DNA of 64,000 nt from NCBI RefSeq assembly GCF_004210375.1, contig NC_134833.1:145754127-145818126 (forward strand), written 5' to 3'. Below, one piece after another: positions 1-64,000 of this stretch. The notes beneath the pieces are model-generated. The model did no database searches. It was not told the origin of the DNA and saw only the letters and a program-made list of their open reading frames with translations. Each line of letters begins with the position of its first letter. Position 1 is the stretch's first letter. This stretch comes from Tachypleus tridentatus. Taxonomy: Eukaryota > Arthropoda > Merostomata > Xiphosura > Limulidae. The translations under genes and the position numbers were made by a program.

Positions 1-222
1 TTCGAATCCCCCTAGCACCAAACATGCCCGCCCTTTAAACCGTGGGGGCGTTATAAAGTAACGGTCAATCTCACTATTCGTTGGTAAAAGAGTAGCTCAA
101 GAGTTGGCGGTGGATGGTAATGACTAGCTGCCTTCCCTCTGGCCTTACACTACTAAATTAGGGACGGCTAGCGCAGATAGCTCTCGAGTAGCTTTGCGTG
201 AAATTCGAAAAAAACAAACAAA
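1..222 (+). mobile_element. tRNA-derived SINE, family 1, copy 1 (cut by window edge)
   Basis: The window opens inside the B-box of a tRNA-like head (TTCGAATCCCC). It continues with the body shared by nine other copies here: ACCAAACATGCCCGCC, then CACTATTCGTTGGTAAAAGAG, then GACTAGCTGCCTTCCCTCT, then GGGACGGCTAGCGCAGATAG, ending in an A/AAAC-rich tail. The tRNA A-box lies outside the window. Confidence 0.85.
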
Positions 223-1549
223 GAACAACTCTAGTGACGATGGTGCGAAGGGGCTGTGTAGGGGACTGCTTGAAACGTTTTAAGTTTAGTGAATGCTGGT
301 GTGACTTAAAAAAATTAATAAATAAGCCTAAAGTAAAATCATAGTGTGAGATCACCTGATCTAAAGCCAGTGAGTGCATAAAATTAATCTTCACAGTAAA
401 AATATCGAATCAGTTTTAAACTTAAATCGTTTCTGAATTAAGATATTTCCTGTTATATCATGAACAATTTTAATATAAGAAAAACTTTAACTAATGAAGT
501 CTCTAAATTTAAAAAAATCAATAATTTTTTTTACAGTTTTGTTGTTTATGTTTCATTTTATACTTTCAGTACATAGACTAACAACAGTATTAAGTTATAC
601 CTTTGGTCATGTTCTTTGTTTCATAAGCCAGTCTTTTCACAACAGAGTTTCATATGTTTTACACAAAATCTCCACAAACCCCTGGTACCCAATTCAGTAG
701 TTGCTTCAGTGTTCTCTTAGCACCAAATGTAAAGCCGTTGAAAAATTGTGGAGATGGTGAAGTGCATCAAAATGTGGAAACAGAGGAAACATCAACTGTA
801 GTCGTTGATTTTGACCACTAGTAACTTCTCATTTCAAGTATAATAAACCCTCTTCTAAACATAAGGAATACCATTGTGCCCAATATAACAACTAATTTTT
901 TTCTTTTTTAGTTGTGGCTCTTACCATTATGATATTACTATACTTTCTTAATTAAGTCATATAACAAGTAATTTCAAACTTGTATCTTTCATGATTGGAT
1001 CACATCGGTTCTTCTTCATCACAGTTGGTTGCTGAATCTTGTAACATGCTTTACAGCATTTTAAGGTTGGTTGTCTTCTCTATCCTGTGCTCTCCTCTTC
1101 CCAGAGCGTTTACATTTGTTCATGAACATCTAGTATTTGGGATGACGTGTCAACATTTCCATAATTTTGTGCAATTTGATGTAAGACGCTAAAGTTATAT
1201 TCCTGGAATTTTTAAATCCATCCTGGTATTTGAACTTCTGGATTACGAACATCTACAAGCGATTTCACTGTTACTTTATCTGAATGGATCATAATTTTTT
1301 GTCCTTACACATGTTATTGTACTGACTTAGGGCTCGGCAAACATTTTTATCACTTATCAAGTTACAAAACAATATTCTTTTCTGTAACAAAACTCATCGT
1401 TGGGTTATTGTCTTAACAACTGTTGATTAGTCATTTCAGTGTTAATTCCAATGTAATTTATAATGAGCTTTCATTCCACGCTAGGTTTTGTCTGCGGTTA
1501 TTGGCATTATAACATTGAAACACTTATTTTTTCTTCCTTCTATTAAGAA
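223..1549. other. gene-free AT-rich stretch
   Basis: No coding region, RNA gene or repeat family is recognised here. The short open frames at 494-700 and 995-1192 have AT-driven composition and no recognisable motif. Confidence 0.5.
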
Positions 1550-1780
1550 GGCCTGAGATGGTCATTTGGCTAGGGCGCTCGACTTGCTATCTGAGGGTCA
1601 CAAGCTCGAATCCATGTCACACCAAACATGCTCGTCCTAATAACCGTGGAAGCGTTATAATATAACGGCTAATCCCACTGTTCATAGATAAAAGACTAAC
1701 CCAAGAGTTGGCAGTGATAAGTGATGACTAGCTGCCTTCACTTCAGTCTTACACTGCGCAAAATTTAAAAATAAACAAAT
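1550..1780 (+). mobile_element. tRNA-derived SINE, family 1, copy 2 (diverged)
   Basis: A diverged copy: a tRNA-like head (GGTCATTTGGCTAGGGCGCTCGAC, with B-box-like GCTCGAATCCAT) is followed by CACCAAACATGCTCGTCC and the GATGACTAGCTGCCTTC block. It is older or more mutated than the neighbouring copies. Confidence 0.75.
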
Positions 1781-2458
1781 CTATTATGGTAATTAGTTTA
1801 ACTATATCTCCTTCTGATAATGCAGCTAACAATACTTAATAGTTCTGAAGAGTTTCAGCTGAAATGAGAATCAATGTTATTAAAGCTGACACTTTTGAAT
1901 GTACGGCAGTATCAATGATTTTTATTTACTTTTTTACATGTTTATTCTGGAAATAATTTCGAATTAGGGCTGTTATAACTCATGGTTCCTCCTCATCATA
2001 ATTGGTTTCTTTATTTACCAGAGTTGAAATGGAACTTGTGAGCTACATTTTGGAACTGGATTCGGTAATACAATGGTTGCAAATGTCCAGGGAGGTCTGT
2101 GAGTAACAAGTAGCACACCAGTAGCAGCAATAGATAAAGAACAAATAAGTTTTCTTTATCAGTAGTAGACGATGCTTGAATTCTGAACTGGTATATAAAG
2201 AGCTATTACTGGATTAATCTCCACATTTGCTAATTAATTTTTCAGATATTTTATTTATATATATCTTACTTAGTTCAAATTGTCATTATAGTTTCTTCCA
2301 GACTTTTATAGTTCGCAGTCCCTCTATACGTCTTTAATATTTCATCGATCTGGCCTTCAGTCAGATTTATATTTCATCCTAATTCTTCTTTAATATAAAG
2401 CCTCTTTCACGATCTCCTAGTTTAAATAACGTTGTTAGTTATATTTTCAATGTTTCAT

Positions 2459-2730
2459 GGCCCGGCATGGCCAAGCGCGTTAAGGCGTGCGACTCGTAAT
2501 CTGAATGTCGCGGGTTCGTATCCCCGTCGCGCCAAACATGCTCGCTCTTTCAGCCGTGGGGGCATTATAATGTTACGGTCAATCTCACTATTCGTTGGTA
2601 AAAGAGTAGCCCAAGAGTTAGCGGTGGGTAGTGATGACTAGCTGCCTTCCCTCTAGTCTTACACTACTAAATTAGGGACGGCTAGCACAGATAGCCCTCG
2701 AGTAGCTTTGTGCGAAATTAAAAAACAAAC
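2459..2730 (+). mobile_element. tRNA-derived SINE, family 1, copy 3 (near complete)
   Basis: A full-length tRNA-like head starts at GGCCCGGCATGGCCAAGCG, with B-box GGGTTCGTATCC. The conserved body follows and the tail is AAAAAACAAACAAT. Similar flanks (CAATGTTTCAT before, CAGTGTTTCAT after) look like a target-site duplication of roughly 8-11 bp. Confidence 0.88.
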
Positions 2731-3270
2731 AATCAGTGTTTCATTTTTGATGTTATCTAGATGGCGCATGATATCAATGTAATCCTAGAATATCATTTTC
2801 AAACTTTTCGATTCCAAACCTTCCTAAACTGTAGTGGACGGCCAAAATGTAAGCACAACGAAAATCACTACGATGTGCATATAAATATAGTTTACTTCAA
2901 TGAAATTCCATGAGGTGTGACAAATCAGTACCACTTGGAAGACCCGCAACTGAGACGCATCGGCCTAAAATTCTCAGATAATTCTAAATAACACTGGGGA
3001 AACCAAATAATTTTGAAAACTATTGAGAGAAATCAATAGATTATCAATATAGAAATCAGTGAAGTGTCTTATCATTGTTTTACTTTGAGTTAACAGTGAA
3101 GTGTTTAGGTTCAATGAAGCATCTGTACCAATGTTTATTATCGCTTACATACGGTTATGCATAGATTAGCGGTAAAATGCTAGAAATAAGTTTATTTTAA
3201 AATTAACCCAACAACCGTTAGCGAAATATTTCCCTTTGAAAGTCATTTGTAAACTTAGACTTAATTTTTA

Positions 3271-3482
3271 TGATGAGAAACCCACTTGAAGTAAAAATGT
3301 ATTCTCGAGACAGCTGGTTGGGTATTAAATTTTAACTAAAATAAAGTACAGAACAACGTTTCAACCTTCTTAAGTCATCTCTTTGTTTACCTGAAGACGA
3401 CCTAAGAAGATCGAACCTTTGCTCCATAGTTTATTTTAATTACAGTTTTAATACCCGTATCAACCGTCTTGAGAATACAAAA
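3271..3482. repeat. fold-back repeat related to Penelope termini, hammerhead-like core
   Basis: The two halves are inverted copies. GTATTCTCGAGAC at 3299 pairs with GTCTTGAGAATAC at the right end, and TTAAATTTTAACTAAAATAAAG pairs with TTTATTTTAATTACAG. The centre holds CTGAAGACGACCTAAGAAGATCG and, on the other arm, AACAACGTTTCAACCTTCTTAAG. The left edge (TGATGAGAAACCCACTTG) matches the reverse complement of the end of the Penelope-like fragment at 58.6-59.0 kb, so the two are related. No coding sequence is present. Confidence 0.6.
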
Positions 3483-4122
3483 TTAGACTTACAAGTACAA
3501 CAATATACACATTTGCAGAACATTAATTCGTTAGGAAAAAAAATAACTAATTTGTTATCGTTACGTGAGCTGCACGTGATCTTATTTTCATCGAATAATA
3601 TTATGAACCAGCCCAAGGAAAAAAAAATTACGATCTTATATTTTCTTTCGTCTTTAAAGAGTAGCCCATTTAATTATCGAAAATAAAATGTTTAAATATA
3701 ATTACTGTTCGAGTATCAGTTTTATTTTTATACTACATTTCGTACATAATTCAAATTACATACACGACCAATAAAAATCTTCTTTAAGACGACACTATTG
3801 CTGTCTAGTTTATGTTTATGTAAAATATAGTGGTGCTTCTGATGTTTTATTCAAGTTAGGTTTTAATTTTTTGATTCTTAATTTTTCCAAATGTTTTGCA
3901 TTTGAGAAATATTTTTCTTTGTGTTTTCAATCACATGTTAATGTACATTTGACTCGTTTCGTTTTTTATGTTCCTTACATCCAGTGATTATCTTCTTATC
4001 TGCATTACTTGTATAAAATTTTTGCAATCTTCACATTTTAGTTTACACTTTGTGCCATTGCCATATTTTTCGTTATTACATAACTTCTGTAGAAAACTTC
4101 CAATATTGGTTCTTGGTTTAGT
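3483..4122. other. gene-free AT-rich stretch
   Basis: No gene is seen. The sequence is AT-rich and runs into the 23-bp minisatellite. Confidence 0.45.
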
Positions 4123-4147
4123 CACGTTTATAGTTTGTACATTAAAT

Positions 4148-4697
4148 ATGTGCCTTTTACTTAGTTTGTGTCATATGTTTTTACTTACATTTACTTAGTT
4201 TGTGTCAAATGTTTCACTTAGTTTGTGTCATATGTCTTTACTTAGTCTATGCCATATGTTTTACTTAGTTTATGTCATATGTTTTACTTAGTTTGTGCCA
4301 TATGTTTTACTTAGTTTGTGTCATATGTTTTATTTACTTTGTGCCATATGATTTACTTAGTTTGTGTCATATGTTTTGACTTACGTTTACTTAGTTTGTG
4401 TCATATGTTTTTACTTACGTTGACTGAATTTGTGCCATATGTTTACTTAGTTTGTGTCACATGTTTTACTTAGTTTGTGCCATATGTTTTTACTTAGTCT
4501 GTGCCATATGTTTTACTTAATTTGTGTCATATGTTTTACTTAATTTGTGTCATATGTTTTACTTAGTTTGTGCCATATGTTTTACTTAGTTTTGTCACAT
4601 GTTTTACTTAGTTTGTGCCATATCTTTTACTTAGTTTGTTCCACATGTTTTACTTAGTTTGTGCCATATGTTTTACTTAGTTTGTGCCATATGTTTT
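4148..4697. repeat. 23-bp minisatellite with CATATG in most units
   Basis: More than twenty tandem copies of a unit close to TTTTACTTAGTTTGTGCCATATG, with T/C alternation at the GTGTCA/GTGCCA position and occasional inserted or lost bases. Open frames across it are repeat artefacts. Confidence 0.9.
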
Positions 4698-5039
4698 GGT
4701 CAATTCTCTTCTTAATCTCTTTTTTGTCCATTTTTATTGCTTTATTTTTCTTAATTGTTTCCTTAAGTATGTTTGTAACACACTGACCTTTTTGAAGCAT
4801 ATCTAAGTCCAGGTTTTTAACAATATCTATTGTTATTGTTGATGTCATTCACGACTTCCTATTTTACGACAGACATTTAACACAGGTAATATAGCGACAT
4901 GCAATTAACACTTTGACGTTTCTGTATTTTCAATAGGATATATTGAAAAGGGTAAAATATAAGATACAAATAATTCTAAATTTATAAAGTTTCAATGTTA
5001 TATGACGATAAAAATATAACGAAATAAGTTTAAAAATTT

Positions 5040-5800
5040 AGGGTATATCTAAGGGGCAAACATTAATATCATAGTTTATACATAAGTTATTTAGAATAAA
5101 CATTAATATTGCATGTCTTTATATACTATTAATATGTTATTAATGTTTGTTCCAAAAATATATAAAACTACACTATTAACATTTGGTCTATATAACTTAT
5201 ATAAAGTACTACAATATAAAAGTTTATTCTAAATAACTTTTATAAAACTATAATATTAGTGCTTATTTCCTGAATAAGTTATATGAAACTACAGTATTAA
5301 TGTTTGTTCTAAACAACGTGTATAAAAAGTATACTATTAATGTTTGTTCTAAATATCTATATATAGTTTTATTGAGTTTATAAAAACTATATACAGCTTT
5401 TACATGTTATTTTGAACAAATGTTAATATTGCAAATCTTATGTTTTCTCCCAAAACGTAGATCAAAAAACTAAAATATTAATGTTTATTCTAATTAACTT
5501 GTATAAAACTATGATATAGCTTATCGTTTTAAATAATTATAATATCAACTTTCGTTCAAATAACTTATATACAAAAAATATAATAATAATGTTTGTTCTA
5601 AATAACTTGCAAAAAGTATGGTGTTAATGTTATTTAGAACAACATGAATACGATCATTATATGTAAATTATTTAGAATAAAAATTACCATTGTAGTTTCT
5701 TTGATATAAGTTATTTCAATCAAGTATTAATATTGTAGTATTTTATTTAAAACAAAAATTAATATTATAGTTTTTTATACAAATTATTTAGAAGAATCCC
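5040..5800. repeat. degenerate ~40-bp AT-rich minisatellite with orientation switches
   Basis: Repeated phrases such as ATTAATGTTTGTTCTAAATAA and TTATATAAAACTAC recur about every 40 bp. They read in one orientation through the centre (about 5220-5640) and as reverse complements at both ends (for example GTTATTTAGAATAAACATTAA near 5090 and TTATTTAGAATAAAAATTA near 5670). Confidence 0.7.
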
Positions 5801-6310
5801 GTCAAAGTTGTGTTTTTAATTTAAAAGTTGTACACATAGAATGTATAGGTCACAAAGATTTCTACGTAGGAGAAATAGGCAGGAAAATATTGACCAGGTG
5901 CTAGGAGCATGAAAACTGAACAAAATCGATATAAATTAATTTATAATTGAAAAACATCACAAAATATTTAGATAGCAGCACGTTGAAATAAAAAGGAAAA
6001 CTAAAAGCGTTAATAATCATATAATTAAAACATAACTTAAATAAACCATGAGGGTATGATTGTTTTGTATAAAATTTTTGATATATAAAAAATCATATAT
6101 TCCTTATAGCATCTTAAGTAATAATATTTCATTTAATGTACCATATAAAGCAATTTCGATATGTTTATGCTTTGAATGTTGTATAACATTATGTTGTACC
6201 GTTATAGACGAAACGTTGTGCGAAATAAAGCTACTATCAAATCATTAGGTGTTCTAAATATATATATATGTATCATATATTATTATCATCATAAAATATT
6301 TATTAAATAT
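5801..6310. other. gene-free stretch upstream of the GTF2A1 promoter
   Basis: No coding or repeat family is recognised. An AT microsatellite-like tract (TATATATATG) lies near 6258. Confidence 0.4.
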
Positions 6311-6316
6311 CTGTTT

Positions 6317-6430
6317 CCACCAGAGGGGTAGCAAGAAGTGTTTACGTCACAGAAGTAATCGTGAAGCGCTGAGGCCAGTGGCAGGTTCGCCGTCTATATA
6401 AAGGAGGTTTAGCACTGGTTCAACGGCTTC
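6317..6430 (+). promoter_or_regulatory. GTF2A1: GTF2A1 core promoter: CRE-like site and TATA box
   Basis: A strong TATA box (TATATAAAGG) starts at 6395, 84 bp before the start codon, so transcription would begin near 6425. A TTACGTCA element (CRE/ATF type) is at 6342-6349. A CCACCAGAGGGG stretch at 6317-6328 resembles the core of a CTCF site. The local sequence is more GC-rich than the flanking DNA. Site identities are inferred from motif matches only. Confidence 0.6.
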
Positions 6431-6478
6431 TTAGAAGCCTTCATTTTAGTAGAGATATTGTGTTATTGTTAATTTTTA

Positions 6479-6496
6479 ATGGCAGCATCGTCCGTG
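6479..6496 (+). CDS. GTF2A1: GTF2A1 coding exon 1
   Basis: This exon encodes MAASSV and ends at a GTG|GTAAGT donor in phase 0. It is the only ATG upstream that joins in frame to PKLYRSV, and the human protein has a similarly short N-terminal exon before VPKLYRSV. Confidence 0.85.
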
Positions 6497-9400
6497 GTAA
6501 GTTCTACTTATCTGACTTCTTAGCCTACAAAATGTATCTTTACTTTTTAACATTACGAAAAATAAGATATATGAATTGTACGAAGAGGTCATTAAATAGC
6601 TATATTGCCATAGTTGCACTGCAACATGGGAAAATTCATTGCAGCAACAGGGCTAAGCACTACCCTGATGTTTGTTAAGACCGGTACATTTATACGTCTC
6701 GTACAACTGAATGGTTGATATCAGCAGTTTGAAATCTCAAGAACAGCTCGTAAGGTGGCGCAATGCATAATCATATATAAAAAAACAAACTAAAAATACT
6801 ATATTTTTGTGTTAATTATATTAGTTCTGATTTTTTAACTCATTGTAATGACAACTTTGGTTTGCATAAAGTGTAATGATATTAGTAGCAGTAAAAATAT
6901 GTAACTTATCGGGTATATTTAGTTATGGGTTATAAACAAATATGTGAATTTACATATATGTTTTGGATAAAATTTCATTACATTAAAATGTAATTTCTAA
7001 ACTTTGATTAATATTTTTGCATTTGATTTTAGAATGCAAATAGCGCTAAAATAACAATTAAATATAACTTAATTTAAGGACAGCAGGGACGTGTTAGTCC
7101 AGAACTAGGACGTTCCAACCACTAAACTTTAAATCACTCGAAGCCAGCCCTTATCATTCAAATATTTAAAATATCCGTGTTAATCCTTGTTATAAGTTGT
7201 GTTGTATATTTTAGCCAAAGTTGTACAGAAGTGTGATTGAAGATGTCATCAACAGTGTTAGAGAAGCCTTTCTGGATGAGGGTGTGGATGAGCAAATACT
7301 CGTAGAATTGAAACAGGTGAGCTTGTTTTTTCGTGGATTCTGGCTAGAGCTGTAAAGTAGAAGAGGACATTTCCAACTACAAGAAATAAGTCATTGATTA
7401 AAGGGTTATGGTTTTGGAATACTTGGTAAACTGAATTTATGTACTTCAATCAGGGTGTAGGCACATTTGTGAAAGTACTTGAGAATGGACGTTTTCTTTT
7501 TCTGCCAAAGTACTTGAAAATATTATAGTAGCAGTCTATATTGATATGAAGAGTTCAGCGCATAAAAGAAAATTATTGTTTTTTAGTCTACATTCATATG
7601 TTGGACAAATACGTAGGAATTCTATAACATTTTAGTGGAATCCACTTGATTTTGATGAATACTTTAGCTTCCAAAAAGTGCTTTAAAATATTCTAATCTT
7701 GAGTGCTTGAAACGTTTTTTGAAATTGATCTGAACAATTCAGTAAGAATCAAGTGTAATAAAAATAAATAAATCGTTATGTGGAAGTTATAATTAAAGTT
7801 TCAGTTGATCAACAGATCCATTAACAGAAGTGTTTCTTAATGTTATGTTGTTACTTTTACTCTAGAGCTGTATTATATAATTTTCTCCCCCTCTTTCCCT
7901 CTAGACTTGTGTTACATAATTACTATCTTTCCCTAAACCCATCACATATAGTTTTTATCTTTATCTTTCTGAAAACTCATCTCGATAGGTTTCTGTCTAT
8001 CTCTCTCAAGAACCTTCTCACATAGTTTCTTTTACTCTATCTCTTATGGTTTCTACCACCCACTGGCAAAACAATATGTCTATAGACTCAAACTCTGAGA
8101 ATCTGCATATTGATATCCGTGGTGAGTAGAGCACAGGAAGCCCTTTGTGTAGCTTTGTGCTTAATTCCAAACAAAAGAACTTATGATTTCCTTCTCTCTC
8201 TCTCTGAAGACCCATCTTGTGTAGTTTATCTCTCACTAGACCCATCTTGTATAGTATCTTTCTCTCTCTCTCTTTTTTGACTCAGATTACAGTTTTTCTC
8301 TATCTCTGTCTTGATTTATCTTGTATGGTTTCTCTGTCTATCACTAGATCCATCTCATATTGTTTCTATCTCTATCTCTCTCTTTCTAGATCCACTTAAC
8401 ATAGGTTTTTCTCTCTCTCCCTTTACTCAAGTATGTGTCTTATCATTAAACTTCATATGCTATAAATATAGTACTAATATGACTGTTACTGTATACCAGT
8501 AACAAAAATAAATGAAATTCTTCCTTTGGTGTATTTTAGATCTTCTAATTACAGTGTGTTTTTGATGATGTTTCAGACTTGGGAGAAGAAGCTTGTTGAA
8601 TCCAAAGCTATAGAACGTAAAGAACCAGATACGGTTAGTGCTCCTAAATTTCGACAAGTAACAAGTCAGCCATCTTCTCAACATGCTCAGCCACAACCAA
8701 GGATGGTTGCACAGGTTGCATCATCAGGTTGGTTGACTATGTCTTTTATTTTTAACACATATTTGGCAACAGAGATAAAACTAGGTTAGGAATAAAGTTT
8801 TCTCCAAGCAGTTAACACAGCAAAAGAGTTATGTCGTATTGAGAACTGTAAATGATAATTTATTTTTGATTGGCTAAATATTGATGTGTAATAACTTCTG
8901 AATGTTGGACAAATGTTGTGTTTATGTGAAATGTGGGACAAATGGCATATGTAGTTGAATTATACAAAAAGCTGTCATCATGATTTCTTCCTCTTGTGTT
9001 GATTGGATTCAAGTCAGTGTGTACTGGAATGCCTTTGTTCTTGCAGATTACTACTAAGTGATGGTTTGACTATTAAATAAGATGCAACCATATGAATGAA
9101 ACAAAAGTGATGGATATATAAATGATTGATATGTTCTATTTTCTAATTCTTAATATACTCTAATGAGCCAATGATAATCTGTTCACATCTTTGTAATATC
9201 AAAAATTAAATCCATTTGTGCATTTAGTGGCTCAGTAGTTCATTTGAGAGTCTATTGCTAAAATTTGGGTTTCTCTAGTCATCATTAATACATTGTAGAT
9301 AGCCCATTGTGAAGCTTCACCTTAAACACATAAAGGGATTACAAGCAATAGAAAAATTGTCATATGTAATCATCATCATCATGTGACATCTTCAAGAAGG

Positions 9401-12400
9401 TTGGCTGTCACAATCCTCTCCTTCTGTTTTTTCTGTGATTTTTCACACCAGGTCTTCATATTTTGCTATCACAATCCACTCTTTAATATTTTTCCCTTCT
9501 ATTTGACCCTCCAGTAGGACTTGATGAATGTTGTCTCGTCTCATCGCGTGGCATAAACTATTTTCCTCCTCTTGATGGTTGGTACAACATATTTCTTCAC
9601 ATGCACCAAAATTTCTTCACTTGTTACCTTAATATTCAGGATATTTCCATCATCTTTCTGAATATCCACATCTTGAATGCTTCAAGTTTGTTGATTAATG
9701 GTTGCATCAAGGTTCGTGTTTCACAGCCATTTAATGGAGTTGACCACATATAGCATTTTATGGTTTACTTACTTGTACTCTTTCAGGTCAAGCTTGTTTT
9801 CATACTATTAGAGGTACCTCTTACCACCTCAAATCTCTTCACAACTTTCATCACCTGTTATGATATAGCCCAAGTATATGAATATCTAGACTTAACAATG
9901 CAGTCAAGTTGTAAGTTACTAGGGTTGTTTGATAGATCTATAGCTTGAGATGTTAAAGTGTACTTTACTAGCTGCAAGGTACTTTGTACTAGCTTTCGTG
10001 GTTAATCCTGTTGAAAGCTTTTTCGTAATGAATGAAGGATATGTATACATCTTTTCCAAAGTATCTGCTATTGTTGTTAAAATGAAAATTCGGTCCCTTG
10101 TTCCTCTTCATATTATAAAGCAACATTGCACTTTACTTGTATCTTCTTCATTCGTTCGTTGATTTCTCTGTATTGTTATCTTCGGTATGTGACTCATCAG
10201 AGTTAGTGTCATGTAACATCAACACTATCTCTTGTACTTTCTTTGGTATTCAGACAAATATTAAATCATTTGTATCGGATATTAAGAAAAAGTTAATAAA
10301 TCCATTTGTGCATCTGGTGGTTCAATGGTTCATATGAAAGTCTATATTGCTATAATTCAGGTGTCTATTCTTATGGTTCATATGTTACAGATAGCCCATT
10401 GTGTAGCTTTATTTTAAACACAAAGGGACTTGCAATAATAGAAAAATGTTCATGCAAAGACAGATTAAGATAAATCTTAAATTATTTTCTTTTGAAAAAA
10501 GAAGAATAAATGGGTTTACTCACTGTAAGGCACTTCAGTAAATTTGTAGCTTGAGCTGTTAAAGTGTATTTTGGTAGTACTGTATTTTAGTTGTTAAAGT
10601 ATATATTTCTAGCTCTAGTTTTGGTTTTGAGTGTGGTAGGTAAGGTAGTTTAGCATTCAGTCTTATATTTCATGTGTTTGATCACATGCTAGAATATTAT
10701 GTTAGTTTATCTTCTGGCTTGTGTGCAAATTGTTTACTTTTACTTTAGTCCAGTTATTTTTAATCAACAATATTTTCTAAAACCAATGCATTTATGTTGT
10801 CTCTAATTTAAAATTTCCATTTTGAGACCATTTGTTGGTTTAAAAATTACAAATTGTGCCTTGAACCTACAGTGTGCATGCCAGGTGGTTTTAAATTCTG
10901 ATATAAAGCACATGCGATCTGTTCATTTTTGTAGCAATAGCTCACCAACTGGCTTTACCTCCTGGGAGTTTGGTGCAGCCAATAATACAGTATTCCACCA
11001 CTACAGGCACTGGGGTAGGTTTATTTTTCTATTTGAATTTGTATATTGGAAGAAGTAAATATATTTATTATAAATATGTGCTGTCTTTACCTCAAGCAAG
11101 AGGTATATATGTTAAAATTACAAGTTTTCTTTAAAACTGGTACTTAAATTTCAGACCATAAAAGAGATGTTCAGAAATGTTGATTATGCAAATGAGAACA
11201 AAGATTTTAAAATCCTAGTTTAAAGTTATCCCAAAATAAATACTATGACAAGTTTACAGTTGTATTATTATTGCAGTAAAACAATATGGCTAATACATTA
11301 ATATGCATGGATTTAGGGGTTAAATTATTTAACTGTAATATTTGCATAATGTGAAAATTTATTTCATTGCATCATTTTCAATGAATGTTTATCACATTAT
11401 TTATAATGAAATGTATTACTAAGAGTTCAAGTGTACCCCCTAAAGAAATGGTGCTTTCTAATTTTTATCAGTCTGTACAATAATGGATTGATTTTAAGAT
11501 GTGATTTGTATAGACAGAAATAACTTTGATTGACTACAAAAGATGTCAGGTGGTTTGCAGTACAATAAGGTTTAATAACACAAAGGAAAATTAGTATTAG
11601 TCTTGTAGGAAATATATTCTTTTTATATCAAACCTAAACTACTGATATAACATGATACAGACAAGGTTTAAAATAAGAGTTCCAGAATATGCAGTGATAC
11701 TTGTCAAAACATCCATATCTCAAGCTAAGTGTTGTAATAAAGAAACATAGCCACACTGTGTGTTATCCAAGGGTACATTTTGACATGTATGTACTCCCAG
11801 TGTGTTGATGCTTTTCAATATACACTTTAAACACAAGTATAAAGAAAAATGAAAATGCTTCTTCTTGCCACTAGATGGAAACAGTTGCCCTTACAGTGCC
11901 ACAGAAAGTGACCATTGCCCTGCCTGCACAAAATTCCCAACAAGGTGTACAGACAGTAATGGTAAGTCAAGTGTCATCACTAGTAAATTATACAGGCTGT
12001 AATGATGGGTTCGTTATTAGAGACAGACAAAAGCATTATGTAATTGTAAGCACAACATTTTCACTTAAGCAGGCTAATAAACCAAGAAAGTGTAAGACTG
12101 TAGTGATAAGTCCAGTGTCATCACTTAGCAACTGGCTGGTAGAATATAGAGGCTGGAATGGTCAATCCAACATTGTCACTTTGGAACTGACTAGCACAGC
12201 ATGCAGACTGTAATGGTAAGTTTAGCATTGTCACTTTGGAACTGACTAGCACAGCATGCAGACTGTAATGGTAAGTTCAGCATTGTCAGTTTGGAACTGA
12301 CTAGCACAGCATGCAGACTGTAATGGTAAGTTCAGCATTGTCACTTTGGAACTGACTAGCACAGCATGCAGACTGTAATGGTAAGTTCAGCATTGTCAGT

Positions 12401-15400
12401 TTTTAGCACATATTTTATTTGTTTGTTTGTGATTTTTTTTTCTTGCCAGAACATGAATTTCAGTTAAGATAACAAAGAGGCCTAATCCATTCTCTGATTA
12501 GTGTTTCCACTGAACTTGGTTCTTATATAAAGTCCTATATTCATTAATTCTCTTTATTGAAATTTCCATTTCAGTGAGTAATTAATTCACAGAATGATAA
12601 GTAACCAATCATTTTTCTGTACAATAGCAGCAATGACTCTATGTCGCACATTTTCCAAACATCTAAAGTATTTTAGGTTACTAATGGTGAGTAAAAAGCT
12701 AAAACCAAACCTTCTATTTTTTGTGACAGCTCAGAAGGAAACATTGTAAATAAATGCTCCATAGGTAAATATCTAAATCTTTCCATGCACTGTTGTTTTT
12801 TTTACATTTTAAATTTAATTCAACAGTTAGACATTTTATTCAAGAGTGTCTTAAGAACACAAGAGAACAGTTGTTTCTGATATATACCTTCAAAACCATT
12901 TTACTTAAACAAGTGCCAAAAACTGGAGATTGGAATAATGAAACTTTTATGGAAGTTGTTAACTTTTGTAGGTTCCATACCATTGTATACTATAGTTAGT
13001 TCTGCTTTATTTACAGTCTGCTGGTGCTACTATCACTCTAAATCCTCAAATGACAGCTAACCTGCTTCAGCAGGCTGGTATTTTGAGCACTCAACCAGCC
13101 ATGCCCAGTAGTCTTGAGACAGGTTGGTGTTCTTTCAGTGTTACTGCTGTACTTGAGCAGTTTTAGTTAATTTCTGCTTGGTCACAATTAAAACAGAATT
13201 TTATTAAAACTTTATTTGTAGACATATTTTAGTGCTTGAAAGGAGGACTTTTGGAACAAAATCTTTGGCAGTAAAGAAAACTCCAAGAATACTGTTTTTT
13301 AAGTAATAATAATAATCTTAACTGCTTTTATAACTTTTAAATCTTATTCTAAATAAATTTGTTCTATCATAATTTTAAAGAAATTTCATCCAATATTAAT
13401 TTTGTACTTTAGCTTGTATTTAAGTATTTATTTGGTAATACGACCAGTTAGGTGTTCTCGCAGTATATAATAATTCTGTTAGAATTATAGTAGTTCCAAA
13501 TTTTCTTCATAGACTGTTTTTGATCTGCAGTTATATAAATACAATCACACCAAATTAACCATTTTCAGTAATTTTCTTGCTTTATCTTTTTACTTGTTTA
13601 AACTTGGTAAATTGTAATTGAAAAAAAATAAAATAAAATTTTGAGCTGTGTTTACTATGATGTAGAAACTACTTAACTTGGACATTGGCTTTAAGAGGAT
13701 GGGTACAGTGCTTTTAAATACAGTATCTAACTAGAATAGTCTTACCTGATATGTACTGACACTATATGCACACATTTTTGTTGGCCATTAGTCTTGATAC
13801 TTCCACCTACCATCAAATTTTCTTATTTAAAGTAACTGCATGATAGCATGCGACAACTCTCCATCAATAAGCATGTGATATAACTCCTAGCAAGCTGACT
13901 TCCTCTATGCAACTTAGAACAGCTTCATTTCTCGAGTGTCACTCATGTTAAGACGTGTTTTTTTTTTCCTCCTTTTCTTTATGCTATTTTATTCAGTGGT
14001 TTGATTTTCTGTGGAAACTTAATTTTTCTTTACATTTGCTACACTAGTGTCTTGAAATCATGGCATTCCGTGTTTTTTATTATAATATATATTTATTTGG
14101 GGATCTCTGTTTGGTCTCTTTTTAACTTCAACTCCTAATTGAAATGAATTCTGAGTTCCGCATTTCATCTACCTCAACTGATGTTCCTACAATTATTTAT
14201 TATTTTAATTACAGTGGCCTCAGATCTACCATTATTGGTAGCAGATGTTACTCCCTCTGTGTACTGGGAGTTGGCCACGTTTATTCAGACTCCTGATTCA
14301 CCTGAGGATTATTCTTTCGTCCCTTGTTCAAGTTTACCTGAACAAAGAGAGAATATTTCTGGCAGACTATTCCAACCCTTCCTTCACCGCCCAGTCATGT
14401 TTAGCTCCAGTATGTGTAATCAAACTTCTTTTTTTTGAGGGTTAAACACTACAGCTTTGCTTCATTTTGTCTTTGTTCTTCATTTCCTTTCACCTCTTCA
14501 CTTTACATGAGACACATTCAGGCCAGTATCTTGTTCTGATTGTCCTTCCTCTCATTGGATATTGGGGTTCATGCCACTGGGTTTGTGGATCAGTTATATT
14601 CAGGGATCACTTCACCTTGACTTCCATGTGTTTTAAAAGCCTATGCTACAACTTCTCATAGGTCTGCATATCAGTTTTTTTTAACTTGCAGCAGTTGATT
14701 TCTCTCCTGCCTCTTTGAGGTTCAGATCTCAATTTTTCCCAACCTCATATTTTCCCATATTTACTTTATATTATCCTCTCTCCTTCATTTCTTTTTCTCG
14801 ATTATCCTTCTAACTGAGGATCTTCATTGTTTTTCTGATGTTTTTTTTATGGGGAATTCTGCTCTGTTTATATAAACATAACTCCTCTGTTGATGGGATC
14901 TCTTGGTTCAGGATGCCTTTACGTCCTGTATGAATATACCCCCCCCCCACCTCATTATGGGACTTGCTCATGGCTCCATTTTTCAGGTGAGATGTGTTTG
15001 TGGATCTTCTTTCCTCATTGTCTTCCTGTTTGTCTCAATCTTCTCCTGAATGTTACCATGTCTTATCCTTTGCCCACCATTCTTTTACTATTTCCTGTTA
15101 CATGGGTCTTCGAGATTAGCCATCAGTTTGTTTATTGATAGATTCAGTACCCTGGGTGGTCCCATTGGGTTCAGGTCCAGTAGAGGCCAGACTTTTGCTC
15201 TTTGCCACCATTTGGAAGCCATTCACCACAAACCCTTTGGTTTTGAATTTTCTTTCTTAAGGGCTCATTCTTTGTTTCAGTTTCCTCACCGTCTCATCAT
15301 CTCATATCCTTCTTCCTTTCTTAGGATCCCATTTCCAGTCAGTGTCTTTCTAATACAGCTTGGTGTAGGTCTTGAACACTTTCCTACACCTTTCTCAATT

Positions 15401-18400
15401 CACCATGGAATCTTTCCAATGTCTTCAGTGGGCTTTCACTCTTTATACAACTATGTTAGATGTCTAGTGTGCTTACTTCCACATTCTAATCTTTCCTCTC
15501 CATGCCATTTCATCCATTGTGGCTACATTTACCTGTTCTGTGCTTTTCCATTTGGGCTTTTTTTCTATCTATACAACTTTTGTTGGGTTGTTAAGATCTT
15601 TACTCATATTTTCCATTCTAGAAGCTTTTGTTTTCACTATTATATGGATTACTGGCTGCTTCTAGCTCCTTTTCAATCAGTTTCTTCTTCAAAAGACTGT
15701 ATGTATAAGTTGTCTACTCAAAATGGAAAAATCTTTTCTCTCTTTTAAATCATAATGTTTTCACCTTGGAGTATTTTTCAATTTCCATTTCTGCTGGGTC
15801 CACTTTTCTCTCCTTCACCTGCAATCTATGGAGCTTTTGTTTCCTTTTCACCCTCTCAAACTGCTTCTTTGAAAAATACAGGTGGTAGGCTTCTTTTCCT
15901 GCTAGATTCGAAGCTCTAAGAAAAGACTTTAGTGAGCTCAAAATTTCATATTGTTTTAGACCTAAATACAACTTAGTTCATAAACTTGATAAATTAGAAT
16001 AGAATCTGAGGTAGTTGTATAATAATTTATCATTTTTGGTTATTTTAAAACATGTATGTAAAACCTAAAATATTATTTTATCTTATGTCCTCCATGTGTG
16101 AAATTTGATAAGGCTTAGCTATGTCAAATAGTAATTGAGTATAAAATTCATAAATAGAAGAGAATTTTTTTTTCCTGTACATCTTTATTTACTATTCTGT
16201 ATGTTAATAAACTTAAAACCTTGTTTGTAAATACTTATAATCTGTATACATATATAATACATTATAACTAAAATGTAATTGTATTTCACAAAGTACTAGT
16301 CTATGAAAACTGTCAAAACAGTTCACTTGGTAAAGACCGATTTTATATTCCTGGATACAGTAACATGAGTGCACATGCACCAAATCATTAAACTTCTAAT
16401 ATTAGTGTTACTCAGGCTCGGTTGAAAGGTCAATATAATAAAAATACTCTGTGTTTGTGTGTGTGTCTATAGATAAATAATGTTTAATGAAATTTAGAAA
16501 TTAACCTATTTTCTATGTAAAAATGGGCAAATTTGCACATTTTCATTTACATAAGATCTGAATAAGACAACTTATGATTCAAGATTTACATGTATTTATA
16601 CTGAAGTTATACAAAAATGTTTAGAAGTGAGTAGTTTTTCGAGATTTGCAACTGTAATGTAAATCACCTACATGTATCAGCTCCCAAATACAGTCTCCCA
16701 TCATGTTTTTGTTATACACTCCTTGGTAGCAGCATTCAAAATGCAATATATCTTGGCGGAAGTGCTCGCCTTGCTCCTCTTAGTATGCTCTCATGTTCTC
16801 CTTAAATTTATCAAGATGAGTGCCAAGGATATGCGCCAAGCCCATTTTGCCATGATTATTCACCAGATCCTCAACCAGTTCACATAACTGATTGCCCAAG
16901 AAGCTCGAACCACTGTGACAAAGCTGCCCTAAGCTTTATTTTTTCCTTCCTCTCTCACCAGCTGCACCTCTGAAATTGTAATCTGTATCTTCAACGTCTA
17001 CCTCCTATTTTGATTTGCTGCTCTCTTCTAAGGATGGCTGCTTTCTCTCTGGCAGAATGGGTACAGGGAGCTCGGGGCAGTGTGGCACTGTGGCGATAGA
17101 TGATGGAAGTTCTGGATGCATGATAACAGATGCATTCTTGCCAGACCAACGTTTGGAAGGGTCCACCATGCAGAAGTAGCAATTGTTTGAGTGGTAAGTG
17201 GGTTCACACCAAGTTCTTGGAATAGCAAACTTCATCGCTCTGTTTTCCCCTTTGTACCATCTTCCAAAAAAGCAAAATAAAATTGTTATTATGAAGAATA
17301 AATTTATTTCGTCCACAACTAATGTGTAAGAGGTTCATGCAAAATATTTTATATGTGATATTTTTCTATACTATTGGATATTAAAAAAAATATTAAAAGA
17401 TATTTAAATTTTAAAAAGTCTAAAATTTGTATAATATAAATCTTACTGTTCAAACAAGCAAAAATTGTCCGTCTTACCTTCTAGAGTTTTTTTGCAGTGT
17501 TTGCAAGTAGAATGAGGTGCCCAGGGTTTGTCTTGATCTGCGACAGGTATGCCGAAATATGCCTTGTAGGCTTCACACATTTTAGCAGATGCTATCACAG
17601 AATACTTTTTCGCTCTTGTCTTGATAAAGTTGCCACATACGTAGCAGAATGCGACTGGAGAATGCATGTAGTTTCTTGATGCCATCTCTGATAAAATCAG
17701 ATAGGTCTATGTGCTTACTTAGGCAGCTAGAACTAAACTAAAGTAGTGAGTTTTAAGCCCCCGTATATATATATATACTATATATATTACTATGGAAAGT
17801 TCTAGAGAATTCTAAAAGGCTATTGAAATTTTCGTAAGTTCTACAACATTCCAGAATGTTCTTGAAAATTCTTATAAGTTCGAGAAAATTCTCTATCAGC
17901 TACTCAGCAATAATTCTACTTGGAATGTTCTGGAAAATGGATAGATTTGAAAAATTCATTGCCCAGGTCACAAAAGCTAAGTTTGAAGGAAAATTAGGTC
18001 TTTCCCATTTACTTGTGTCTTTGATGGTAGAGACAAGTCCACATAAAGGGAATGTGGAAAAAGGACAGGAATGTCCAAGGAAACTCGCATGAAGTTTCAT
18101 GTTCCCTTTACACTTTCTGCCGAGGAACAAGAAAAAGTAAAAATTTTGTTTCATAGTGTTACAGTGAAACTTCATGTGGGTTGCCTTTAGATATTCCTGT
18201 CCTTTTTCTGCCTTCCCTTTATGTGGACTTGTCTCTACCACCAAAGAAGAGCATCTTTTCACAAATGCTTTGCTTTTTGATTGGCGTGTATATCTTCTCA
18301 TGGAGGAAGTTTTGGAACATTGTTCTACTGGTGAGTCATGTCTGCATATCAGTCTTATAGAACTACTTGCTGTCTATAAGGCTCTTTGGTTCACTTCATT

Positions 18401-21400
18401 CTGTTCTTCTGTAACTGGTCAATTATGATCTGATATGAAAACTCCACAGTTCTCTTTGTTTCCACATCTTGGACCTTGTGATTTTGGATTATGGCCCTTA
18501 CATTTGTTTGTTGGTGTGTTGTATATTTGGTGCCTGGAATTTAGTTGTGGATTGTTTTTCACAACCCAACAAACATTTCCCTTTACCCATAGGTGTTTGT
18601 CTGGCTGTGTTTCCAGTGGGTTACTCTAGAACTGGATGCTTTCAACACAAACCTGAGTTCAAAGCTTCCTTAACTGTAGTTATATATTATTGTAGTCAGG
18701 ACTGGAGTGCTTTCCATTTATGCTTTATCCCTCATCCATCTTCTTCCTCATGACCTTTTTGTTCTTCAAGCCACTCTGTGTTGCATTCTCTTGGTGACAC
18801 CACTTTGGTCAGAACAGCCATGGTTTCCACTTCTGCACCTGCTCCTATTGACACCTCTCCTTCAAACTTTCCTTTGTTAACCTAAATCAGGCACTCTACA
18901 TCCTTCCTTTTCAACACTTTGTTTTCACATGGAGCTTTTGTCTGGACTCATCTCATGTGTTGCTTTCATGATTTCTCATTCTGTTCACACATTCTTCATA
19001 TCATGTTACCAAAGCAAGTAGTATGTCTTCAACCTTTGGTCTTCATTGTATACCTTCTCTTTCCCATTATATTTCTCATTATGCATTGGATTCATCATTC
19101 TCTTCATTTGGCTTATTCTTTCCTGTCTTCCAATGATTATTGCCAGTTCCAAGCCTTATTTTCAAAATAAGGTTTTTCAGTCACCTATTGTACTATTCCT
19201 AGTGCTGCATTCCTCCAGACCCTAATTGGAAATATAGTAGTGGTGTTCTGGCACTGTATAGAAACTTCTCTTGACATCATATTCCAGATGCCACCTAGAT
19301 AGGGACTGGATGATTAGTGCCAAAATGTAGTTTGCCCCTTTAACTGAGCACCTTCCTTCCCACTGCTGACCAGATTTTAGTTGTTAGGGTTACTGGTGTT
19401 AATTAGAGTTGGCTTGGCCATGTAAGTTCTCACATATTATTAGTCCAGGAACCTTTTTCCTACTACAACCTGGCCAATTCATTCACAGTGCCAAAGTGTT
19501 GTGGCCTGAGTTTGAACTACTATATTTCTGTCTGCCCTCCTACCATTGCCCAGATGTTAATTCCCAGGGGTATTGGTGATGGTTGTGTTGGACATGTGCA
19601 CGTGATGATGCAAAATTCCTGAAATGGAAGATCTTCCCTTCCAGTTCTTGTATCCTAAGTGAACAATAGAGGACCCTCTTTCTACCATGAATTGGATATT
19701 TCTATTGCCGTACTGCTGGTTTTTGTTGAAGTTGAACTCTCTCTCATGGTTTGCACCATAACCACTCTATGCTAGTAGTCCATTTAATTTCTGGGCTACA
19801 TCCTATGATTCCATCCTTATTGTGACATGTCACTTTTAAGAGCAAAGTGTATAATTGGCTTAGAAGTGGTGCAATCTCCCACAGTTATGTCTTGCCTTCA
19901 CTTTATTCACGTTCCCCATGAACTTTCTTTGGGCACATTCTGAAGTGAGTTCTTTTGTATTCTATTACAGCAATCCAGTCCACCAGGTCACTGTTCTGTG
20001 AGAGGAGGTAAGATATTTTATTGGAAGTGAACAATTACTTACATTGTAAATGAATTACCAATATTCTTTCCTCCACTCTCATATCCCACCCTTCCTTCTC
20101 ACTTTCATTGTCTTTTCCTTTTAGGCCAGGTGGTTAAGGTACTTGACTCATAATCTGAGGGTTGGGGGTTCGAATCCCCGTCATACCAAACATGCTCGCC
20201 CTTTCAGCTATGGAGGCATTATAATGTGATGATCAATTTTACTAATTGTTGGTAAAAGAATAGCCCAATAATTGGTGGTGGGTGATGATGACTAGTCTTC
20301 TCTCTAGTCAATTAGGGACTGCTAGCACAGACAGCTCTCATGTAGCTTTATGCAAAATTCAAAATAAACCAAACTTTTCCTTTTGATGTTGCTCAGTCTT
20401 GAAGTGAATTGAGCTAAGCTGCACAGAACAATGATTCTCAAACTGTGGTACACACACCACTCCCTCGGTGTGGATTCCTGTACGTGGTGAGGGGACCTCC
20501 CAGGGAAGGTTTTGTTCTTTCAGGTTACCTCCTCTGGGATCTAAACATCCACCCACGTTTGCCATGCGTGGCGATCCGTGAAGGGGAGGAGAGGATCCTG
20601 GTGGTTGAGGGGTCCAACCCTAACACACCACTTTGGCCTTGAATTCCTGTAGACAGGCAGCCTTTGGGTGGCTTCCCCTTGGGTCAGTCAGCTGGTCCAC
20701 TTAGGCTAGAGTCAACCAAGTACTAGTGTTGAAAGTTCTCAGCAGGTGTGGTGGACATTGTGTCTGATGCTGGTGTTTTGATATACTGCTCACGAAACCC
20801 TGGCATTGCTGCAGTGTCCTTGTTTGACACTGTAGTGCATCCCCTCATAGGGTTCCATGGTGGGTGGGGTCAGTGAGCACTGAAATTTTCTTTTTTTTTC
20901 CTATGGATCCTTCTGATAAAAATTTCAATAAAATAGTGAAAAAACAATCAATAGGTAAATGACCACATCTTGAAGACTCTCCTCAGCAATTTTCAATATC
21001 TGTACCACCAGTTGTACCTCATTTTCTCATCCTACATTCTCTTTCAGAGATACCTTTAGGGCAAATGTCCCCTTTTTATTCATAAGGGACTGGAATGGCT
21101 TGCTGGCTCTCCAAAGTCAGTAAAGAAGCTTTGATCTGGAGACATATTGATTGAAACATCCACATCCCAACACAGTGAACTCCTCTTGCATTCAAAGACA
21201 ATTGAGGATTTATCTAATGATGTTACACCTCATGCTACTTTGAATTCATCACGAGGAGTTATTGTTGAGAGGGATTTGAAGAACATCCCCAAGTCAGAGA
21301 TTCTCACTGGTTTCTCCACTCAAGGAGTTTCTGCAGTGAGGTGCATCTCCACTCGCAAGGATGGAGTTACACTGCCGACAAATATCCCAGACTACACATT

Positions 21401-24400
21401 GGTTACAGTTTTTTAACTCATTGTTTTCTTTTATCTGGAGCTGATGCACCAGTGTGTAGTTTGTGTAACACTCAGGTCACAATAAGCCACATTTTACTTT
21501 CTTGCCATCATTACAACTCTCAATGACGGCACCATTTTAAACATGTTCTGTCCCAATGTTTGTCCATAACATTAGACAGTGTTATTGGTGATGGTGACAC
21601 TGTCTACCTTGATAAAGTTTTTAGGTTTTTAAAGGCCATTAATCTTTTTAATGCCATTTAAGTGTTTTATATCTATTCATTGAACCTTTTTATTGTGGTT
21701 CAGTTTGAAATTAGAAAATGGCCATAACATTAAATAACTCGACACCAGGACTGGAAAGGCCAACTTCAGGTGACTTGTGCTGCTGTTTGAACTATCCATT
21801 TGAACTACTCGTTAGTCATCTTGGCAAGTTATTATTACAATTTTGCTGCATGTTTTTAAAACTTTTATTACTTTACTTTTTGATAATGGCCGTAGTGACA
21901 CATACCACGGAACCAGGACTAGAAAGGCAAACTCCAGGTGACTGACAGTGGTTCTTGAACTTACCTGTTAGTCCTCCTGGTGGGTTATGATAATTACCAT
22001 TATGCTACAGAAAGTTATTTATAACTTCTCTTACTGTAGTTTCTCTCTTAACATTGTAGACTGGATGTCAACATTGGTTTTATGCTATTTATGTTTTTAA
22101 TTGCTGTTTTGTTTTACCTTCATTTCCTTTTATGAATTTTACTACATTTACTTTACTCTTACCTTTCTACCAGACATTTAGTGCAGAGAGCCAAGCTGCT
22201 TTGTGCCATAAAACACTAAATCAACCAACCAACACATTCCACTGGTTGTACATGGATCTATCTTTGGTGGTACACAACACAGTTAACATAAAAATATTCA
22301 TAAAAGTTTTAATATGCCCTATATGAGCTTTCCATGTACAGGTACATACTACCCTTCTCATTTACAGAATCACCATCTACTTCAGTGGTTCTCAACCTTT
22401 TCTGACTTGCAGCACACCTGGAAAGCCTTAACAATTTTTTTAGGTACATGGTATACGGGAAGCATTAAAAGCCTCAGAACAAAAATCACAGCCAAAGCAA
22501 TGTCGTTTGACCACGAGTGTCATTTTAAGGCTTTTTAACAATTTTGTGGTATAACAGAAAAATCAAAACTTTTTATTTTTACATATGTTTTCAATGTGAC
22601 ACTTGTGCCTGCTTCCAAGAGCAAATCAAATTGAAGCGAGGCTCTAATGTAGACAAACAAGCTCGCATTTCATCATCGACTGTAAGAAGCCCCTCTCTTT
22701 TTCTGGCTTTAATTTCAGTCAATGCTGAAAATCCAATTTCGCAAAACTACAAAGATGCAAATGAAAGCAGAACTTCAACTGCTTTTGAACTGATTGCAAG
22801 ATATGAATTTTTAATGGAGATCCAAAACTCATCCAAGCTCTTTTTGGGAAACAATGACTGATAAAATTTGTTGTTTTGTAAATCAGTGAGCTGTTCTTTT
22901 TCCTCAGTTGTAAGATTTGTTTTCTCATTAATTCTGAATGGATAGGTCACCCAGTTATATTCGTCGACAGCAAGTGACAGGAAGTAATGTTTCAGTGCAA
23001 ACTGTAGGTCAGTTAATGTGTTCAAAATTTGAGGGACAATTTTCTTCTTTGACAGACATTTGTTAACAGAAGGAAAACAATCAAGGACTCCTTTCAAGAT
23101 CTTATTCTTCCACAGAGTCACCTTTTCATCGAAGGCCTTCAGTTTGGACATTGCAGTAATAATGTTTTCAGATGGTCTTTGGGGACTAAAGTTCAGAGAA
23201 TTTAATTTGTCAAACAAGTCAAAGAGAAATTGAACCTTCAGCCACCAGATCTCATCATGAAAAGAAAATTCAAAACCTGCTTCCTAAACCTCCAAGAAAG
23301 AAATTACTTCAGTTTTTAGTTGGACAAGACACTTTAACACATTTCCTTTCGAAAGTCATCAAACTTCAGTGTGATACAGTAGCTTTTTGTAGTCTGAATC
23401 CATCACCTTACAGAGAAGAGAGAAAAGTTGAGATTGAAGTGGCCGAGGCTTGATGAAATTCACCACTTGAATAACTTGATCCATAACAGACTGCAAATCT
23501 TTAGGCAAAGATTTGGAGGTGAGTGCCTCTCTGTGAATCATGCAGTGAACAATCCTAATGTTTGGATTTTGTTGGTGCACCAGAGTGATGAATCTCTTCT
23601 TTTTTCCTTGCATTTAAGGACAGCCATTGATGTAAATGCTGACACAGTTATTCTAATGTAATTTGAAGAGCAAAATGTTTTCATTCACCAATTCAAAAAT
23701 CTCTTGGCCTTTCTCTGTACTCTTTAAATCATTGAAAAATAAGTATTTGTTTACGATTTTTCCATTTTTATGAATTGAACAAAAGCCAGAAGTTGAGCTT
23801 TTCCACTAATGTCAGTAGATTCATCAACTTGAAGAGACCATAGCAGAGACAATTCATCTTCAGGCGCTTTGAAGTATTCACAGACTTGATCCTTCAAATC
23901 CTATGACAAGTCTACAATTCTGTGCAAAATTGTGTCATTGGACAGTGGAACTTGCTTAACCTTTTTAGCAACATCTGTTCCAAGCATAGTTTCAACAATA
24001 ATTGCTAACGCTGGCACAATGACTGATTCGACCTCCGTATGTACTTTCTTGCATTTTGCCAACAATTGAGCAACCTTATCACTCACAATCAGTCCTTTTT
24101 TGGTCAGCTTCATGTAGTTCACAAGCTTTCATGGTTGTTCATGTTGTTGAGCTGTGAGATTCTTCAAGTATTCTTTTGGTTTTTCCTTCACAGCTGAATG
24201 TTTTTGTTTCCAAGTGTCTCTTCAGTTTGCTCGTTCGATAAAGCTGCATTGCAGAGTAGGCAGAATGGTAATTGAGAATGTTTCGATTTCAAAGCGGTAA
24301 AACTGCATTCGATGTATTCGTTTTTGTACTTTCATTTGTTTCTTTGCTTTTGATTCAACACGTTCTCCTTTGCAGCACCAGACTTACTTAAATATTTTTC

Positions 24401-27400
24401 CATGGATAAATAATAAAGCTAATTCATACACAATAAGCACGAAGTTCTGCAGTTGATATAAAATTCCTACCTACAGCATAGTAGCTGCAGCTTACCACAG
24501 AATGAGAAAGCAGTTTGATTGTTTGATGCATCATTTATGATGTACGAAGTGCTTGTTGCGGCACAGTTAAACTAACAGTCAAACCGTTGCAGTCGAGAAT
24601 GAAATTTAAGTATGAACTTCTCAGTGCTCGAGTTCAATGAAAACCATCGAATGTTTTAGAAGGTTTCAGAGTGTCTCTATAGTAGTTTTTATTAACTAAT
24701 GTGTTCGACTTGCTTGTAAAATCCCAAGAAAGTTGAATGTGTTTCAAAAACACTGTGGCACACCTGCCAATCTCTCGTGGCACACAGGTTGAGAATCACT
24801 GATCTACTTGCCTAGACTTGCCAGTGTTTTTTCTCTTTAAATTTAAAAAAAATGGTACCACATATCTGTCAATCATGCCATAAAAAAAAAAAAAGGAATT
24901 GCATCCTTCACAATGAGCAAGTGTTAAGAATGTAAATTTTTGTTACTAGGTTTTTCCTTTTTGTACTTTAGGCTTGAGTTTGTAATCGTAAAAGTTTAAA
25001 GAAAAACGTCTACATGAGCCTGAAACATTTGAGAACAATTGGCATATAGAGATTCATCTGTGCTAAAAGTTGGGTTGCACTCCCATTGATGGAGAGTTGT
25101 CACATGTTCATTTCCATGCTATTATGCAACTGCCTCACTTGAAAACACGTCAGGATAGGTGGAAGTATTGAGGCTAGTGGTGAATAAAAATTTGCCCACA
25201 TAGAGGGTAGTACAAGTAGGAAAAAGCTATTTTATGAGAACATGTAAGAATCTATCTGAAATGCATTTTTAGCTTTAGAAAGTGTAAATGTAACAGCTCC
25301 AGATATGAATTGCATGTGTTATCACATTCATACAGCAAGTGCTTTACATTTAACATTCACATGACTGTGCTATTTATCATTCCTTTAAAAAAGAGTAAAA
25401 TATATGAACATCATTTATTTTGTAACAACAAACAACACTCCATTTCTCAACTGTTAAAATCCTAGTATATACTCGTTTTTCATTAAAGTTTTGAAGGTTA
25501 TGTGTTAAGTTGTACAGAAACATGTTCTATATATTGTACTTATTATGGACTGATGCAAATATTTTAAAGGAACAAACTCATTAGTGAGTGAAATAAACTT
25601 TCAGGAACACGCACTCAAGGAAAAGATGCTCAGTTTCGTCCACTTCCTACAGCTGTGCTGGACAAACAATACACTGTGAGTCTGTCTCAGGCCACCAACT
25701 CGGCTGGTTTACAGGTAAACGTCTCTGTATGTCTGAATGTGTTGAAGGCAACATATCTCACTTATTTCTGCTGATATCTGTCTGTAAAACTACAAAGTTT
25801 GGTAAGATATTTTGAAATGCTATTTTCTTTTAAAATAGCAGAGAGATAAACATTAAAATGGAGTAGTTCTTAACCAGTCACAACATTTAATATTCATTCT
25901 GTTTTCAACAGCCTGGTAGAATACCACAAGTGGATGGAGCATGTGACACCAGTGATGAAGAGGAAGAAGATAATTTTCCTGATAATGATGATGATGATGA
26001 CAGAAATGACAATAATGTTGATGAGCAGAATGATGACGAGTGTGCAGCAGAAGAAGAAGATGTAGGTGTGAGAAATTCAATTTAACATCTTCAATCATTC
26101 GTCTGTGTGATAAATGGCTGTTACATTAAATACAGAATTCTAGTCTTTTCTTAAAATTAGTAGTTACTATGCCATTACCTACAGCTAATTATCATAACAT
26201 TAATTAAATTTTCTAAGTAGCTAAATTCTATATACTGGCTAGTTTTCATTGTATGTTTCAATTGCTTATCTGCTACCATCTTTGGCACTATGGCAGATAG
26301 ATTGGTATATATATACATGTTTAATATGCTCGTCACTTTGAATATTTTATTGCTTTTTGTATTTTTCTTACTTTCTGGAGTCCACGAGGCATGCTGCAAA
26401 TGGTGTTTCTTCCCCTTTGTTGGTACTTTAAATGGAATAATGTTCAGTTATCGTGACCATATTGTCTTGGGGATTCTCAATACTTTTCCAACTTTTATGT
26501 TTGTTATATATTCTTTATATATTTTGAAAGAGACATCTGGTATAGAAAAATAAGATTATATGTTGGTAATTTTCTTCCTAGTGTTTGTATTCTTTTTAAA
26601 GTGTTCAGGGTATCTGTTGTCAAGGGTGGTTATAATGTGTTCTTTTTGGTGTTGGTATGGCAAATCATGCTGCTGCTGTATACCAGGTGGGCTATGCTTA
26701 CTTTGCTTATGTAGTTTACGTTGTTTGATATATATCAGGGTATTTACTAATATCCATAAGTTTCCTCTAACCGTCTGCTTGTGTTGCACATCTGAAGTGT
26801 GTTCTTGTTTATTGCTTTCTGAAGGAGGGTGGTACTGTTTGTAAAGGTTTGGTAGATTTCAAACATTTATAAATAATCTTTGAACTTTGTAGTAGAAGCT
26901 ACAACTTTCAGGTAAAGAAACTGGATATATGAACATCAACAACACTATGAATTACCATGGAGAACGTATTGAAAGTCCAAAGACTCATGGGTGGCTGTCA
27001 TATTTTCCTGTTTAGCCATGTTCTCTCAAAACAAACACAAAGGAACACTGACTTTGTAAAACTGTTGCTAAGTTATGAAGATACCTGGAGCAACTAAAAC
27101 TTGAAGGATCAGCATGTGTCACCTCTCATATGTCTGTCGCTATTAAGTTGTAATGTTTTTTGTAGTTAAGCACAAAGCTACACAGTGATAACTCCATCAA
27201 CAATGATATCTGGCTTAGAATCTTGATGGATTGAGTAATTCAGATACAATACCCAGCAAACACCTTCACGTTGTGGATGATTGTACTACATGTGCTGGAT
27301 CCATTGTGTGTATTGAAACCCAGTTTTTGGCATAAGTCCCTAGACTTAGCACTATGCCACTAGGGAGCCATCTCTGGTCAAACAGTGTCAGTCTTCTATA

Positions 27401-30400
27401 GTATCTAACATGACAATCAAGATCAAAGAGAGAATCAATGAAAGATAGCAAGACTGTAACATTCTGATATTTAGTTTAGGTTGTGAATTGTCAGTTTGTG
27501 TTCCATAAGTGTTCTGTCGTTTTAAAGATGTTGAAATAACATTTTGGTGAAGAGATTGGATACATCAAAGCTGGTCATCATGAGAGTTTAGTTTATCATG
27601 GTTACCATTATAATACATACATAATAGTCAGAGTTCTTAACATTGGAGTTGGTTAAATGTTAAGTTTTTTTTTTACCAAATATTTAGCTGTGAAGTGGCA
27701 TGGTAGACCTCTGAAAGTGTTTCTGAAGAGGGTAGCCTTGTTTGTGAACTTTATACACCAGAGACACATAGTGATATTGTTGTGTACTGTTACTTGTTTA
27801 AAAACTTTATATTCCAAGTTCTTTTACATGTTTATTGAAGAATTGGTTAGTTTTGTTCTACATATTAGTGGTTGATTATTTTATAGTGGCTGTCTTCAGA
27901 TAGTTTCTTTGTCTGTGATTGATGGTAATCTCTTTGTATACTGAAGGAATTGTTGTGATGTTTCTGTTCAAGTTCCTGAAGATAGTTTTTTTATAGTAGG
28001 GTGGTATTTTAGTGGGGTTTACTGTTCTTCACTTTCTGTACTGTGACTTTATTCTAAGTAATTCCTTTTCTTCTTGTGGCTGGCTTAACATTGCATCTTT
28101 TGTAGCTGTATATCAAGATGAGTATTTTGTCCTGTGTTAGAATGGAGTTTAATCCTGTAGTTCATACACTTTCTTGATTCTTCAGATCAGCAAGTAAAAC
28201 ATAGATAAAAAGTAGTTATTAGAAGTTGCTAGTAAATAATTACTTAGGTTACTAACTATGACAATGATTAATATCTGATTGTCCCATATAGCAATAAGTC
28301 TGAAGGCTTAACACTTAATTAAAACCAGGTTTCAACAGCCATGGTCAACACAAAATACAGTCTTTTGCGAAGCTTTGTGCTTAAAATAAGAACTTTCTTC
28401 TTTAAAAAATCTGGAAAATCCATAGCTCTATATTGTAAATTTAGACACCATACTTTATATATTGTTCTGGGAAATACATTTTGTCACCTTATGTGTATAA
28501 CTTCACTCGTATTTTAAGAGAGTCTGAGCCTTTGGCAGTATTATCTTTAACTTCTTCACCCACTTTGAGAATGTGGACCAATGGCTTAGCATGCCAAGCT
28601 GCAGGTATTAAGCTTGAAGATGTGAAGCTCTGTATGCTGTTGAACGTGACTTTGCATCTGAGAGTTTTAATTATGGCATTTTGTAAAAAAATTTACCAGT
28701 GTGGTGCCATGCTTTCAGTCAACCATTCTGTATTATCAACCTGTGTCACTTAAGGAGCCATTCAGTTAAGTTTGTGTTAGATTTCAAATTTAAAACATAT
28801 TTTTATGGATTACACAGAAATAAAAAAATTGGGTTCATGTACGTTGATTATTGTTTTGTAAATACAATACTTGTAAGTGGGTTGTGACGATTGTAACATA
28901 AAGTTCATAGTGGTTTGAGAAACACTGTTAGCTGATTAGAATGTGAAATTTAATAATTATTACTATTAACAGTAAACTGGCATGAGTTTTTATAGTTATC
29001 TTTGTTTAATTATCGTTCACTGGAAGTCTGTAAATTGGTTATTATTATAGTGAACAATAACAAATTTCATTTTTTTGATATATAGAACATCTTGGTATTT
29101 CCATAGTTCTGTGATGCTCAACTCGAAAACTGTGGACTTGTATGGACACAATGACTATTTAATTAGAAGTGAGAGATGTTTTTGTTGGTTTCTTCTTCCA
29201 GGAACCTCTGAATTCTGAAGATGATGTAAGTGACGAAGATACATCAGAATTATTTGAAACGGACAATGTTGTTGTATGCCAGTTTGATAAGGTACACAGA
29301 GTCTGAACATTATTTTGTTAACAGTATCTTCTAAAACCTTCTGATTTTAGTATACATTAAAATATTTGTTTGTGCTCATGTTCTGAGCTATATTAGATGT
29401 GTGGCAGCTCAAACCATACTTTTTATTGTCAAATGTTCCATGTTAAAGAAATGTCAGGTAGGTAGTTTTCTCCTTGTGTATGTTACACAGTCCTGTACTT
29501 CAACACTTTGTGTATTTTGCTTTCTCCTTGTATCAGACCATCCCTTAAGTAATGTCCAATTTTAGGTTCAGTAAAAGAGAAAGGATTTCAAATGCTTTTA
29601 ATGTTATTTAATCAGTAATATTTGTTTCATTATTATTTACTTTCTGCCAGTGATTCACAAGCTTCTAAATGTCACTTCTATAAAATTCTTGGGGTGTGAA
29701 GGAAAAGAACGTGGAGAAGGTAGTTTTGACATCTTCATGTGTTCCAAGCTCTTTTCCATCAAGATAGTTCTACAGACTTCAAAATAGATGATAATCAGAT
29801 GGGGCAAGGTCTGGAGAATAAGGAGAATGTGAAAGTTTTTCCCAGTCTAACTCTTCAATCTTTCCAGATGTGATCTTTTCTGTATGGAGCCGTGCAATAT
29901 CTTGGTGTTACACAACACCTTTATGATCGATCAAAGCAGACCTCTTTTCTTTCAGTACAACATTCAAACACTCTAACTGTTGACAATAAGTCTTATGTAA
30001 TCGTTACATTGAACGGCAGCAACTCAAGTGTGGACATTTGTGGTTGTCTGAATTATCGGGAACTTAACACATTTTTTGGGCAGCTTAGTGACTGGAGATG
30101 AAAAAAATGGATATTTTTTAAAAATGTTAAGAGCTGCAGATAATGACTTACTGCAGGCAAACTGGCTAAAGCACAACCCAAAATGGACCTCTACTCCATG
30201 AAAGTCTTGTTAAGTGTTTGGTGGGATATTGTTGGTGTGATCCACTTTGAGTTGCTGGACTTCAATGTAACAATTGCATCATTTTCCAAGTTTTGAGACC
30301 TTTCCAGGTTGTTGTACATGATGGTAGCCTGTTGAATGGGTTGAATTAAGCTTCTGTGCTAGTTCAACTGTTACAACACAATCTTCATCAAGTGCAGCCA

Positions 30401-32879
30401 GCAGTAAGTCATCATTAAACTCAACAAGACAACCCGAACGTGACACATCTCTTAAGCTGTAGTCACCTGATTTAAACTTCTGAAACCATCTTTGACATTC
30501 TCTTTCGTTAAAACTCCACACCATAAATATCTTGAATGTTTCATGTAGTTTCAGTTGCACTATTGCCTTTTTTAAACTTGTAAAACATTAAATGCCTAAT
30601 GTGTTCCTCAGACACATGCAATTTTCATAAGGGTTTATTCCATTAACAATCTGAAAAAGTTTATTTTATTTGTCTGAACATTTTTATACATGTCCTACTA
30701 CATATTTTAGTCATTAAAGCTTTCTACAAAGACAGAAATGATGATGCACTTTCTATATTAAATTTTCACATATCACTTATGAAATGACTTTGTGTATCTC
30801 AGACTGTCCTGTCTTTTGACACATTTAGTATCTAGTTTATGTAGAGTAACTGTATTGAAATCATTACTTGTATAGTTATTATGTTTTCTGTTATAAAGTA
30901 TATTTTATCTGTTAGACAGTGTGGGTAACTGCACCATGATTATTGGACCAGAAGATAAGTCTAACATCAGACAGTTTTTTTTTTCACATGAGCTTGAAGT
31001 TTTTATCTTTTGCATCATATATGGCCAGTGTGACCTGTTATACATAGGTCAGTAAAGCACAGACACCACGTTATTAATTATAACGCAGGTAAACCCATAT
31101 CATGACATTTCTGGAACAAGTCACAATCTTTCATGCATCGGACTAATTCTTCAAAATGTAATGGCTTACTTATCTTTTCTTGCATCTCTACCAGTTAATT
31201 TTTCCCAAAATTTTTCTACTTTCCCTCTAGATTTCCACTTTGTTATTTAATCCATTTCTTTTACATACATGAATTTTGCTTGAAACGTATATTCATGTGC
31301 ATTTATAAATATTTCTGAACTCATTTTATCTTCAACTACGTTTTCTTTTTTGTATTTTTTATTTTATTGTTTAAGAAGCAATGTTATATTAATGATATTT
31401 CTGTACAAATCAAATTTGATGTCACAAAAGTCAGTTGTGTTGTGTTGTTTTTGCTCTTCATATGTGGATGTGCTGGGCTAAGGATTCTTCTACAGTAGGT
31501 GTCTGTGACTTGGTGATAAATTAGACAATGAACAGAGAGCATACACTCCACTTGTTTTCAACACATGTCCAAATAGTCTTTACACCATGTATCTCAAACA
31601 CTGTACAGTTCTTGTTAAAAGTCCATTTAGGCCAATTCAGTTGCTTTAGAATTCAGTTGAGAAGCTAAACTATTTTTCTCTATTTTTATTGCAATAGTAT
31701 GTGTATAATTTACTTACACTATTGCATGAGTTACTGCAGTTGGATACTGTACTTCCCATTTTCCTATGTCTTTTGTCAAAGTCCACCCAGGTGGGTCCAG
31801 CTTAGGATGCTGACTAAACAAATTATTCTCCTCTTTCAAACTGTTAATCTTGCTTTACATTTCAGTTGTTAGACCATTCACTCCAATGATGGTTAACTGT
31901 ACATTTTCTTGTATGAGTTAATAATACTACCTGCACTAAACTGTCTTATACCTGACAAATTCATGTTTTTATTCTCTTAACAACAGCTTCATGGAACATA
32001 AAACAATCTTGTGACACACAACTTCAAAAAAGACTGAGTAACAGATATATTTTTTTAAAGTTTTTTAACGCAAGCAGCGAATCTTCGTTAAATACCTACA
32101 GTAAATGGAAAAACCAATAACAGTGTGAATGTTGGAATCCCTTGCTGGTACAGTTGTAAGGCTTTTGGATTTACAATGCTAAAATCAGGGGTTCGATTTC
32201 CCCAATGCAGCTTTGCTATAAGAAAACGCACAATGTTGGAAATTTTTACAGCCGTAAACACATGTAATGGGAATGTTGGGACTCAAATTGGTGAGGTTTC
32301 TGTAAAAGTTAGTGAGTTTTTTTTAACTTCCATTCATAATTTTTCATGATTTTCTGATACTATATAAGATCTAACATTCAGTTACACCAGTTATGTTACT
32401 TAAGGCCTGCATCTTGTTAATATTCTGATATTATTTTAAGACTTCTTGCTATTAGTATGATTGTTCTTAGTGTAGTTTTACTTTGATAAGGCCTGCTTGT
32501 TATCAGCCTAATTGTACTTTGATAAGGTTTGCTTGCTTTTATCAGTCCAATCATGCTCCTAGGCTTGCTCATTGTCACTAGTCAAATTGTATTTTGTTAA
32601 GCCCTGCTTGTGTTAAAATTTCTAAAATTAGTTAAACACATCCAACCACAACATCTTTAAAACACCAAAGTTTTTGAAGGATATTCTTTTGATTAATCAT
32701 TATAAATGTTTTATGACTTGCTGATATTAATAATTAATTCATATTTAATTTTGTGTTTTGTTTTTCATTAGATATCCCGAAGCAGGAACAGGTGGAAATT
32801 TCACTTAAAGGATGGTATAATGAACTTATTGGGTAAGGATTATGTGTTTCAGAAAGCCATTGGAGACAGTGAATGGTAA
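6479..32879 (+). CDS. GTF2A1: GTF2A1, TFIIA alpha/beta precursor (10 coding exons)
   Basis: This gene encodes the large subunit of the general transcription factor TFIIA. The factor stabilises TBP on the TATA box in RNA polymerase II initiation, acting in the nucleus. Coding exons are 6479-6496, 7215-7316, 8577-8727, 10941-11014 (or from 10935), 11875-11961, 13017-13122, 25605-25714, 25912-26061, 29202-29291 and 32772-32879. All junctions are GT-AG and keep frame, giving 331 residues (human: 376). Residues 7-57 form the alpha helical domain (PKLYRSVIEDVINSVREAF). A low-complexity Q/T/S linker follows, then the taspase-1 site QVDG (cleavage after Asp224), an acidic stretch at about 230-266, and the beta-barrel domain (PLNSEDDVSDED, then NRWKFHLKDGIMN, ending in GDSEW). 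No disabling change is seen. Confidence 0.95.
7215..7316 (+). CDS. GTF2A1: GTF2A1 coding exon 2 (alpha domain)
   Basis: There are 34 codons between TTTTAG and GTGAGC, phase 0 at both ends. They encode PKLYRSVIEDVINSVREAF followed by LDEGVDEQILVELKQ, the first helices of the TFIIA four-helix bundle. The match to animal TFIIA-alpha is near-identical. Confidence 0.95.
7840..8440 (+). repeat. polypyrimidine-rich degenerate tandem repeat in intron 2
   Basis: Units of roughly 45 bp recur, combining a CTCTCTCTCT run with a phrase like AGACCCATCTTGTATAGTTT. A SINE 3' fragment (about 8096-8180, ending TGTAGCTTTGTGCTTAATTCCAAACAAA) is embedded. The array lies just upstream of exon 3. Confidence 0.65.
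8577..8727 (+). CDS. GTF2A1: GTF2A1 coding exon 3
   Basis: The exon begins after TTTCAG with TWEKKLVESKAIER, completing the alpha helical domain (human TLWENKLMQSKAVDG). It then runs into a linker rich in Q, S and P. It ends TCATCAG|GTTGGT in phase 1; the donor is non-consensus at +3 and +4. Confidence 0.93.
9226..9345 (+). mobile_element. SINE family 2 fragment
   Basis: A degraded tRNA-like head (GGCTCAGTAGTTCATTTGAGAG) precedes a 3' part with GATAGCCCATTGTGAAGCTT and ACCTTAAACACA. A sister copy lies at 10305-10440. Confidence 0.5.
9380..9860 (-). mobile_element. LINE (RTE-like) reverse-transcriptase C-terminal remnant
   Basis: The minus strand reads, with stops and frame changes, a CETRTL block (typical GCETWTL), then INKLEAFKMWIFRKMMEIS, followed further on by a remnant of the HAMRRDN and LLEGQIEGK blocks. 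This is the signature of the RT tail of endonuclease/RT non-LTR elements. It lies in intron 3 of GTF2A1 and is not functional. Confidence 0.6.
10305..10440 (+). mobile_element. SINE family 2 fragment
   Basis: This copy matches the one at 9226: GTGGTTCAATGGTTCATATGAAAG, then GATAGCCCATTGTGTAGCTTTA and a TTTTAAACACAAAGGGA tail. Both are preceded by a shared ATTAAATCCATTTGTGCAT-like phrase, so they may share flanking sequence by duplication. Confidence 0.5.
10935..11014 (+). CDS. GTF2A1: GTF2A1 coding exon 4 (two possible acceptors)
   Basis: It encodes HQLALPPGSLVQPIIQYSTT followed by TGTG and ends at GGG|GTAGGT, phase 0. Two AG acceptors 6 bp apart (after 10934 and after 10940) both keep frame, adding or omitting two residues (Ala-Ile). 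The upstream AG has the better pyrimidine tract. The residues belong to the low-conservation linker of TFIIA. Confidence 0.85.
11875..11961 (+). CDS. GTF2A1: GTF2A1 coding exon 5
   Basis: There are 29 codons after CCACTAG, from METVALTVPQK to GVQTVM, with a consensus donor ATG|GTAAGT in phase 0. The open frame continues past the donor to a stop at 12211-12213, but the donor and phase match to exon 6 support ending here. It is part of the variable linker. Confidence 0.85.
11962..12400 (+). repeat. 55-bp minisatellite carrying repeated 5' splice sites
   Basis: Four near-identical 55-bp copies place GTAATGGTAAGT at 12216, 12271, 12326 and 12381. More diverged copies extend back to the exon-5 donor itself (CAGACAGTAATGGTAAGTCA against the unit CAGACTGTAATGGTAAGTTC). 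The array appears to have grown from the exon-intron boundary. Confidence 0.9.
13017..13122 (+). CDS. GTF2A1: GTF2A1 coding exon 6
   Basis: The exon starts after TTTACAG with SAGATITLNPQMTANLLQQA and continues to MPSSLET, ending ACAG|GTTGGT in phase 1. The phase fits exon 7, 12.5 kb downstream. Confidence 0.88.
13950..15740 (+). mobile_element. DIRS-like retroelement, 5' part (in GTF2A1 intron 6)
   Basis: Fragments in several frames read like DIRS proteins. One is a gag-like ASDLPLLVADVTPSVYWELA near 14219-14280. An RT-like region follows: the SLFQFPHRLI area, then a broken LxTAWCRS block resembling the LGMSLDTA motif, then YGLLAASSFS. Many frameshifts and stops are present. The pieces continue in the same orientation at 18290. 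Family assignment is by recalled similarity and is moderate. Confidence 0.45.
16640..17685 (-). pseudogene. repeat-family ORF, copy A (zinc-ribbon protein, internally deleted)
   Basis: Exon 1 (17685-17473) encodes MASRNYMHSPVAFCYVCGN followed by a segment ending CKHCKKTLE. Its CxxC pairs suggest a zinc ribbon, and a GAAG|GTAAGA donor follows. A second block (from about 17234) encodes MKFAIPRTWCEP with NNCYFCMVDPSKRW, then hits a TAG where the family has Glu. After a short joint, the family C-terminal motif survives with changes (16640-16930). The family resembles abundant arthropod repeat proteins of unknown function. Stops and the deletion make it non-functional. Confidence 0.65.
17765..17791 (-). 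promoter_or_regulatory. TATA-rich tract between HSE array and ORF, copy A
   Basis: A run of TATATATATATACTATATATATTA lies about 80-105 bp upstream of the minus-strand ATG at 17685 and 50 bp from the HSE array. Copy B has an equivalent tract at 56526-56550. It is a plausible TATA box for the repeat's ORF. Confidence 0.5.
17839..17891 (-). promoter_or_regulatory. extended heat-shock element array, copy A
   Basis: Eleven consecutive pentamer units in strict 5-bp register: TTC, CAA, TTC, GAA, TTC, GAA, TTC, ATA, TTC, GAA, TTC; nine match the nTTCn/nGAAn rule exactly. A further perfect three-unit element (GAATGTTCTGGAA) lies at 17923-17935. HSF trimers bind three such alternating units. The array is 154-206 bp upstream of the ORF start on the minus strand. 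Confidence 0.8.
18025..18240. repeat. fold-back repeat nested at the edge of copy A
   Basis: The left arm (18025-18101) begins TGGTAGAGACAAGTCCACAT. The right arm (18165-18240) is its reverse complement with scattered mismatches. Arms are about 77 bp and the spacer about 63 bp. The spacer holds the last bases of the copy A upstream region. Copy B lacks it. Confidence 0.75.
18290..19300 (+). mobile_element. DIRS-like retroelement, RT/RNase H part
   Basis: Frames read ESCLHISLIELLAVYKALWF (the HINLLELLAV block of DIRS RNase H), then CFSQPNKHFPLPIGV and DWSAFHLCFIP, with stops between them. It lies in the same orientation as 13950-15740, so the HSE repeat and fold-back probably interrupted one element. 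Confidence 0.55.
19301..20122 (+). other. probable 3' part of the DIRS-like element, no gene
   Basis: Two related blocks recur about 180 bp apart (for example GACCAGATTTTAGTTGTTAG with GGTTACTGGTG near 19370, and GCCCAGATGTTAATTCCCAG with GGGTATTGGTG near 19550). This suggests the repeated non-coding end of a retroelement. No coding region is recognised. Confidence 0.35.
20123..20374 (+). mobile_element. tRNA-derived SINE, family 1, copy 4
   Basis: The head GGCCAGGTGGTTAAGGTACTTGACTC and B-box GGGGGTTCGAATCCCC are followed by the family body, with one internal loss near 20300. The tail is AAAATAAACCAAAC. Confidence 0.85.
20420..22235 (+). mobile_element. Jockey-clade non-LTR retrotransposon, internally deleted
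   Basis: A G-rich 5' UTR-like region (about 20460-20900) precedes ORF1 beginning MDPSDKNFNK at 20903, with DVTPHATLNSSRGVI further on. Sequence then jumps to the ORF2 C-terminus (CFLLSGADAPVCSLCNTQVT, then ISHILLSC, ending NLFNAI at 21661). The 3' UTR ends with GAGAGCCAAGCTGCTTTGTG and a CCAACCAAC tail. Nearly all of ORF2 (endonuclease, RT) is missing. The left edge abuts a hAT-type terminal sequence (ATGATTCTCAAACTGTGG at 20430). Confidence 0.75.
22383..24801 (-). mobile_element. hAT element with terminal repeats and 8-bp target duplication
   Basis: The ends are CAGTGGTTCTCAACC (22383) and GGTTGAGAATCACTG (to 24801), imperfect inverted repeats. They are flanked on both sides by ATCTACTT (22375-22382 and 24802-24809), a perfect 8-bp target duplication. 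Length is 2419 bp. It carries a broken minus-strand transposase and lies in GTF2A1 intron 6. Confidence 0.92.
22560..24400 (-). pseudogene. hAT transposase remnant, ZBED5/SCAND3-like
   Basis: Minus-strand pieces appear in family order. HTEVESVIVPALAIIVETML precedes the LSNDTILHRI block near 24100-23900. IRIVHCMIHREALTSKSLPK with VMDQVIQVVNFIK comes near 23600-23400. The FDKLNSLN to SLDEFW region is at 23217-22750. At least three frame breaks separate them. The zinc-finger N-terminus near 24350 is eroded. This is a dead relative of the hAT family that gave rise to ZBED5 in vertebrates. Confidence 0.75.
24810..25604. other. end of GTF2A1 intron 6, no feature
   Basis: No gene or repeat is recognised between the hAT element and exon 7 apart from short poly(A) runs. 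Confidence 0.5.
25605..25714 (+). CDS. GTF2A1: GTF2A1 coding exon 7
   Basis: The exon follows CTTTCAG, completes a split Gly codon from exon 6, then reads TRTQGKDAQFRPLPTAVLDK and ends GLQ|GTAAAC in phase 0. It is linker sequence just before the cleavage-site exon. Confidence 0.88.
25912..26061 (+). CDS. GTF2A1: GTF2A1 coding exon 8 (taspase-1 site, acidic stretch)
   Basis: The exon opens with PGRIPQVDGACDTSDEEEED. QVDG is the taspase-1 recognition motif that splits TFIIA alpha from beta, cleaved between Asp and Gly. An Asp/Glu/Asn-rich run follows, encoded partly by a GAT repeat near 25983, and the exon ends at GAT|GTAGGT. A GTGTGA donor 4 bp on would break the frame to exon 9. Confidence 0.92.
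26062..27159. other. GTF2A1 intron 8, first part, no feature
   Basis: No exon, RNA or recognised transposon is seen. The open frames at 26290-26844 are T-rich and lack motifs. Confidence 0.45.
27160..27395 (-). mobile_element. SINE family 2 copy, minus strand
   Basis: Read on the minus strand, a tRNA-like head (GGCTCCCTAGTGGCATAGTG, with GGGTTTCAATAC as B-box) leads to a 3' part ending TGTAGCTTTGTGCTTAACTAC. The 3' motif is shared with the other family 2 fragments. Confidence 0.6.
27396..29201. other. GTF2A1 intron 8, remainder
   Basis: No exon is recognised. A short SINE 3' end (GCGAAGCTTTGTGCTTAAAA) lies near 28366. The open frame at 28481-28753 has no recognisable domain. Confidence 0.4.
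29202..29291 (+). CDS. GTF2A1: GTF2A1 coding exon 9 (start of beta domain)
   Basis: There are 30 codons between TTCCAG and GTACAC. They begin EPLNSEDDVSDED and end DNVVVCQFDK, almost identical to human EEPLNSEDDVSDEE and ENVVVCQYDK. This begins the beta-barrel domain that contacts DNA and TBP. Confidence 0.96.
29526..30620 (-). mobile_element. mariner-like element remnant with an inverted middle segment
   Basis: The minus strand carries the N-terminal helix-turn-helix (RECQRWFQKFKSGDYSLRDV, with RSGCLVE, at 30560-30280). Further on it carries an eroded C-terminal half: ELLPFNVTIT, then EKRSAL, then traces of SPDLAPSDY. Between them, 30070-30285 reads on the plus strand instead: VTGDEK, SMKVLLSVWWDIVGVIHFEL, LDFNVTI. 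It lies in intron 9 of GTF2A1. Confidence 0.7.
30621..32120. other. GTF2A1 intron 9, no feature
   Basis: No exon or recognised repeat family is seen between the mariner remnant and the SINE. Confidence 0.4.
32135..32235 (+). mobile_element. tRNA-headed SINE (family 2-type)
   Basis: The phrase GCTGGTACAGTTGTAAGGC and B-box GGGGTTCGATTTCCCC form a tRNA-like head, followed by CTTTGCTATAAGAAAACGCAC. It resembles a chelicerate SINE whose body ends GCTTTGCTATAAGAAAAC. Confidence 0.6.
32772..32879 (+). CDS. GTF2A1: GTF2A1 coding exon 10 (C-terminus)
   Basis: After TTCATTAG the exon reads ISRSRNRWKFHLKDGIMN, then KDYVFQKAIGDSEW and a TAA stop. This matches the human C-terminus (SKNKWKFHLKDGIMN to SKAIGDAEW) and completes the TFIIA beta-barrel. 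Confidence 0.96.
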   Translation: MSRSRNRWKFHLKDGIMNLLGKDYVFQKAIGDSEW

Positions 32880-33250
32880 CTGGCAGAAGCCAGATGTTAC
32901 AAGAGGCTGATAACAGATGAACTTTATGAAATTCAACTTGACTTACTCACTGGAGGGTTGAACCTGATTATTAAACCCATGGTGGGTCTCTGAAACATTT
33001 CAACATCATTCGGGTGTATGGTTAGTCTGTATTTTGTCTTAGCATCATTAAGAAACTGTGAAGAAGTGAAACTGTGACCGTATGATATCAGTAGAAGTTG
33101 GCTGATTAACAGCAACTTTCCTGTTTTGTTTATCTTTTTGTTGCTGCTGCTGCTTAAATATAGAGATGTAGTATTTCAAGGTGAGTGTCTGAGACTTCTG
33201 TACATATCAGAATCTTTTCATTTATTCTCTTCTGTCCTGCTGCATATTTA

Positions 33251-33256
33251 AATAAA
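33251..33256 (+). terminator. GTF2A1: candidate GTF2A1 poly(A) signal
   Basis: AATAAA lies 372 bp after the stop codon and is followed by a T-rich stretch. It is the first canonical hexamer found downstream. Confidence 0.5.
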
Positions 33257-33269
33257 ATCTTTTTAATAA

Positions 33270-36200
33270 TTTCACTCAAGTGTTAGTTCTCTGAACAGAG
33301 AAACTTCCTGTTTTTTACTTGAGTTTAAATTTTTATACCAATGAGAGTATTCTAAATTATGTTAAAAACTTGATGCTTGTAATTGTTCTTAAGACTTACC
33401 GTGAGACGGGTTTATGTTACCTTCAATATTTTACACAAGCACGTGGTTGATTTCTCGAACGTTTCAATCAAAATGAAGAAAAGGGTGACAAGTCTGAATG
33501 TTCCTCTGGGGTATGTAATTGCTTGAACTAAGCCCAACTTTAAGTGGTGAAATTTTTCACAGATAATGACTCACCATTTAATCATACTTCAGAGAATACC
33601 AGTATCTCTAGCAGATGATTAATACACTCTCTCTGATTGCTGTAGAATATTTAAAAAATACTTATCATCTCACTGGAAAAACCATTGTAAAATTTATTCT
33701 TATGTCCAATGTTGTGATTACACAGACATAAGGCCTGGTGCTAAAAGATTACTTTTCTTGATAATATATATTGATTCTGTGTGTAGTAAATTGTTGAGGA
33801 ACCATTTCTAGTCAACAGGAAATGCAGTCATCTTAGCAAACCAATGTATATAAAACATCTAAAGTTGTATTATGAAACTTGAGTGTGCAAGAAGTTGGAG
33901 GCTTGTGGCTCTTTCCAACATTCTGAAGATTGTGTTCTTTATGATCTGAATGTGTTAAAGATATATGTTTGTGCAATTTTAAAATTTTGTATATGACTGT
34001 CCTATAGTTTCTTCATTTTCACATATTTGTGATTCATTAACATTTTGTACATGACTATCGTCATTTTGACGTGTTTGCAATTCATTAACAAACTTGGAGC
34101 TGTCGTATGATCTTCTGCTAAAAACATTGTTTTGCTAATATTTCACATGTATCCTACATTATATCTATTGCATGATGTTCAGTTCAAACATTCTGTTTAA
34201 AATAATTGTTGTGAATATTAAATATTTTGCATTAGGTATTTTTCATTGGAAAAAGTTTTTGCCAATTATTTGTTTTCAATTTCATTGTACCACAGCAGTT
34301 TTCTTCTGTCTTATATAAGCAATGAATATTGCACGACCAGTCTTTAACATAAATACGCCAGTCTACTTTGAGGCATGATTTCCTTTCTGCAGTAATTGTC
34401 AGGTTGCCTCTAACAGGCCCAGAAGAATTCTCACTAGATGCATGAGACTTAATTTTAGAAGAACCAAGAACACCCTATCTAAGATACACAACTTAGTTTC
34501 AGAATGTGTTTATTTTAGCAGAGTTAACTTTGATGTGGAATCGTAACACCTTTCAACCTATATCAAAGGTACAATCGAGGCTTTTGAAATATTTAACAAA
34601 ATATATTTGGACATGAGAGCACAAGCTACGTTTCAAACTTTAGAAACATCAAATAGCTGCTCTACAAAAATGCAAAACAACGAATTATCTGTAATTATAC
34701 TGGGCCACATTTTAACTTTCAAACTGCATGCAAATAAGATAAAATATGCAATGAAACATTGGATTATTAAAACAAAAACTTGTTTCCTCTGTTGTCAGAG
34801 GAAGAGCATATCAGTACAACGGGTTGTGGATATGAAAACATCTATTTCTCAGTAGTCACTTTATGGGGTCTGTTTTTCTCACTTTGTGTCCAGTTTACTA
34901 CTTTCAGATCAACCATTTTTTCTTTTTTTTTATTAGAACACAGGGAATAGCACAAATACAGTCTCCCACTACCAACAACTGCACTCTCCATCTGCTTCAG
35001 GTTGGAGGAAGGCAGGGGGTAAACCTGCCCCAGAGTCAGATTAATAAGCCTCTCTCTCTTAATTATAATAAAAACGTGTACAGAAATGAAGCACTTAATA
35101 GATATAACTTAAGTAAACATCCTGAACACATATGGTAGACATTCTACAGTAATGTTAGCATGGAACAAGATGCACTTGTCGTGTTGTCCTACACTACACG
35201 GTATAAGTACAAAAGAAAGTTCATCAAAATTTGTAATCATTGCACTCATTAAGTGTAACAAAATATGTATTACAACATATGTATGAATAATTTAATATTA
35301 TAATCATTGCAGCATACTCATCAAGTGTAACAAAATATGTATGAATAATTTAATATTTCCAAATCAGTACATTTCTGTAACAATTAACTACAATAATAAG
35401 GTTTGTCCCAAGAATAAAATAAGTAATCATAGGTTTCTTGTAACTAACATCGGTGACACTTATTGTTCAATAATGTGATGAAATTTTAAGTGGGAACCAC
35501 TCAGTTAAACATTATCAAGCAGTTTCTAGTACATCGGTTTTGCCTTATTCTTAAAAGATATTCGATACATTTCCATTTCCAACAAGGTCGGGAACTTGCT
35601 AGTAAACTTGGGTTGGAAACAAACGTCTCTTTAACAAGATTTTTTTTTTTAAATTATTTTGTTGAAGGACTAGAAGTATCATTACAACTATCAATTAAAA
35701 TACCAATTCTTAGAAAACCAAAGGAAAGTACAGAAACAGGTCTTAAGACAAAACTGCAATAAAATGACAAGTTCCATGAATCTCTAGGGAGAAGATTACT
35801 TCCTGTTGCAGACAGTAAACCCATCCAGTATGTCATTGTTACAGAATTTATATAATGTGTGACAAAGATAAAGTCTTATTTCTGAACAAGATGTTACCCC
35901 ATCAAGACCATCCCATGTTTGATAGAGTAACCTTCTTTACAAGAATCTCATTTGTCTTCCCTCCAAAGCCCCAAACCTAATTCTGGAATCATAATTATAG
36001 TGTCAGACAATGAGAAAATCTTACCAACATACCAAAATTTAGAGCAAATTAGCAAACGGAACACAAGCAAATGTTCCAAATACTGAAAGATTTTTAGGCA
36101 TGCCACTGGGTGATTTTATGATGAGCCAATTCTAAAACTGGAGACCATGAATTTGGCAAGACATTTGACCTAGGCCACTACTACATATATGATGAAAATA

Positions 36201-37363
36201 GACCTAAGCATCTTTCGCCACTTAACATACCTCTTAAAAATAAAGTATTAATAAAGGCACCTAATGCTAAACTGAACATCTCATTAGTTTTAGACTAAGC
36301 TGATAACACTGAAAATGATATTTGTTAAACATTGTATTAGAATTAAAACTAGTGATAATTGTGAAATACATCCTGAACTGTTTGCAAAATACAGGATACT
36401 TGTGATGATACATTCAACATGAATGTATGTGCTGATACCTGCATGGACATTGCCCTGACCCTACTGTTACATAAACAAGTATATTCAACTGTAGCCAAGA
36501 GGAAGGAAGAGGTCAGTGAATCTCACCTTTTCTGGTGTTTAAAACCTAAATCTCAATAAAGAAGTACCAAGATATTTGGGCTGTTCCATAAGATACCCAA
36601 AGACAAAAAAAACACTAATTCAATTCATTGACTGGTATAGATCCAGTTGAACATTCATAAAAATCCCCAATTTAATTCCAAAGGATCTCATTTCGTTGTA
36701 TATACCCCAGAAAGGGGAAAAGAAGAAATTTAATAAAAAGAGAAAAATGGTGAACCAATTCTGGCAAAAACTAGTAATATAGCATAAACCAGAACCTCAA
36801 GTTGAACATGATTGCAAGAAAGAGTCAACCAGTGAATTAGAATGTCATTTCTGAAGATTAAGAAGGAATGGTGCAAGAGAGAGAACACAACACCATGAAA
36901 CAGTTCATGATAGTGAACTTAAGTAACATGCAAAGGATGCAGCTCTGTTGTGGTGAGTAATGAATGAGAAAGAAGGGTTAAATGTAGGTTGATCAATACA
37001 CAACTAAACGAATTGATACGAAGATAAAACTAGGGGAATGTTGCAGGAATTTTAAGACACCATCATGGCTTTCTCAATCAAAATCATAATCTAAGTAGAC
37101 ACTGGGATCGAACATTTCTGGGAAGAAAGAATAACGTGATCAAAGACCCTAAAAGAGTTGCATTGCCAGAATTTTTGTGACAATCTTCGTTAGTTGATTA
37201 TTGGCACAAAGCCAATACTACTGGTATAAAAATAAAAGATAAAATTTTGTAAAAAATATAATGAAGTAAAAACTTATATAATTTCTAAAGACTGACAATC
37301 TTATAATCTTCATTTAATCATGTAATAGGCCTCAAATTCCCTGTGTCGGTAAGATCATGATCT
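33270..37363. other. intergenic stretch, nothing recognised
   Basis: No convincing gene was found on either strand. A short direct duplication (AAGTGTAACAAAATATGTAT followed by GAATAATTTAATATT) occurs at about 35250-35360. Plus-strand text around 36330-36560 has a modest open stretch with no family I recognise. Confidence 0.35.
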
Positions 37364-37367
37364 TTAA

Positions 37368-37629
37368 CCTGTTCAGTGCCGTAGACGAGATAACTCGTCC
37401 AAGCCGATCGGTAACAGAGTGCCACGGGAGAGTTAATTCGTTCCCAATAATACCTAACTTCAACGATAGATGTCAGCACCATACATGAATTTGACCTACT
37501 TACAAATTGTTTCACTTTTGATCCAAAATGGCGTCACGAAAAAATTTGCAAAATGAAGAAGCATCAGAGTTGTATTTTGAACTTGGTTCAGAGTTGCCGT
37601 AGCAGCTGAAATACTTGGCAGTCAACAGG
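37368..37629 (+). mobile_element. piggyBac-type MITE in a TTAA target
   Basis: TTAA at 37364-37367 and 37630-37633 flanks inverted ends CCTGTTCAGTGCC and GGCAGTCAACAGG. The inner sequence GTAGACGAGATAACTCGTC is typical of piggyBac ends. A short frame (MASRKNLQNEEASELY) near the right end could be the start of the lost transposase. Length is 262 bp. Confidence 0.8.
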
Positions 37630-37633
37630 TTAA

Positions 37634-38402
37634 GTAAAATGTTAATGGCAGCTAGGGAAAAAAATGCTAATTATAGCCACACATTTATGACTAAAATATC
37701 AAAAAATTCTTTATAAAACTGACCAGCTCTTAAGACTTAAGTGCTTTATGGGTATTCATTAATAGTACTATGTGAAAAGCACTCATCATAAGTATGGAGG
37801 TTAGACAAGGTGCAAGAAATTTCATATGGAACTTGAGGCAATCTATCAAACAAAATGTGTAGAAGAGAAATTAACTTTTGCCACTTAACACAGAACCACT
37901 GACTTTGAGTCAAGAGATCACTTTCTTCTCTCCTGAAAATTTCTTCTTATGAAAAAAAATATTGTGTTAGCATTTCATTTTCAAAAACTCACTTGCATAG
38001 GACCAAATTTTTAAACAATAAGCTAACAAGTTAAATTTACATTCAACATCCTTAATCCAGTTGAGGTAGGCAGGAGCAATTCGAGTTTGATCATATCCAA
38101 TCTGATCTAGTTTAGACATTAAGCAACACAGATGATCATTATTAGCATGGAATGTTTCACAAAAAAATTTTATATACATTAGCTTAACTGCAGCTTTAAA
38201 AGAAGCCCACCATCTAACTGTACTTTCAAAATTATTAACGTGATCATGAACTGACAAAATCAGCTCACAATTCTTAGTACCTAAGTTATAAATTATTCAT
38301 TTTTCAATAATCCTCCCAAATTGGATAGTAGATATGGATTACAAACACGTAGTCTATTTGTGATGGCGAGAAAGCTGCTTAAAATAAATATGCATATCAA
38401 CC
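37634..38402. other. intergenic stretch, one unassigned minus-strand frame
   Basis: A 96-codon minus-strand frame (37967-38257) begins MSVHDHVNNFESTVRWWASF. It has no recognised domain and no confirmed splice sites, and might be a transposon scrap. Confidence 0.3.
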
Positions 38403-38490
38403 ATCCTTCTTAGGTCGAAACATTGTTCTCTGCTGTATTGGTAAAAGTGTTAATACCCATAGCAGTTGTCCTAAGAAACAAACTCGTAGT
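38403..38490. repeat. partial third copy of the fold-back/Penelope-terminal repeat
   Basis: CCTTCTTAGGTCGAAACATTG and GTTAATACCCATAGCAGTTG match the core and arm of the repeat at 3.3 kb (CTAAGAAGATCGAACC and TTTTAATACCCGTATCAACCG). Only one half is preserved. Confidence 0.5.
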
Positions 38491-40080
38491 CTGGTAGAGT
38501 ACATGGGTCAATATCAGAGAAGGAAACATGATAAATCTATCTATTAGAATATTGACAGTGCTATTGGGACATGTGCATCTACCAACATGGGGATACTGGT
38601 TTTATTAGACATCTTTTAAAATAAAATTTGTTATAAGGGTATGTAATTCAGCAACCTTCCCTGTTCCCAGTACAGGGTTGCCACACACACATCTTGTTCA
38701 CAGAAACTTCAGTGACAGTTAAAACTTTCTGCCAGAATTAAATGAACGTTTGAGAGAAGGTAATGAGCCAAAGAACAAAAACAATCCACTCCTATTAACT
38801 GGAACAGAAATGCAAATGAGTTGAAAAATATTAGATTCTAGGGTTAAATTGACTCTAACAACATGTTTATCAGCATTCTGAAAAAACATGGGACGTTCAA
38901 CAAGTACTTACAATGGAAAAGATTGCACAGCTCCAGCTATTCAAGCAACCCAACCCCAGAAGCACATTTTTTTTAGCAAGAAAAGACATTATAGATGTAT
39001 TAGCACTAACATAAGACAATTGAGTTACCTGTAAAACCACAAAACCATAATTGGTTACTAATAATAATTGTAAAAAACAATTTAACAGATGGTTTCTTTA
39101 AGGCTATTGATATTAATAAATAAAAAACAATAACTATGAGTCATTAAATGATAGATGAAAATGAATCATTGGAATCGTGTTCTGTCAGGAGAACAAAAGA
39201 ATTGTGTAATTAGTTCCTGAAAGGAAAAAAATATGGAATATTTCTTTTTTTTGTTGGAACAGAGACATCTGGAAGTTTTCTTTTATGATGACATAGATGT
39301 CATTATCGTAGAAGGATGATCAACATCAGGTTCCACCACCATTGCAGAATCTGGTAAATCATCAGACAGAAATGACTGCACTGGTATAGCTTGAACTGAA
39401 TATAAAAGTAAATCCAACATGGAATTGGAATCCACTACACTTGAAGAAGCCAGAGGAGCCACAGTGTAATCCATAGGTTCAATAAGTGCCACTGTGGATG
39501 TAGAAGGGTTGACTTGAAGATTTGCAACAGGTGAATCATCCTTTAGCACATCATCATAAACAGCAGCAAATGTGCACACTACTGCTATGAAACTAACTCA
39601 ACTAATGCAGCATTTACAAACATAGGAGGTAGTACACTTACCAACATATCTGACATTGCTCCAATCTCATCCTTACCTTCAGTTTGTTCATCTTAGGGGT
39701 AGTTCATCAACTTTAAGCCCTCACCTTTGAACTTGCCTTGGCACCTTAAGTACTTTTCTAAGTAGCCTGAGCATTTGTTGAACAATGCTCTGGGGCTGCA
39801 ATTTTATTATTACGTAGATGACTAAGTTATTCTAGTTCATTCTGAACAGGAATCAGCCAATCATACTTGGCAGCTTTTTTCAGTGAGCTGGTTTATCAAA
39901 CTGAAGAAGTCCTTCTTTAGACCTACTCAATATCTTTTATTCATTTAGGGTCTTTCTCAACACTTCAGTCAATCATGCCCAGCCTTCTCCTTTGCAACTC
40001 TGTTGAATGGAACTGTCAGTTCACCGTGCCTACTCGACTCAATATTTTACTTGTCGTGAGGTTCTACTGTTTTGGGGGAT
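38491..40080. other. intergenic stretch, nothing recognised
   Basis: A 98-codon minus-strand frame at 39283-39579 is Ser/Val/Asp-rich and has no recognised family. No other coding signal was found. Confidence 0.3.
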
Positions 40081-40083
40081 GTG

Positions 40084-41060
40084 GTCATTGATGATATCAC
40101 TGGCCACCCCTGAGTGTGCCCATACCATACAACTTCAGTGGGCACTTCAAGATAACCTTGTTTGACATCCTCTATCCATTACCATTTTCCTTCACTCTTC
40201 CTTGTCAGATTATCTGCTTTGGTGATAAGACAAAGCCCATACTTTGGAAGGCACACTGCTTCCTTCTCTGTGTTCAAATCTACATCTTTCCATGGATATG
40301 TCCTTTCTGGGATGGGTGCATGGATAAATCACCAGGCTTTATGCCATTTGTCTGTGAACAAAAGTTCCTTGCATATCAATGTTCTTGAACATCTAGCTGT
40401 ATGTTATATTACATCCTTCTCCTCACTCGACATTGTCCGGTGATGATACATTCAACTATCTATAGTCGTAGTACATAACCACCAAGGGGGCACCCAGTCC
40501 AGAAATCTCTATTTTTGGATGTTGGATTTCTTATACTGGGCCAAGTACATTACATTCATCTTATTGCATGACATATGCCAGATATTTTCAATATGTTTGT
40601 GGATTGTCTTTTGTGCCCTAACTGGGTATATCCCATAGGGTTGGCATTAGATCCCCTTAGTTTTAGGGATCTTTAACATCAGTGGAGTTCTCTCCATGCA
40701 GATGCCTTTACCACAGCTCCAGCTCTCAACACCAAGTTACCTCTCTTTTGATTCCCTGTATCTCACTCCCAGGCTCTGGCAGTCAACATCTTTAGCCACG
40801 ATTGATCAAACAAGTATTGTTACATGTGCCCTCTCATCCAAATACTTCATCAGATGTTTTCTATCATCCACTTCACTCTTTCTTTGTTCCTCCTGATTAT
40901 TCCTTATTTGCCATTGATTTCCATAAATGGAATGATTGTTCCTCTTCCACTTTCTCCTTACCTTTTTTGTCAACCTCATTCACATGTCCCACTTACTGTA
41001 TTACATGATAGTGCAAGTTGGTGTAGAATTTATGCAAGAGTGCTTTCTTTGTTCAAGTAA
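40084..41060 (+). mobile_element. DIRS-like retroelement remnant (RNase H region)
   Basis: Frames shift through GAWINHQALCHLSVNKSSLH with INVLEHLAV, then NHQGGTQSRNLYFWMLDF, then PVSHSQALAVNIFSHD. These are the order and motifs of the DIRS RNase H-like region (HINVLEL, INHQGGT, DPQALAVDA). Stops and frameshifts are common. Confidence 0.6.
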
Positions 41061-42361
41061 TCATAATAAGCACTTTCAGAAATAAACTACAGTTTGGATG
41101 AAGTTGTTAGCATTATAATTGTAAAGGTTCACTTTTATTTTATCATTGTTTGTTACATGTATCTTATGTACATCAGTTTTTGCCTATGAACATCTTTTAG
41201 GATTTACATGATTTCATAATCTACACACCATTTGTTATGGCTTTCATTGTATACATATGTAAATAAAAACCTCTCATTTGCTTCATTATCATACTCACAG
41301 TTCACACATTCTAAACCTCCAAATTATATTATATCAATATGTTATTATATCAATAACACTAACATACCAAAGAGACTGGATATTATGTCTGATGTTTTGT
41401 TCCCAACATATGAATTAAGTCTTTTTCAGTATCCATCTGTGAACATGAATAACGCTTAATGTAATTGATCTTTAAAAATTACTTTTCAATGTCAGTATGT
41501 CATCAACTACTAGGCTGTGACTTTACTACCTAGTCTATTTATCCATATCTCAAACATAATTTTAATAAAATTCATTAGTTTTTATCTGTTCTAGCCAAAT
41601 GAATAATATACATGCATCCAGTATTTTCCTTGTCTTCTTTCTTGTGCTACTGTGTTTATTAAATAAAATTTTCAGTTAACAAAAGACAAAAATATATACA
41701 ATTTAAACACCAGTCCTGTTTTGGGGATGATAAATTAAAGTGATTACCACAACCATAGAAACAGTAATACTGTAAAACAGATCAAATCAGTTAACAGTAG
41801 TACTGTTTAACAGGTATTAGGATATGTTAAGCTGAGTTATGCATTGTATTTCTTACAATTGTATGAATTAAATTAAAAAAACAACAACAACACGACAACA
41901 TAGTACATGTACATAGATATTTAAAATATTCTTTCACATTGGAGAAAAGAAACAGGGAAATCACAACTGTCTTCTATAACATAAGATAAAGGCTTCAAAT
42001 ACATGTATACAGTTGTATAAAAATATATGCACAATAAAAAATCATAATGAAAACACATGCACTTGATGAATTAATATAAAGTAGTTAGTTACCTGATAAG
42101 AACCTATAATATGAAGTACTTTAAAAAAAGGTACAATGAAGTTATGGTGCATCAAATGTCAGTAGAAAAACTGCTCATTATAAACTAAACAAAAATATGT
42201 CAAACAACTTCTGAGTTAACCTGAACAGCATCATTAAATTTTTTCTAGTCCAAATTTTAGTTTCATTAATTTGATCTTGATAACTGGTTGGTTACAAGAA
42301 TACTTACTAGTTACGTAGAATTACAAGTATGGAATAACCCTGGGATACAATAAGGTGTAGT
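41061..42361. other. serpin 3' flank
   Basis: No gene is seen. Minus-strand AATAAA hexamers occur (for example complementing TTTATT at 41655) and could end the serpin mRNA, but the site is not determined. Confidence 0.35.
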
Positions 42362-43588
42362 TTAACAATCATCTTGAACTATATCAGAAACAGGAGGCTT
42401 TTTCAAGGCTCCCATGAACAACACTGACTTGTACTTATTTTCTAGAATCAAGAAAACAAAAGGATGGTTAGCTGTAAATTCTACAACCTCTCTAATAAGC
42501 ATGCACCGTTTTTGTAAGATAACTCCAGTGGCTGCAGCTGCTTCAGTACCTTCTTCACTGACATCTAAAAAAGCTCTTGTGAACCACTTCTCCTACAAAT
42601 AGATCCTGTTGCCCAGTAATCCCAGACAAGTCAGCTTTATCATGTTGAAACATGTCTTCCATCCCGATTCTTGAAAGTTGTTTCTTCATGGATATATTTT
42701 CCTCAAGATGAAATTTTGGTAACGAAACACGAACATTTCCTTTAACCATATTTTTAATCAATTCTTTAATTGCATTATTGGATAAAGATTTCTCTAGAGC
42801 CTCCAGTCCTTCTATTGCATTAGGAAGAAGAATAACCATGCTTACAAGACCATTTCTGTAAGGCAATTCTAAGGCTGAGCAACTCAGTTCTTCGCTCACT
42901 CCATATCGAAAACTGTGTTCCTGATACATCATGTGAACGTTTACAGCTTCCTTTTCAGAAATGTAAAACAATTTCTTGTGGGTGGTTCCTTTAGCAAATT
43001 CTCGAGCCCAATTTCCTTTGAAGTAGATGGCACTGGTCAAAACCATTCGGGTTAGAGGAGTGATCAGATCTTTGGTAATCAAATCACTAATCTTCCCTTT
43101 TGTGGTCCTTTCTACCCAGGAGTTGATCTCATTCATAGATCCACTGGGATCCTTTTGAAAGTCAACCGTCCCAAGATCACTATCATAAAATATTTCTAAA
43201 GCAGAGCTATAACTGCTTAGAACATTCATTCCAGTCTGAGCAAAGATACGATTTGCTAACTCAAGTATCAAGTTTCCCTCCTCTTCCTTTTTCAACACCA
43301 GCAGAAAGTCTCTGAAACCATGGTGAACCTCATCTTCTGCTAGACTGGACACTCCTAGAGCACTTCTTATCTGTTCTGCTGTCTTGTTTTTAGAACCAGC
43401 TAAAGTCATGCCTAATGATAGTGCAATATTAACTGGAGAAAAAAAGATGTTCTGGTTTGGACTTTCAAGTAAAACTGCCTGATACAAATTGATGGCAAAG
43501 TCTGTGCAGCCTCTGGCCACCTGAGATGTACACATATTCTCTCCTGGCTTTACCTGGATTTCCATATTTTTCTCACAGTTGCAAAGCC
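42362..43588 (-). CDS. serpin, LICI-like protease inhibitor (terminal exon, one frameshift)
   Basis: One exon encodes the whole serpin fold, about 407 residues after a TTTTTAG acceptor ending at 43589. Near the N-terminus are FAINLYQAVL and NIFFSPVNIALSLGMTLAGS, the serpin core start. In the reading frame from the ATG at 43565, translation ends early at 42555. A run of six T (minus strand; 42567-42572) has one base too many after VVHKSF, and reading past it gives the hinge EEGTEAAAATG and a loop ending QKR-CML. Counting from the hinge Gly (P15), P1 is Arg (42506-42508) and P1' is Cys. The C-terminal signature TANHPFVFLI and the stop at 42362 follow. An upstream signal-peptide exon is expected but was not found. 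The resemblance is to limulus coagulation-inhibitor serpins, which block trypsin-like clotting proteases. The frameshift may be real or a sequencing error. Confidence 0.85.
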
Positions 43589-44540
43589 CTAAAAATGAAA
43601 AAATGTTTCCATTAGTACAGGCTCATATCACACTAGTAAAACACATTGTGTATTTAATATTAAGTTTTGTTTAGTATTTAAAACATTTTGTGAGACCATC
43701 CAAAAAAGTTAAAATCATTATATGTGAAAGTTTTGGGAACCATTTAAATACAATGAACATTCACTATAATATTAGTATACCTCATGAAATATGCTAGTCT
43801 GAACACAAATCATACATAAACAACTGTATATTAAACATTATAAACCTGTTTACACAATACTTTGAACAAGTTAGTCCACATTTATGTTTGATTTGTTCAG
43901 TAAGAAAAAAAAGTTCATAAAAACACAAGTACATAAATCTGATAATTAAACATTAAACTAATCTAGTTCACAAGTATATACACTTGTGTACAAAATTAAC
44001 TCATTAACCTTGTATATTACAGACTGAAAAACCATAATGCAGAAGAAGAAAATAACCACATAAAATAATGTTTTGGGACAACAAAAGACCTACTTGTCCA
44101 CCTCAGCTGTTCCATTCTCTAAGCTAAAATAAAACTATAAAATAAATTTAAAAAAAATTCTTAAAGCCAGTCCTATTCAACATGACTGAAATATTATACG
44201 AAATGCTTAATGAATCTGACACCTAAATGAAAGCACATATTTTGTCACTTCTCTTGCAAAATTTTTTATTTAAAATGTTAAATACAAGTCAAAGTCTTAC
44301 AATTTGTTCCATAATCACACTAGTTATTAATATATGAACATTATAAACTTTACCAATCTATAGATACTCTAATCTTGTATATATGATACAACTGCAGTAT
44401 TTGGTCGGGTAAGAAAATAATAGTCTTGGTATGGATTTCCTTTCACCTGCTTCTCTCAGCACAAAGTCAAGATTGTAAACTTTTGTATGGTGCTAGTCTC
44501 CAAAGCTTATAGAAATAACTCATTCTCTAAGCTGAATTCA
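43589..44540. other. upstream intron/flank of the serpin exon
   Basis: No signal-peptide exon could be identified on the minus strand. The stretch is AT-rich without recognised repeats. Confidence 0.35.
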
Positions 44541-45720
44541 TCACTATGGAGGATTTTAATTTCAGGAACACAAACTGGCTGAAAACCACAAGGGAAACGG
44601 ATATAAAAACTGTTCAGGATGATTTCCTTCCCTAATTAGTTACAGAACATGTTGGGAACAATGCTGTTTTACGCTTAATGTTTCTTCTATAGAAATAGCT
44701 GAGAGAGTAGAACATTTAGTGCATGTGATCCTCGGTCATTTAGGGTTTATGTTTTACTGCTACTCTGGGTGAAAAAAACTCCATTAATTGATGTAACTGA
44801 CTACTTATGATCATCAATTACCTCAATTTTGTCAAGAAATAACTTATACAAGTTATTCTTCCTTCTTATAATTATTTTTAATAATTCCAACTATACAAGT
44901 GAAACATCGCCATTACAATTATTTTCAACTAATTAAAGGATGTTCAACTTCTATTATCATGACTCAAAAACAATCAACCATTTGAAAGTGTTTTTGATTA
45001 TTCCTGTCTCCAAGTGGGACAGTGGTATGTTTCAGAGTCGACAGTACTAAAATCTAGTGTTCAATTCTCCATGATGGGCACAATAGATAACCAATTGTGA
45101 ATTTGCTCTAAAATAAATTATTCCAACTATCCATGTCTCATGTGAAAATAATCAAGTAATTGAATGTGATTTATTATTGAGCCTAGTAACTCTTCAACTT
45201 TGTCTTACCATCCAGATCTGTTTAATGTGCAAGATAGAGAGTAGTAACACTTTTGGTTGCCCAACTAATTTTTAATAAGTGCAACAAGGTTGTCTTTTGT
45301 GGATAACACAACTGAATTAATTGGAAATACTGATCAAGTGCTGAAATCATTTAATATAAAACAACGTTTCACAACAGACATGTTCCTTACAAAAGAAAAA
45401 GTAACTGGAACTTAAAGACCAGATTGGTTAAAAAGGATAAAACTAAAGAAACTGTCATAAATTTGAAAAAATGAGACACTAAGAGAACTGCAGAATATCA
45501 GAGAGAGTTGGTCAAACACAACATTCGATAATGGTAAGACTGGCTGAAAATCTAACAGTAAAAATTCATAAGTACATCTGTGAAATACGAAGGAGGAAAG
45601 CTCATATCTGATGATTATGAGATATCTAGATTACTAAATTCTATTTTTTCTTCAATACTTACTAATGAAGAATTATGCAATATTCCTCATCATGAACAAA
45701 TTGTGAATGTGTAATGGACT
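44540..45720 (+). mobile_element. CR1-type LINE fragments, strongly decayed
   Basis: MEDFNFRNTNWLKTTRETD at 44547 is the endonuclease DFN block of CR1-like elements, followed by TVQDDFLP. A further CR1-like piece (TELIGNTDQVLKSFNIK) starts near 45310. A tRNA-headed SINE interrupts at about 45013-45116. Confidence 0.6.
45013..45116 (+). mobile_element. SINE family 2-type copy within a CR1 remnant
   Basis: AAGTGGGACAGTGGTATG, GTGTTCAATTCTCC (degenerate B-box), GATGGGCACAATAGATAACC and TGAATTTGCTCTAAAATAAA follow the SINE layout of head, GGGCA-rich centre and GCT-rich tail. Confidence 0.55.
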
Positions 45721-46111
45721 AAAACAAAATTCCACTACGGTTGGGTTGGAACAAGAAACAATTTATTAAACTGTAACAACAGAAATCCAAAATAAAACTT
45801 ACAAACAATTACAAGTTTTATCATATACAAAAAACAAACAGTAAATCATGTCTGACTTGGATATAAGTGAAAGAGTAGGTGATATAATAAAGTTGGCTAT
45901 CGGTGATGCAATTTTTTTTATGGTACATGTAAAGGCTAAGGACATAGGAAAAGGTATGTCAGGAGCTAATTAATAAGTACAAGAGGTTAATAAAGACATT
46001 TAAAGTAAAAGACCACAACATGTAATTTTTTCAGTGATACTGCTTGAAGTTACACGTTGGACACTAGTGCTAAAGGCTAAGTTTAGGTTAGTATGTAACG
46101 ATAAGGAGATT
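45721..46111. other. gap between LINE remnants, nothing recognised
   Basis: No gene or repeat family is recognised. Confidence 0.35.
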
Positions 46112-47035
46112 GGCTGGTTGGGTGGGTGGGTGGATTTGGCATTTTATGGTGCAAAGCAACTGGGCTCTCTGCACCAAACATCTGGTAAAACTTAAAAGCA
46201 TTAAAACTGGTAAAAATGAATCACGGTAAAACAAAACAAAGTTGAATTTTTGAATTAAAACTTAAACAGCATGAAATTCAATTTTTATACCTAGTGTACA
46301 GCAGTAAGAGAGAAATTACAGTAATACTGGTTTTAAAGGATATTCTGTACCATAGTCCATTTATGGAACAGGCACACCAGTGATAGTGCCAGAGCAAACA
46401 CACTTAGCTGTGATGTCAGCAAGCTTGTTCCTGCAAATACCAACATGGCCTGGTATCCAGAAGAACTGGACAGAAGTAGATGTTAAAGAAAAATGGGCCA
46501 GTTGGTTTTGAATATCAGTGAGAATAGGGTGAAAACTGATGTGAAGCAATTCCAAGGCTAACAGAGAGCTAAGTGAATCAGTATAAATAGTACAGTTTGT
46601 GTGCTGCATATCTTTTATGTGATCCAGGGCATGAGAAATGGTGTACAATTTGGCAGTGAACACAGAAACTGCAGAGGGGATTCTGTTTGCGACAACCAAA
46701 TCACTGCAAATAATGGCAGAGTCATCAGATTTTGAACCATCTGTATAAATGGGAATGGAAGGATTGTTTGAAAGATATTCGGGAAAAAGAAGGCGACACT
46801 TCCTATCAGGAGTATCTGTCTTCTTCAGATGACTCAAATAAAAATCACGGGGATAGTAATTAGCCAATGGTGGGATAAGCTGACCTGTGGATACCACTAT
46901 GTCATCCAAAGACAGACCCAATTCATCCAACTGCTCTTGGAGATGAAGGCTAAAAGGAACAGTGGCAGACCATCTATTATGAAAAAGTGTGGCCCACTGA
47001 GGAAGGAAAACACAGCCCCATGTGGAATGCTGTGG
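46112..47035 (-). mobile_element. Jockey-clade LINE 3' fragment (RNase H domain)
   Basis: A 189-codon open frame (46930-46361) starts MDELGLSLDDIVVSTGQLIP and carries RNase H blocks IYTDGSKS, IYTDSLSSLLAL and FFWIPGHVGI. The second catalytic residue, normally Glu in an AELYAI block, is Lys here (FTAKLYTI), so the enzyme would be dead. The 3' UTR ends with the complement of a GAGAGCCCAGTTGCTTTGCA block and a CCAC/CCCA repeat tail (46112-46135), as in the Jockey copy at 20-22 kb. Confidence 0.8.
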
Positions 47036-50000
47036 TAAAGATTGAAGTATACATTAAAGACAGTTGCAAATAACAAAGGTGTAGAGAAGGTTCATTGGAT
47101 TCCATGTACAAACTCTGGACTGGAAAAGTGCAGAAATTGGCCAGTTAGACTTGTGAGATCAGTTCAGTGGAAGAAGGGAGCTTTCAGGAATAGATGGTTT
47201 ACATTTAAATAGGGTAAAGGCTGGATTGTTTACTAAGACTATTAACATAGCTGTAAGGGAAATTTTAAACTAGGACTAGTAATAGGTGGTGGCCAGGAAA
47301 AAAAAACTAAATAGAAAACTAATAGACAGAGAAACATGAAGTATTGGAAATGAGGATAGAAGTAGTTATACGAGATAGGCTTCTTGATGCTATTGTAATG
47401 TTATAATTATAATAAATAAAACTGATGACATCAGAGCACTGGCAGGAATAGAAGGTTTTGATATAATGGGAATAACTGAAACATGGTTACACATAGATGA
47501 TTTTGAGGACAGAAGTTTCTTTGAAATACAGGGCTATGGGTTATTTAACAGTGATAGAGTATTAAAAAAAAAGTGGAAAGGAGTGGCTTTATATGTAAAT
47601 TGTGAATAACATTCTGTTCAAATTTGGGACATAAAAGGTAACAGCAAGGAGAATGAATCCATTTGGGTTTCTATTAGTGATATACTAGAAACAATACTAT
47701 TTTAGATTTATTATTAACTTCAAATACAGAAACAATCGAGACAGAAATTGGGAAACATCCGAGTGCAAGTGACCATTTCTCTGTTAGAGTCAATGTTTTG
47801 CTACACATGGTGATAAGGAATAATATTTTGTTAGAAATTTCAAAAAACTAAATTTTGAAGAGACATGACAAGAATTATCTGGTGGGAATGGGGCAGCTGA
47901 GTTATTTGGAAACACTGATCAGATGTTGAAAATTTTTAAAGTTAAATATTTAAATATTCAAGGTAAACATATTTCTTATAGTAAGAAAAGATAAGCTGCA
48001 AGTAAAAACCAGGTTTGCTCACAAAGACTAAGATAAATTAAAAAAAAACAATACAAATTAAAGAAATTTAAAGTCACTAGTATGACAGATTTAGAAGATT
48101 AAGTTGGTGAAACAGGAAATTAGGACATCAGAAAGGATGTATAAAAAAACGTATTGTAATATAAAAATTAACAGCAAGGATTTTTTTAAATACATTAAGA
48201 ATAAACAAAATGTTACTGTATTTTTTCTTTAGTTTTTATTAATGAAGGTTTAAGGAGTATTCCATATCATGAACAGTTTATAGATGGAAAATGGATCAAA
48301 CAAGATGGCTGCATTAATTCTGAGCTGGTTAGAAAAGAAATTGGTTAGTTTAAAAAAAAACGAAAAAGTTCCTAGGCCAGATAAAACTTCCCAAGAGTCA
48401 TGAAAGATGTTAATGACTGGATATGTGAGCCACTTGTAACTATTTTTCAGAAGTCTGTGAATAGTAGGCAACTACCAGAGGACTGGAAATTAGTTAATGT
48501 GATTTCTGTTTTCAAGGGAGGTGATAAACATAGTCCCAGTAATTACAGTCATTAGTCTTACATTAGTTGTAGGAAGAGTTTTTGGGAAGTCTGTTAAAAA
48601 GATGCTTTGCAAAGTCATTTAACAAAGGTTATAATAAGAAATTTCACTTGTTTGCTTGCTGTCAAGCATAAATTCTGCAGTAAATGTTACCACTTTGGGT
48701 ATGTCTCATTTGTGTGATACCATAATTCAGACCAAAGTTAAATTGGGGAATTTATCAGCCTTTATTCTAGGGACAATTTAGCATTATATGGACCACTCTT
48801 TGTCATCTGCTGATGCTCCTCTTCTTCTAGGTTCTTCAGAACCTAGCCAGGCTGACTAGGATTTTCACTGTTCAGTTCAGATTATCCTGGGAGTGAGGAG
48901 GGCAGGACCTGAATCTTACCCTGATGACTATTTTGTGGTACCACTCATTGATCCACTTCCTCTCTGAAGATCTTCACAAGAACCCTGAAGGGTGTTCTAA
49001 AGACACGTTCTCCCTTTTCACTTTCACCATGGCCTGCAAACAGTTAATTTGTTGTTGGGACCTGTTGGATTGTAATGCAATATTGTCACAGATGTAAGGG
49101 TGTCGAATTGATGTATCTGGATTTCAGAAAGCATCATATAAAAGTGTTGCACAAAAGGCTTGTGAAAAAAAAAATCTATAATTGTGAGGGATAAGTCAGC
49201 AAATTGGATAGAAGAGTGACTTGATGGAAGAAAACCAAGGGTTTTGATAAATGAAGTTCAGTGAAATTGGACTAGATACAAATGGGGTACATCAAGGTCA
49301 GTTTTAACCTTTGCTCTTTTTAATTTATATCAGTGAATGAGGTCAATAAACATTGAGCAAATTACTTATATTTGCAGATAGTATTAAGGTCTTAGGTGCT
49401 GTTAACTGTGAAGATGATGATGCTGATATACAAAGGGATTTAAATCATTTAGTGGGTTGTAAAATAACGCATGGTGGTCATCATAATTTGAATTATACGT
49501 ATAATTTGGATGCGAATAACCTTAAGAGTGCTATGAGAGAAAGGAATCTTGGCGTAATGTTTGATCAGTCTCTAAAGCCATCCAAGCAATGTGCTATTGC
49601 TAGTGGTAGGGCAAATTGGATTTTAGGTTATAGCTACAGAAATATTGAATACAAGTCTAGAGGTTATAATTTCATTGTACAGGTAACTAGTTAGACCACA
49701 TTTGGAATTTTGTGTTCAGTTTGGGCTCCTTACCTCAGGGAGGACAATGAATTGTTGGAAAGGGTCCAAAGAAGGGTTACTAAAATGAAGGGGTTATCAC
49801 TGTGAAAAGAAAATGAAATGTCTCAAATTGTTTTCTCTTAGTAAAAGAACAGTAGGAGTGGTGTTATTGAGGTGTTTAAGATTGTAAAGGGAATTAATGT
49901 TGATACATAATCATTTTTCATATTTAACAGTGAGAACAGCAGGATTAAGGGAAACAAATCTATATTTAGGCAGAGTAGGAGTCTTCTTCAGCTAAGACAG

Positions 50001-50230
50001 TTTTATTTTTTCTATGAGAGTGGTTGGCATTTGGAATGGTTGGCTTCAGGTGTTTTTGAGGCAATAAATTTACACGAGTTTAAGAAAAAGCTTGATAAGT
50101 ACATAAATGATTAGGGCTGGCTTTAAGTGTTTAAGAAATTATTTTAACTTAGTTTAAGGGATGGAACAGCTGAGATAGGCCAATAGGTCCCATCTTGTCC
50201 CAAAATGTTATGTTAATAAAAACATTAACA
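47036..50230 (+). mobile_element. CR1-clade LINE remnant, interrupted
   Basis: The endonuclease block IRALAGIEGFDIMGITETWL is at about 47432-47490. ETEIGKHPSASDHFSVRVNV follows near 47730. An RT approach (PEDWKLVNVISVFKGGD) is at 48475-48530, the palm block ELMYLDFRK at about 49100, and FADSIKVLGAVNCEDD at 49370, where FADD is expected. The 3' end has KPSKQCAIASGRAN and a TTGTCCCAAAATGTTATGTT tail. About 450 bp at 48640-49090 is foreign insert. Stops are frequent. Confidence 0.8.
48640..49090. other. unidentified insert splitting the CR1 RT
   Basis: The CR1 reading breaks off after TAATAAGAAATTTCAC and resumes at GGTGTCGAATTGATGTATC. The intervening, less AT-rich sequence has no recognised family or open frame. 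Confidence 0.4.
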
Positions 50231-50559
50231 AAAAATATGAAATAAATATGAATGTTATTCATTTTAAGAAATAAAGGAATCAGGAAAGAGAACAAGAAGA
50301 GAGAAATCTAATTTCTGTAAACAGTATTTCAAAAGTAATCCAATACTTGTGATTAACAACAATGTCAAACTACAATCAGTAACACTCTGTCCTAAACATA
50401 TCTTTTGAACTAACTCATTAAAGATCAAAGAAAGATTTTTATTTAGTGATCAGACCACAAGGTTACATCATGCCACCAGCTAATTTACATAATCTGTTAT
50501 GACATTGATATCTATACATAAGCCACTTGGTATTACTTTTGTAAGTCCTTAAATAGTGC

Positions 50560-51550
50560 AGTACTGGAAGTTGGTAGATTATAACAGTTATAATTATTGG
50601 CCTACCCCAGTCTTACATTATTGATAGGTGGAAAAAATTTGAAGTCTTATAAAAGATGCCTTTTAAATTAATTTAACACACTTTAAAATCTGTTTGGAAA
50701 GTCAACAGTTTCATTAGGTGAAAATCTTCTCTCACAAACCTTTTGAAAATATTTAGAGGTTAGTGCTTATGTTGATCAGGATATTAGTATGAATTTGGTG
50801 TGTTTGAAAACATTTGATAAAGTATCACATAAATAGCTTGTTAGAAAATTATCTCTGTAGGTGTGAGGTATATGCTGCCTCACTGGATAAAAGGGTCATT
50901 GGATGCAAGACAGCAGAGGGTTGTTATAAATAAAGTTCAATCAAACTGGCCTAATGTCACAAGTGGTGAACTTCAGGGCTCATTGTTAAAACATTTGCTC
51001 CTTTCTTGTTTCATTACATTAGTGACAGATGAATGAGCTGTAAATAAAGTATTTAAATTTAGTGATGATATTAAAGTTGTGGGTGTTGCTGGCTGTGAGG
51101 AGGACACTAACACCTTACCAAAGGGTTTGGATTACCTGGTGAGTTGGACAAGAATTAGCAGTTGGCTTTTAATTACAATAAGTACAAAGTAATACATATG
51201 GGATATAATAACCTTAAGGTGATATATATTAATTATAAATCATCACTTTCACGTAAATCATTTGTATATCAGATCTTTAGAATTCGGAAAAATAACACAA
51301 TCGAAATATTGGCCTTTTTATATGGTTTAGAGGAGTGGTTCCCAACCTTTTTTATGCCCCGCACCCCTAAAAAATTTTAATGTTCTCACACCCCTCACAG
51401 TAATTATTTATTTAAGAATAAAGATGAAGGTATCCAAAACAAATTTTTATAATGTTATCTCACAGTCCCTGGAACCACTGGTTTAGAGGATGGAACAGCC
51501 AACATGGACCAATAAATCCCCCCCTTTCTTTTTATTTTTATGTTACATTA
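50560..51550 (+). mobile_element. second CR1-clade LINE remnant
   Basis: Eroded RT text (KTFDKVSH block at 50810, ending in a CR1-like VIHMGYNNLK at 51190) is followed by a CR1-type 3' end (GGATGGAACAGCCAACATGG, then CCAATAAATCCC) at 51488-51550. The 3' end is displaced by a hAT MITE. Confidence 0.65.
51333..51480. mobile_element. hAT-type MITE with 8-bp target duplication
   Basis: The ends GAGTGGTTCCCAACC and GGAACCACTG are flanked by GTTTAGAG on both sides (51325-51332 and 51481-51488). It is 148 bp long, has no coding sequence, and sits in the 3' end of a CR1 element. Confidence 0.85.
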
Positions 51551-51569
51551 ATTCCAGTAGTTCCTATAA

Positions 51570-52130
51570 AATGCTCAGGTTTAGGAATATTACTTATATC
51601 CTGTCTAATAAAAACAGGCTTATGTTAAGGGTCAGGAATATTACTTGTATCCTGTTTCATAAAAACAGGCTCATGTTCAGAGTTAGAAATATTACTTATA
51701 TCCTATCTCATAAAAACAGGCTTATGTTAAGGGTCAGGAATATTACTTGTATCCTGTTTCATAAAACAGGCTCATGTTCAGAGTCAGAAATATTACTTAT
51801 ATCCTATCTCATAAAAACAGACTTATGTTCAGAGTTAGGAATATTACTTATATTCTGTCTCATAAAAACAGGCTTATGTTAAGGGTCAGGAATATTACTT
51901 GTATCCTGTCTCATAAAAATAGGCTTATGTTCAGGGTCAGGAATATTACTTATATCCTGTCTCATAAAAACAGGCTTATGATCAGAGCCAGTAATATTAC
52001 TTATATTCTGTCTCATAAAAACAGGCTTATGTTCAGGGAGCAGGAATATTACTTGTATCCTCTCTCATAAAAACATGCTTATGTTCAGAATTAGGAATAT
52101 TACTTATATCCCATCTCATAAAAACATGCT
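51570..52130 (+). repeat. 51-bp minisatellite with an open reading frame
   Basis: About eleven copies of a 51-bp unit (GTCAGGAATATTACTTGTAT, then CCTGTCTCATAAAAACAGGC, then TTATGTTCAG). Because 51 is a multiple of three, one frame stays open as a 17-residue repeat (MFRVRNITYILSHKNRL). A one-base loss in one unit (near 51766) shifts the frame. No flanking start, splice or homology suggests a real protein. Confidence 0.9.
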
Positions 52131-52960
52131 AATGTTTGGGTTGCTGTCAGAGCTTGAAAGTTACCACTGCTTTGAATATGACTACCCCTAAAGTTTATCA
52201 CAACGTCAAGTGATCCACAGACAGGAACTGTGCCACGCTTTTAAAGTTTTATATTAAATTCAGACTTAGTTTATGCTTAGCCAAAGTTGAACTTCAAGTT
52301 ACAGGTCTACAACAGTCTTCACAATCTCGTAATTTTTAGAAATATATGCTTTAATAACATGTATTTTCTTTGTCTCTTGTTTTTGTACACTAATATATAT
52401 TATACTTTAATTACAAAATACAATACATAATAGCTAGACTTCTCTTTGCTAACTGACAAACTATATCATGCGCTATCGCTTAGCTTCAGACCTTCTGACT
52501 AAATTTAATGAGTTACACACGTAACAGACTTAACTCTAAAACGAATATAAATGTAAAAAAATAAAATAACTTTGACATCAAAACAATTGTAGCCCATGAT
52601 CCGCAAGCTGCTACAGTATTACAAATTCAAAGTGTGATACTAGTGTTATATGAGAACTGAACATTTAACAGTATCATTCTTACGTTAATAAACTACTACA
52701 GTTTAAACGACCACAAACCTACTTCAATAAAATCTTCAAACAATTCTCAAAGATTATCACCTTAAGCACTCAACTTTGGACAAAAGTGTATGAAATTGAT
52801 AACATTTTCTGATTATCGAAATAGTATCCACCCACACCCAACCTATCTTATTTCGATAATCGTGGTGGGAAGAGCACAAACTAAACAAGAAGTTCACAAA
52901 CAAAACTAACCACTAGGAAGACAGATTTGGAAATTAAATTCTAGAAATAACGTTTATTTT
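52131..52960. other. gene-free stretch
   Basis: No gene or repeat family is recognised. Confidence 0.4.
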
Positions 52961-52963
52961 TGT

Positions 52964-53240
52964 TGTTGTTTTTTTTGGAATTTCGCACAAAGCTACTCGA
53001 GGGCTATCTGTGCTAGCCGTCCCTAATTTAGCAGTGTAAGACTAGAGGGAAGGCAGCTAGTCATCACCACCCACCGCCAACTCTTGGGCTACTCTTTTAC
53101 CAACGAATAGTGGGATTGACCGTTACTTTATAACGCCCCTACGGCTGGGAGGGCGAGCATGTTTAGCGCAACGAGGGATTCGAACCAGCGAACCTCGGAT
53201 TGCGAGTCGAATGCCTTAACCCACCTCGCCATGCCGGGTC
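52964..53240 (-). mobile_element. tRNA-derived SINE, family 1, copy 5
   Basis: A minus-strand copy: the plus strand reads AATTTCGCACAAAGCTACTC at the tail and the tRNA-like head ends CCATGCCGGGTC. The body is close to consensus. Confidence 0.88.
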
Positions 53241-53534
53241 ACGCTTAGACGGTGGGTTTTTGTTTATTTAAAGTTGTATTAAATTAGTGTAATTTCTTTT
53301 AAAGAACTGCAAATTATGATAACATCAACAATACAATCAAAATATCTAAACAACAAATTGGTTTGAAAATGTAATTAATGTATGTTACAGTGCACACCAT
53401 ACTATAATTAAAATAAGTCACAACTTCTCCCACCATCTTGGGTGCTAAAAAAAAATAAACATTTATTAACACCAAAGTTTGGAGATGTTTAATAATACGA
53501 TGACATTATTTTCTGTTTATTACCTACTGTCTAT

Positions 53535-53802
53535 TTGTTTGTTTTAAAATTTCGCGCAAAGCTACACGAGGGTTATCTGCGCTAGCCGGCCCTAATTTTG
53601 CAGTGTAAGACTAGAGGGAAGTCAACTAGTCATCACCACCCATAGTCAACTCTTGGATGACTCTTTTATCAACGAATAGTGGGACTTATCGTCACATTAT
53701 AACGCCCCTACAGCTGAAAGGGCTATAATGTTTGGTATGACGGGGATTCGAACCAACGACCCTAAGATTACGAGTCGAGTGCCTTAACCACCTGGCCATA
53801 CT
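53535..53802 (-). mobile_element. tRNA-derived SINE, family 1, copy 6
   Basis: A minus-strand copy starting AATTTCGCGCAAAGCTACAC, with B-box complement GGGGATTCGAACC and head end CCACCTGGCCATA. It is slightly diverged. Confidence 0.87.
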
Positions 53803-53880
53803 AATTATCATATTTATCATCGTTTATTTATTTTTTAATCTGCCTTCTTCCCGAGTGGCTCAATGATAAATTGTGATATA

Positions 53881-55445
53881 CTGCTGGCCAAAATCTTAAG
53901 GCCAATGAACATGAAGAAAAAATATGTATTTTGCTTTATTAAACTCAACCACGTATTTGAGTAGAACTTCGAAAGATGAAAATAAGAAAAGGGAAAATAA
54001 AAAAAAAAACCTTGTTATCATTTAATAGGGAAAATGTGAACACTATGAAATTAGCCTAAATACTAGCTGGTCAAAAGTTTAAGACCATACCAAAAAGAAG
54101 TCCTAAACAGGGTAGGTAATGCCCAACAAGAGGTTTCAGTAGTGAGTTGCACGGCTATCATTGCGAATAACTTCAAACATTCGCTTTGGCATGGTCGATA
54201 TAAGCGTTTGCAGAAGACTGGCTGGAATGTTATTCCAACTGGTGAAGATAGCTTCCCAAAGATCATGCACTGTTTTGAAATGACGTCCATTTCTATAGAC
54301 TTCCCTTGCCATCCACCCCCAAACATTTTCAATTGTGTTCAGTTCGGGCGAACACGCTGGATGGTCCAAAAGAAGCATGTAATTCGCCATGAAAAAGTCC
54401 TTTGTCCTACGGACATTGTGGATTGCAGCGTTGTCCTGCTGAAATATCCAATCATTTCCACACAAGCGAGAGCCTTCAGTCAATAAGGATGCTCTCTCCA
54501 ACATGCCAATGTAGCCAGCTGCTGTTTGACGCCCCTGTATGACCTGAAGCTCTATTGTTCCATGGAAAAAGAAAGTACCCCAGATCATCATGGAACCTCC
54601 TCCACTGTGTCGTGTAGAAAATGTCTCCGGTGGGATATCCTTATCGTGCCAGTAACGTTGGAAACCATCTTCACCATCCAGATTAATTTTTTTCTCATCA
54701 GAGAACAAAACCTTTATCCACTTTTTTACGTCCCATGTTTGGTGCTTCTCGGCAAAGTTTAACCGAGCTGTTTCATGGTGTGAAAGGAGACGTGGACTTT
54801 GAAGACGTTTACGGTTTTAAAGGCTTTCTCTCGTAGATGCCGTCTTATTGTTCTTGAGCTGCATTCTGCGTCCGTAAGGGCCTTAATCTGGTTCGACGAT
54901 TGGCTGGTGTCTTGCCGGACAACCCGTAAAATCCTCCTGCTCAACGCCAGCGCAATCTTCTTCGGTTGACCACTTGAAATTCTCGTTTCGTATCCCGCAG
55001 GGTTTTTTACGAAATTTGCAACAGCAGTTTTACTACGCTCAATCTCACCAGCCATGACCTTGCTTTTGCAGCTCGACAATTCTGCCACGTTCAAACTCTG
55101 TCAACTTTTTAGCCTTTGCCATGTTTTTACCCAATGCAACACAGGAGATGTCAGTGGAAGATGTTGACAACGCTAATGCTTGAACACAAATGACTAAGTT
55201 TCGTTACGTGTTTACCGATTATCGCTTCGTTTCAGTGTGGTCTCAAACTTTTGACCAGCTAGTATTTAGGCTACTTTCATAGTGTTTACATTTTCCCTAT
55301 TAAGTGCTGAAAGGTTTTTATTTTATTTTTCCTTTTCTTATTTTCATCTTTCGAAGCTCTACTCAAATAAGTGGTTTAGTCTAAAAACGCAAAAATGCAT
55401 ATTTTTTCTTAATGTTCATTGGCCATAAGATTTTGGACAAGAGTT
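53881..55445 (-). mobile_element. Tc1-type transposon with long inverted repeats
   Basis: TA dinucleotides flank inverted repeats of roughly 200 bp (53881-54090 and 55236-55445). The ends carry CTGCTGGCCAAAATCTTA. The inner ends carry CTAGCTGGTCAAAAGTTT and its complement. It contains one broken Tc1 transposase on the minus strand. Confidence 0.88.
54136..55122 (-). pseudogene. Tc1-family transposase, frameshifted
   Basis: It starts MAKAKKLTEFERGRIVEL at 55122 and soon meets a stop. A paired-type HTH follows in another frame (RSKTAVANFVKN, then ALTDAECSSRTIRRHLREK). The catalytic domain is open at 54708-54136, with FSDEKK (Asp), [10 protein letters not shown] (Asp) and NTIENVWGW (Glu), so a DDE triad is visible, ending near ATHY. 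At least two frame breaks disable the full protein. Confidence 0.88.
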
Positions 55446-55517
55446 TATCTGTTATGAGCACACCACACAGACAGCCCAAAGAAGAATTTTTGGCTTAACT
55501 ATAAACAAACAATCTTT

Positions 55518-55775
55518 CTATGTGGTTAAGGACCTCGACTCGCAATCTGAGGGTCGCGAGTTCGAATCCCTGACACACCAAACATGTTCGCCCTTTCAGC
55601 CTTAGGGTATTATAATGTGACGCTCATGACCACTATTCCTTGTATAATAGCAGCCCAAGAATTGGCGGAGAGTGGCGATGACTAGCTGCCTTTCCTCTAG
55701 TCTTACACTGCTAAATTAAGGACGGCTAGTGCAGACACTCCTCGTTTAGCTTTGCGAGAAATTCAAAAGCAAATA
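55518..55775 (+). mobile_element. tRNA-derived SINE, family 1, copy 7
   Basis: The head CTATGTGGTTAAGGACCTCGACTCGC and B-box GAGTTCGAATCCC are followed by the usual body and a GAGAAATTCAAAAGCAAATA tail. Confidence 0.86.
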
Positions 55776-56229
55776 AGAATTTTTTTACATTTATTTTCTT
55801 CATCAAAATAAAATTTCAATGAAGAAAACACGATGCATAGACAAAGCATACTGTTTAATTTGCTATTCTAGTTGCAACATACAATTTCAACAAAGTCGCA
55901 GCTCATCATACTGTTTATAAATAAATGCGGGTGTTTTAAAAGCCACAATCAAAAGGCATAAGTCAGCGAAATATTATAAAACCAATAAGGTTGAAAAGTT
56001 TATAAAAATACGTTCACTGTAATTCTTTGTTTCTAAGATTACTATTACTTTATGATTATTTACTATTGTTATAATTATTTGTACATTTCACACAAACCAC
56101 GTGATTAAAGAACAACTATAGTATTACGGTTTATGGATTTCACACTAGTCACGTAATTAAAGAGCAGATGGGATATTGTTGTTTATACATTTCACACTAA
56201 CCTGAGTGGAGAACAGCTAGAATATTACA
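55776..56229. other. gene-free stretch with short related segments
   Basis: No gene is seen. CATTTCACACAAACCACGTG and CATTTCACACTAACC recur about every 60 bp near 56085-56205 (a weak direct repeat). Confidence 0.4.
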
Positions 56230-56379
56230 CTACGTCACAAAATTTTTACTTTATCTTGTTTCTCGGCAGAAAGTGTTATTTCCCAATTGCTTATCCCTAA
56301 AGTAAATGGAAAAGACCTATTTTTCTCTTCAATCGTTGCTTTTGTGATCTGCGTAATGACATTTTCAAATTTACCAATT

Positions 56380-56392
56380 TTCCAGAACATTC
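56380..56392 (+). promoter_or_regulatory. three-unit heat-shock element, copy B
   Basis: TTCCAGAACATTC is a perfect nTTCnnGAAnnTTCn element, 32 bp before the long array. Copy A has a comparable extra element (17923-17935). Confidence 0.7.
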
Positions 56393-56423
56393 CAGGTAGA
56401 TTCAGTGCTGAGTAGCTGATAGA

Positions 56424-56486
56424 GAATTTTCTCGAACTTATAAGAATTTTCATGAATTTTCTAGAATGTTGCAGAACTTAAGAGAA
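56424..56486 (+). promoter_or_regulatory. extended heat-shock element array, copy B
   Basis: Thirteen units in exact 5-bp register: GAA, TTC, GAA, TAT, GAA, TTC, GAA, TTC, GAA, TTG, GAA, TAA, GAA; ten match exactly. It lies 141-203 bp before the ATG at 56627, the same spacing as in copy A, with a TATA-rich tract between. HSF binding is inferred from the motif. Confidence 0.82.
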
Positions 56487-56626
56487 TTTCAAGAGCCTTT
56501 TAGAATTCTGTAGAACTTTCCTTAGTAATATATATATACATATATATACAGGGGCGCACCACTGACTACTTCAGTTTAGTTCTAGCTGCCTAAGTGAACA
56601 CATAGACCTATCTGATTTTATCAGAG

Positions 56627-57739
56627 ATGGCATCAAGAAGCTGCAAGCATTCTCCAGTCGCATTCTACTATGTATGTGGCAACTCTATCAAGACAAGAGC
56701 GAAAAAGTACTCTGTGATAACATCTGCTAAAATGTGTGAAGCCTTCAAGGCATATTTCGGCATACCTGTCGCGGATCAAAACAAACCCTGGGCACCTCAT
56801 TCTACTTGCAAACACTGCAAAAAAAACTCTAGAAGGTAAGACGGACAATTTTTGCTCATTTGAATTGTAAGATTTATGTTATACAAATTTTAGACATTTT
56901 AAAATTTAAATATCTTTTAATATTTTTTTAATATCCAATGGTATAGTAAAATATCACATATAAAATATTTTGCATGAACCTCTTACTCATTAGTTGTGGA
57001 CGAAATAAATTTATTCTTCATAATAACAATTTTATTTTGCACTTTTGCAAGATAGTACAGAGGGGAAAAGAGAGCCATGAAGTTCGCTGTTCCAAGAATT
57101 TGGTGTGAACCCACCTACCACCCAAACAATTGCTACTTCTGCATGGTGGACCCTTCCAACCGTTGGTCTGACAAGAATGCATATGTTATCATGTATCCGG
57201 AACTTCCATCATCTATCGTCACAGTGCCACACTGCCCTGAGCTCCTTGTTCCCGTGAACTCGTTAGGCCAGAGAGAAAGCAGCCATCCTCAGAAGAGAGC
57301 AGCAAATCAAAAGAGGAGGTAGGCATTGAAGATCCAAATTACAATTTCAGAGGTGCAGCTGGTGAGAGAGGAAGGAAAAAATAAAGCTTAGAGCAGCTTT
57401 GTCACAGTGGTTTGGAGCTTCTTGGGCAATCAGTTATGTGAACTGGTTGAGACTCTGGTATAGAATTATGGCAAAATGGGCTGCAGGATGTTTTTAAAAG
57501 TCCATATCCTTAACGCCCATCTTGATAAATTCAAGGAGGACATGAGAGCATACTCAGAGGAGGAAGACGAGCACTTCCACCGAGATATGTTGGACTTTGA
57601 ACGTCGCTACCAAAGAACATATAAGGAAAGCATGATGGGAGACTGTATTTGGGGGCTAATACGTGAAAGTGACTTACATTACAGTCGCAAACCTCGAAAA
57701 CTATTCCTTTCTAAACATTTTTGCTCATTTTTTGTATAA
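56627..57739 (+). pseudogene. repeat-family ORF, copy B (zinc-ribbon protein, internally deleted)
   Basis: Exon 1 reads MASRSCKHSPVAFYYVCGN and runs to CKHCKKN (56627-56839), with a one-base frame change near its end relative to copy A's CKHCKKTLE. A TAG replaces Trp before the second block. That block reads MKFAVPRIWCEPTYHPNNCY with FCMVDPSNRW from 57077. The last block is MGCRMFLKVHILNAHLDKF to GLIRESDLHYSRK (57476-57739), the family C-terminus. Roughly the central half known from full-length arthropod relatives is missing. Function is unknown. Confidence 0.65.
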
Positions 57740-57860
57740 CCTTAATATAAATACATGTAAACCTTGATTCATATGTTGTTTTATTCAAACCTTATGTAAA
57801 TGAAAATGTGCAAATTTGCCCATTTTTACGTGGAATATTGGCAAATTTCTGAATTTCATT

Positions 57861-58399
57861 ATCCAGGTCACAAAAGCAAAGCTTGAAAGGAATAATGGCC
57901 ATTTTCTGTACTTTTACAACGTAAGCAATTAAGAAATAACACATACTATCCAGGAACAAAATGTGTGTAACAATGTGTTATTGCATACTTCACTAACTTA
58001 TCAAACAGCGGACAAACTGACAGTTAAATACTTCAGTAACTTATCCAACACTGAACAAACTGATACATTAATACTTCAGTTACTTGTCAAACACTGAACA
58101 AACTGTCAGATAGATACTTCACTAACTTATTAAACACTGAACAAATAGTCAGATAAGTGCTTCACTAGTAACTGAAAACTGACTCATTTTATTCACAGAT
58201 TCTCATAATTATAATGTGTATCTGTTCTAGATATTTTCTAACAATAAGATTCATGAACATTCTGGGTATTCCAGAAATACTTGTATAAGTTTACATGATC
58301 TTAGCATCATACGCCCTATAGCAAATAATTTACAGATTTATTGTATAACAGTACTTCGGACTCTTTCTTCTGTCCAGTACTTCATGATAAACATAAACT
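57861..58399. repeat. short degenerate tandem repeat, otherwise gene-free
   Basis: About four copies of a phrase like ACTTCAGTAACTTATCAAACA with CTGAACAAACTGTCAGATA, spaced about 55 bp, occur at 57990-58170. No gene is seen in the rest. Confidence 0.6.
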
Positions 58400-58612
58400 G
58401 TTTGTTTGTTTTGAATTTCGCACAAAGCTACTCGAGGACTATCTGCGCTAGCTGTCCTTAATTTAGCAGTGTAAGAGTAGAGGAAGGGCAGCTAGTCATC
58501 ACCACCACCGCCAACTCTTGGGCTACTCTTTTAACAACGAATAGTGGGATTTATATATGCAAAAACGGCTCGTTTGGGTTGAGAAAAAATTTTACGTAGA
58601 AGAGCGAACAAC

Positions 58613-58639
58613 GTTTCGACCTTCTTCGGTCATCGTCAG
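58613..58639 (-). ncRNA. hammerhead-like ribozyme core
   Basis: The minus strand reads CTGACGA, then TGACC-GAAGAA-GGTC able to form stem II (with one extra U), then GAAAC. This is the CUGANGA/GAAA layout of type I hammerheads described in Penelope elements. Stems I and III were not demonstrated, so activity is uncertain. Confidence 0.45.
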
Positions 58640-58769
58640 GTTCACAAAGAAAGAAAGAGGTAACTGACCGCAGGCTGACCACATGTTTGGAAGGGGTTGT
58701 GTAACTGAGTGTCGGAATGTAGAGGGCGGTGTTAGGTGTTTGAATATATATAATTTTATTTTATTATAT

Positions 58770-58916
58770 TTAATACAGGTATGAAGGTGTTCCTTTATAT
58801 CGGTTTATTTTGGGTTTAAGTTGTTGTATAAGTAAGGCTTCTTTAATTTTGCGTTTGTTTATGTGTGTTTTTTTATTTAGTATTTGAGTGTTTTCTATGG
58901 TTATGTTGTGTTTATT
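58770..58916 (-). pseudogene. Penelope ORF C-terminal tail (GIY-YIG region)
   Basis: It reads HINKRKIKEALLIQQLKPKI followed by NRYKGTPSYLY and a stop. This matches the usual C-terminal KRKIKEALYIKxLKPxLN block of Penelope GIY-YIG endonucleases. Only about 48 codons remain. Confidence 0.75.
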
Positions 58917-59132
58917 TTACGTAAAAAATTTTCTCAACCCAAACGAGCCGTTTTTGCACATATATTTCTCTACAAGTGGGTTTTCTCGACATCACTGAAT
59001 AGTGGGATTGAACGTCACATTATAACGCCCCCACGGCTAAAAGGGCGAGCAGGTTTGGCGCGACGGGGATGCGAACCCGCGACCCTCGGATTACGAGTCG
59101 CGCGCCTTAACCCACCTGGCCATGCCGGACCC

Positions 59133-59474
59133 TACATAAACTGAAATAACTGAAAGAAACAAATAAGCTGGCTATCTAGTCAATCATCAACTATTACAGT
59201 TTCGCAAATGAATCATTATTTATCTGACGTAACGTACATTGTTATACTACTATAATTGTTTGAAGAGAGTTTCAATACATTTGTCATGCTTTTCACATTA
59301 CGTCAAAAGTCCTTTTTGCTAAAAAAAAACACACAACACTAGGAGGTGAATTAAAAAGTATCTACAGCGATTTTTATTTTGAATAACTCGTTATTTAATG
59401 CACTACTGCCATGTATATATTAAAAAAAACAAATGTTTTTTTAAACTGTACGTGTACGATCATCGAACAGCCAG
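59133..59474. other. gene-free stretch
   Basis: No gene or repeat is recognised. Confidence 0.4.
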
Positions 59475-59482
59475 AATATTAT

Positions 59483-61777
59483 CAAAGGCGGAGCAAGGGT
59501 TTTCAGTGCCCGGGTACAAAGTCATTTTTCGCGCCCCCTCGTGACAAAATGTAAGCCATAAGGTGGTCCGTCATGCGTTCCCGGAAATTTATGAGTTTTA
59601 GAACATGAAAACCTGTATTTCGTGGCGTATTTTTAGGGTATGAAGGAGATGAAAAAAGTGAAATAATTAAGTCAACAATGGTACTTTGAAGATATCATTG
59701 AATAACAGAGAAGGACAGAATGAGAAACAAGAATGCATATAAAAAATTAAAGTAGAATTATTTTATACTAAAATAATAGTCAAATATAACATTGCAAAAA
59801 CTTAAAACATTACTTTGGATATAATAACCTTAAGAGTTTAACATAAAGTAAAAGAAATAGTTTGATATGATGCTTTGGATGTAATTATGTAACTTCAAAG
59901 AGAAATTCTTCTTGCCTTTGCTGCTGCAAATTTATCGATTAGTTCCTTAAAATTTATGCTGTCGGTAACCTCTCGCTCCACACTCAGCAAAGCCAAGGTT
60001 GACAATTTTTCTTCTCCCATGGATGATCTCAGGTTAGACAGGATAAGTTTTAACTTACTAAAAGACCTTTCACAACCTACAATAGATGTTGCAACAGTCA
60101 GTAAGATCTGCAGGCCAACTCTCAGATTTGGAAATACATCATCCCCAAACTGCACAATGAAGCGAAACAGGTCCTCTAGTGTCGAAAGCTTAACATCAGC
60201 CATTGTCTTGAGTTGCATTCAGCAGTCCATTATTTTACTGAACATCTCCAAGCTATCCAAGTCTGTATCATAAGAGCTTCCCATAAAAATGCATCTCTGT
60301 TTCAAGCTATTCTCATCAGTTGTGGACATCAGTACCTTTATGTCTAAAAGAAAGCCAAAACTAGAGTCCAGTTTCTTCAAGCTGATGAATCTGTCTCCCA
60401 TTTCTGTGTGTATTTTGTCAATCATATTTTACATCAGTCATAGCATTTCATTTTCTGCTGTGAGTCCTACATCCTTTGCTGTTTCTCCGGGCATTTTTTC
60501 TTCTTCCTTTCTCGTCTCTCAATTTGGACATCACAAGAACTGCACAGTTCCTTTGCTTCTTTAAGAGAATTCTTGCATATGGCATCACTCTTTTCTAGGA
60601 TATGCCCTTGTAAAGCCTGAATATCTTGAACAGCATTATGGAAATTCATGGTGTGGTTTTAAAGCCTTTTTGAACCCGTTCAGTCTTGGCAAGTACAGTA
60701 TTCCAGAACCGAAGAAGAACCAAAAACTCAAATGTTAGAATCCGATGCAACAACTGAACTTCATCACTTCTAGTATCTGAATTTTCCTCCTGATCATCTG
60801 CAATGTTCTAGTTGACCATGTATCGGTTTAACAGCTTCTATTCTGGCACTCTAAGAAGTTTCTGACTCTGACTTCACTGATACACCAAGAGCAATTTTCA
60901 GTCTCTCCCATCGAAGAGTTGACCGCGAAAAATAAACGTAGATAGCTTGCACAGTACTGAAAAATATCACGCCTGCTACCTGATGACTAAAGGCATGAAC
61001 CCCAACTAAATTAAGTGTGTGGTTTTCACAGTTGAGAAATGTAGCCTTTGAGTTGAATGCAGCAAGTCTTTGTTGCACTCCTGATTTGTGGCCAGACATT
61101 ACAGATGCATTGTCGTAAAATTGTGATCGACAGTCTTTGAAAGATATTTTATCCTTCTCCAGTTGTTGCAATATTATGTCTGCAATACTTACTGCATCTT
61201 TTTTATGGGCTTGAATGAATCCTAAGAAAGACTCCTTCACAAGTACAGTTTGTTCCTCGAAGTTTACATCTACATATCTAATGGTCTCCGACATTTATTC
61301 TTGGTGAGCAGCATCAGGAGTTGATTCAAACATTATTCCATAGTATTCAGCTCTCTGGATGTCACACATTTTTCTCTAACTGTAGATGCTAAAAGCTGGA
61401 TGAACTCAATCTGTATTTCTGGTGAAAGGTACGTAGTTGATCCTGGATTTTGCTGCACATACAAAAGGTGGCCCTTTATGACTGGATCGAACTCTGCAAC
61501 TAGCTTCAGAAGTTCTATAAAATTTCCAGCGTTTCTGTGACTCTCCCCTTTTTCAGTTTCAGTGGTACTGAAATGACCAAATCACAATCAAGTTGTGGCA
61601 ACATATGACGTTGCAACTCCCATATATGGGACACTGGGCATTAATTGGTTAAGAGGGGAAAACATTTCATTCTGAAATTCATTCCTAATTATGTAACATC
61701 AATTTGGCGCCCCCCCCCCGATGCTGCGCCCGAGGACAGATGTACCCCTTGCCCCCCCTCCCCTAGCTACGCCACTT
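59483..61777 (-). mobile_element. hAT element (TTF/ZMYM-type) with 8-bp target duplication
   Basis: AATATTAT flanks both ends (59475-59482 and 61778-61785). Terminal repeats are imperfect: CAAAGGCGGAGCAAGGG against AAGTGGCGTAGCTAGGG. Subterminal sequence is rich in C/G runs (61707-61760). It is 2295 bp long with a decayed minus-strand transposase. Confidence 0.9.
59895..61680 (-). pseudogene. hAT transposase remnant (ZMYM/TTF-type)
   Basis: Order on the minus strand: a start-side block near 61560-61320 (LSPEIQ and CVTSRELN fragments with stops); MSETIRYVDVNFEEQTVL with SVMSGHKSGVQQRLAAF and NCENHTLNLVGVHAF at 61294-60851; then the C-terminal dimerisation domain NLRVGLQILLTVATSIVGCE with RSFSKLKLIL at 60218-59895. 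Several frame breaks are present. The N-terminal zinc finger was not found. Confidence 0.78.
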
Positions 61778-61942
61778 AATATTATTAATTACTATGGTGT
61801 TCGGGTGCGTAACGGTCGAGTAATAATTTGTTTTGTTTGAACGTTATTAAGCACTATTCTACACAATGGGCTGTCTGTGCTCCGCTCACTAAGAGTATCG
61901 AAACGCGGTTCCAAGCGTTGATAGTCTGGAGACATATCGCTG

Positions 61943-62214
61943 GGCCTGGCATGGCCAAGCGCGTAAGGCGTGGGACTCGTAATCCGAGGGTCGCGGGTTC
62001 GTGCCCGCGTCGCGCTAAACATGCTCGCCCTCCCAGCCGTGGGGGTGTATAATGTGACAGTCAATCCCACTATTCGTTGGTAAAAGAGTAGCCCAAGAGT
62101 TGGCGGTGGGTGGTGATGACTAGCTGCCTTCCCTCTAGTCTTACACTGCTAAATTAGGGACGGCTAGCACAGATAGCCCTTGAGTAGCTTTGTGCAAAAT
62201 TCCAAAACAAACAA
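61943..62214 (+). mobile_element. tRNA-derived SINE, family 1, copy 9 (complete, with target duplication)
   Basis: A complete copy from GGCCTGGCATGGCCAAGCG to an AAAACAAACAA tail. An 11-bp direct repeat ACATATCGCTG flanks it (61932-61942 and 62215-62225), so both ends are defined. Confidence 0.93.
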
Positions 62215-62225
62215 ACATATCGCTG

Positions 62226-62997
62226 TATTACTGGAGGACTTGAGTAGTAATGTAAATTACAATGAAACCAAACTCTAAAAGAAAAATCATTATTTATTTT
62301 TTTTTTTCCAAACGAAGTGGTCTGGTTTTAATTTCCTTGTTCTTGAAACTAGCCAGTAGTTTTCTAGACAGTATTTTTACTGAGTTATCCAATTTTAATC
62401 ATCACATTCGATTCAAAAAATTGTAATATACCGAACTTATTTTCAAACTATAAGTTTAACATACGAACATAATAAATAAGTTTCGTAACTTTAAATCCGA
62501 TCATATGCCTAACCACATTAGGCTTAGACATAAAGGGTTAAAAGTTAAAAACAAATTTAAATATGGTAACAGTTTGCAGCGGATCAGGCCCGACAGACAG
62601 AGACAGGGGTTCATTCATGCAAGGTTAATGTATGTTTGTGATAAAAAATTAAACAAAAAAACAACAATGATCTCTTTATTCTATTTGTAGCATAAAAAAA
62701 ACACGTTTTCAGACTACCAAGAGCTGTGGAAACAAGAAAAGCATTCTTTAACATAATGAGATGTTAAATTTAATCTCAGAATATTGGTTTAGGCCTTTCG
62801 GCTATAATCCTATTAGGCACAGCGTTTTATCCCAAGCTTATTGATTTCAAGGAATTTTTGTAATAGTGTTTGTTCTATCATGAACTTGTTTATACACCCG
62901 AGCCAGCGTTTGTTATTTTTATAGGGTTTAAATCACCGTCTTTGTTTAAAGGCACTGGTATGTATGACAACAAATAGTTGTTATGCAGCATGCATTT
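62226..62997. other. gene-free stretch
   Basis: No gene is recognised. The 61-codon frame at 62505-62690 lacks known motifs. Confidence 0.4.
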
Positions 62998-63274
62998 TGT
63001 TTGTTTGTTTTGGAATTTATCACAAAGCTACTCGAGGGCTATCTGTGCTAGCCGTCCCAAATTTAGCAGTGTAAGACTAGAGGGAAGGCAGCTAGTCATC
63101 ACCACCCACCGCCAATTCTTGGGCTACTCTTTTACCAACGAATAGTGGGATTGAGCGTAACTTTATAACGTCCCCACGCCTGGGAGGGCGAGCATGTTTG
63201 GCGCGACGGGGATGCGAACCCGCGATCCTCAGATCACGAGTCGTAGGTCTAAACACTCTTGGCCATGCCGGGCC
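62998..63274 (-). mobile_element. tRNA-derived SINE, family 1, copy 10
   Basis: A minus-strand copy with tail TTTGTTTGTTTTGGAATTT and head end GGCCATGCCGGGCC. The tRNA anticodon-arm region is mutated (TCGTAGGTCTAAACACTC). Confidence 0.9.
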
Positions 63275-64000
63275 ATGGAACATGTAACTCTCAGGCTCAC
63301 GCTCAACGACATCATTATTATTAGTAAATGTAACATCTCAACGTGTTTTTCGATTTCAGTAGGGTTAAATAATTTTTAAACAAAGCAAAATTAGCAACAA
63401 AAGGTAATATGTGAGCGAAAGTAACTAAAAATGTCACAGTTAAGTAGACAAATAAGAAACTGTCAAAACGAACAAAATTAGATTTATAAAGATAAAAAGT
63501 TCGATGTTTGTGAGTAATGTTTGAAGATAAATATCAACATAAAGAAAAGATGCTGCCCTTATTTTTTATTTACTTTTATTTAAAAATGGCGAAATGTATT
63601 TTTTCAAGTGTAAAATTTTACAGTTTCAGGGAGAGTTTGAAATCTAAATACGAACAAAAATAAATAACAGTCATGTGTAAAATTTGTTAATCCTTTATAT
63701 GTTACAAGTATAATAAAATTTCAAATTTTAATAAAGACAAGTAGAAATGTACATATACATAACCTAGCTAGATATAATAATATCGAAAGTTTTAATTCTA
63801 CAAAATGAGTTAAAACAAGAGAGCCAAAACCTCAAAAACTGAGTTACTTAAAAAAAAAAAAAAACTATTTTAGCAAGTCGCTGTAATTATGTTAGTAAAG
63901 GGAAGCTCGTGTCCGTGTATCTACGATACATAAATTTAGGCTTATTAATTCTCAGTACAGATTTATGATTTAGTTTTTACGTGTTACGTTTACCACTCTG
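63275..64000. other. gene-free AT-rich end of window
   Basis: Nothing is recognised. Confidence 0.4.

Follow-up and report, generated by a model that had tools for sequence, protein, structure and literature searches.

A 13-unit array of heat-shock-element pentamers in the putative promoter of a decayed, probably Chapaev3-like DNA transposon

Transposons driven by HSF are already known, ONSEN and the rolling-circle Helitron1_CE being the examples, and what is new at the locus described here is the superfamily to which the element probably belongs and the length of its array of heat-shock elements (HSEs). Helitron1_CE contains HSEs and is described as bound by HSF-1 in heat shock, with the mRNA of its Rep-helicase rising in an HSF-1-dependent manner; the HSE-like motifs of Caenorhabditis Helitrons look tandem and most of the copies are non-autonomous or fragments (PMC6927752). 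The ONSEN element has four nGAAn units and TERESTRA of A. lyrata has six (PMC5059998), and HSFA2 is reported to bind the ONSEN element (PMC3907296). In LTR retrotransposons of Cryptococcus, which are mobilised at higher temperature, one putative HSE was noted in TCN12 and two in TCN3, and the same paper deals with a CACTA/Mirage/Chapaev supergroup mobile element, CNEST (PMC12810828).

Chapaev3 elements are flanked by 3-bp TWA target duplications between A and T and have been reported to jump between animal species. The Merrow and Garfield transposases are encoded by two exons, and three motifs that typify the Chapaev superfamily, C(2)C, LH and H(4)H, are present in the Garfield transposase (PMC4079192). 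At least in the main text of that paper the word "heat" does not occur (PMC4079192). A Chapaev-type TIR transposon with an array such as the one described below was not found in the open-licence papers searched, which are weak evidence of absence.

Two copies of the element, designated A and B, are present in the window, i.e. the whole stretch of 64,000 nucleotides of Tachypleus tridentatus DNA that was analysed. Their features are as follows.

56225..56227, + strand: candidate TTA target-site duplication, with A before it
56228..56384, + strand: left TIR, starting CACTACGTCAC (alignment covers 56242-56384; the outer end was placed from CAC and the limit of homology between copies A and B)
56380..56392, + strand: separate perfect 3-unit HSE (TTCnnGAAnnTTC) at the inner edge of the left TIR (unit scoring)
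56424..56486, + strand: HSE array of copy B, 13 pentamer units, 10 of them exact alternating GAA/TTC (shuffles, triplet-pair control)
56503..56520, + strand: gap-type-like HSE (GAA n7 GAA nn TTC), in a register 1 off that of the array (by eye; gap type as defined in PMC4552642)
56529..56548, + strand: TATA tract, putative core promoter
56571..56576, + strand: Inr-like TCAGTT, putative start at 56573
56627..56830, + strand: exon-1-like ORF piece with CxxC pairs
56831..57054, + strand: intron-like stretch, 94.2% identical to copy A (splice sites inferred by eye)
57055..57727, + strand: broken exon-2-like coding remains with H-x4-H (HILNAH)
57831..57977, - strand: right TIR, ending GTAACAATGTG on the + strand (aligned part 57831-57974)
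57978..57980, + strand: candidate TTA target-site duplication, with T after it
16485..18158, - strand: copy A, without its right end and with a rearranged left end (BLAST within the window)
17829..17891, - strand: HSE array of copy A, 9 of 13 units exact (unit scoring, triplet-pair control)

The array of copy B reads, from 56424 in steps of 5 (56424 + 5k), GAA, TTC, GAA, TAT, GAA, TTC, GAA, TTC, GAA, TTG, GAA, TAA and GAA, in strict 5-bp alternation with zero slips, and the original prediction of 10 exact pentamers out of 13 without a register slip was reproduced at 56424-56486. All seven GAA positions are exact, as are three of the six TTC positions. The longest perfect run comprises 5 units (56444-56466) and is accompanied by a run of 3; the claim that the array is far longer than those of typical heat-shock promoters holds for its span of 13 units and less so for its perfect run. 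At least three alternating nGAAn/nTTCn units at 5-bp spacing constitute an HSE, which is present in the copy B array, and HSF binding is predicted. The tail of the array, with GAA every 10 bp, resembles the step-type HSE, described as mediating low-level activation (PMC4552642).

The suspicion that shuffled sequence of the same composition might give arrays this long was dispelled, as the maximum was 6 exact units in 13. This value was reached by one of 300 dinucleotide shuffles of the whole window (in the remaining 299 the best 13-unit stretch had at most 5) and by 10 of 1500 additional shuffles of the window. When the local 163 bp were shuffled 5000 times, the maximum was 5 exact units, seen in 4 shuffles. 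For a control on the real sequence, 32 pairs of a triplet and its reverse complement were combined with spacings of 4-10 to give 224 combinations. GAA/TTC at spacing 5 ranked first with 10, and the runner-up, AGA/TCT at spacing 6, had 7; in the parts of the window other than the two repeat copies the best score of GAA/TTC at 5 was 4. The shuffles and the 224-combination control indicate that composition does not account for the array and that the HSE grammar is what stands out. A pattern of 7 exact units matched 9 stretches in a very large viral contig collection, which shows that such runs occur there without any relation to the element.

The perfect 3-unit HSE (TTCnnGAAnnTTC) is located about 31 bp upstream of the array in both copies (56380-56392 in copy B and 17923-17935 in copy A). 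The array itself lies 141-203 bp upstream of the ATG at 56627 with an AT tract in between, which bears out the distance to the ORF and the intervening TATA-rich tract that had been predicted. The TATA at 56541 precedes the putative start at 56573 by 32 bp (-32), which would place the array at about -149 to -87. TCAGTT is called Inr-like on the basis of the arthropod Inr consensus, and the corresponding site of copy A is TTAGTT. The array is one-sided: at most 2 of 13 units were scored in the right subterminal region (57700-57977), as throughout 56521-57977. Judged by these positions, the HSE cluster is located in the element's own promoter, the position and start site of which are putative.

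Copy B is bounded by TIRs of about 143 bp (56242-56384 against 57831-57974), with a local score of 121 in comparison to a maximum of 38 in 200 shuffles. The minus strand from 57977 reads CACATTGTTAC, and the ends of copy B are CAC...GTG. They were chosen by eye, with CAC and a matching duplication as the criteria and ahead of any knowledge of the Chapaev3 rule. The context A/TTA...TTA/T of copy B fits the TWA rule of Chapaev3 (PMC4079192), which is applicable in full to one of the two copies; copy A has G/TAA as its left context and lacks the right end, and the TTA duplication is not confirmed by it. The repeat looks like a decayed cut-and-paste DNA transposon. It is probably Chapaev3-like, an assignment drawn from the ends, from the duplication seen in copy B and from a single short motif. 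This motif, H-x4-H (HILNAH in copy B, HILGTH in copy A), was placed by eye without a profile and is so short that it can arise by chance.

The ORFs are broken in both copies. CxxC pairs are present in the exon pieces; the DDE catalytic core was not located and may be deleted. Pfam detected a transposase in none of the four pieces searched, and no family scored above cut-off: the exon-1 piece of copy A gave a weak match to zf-AD (E 0.0025, 18.4 bits against a cut-off of 28) together with weaker Pfam matches, and that of copy B gave zero matches. A PDB search with the copy A exon-1 piece only gave no match up to E 1, and in viral contigs this piece hit one locus with a 10-residue match judged to be due to chance. 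The C-terminal alignment and the copy A exon-2 piece retrieved 65 and 3 stretches, respectively, from viral contigs, and the exon-1 alignment retrieved 158 stretches from prokaryotic genome contigs; none of these was confirmed. Since the protein collections comprised viruses and prokaryotes, the absence of relatives says little. We take the coding pieces to resemble a transposase-like family of many invertebrates. The ORF is probably what is left of a transposase gene. From the size of the element (1,750 bp as compared to 2,289 bp of Garfield_BM) and its shorter coding remains we infer an internal deletion common to both copies, which could have been mobilised in trans. Rfam at gathering scores found nothing in the whole window, and ARAGORN found no tRNA. 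A separate ORF at 54136-54591 (minus strand, 151 aa) matched DDE_3 (Pfam E 1.5e-08) and is probably a transposase remnant.

BLAST within the window revealed one other copy of the element, at 16485-18014 on the minus strand and 87.9% identical, and a 50-bp piece of its left end. The original prediction had named the presence of in-register arrays in other family members as a check, and copy A, the sole other copy in the window, does have such an array with 9 of 13 exact units, the longest run of them being 5. Since copies A and B share descent, the array of copy A shows that the feature belongs to the family but not that it was selected, and the two copies do not testify to function independently of each other. 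Between the copies the array has 88.9% identity, the other regions ranging from 84.6% (left TIR) to 94.6% (exon 1) with gap columns excluded, and a special conservation of the array relative to the rest of the element is not supported by this comparison of two copies. Copies A and B differ at 1 of the 30 core positions and at 6 of the remaining 33 (p = 0.11), which is suggestive at most of cores varying less than spacers. The left end of copy A lies within a fold-back with arms at 18018-18078 and 18187-18247, 90% complementary, and the terminal sequence of the element between them; the whole fold-back (18018-18247) looks as if flanking DNA had been duplicated into the TIR in inverted orientation.

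Other repeats were observed in the window. A 43-bp tandem array (4.3 copies, 57985-58167) starts 8 bp past the right end of copy B. A perfect 3-unit HSE at 58250-58262 was considered as part of the element and rejected, as it lies 273 bp past the right end and shuffles give a mean of 0.98 such sites per window. An insert at 58552-58996 with inverted-repeat-like ends interrupts a SINE-like repeat and is flanked by gaatagtgggatt (58539-58551 and 58997-59009), like a 13-bp duplication (both by eye). In appearance the SINE-like repeats resemble horseshoe-crab ones. Further tandem arrays have units of 51 bp (10.9 copies, 51583-52136) and 55 bp (4.5 copies, 12153-12402).

Taken together, it is rather likely, as far as can be judged from the sequence, that the array represents the upstream activating region in a heat-shock-type promoter of the transposase gene of a Chapaev3-like transposon, and that this promoter was heat-responsive in the past. 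In an active ancestor, HSF trimers would have occupied the GAA/TTC units in 5-bp register, at about -149 to -87, beside a TATA box (about -32) and a start site of Inr-like sequence, and stress acting through HSF would have raised the expression of transposase. In the two present copies, which are short and broken, the promoter may survive as a fossil or serve as a spare landing site for HSF. In favour of this reading are the array statistics, the array in copy A, the second perfect HSE in both copies and the one-sidedness of the array, and also the TATA/Inr-like spacing, the TIR score, the A/TTA...TTA/T context, the H-x4-H in both copies and the putative two-exon layout as in Merrow and Garfield. 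The ordinary conservation of the array, the TTC units exact in three of six positions, the TTAGTT of copy A and the lack of Pfam transposase matches in all four pieces weigh against it, as do the catalytic core that was not located, the duplication that copy A does not confirm, the common descent of the two copies and the searches of viral and prokaryotic collections, which gave no relative. A heat- or stress-inducible mobile unit, present or past, that may spread HSF sites to nearby genes had been predicted; this is borne out in part, by the HSE grammar in both copies of the window and by the TIRs, the CAC/GTG ends and the TTA of copy B as marks of a mobile element. Since the ORFs are broken in both copies, "may have been" suits a heat-inducible autonomous unit better than "may be".

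The array could instead be a decayed 10-bp tandem repeat that arose from slippage or from duplication of a GAAnnTTC seed, with the HSE grammar incidental and the sequence never an HSF promoter, an explanation that is possible though doubtful. TRF found 56423-56467 to be weakly repetitive with a period of 10 (AGAATTTTCA, 4.5 copies, score 41), so GAAnnTTC seed duplication may have built the array; the decamer spacers are partly similar (T at decamer position 5 in 5 of 6 in copy B), and the lack of special conservation of the array between copies would also fit. However, the HSE grammar alone exceeds 7 among the 224 combinations of triplet pair and spacing, and the array has a perfect 3-unit HSE and a gap-type-like HSE (the latter by eye) on its flanks and stands at promoter distance from the TATA and the ORF. 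Moreover, the ONSEN element itself is thought to have been built by duplication of a GAAnnTTC-type seed (PMC5059998), and a tandem origin of the array is therefore compatible with function.

The promoter explanation is also compatible with the array being bound by host HSF even today and making neighbouring genes heat-responsive, which we regard as quite unlikely. The runs of 3 and 5 exact units left in copy B and of 5 in copy A speak for this, and the Caenorhabditis Helitrons provide a precedent (PMC6927752). Against it, the sole non-transposase Pfam match among the three ORFs of at least 150 aa that were listed and scanned is a serpin about 13 kb from copy B (single-exon ORF 42555-43565, minus strand, 336 aa, Pfam E 1.3e-99). 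That the array consists of subterminal sites to which the element's own transposase binds is very improbable: it does lie 196-258 bp inside the left end, and subterminal repeats are present in many TIR elements, but it has the unit and the 5-bp alternation of an HSE, and a promoter is favoured by the fact that nothing similar stands close to the right end (57700-57977, with at most 2 of 13 units).

The heat-shock-type promoter could also have had a wider role, although we consider this unlikely. HSF and the 5-bp HSE grammar are common to nearly all eukaryotes, so a 13-unit array would allow transposase expression in any new host. A Chapaev3 lineage with such a portable hsp-like promoter, active mainly under stress, would be aided in horizontal transfer and transposition bursts and would seed HSF sites across host genomes.

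If the array drives heat-induced expression of transposase, the set of transposons with a direct link to HSF grows by a Chapaev-type TIR DNA transposon, whose site cluster is longer than those of the plant examples ONSEN and TERESTRA (PMC5059998, PMC3907296). With this element one could then test in a simple way whether stress induces transposition in an animal and whether transposons are helped to cross species by the grammar of a widely shared transcription factor. Even if the array is no more than a fossil, it remains a defined supply of preformed HSF sites.

The element resembles Helitron1_CE as a DNA transposon with tandem-looking HSF-type sites and non-autonomous copies; unlike Helitron1_CE, it is of the TIR type and is known from sequence, whereas HSF-1 binding was measured in the Helitrons (PMC6927752). 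Clustered nGAAn units in a transposon promoter are shared with ONSEN/COPIA78, COPIA37 and TERESTRA, but these are plant LTR retrotransposons and their clusters are shorter (PMC3907296, PMC5059998). TCN3 and TCN12 are likewise mobile and equipped with putative HSEs, theirs being situated in a retrotransposon LTR, and in the parts of that paper drawn on here none is named for CNEST (PMC12810828). With the Chapaev3 elements Merrow, Garfield and Conan the element has in common TWA between A and T (copy B); the putative two-exon layout is as in Merrow and Garfield, the H-x4-H is a candidate H(4)H motif (by eye), and Garfield_BM comprises 2,289 bp and 556 aa in comparison to 1,750 bp and broken pieces here (PMC4079192).
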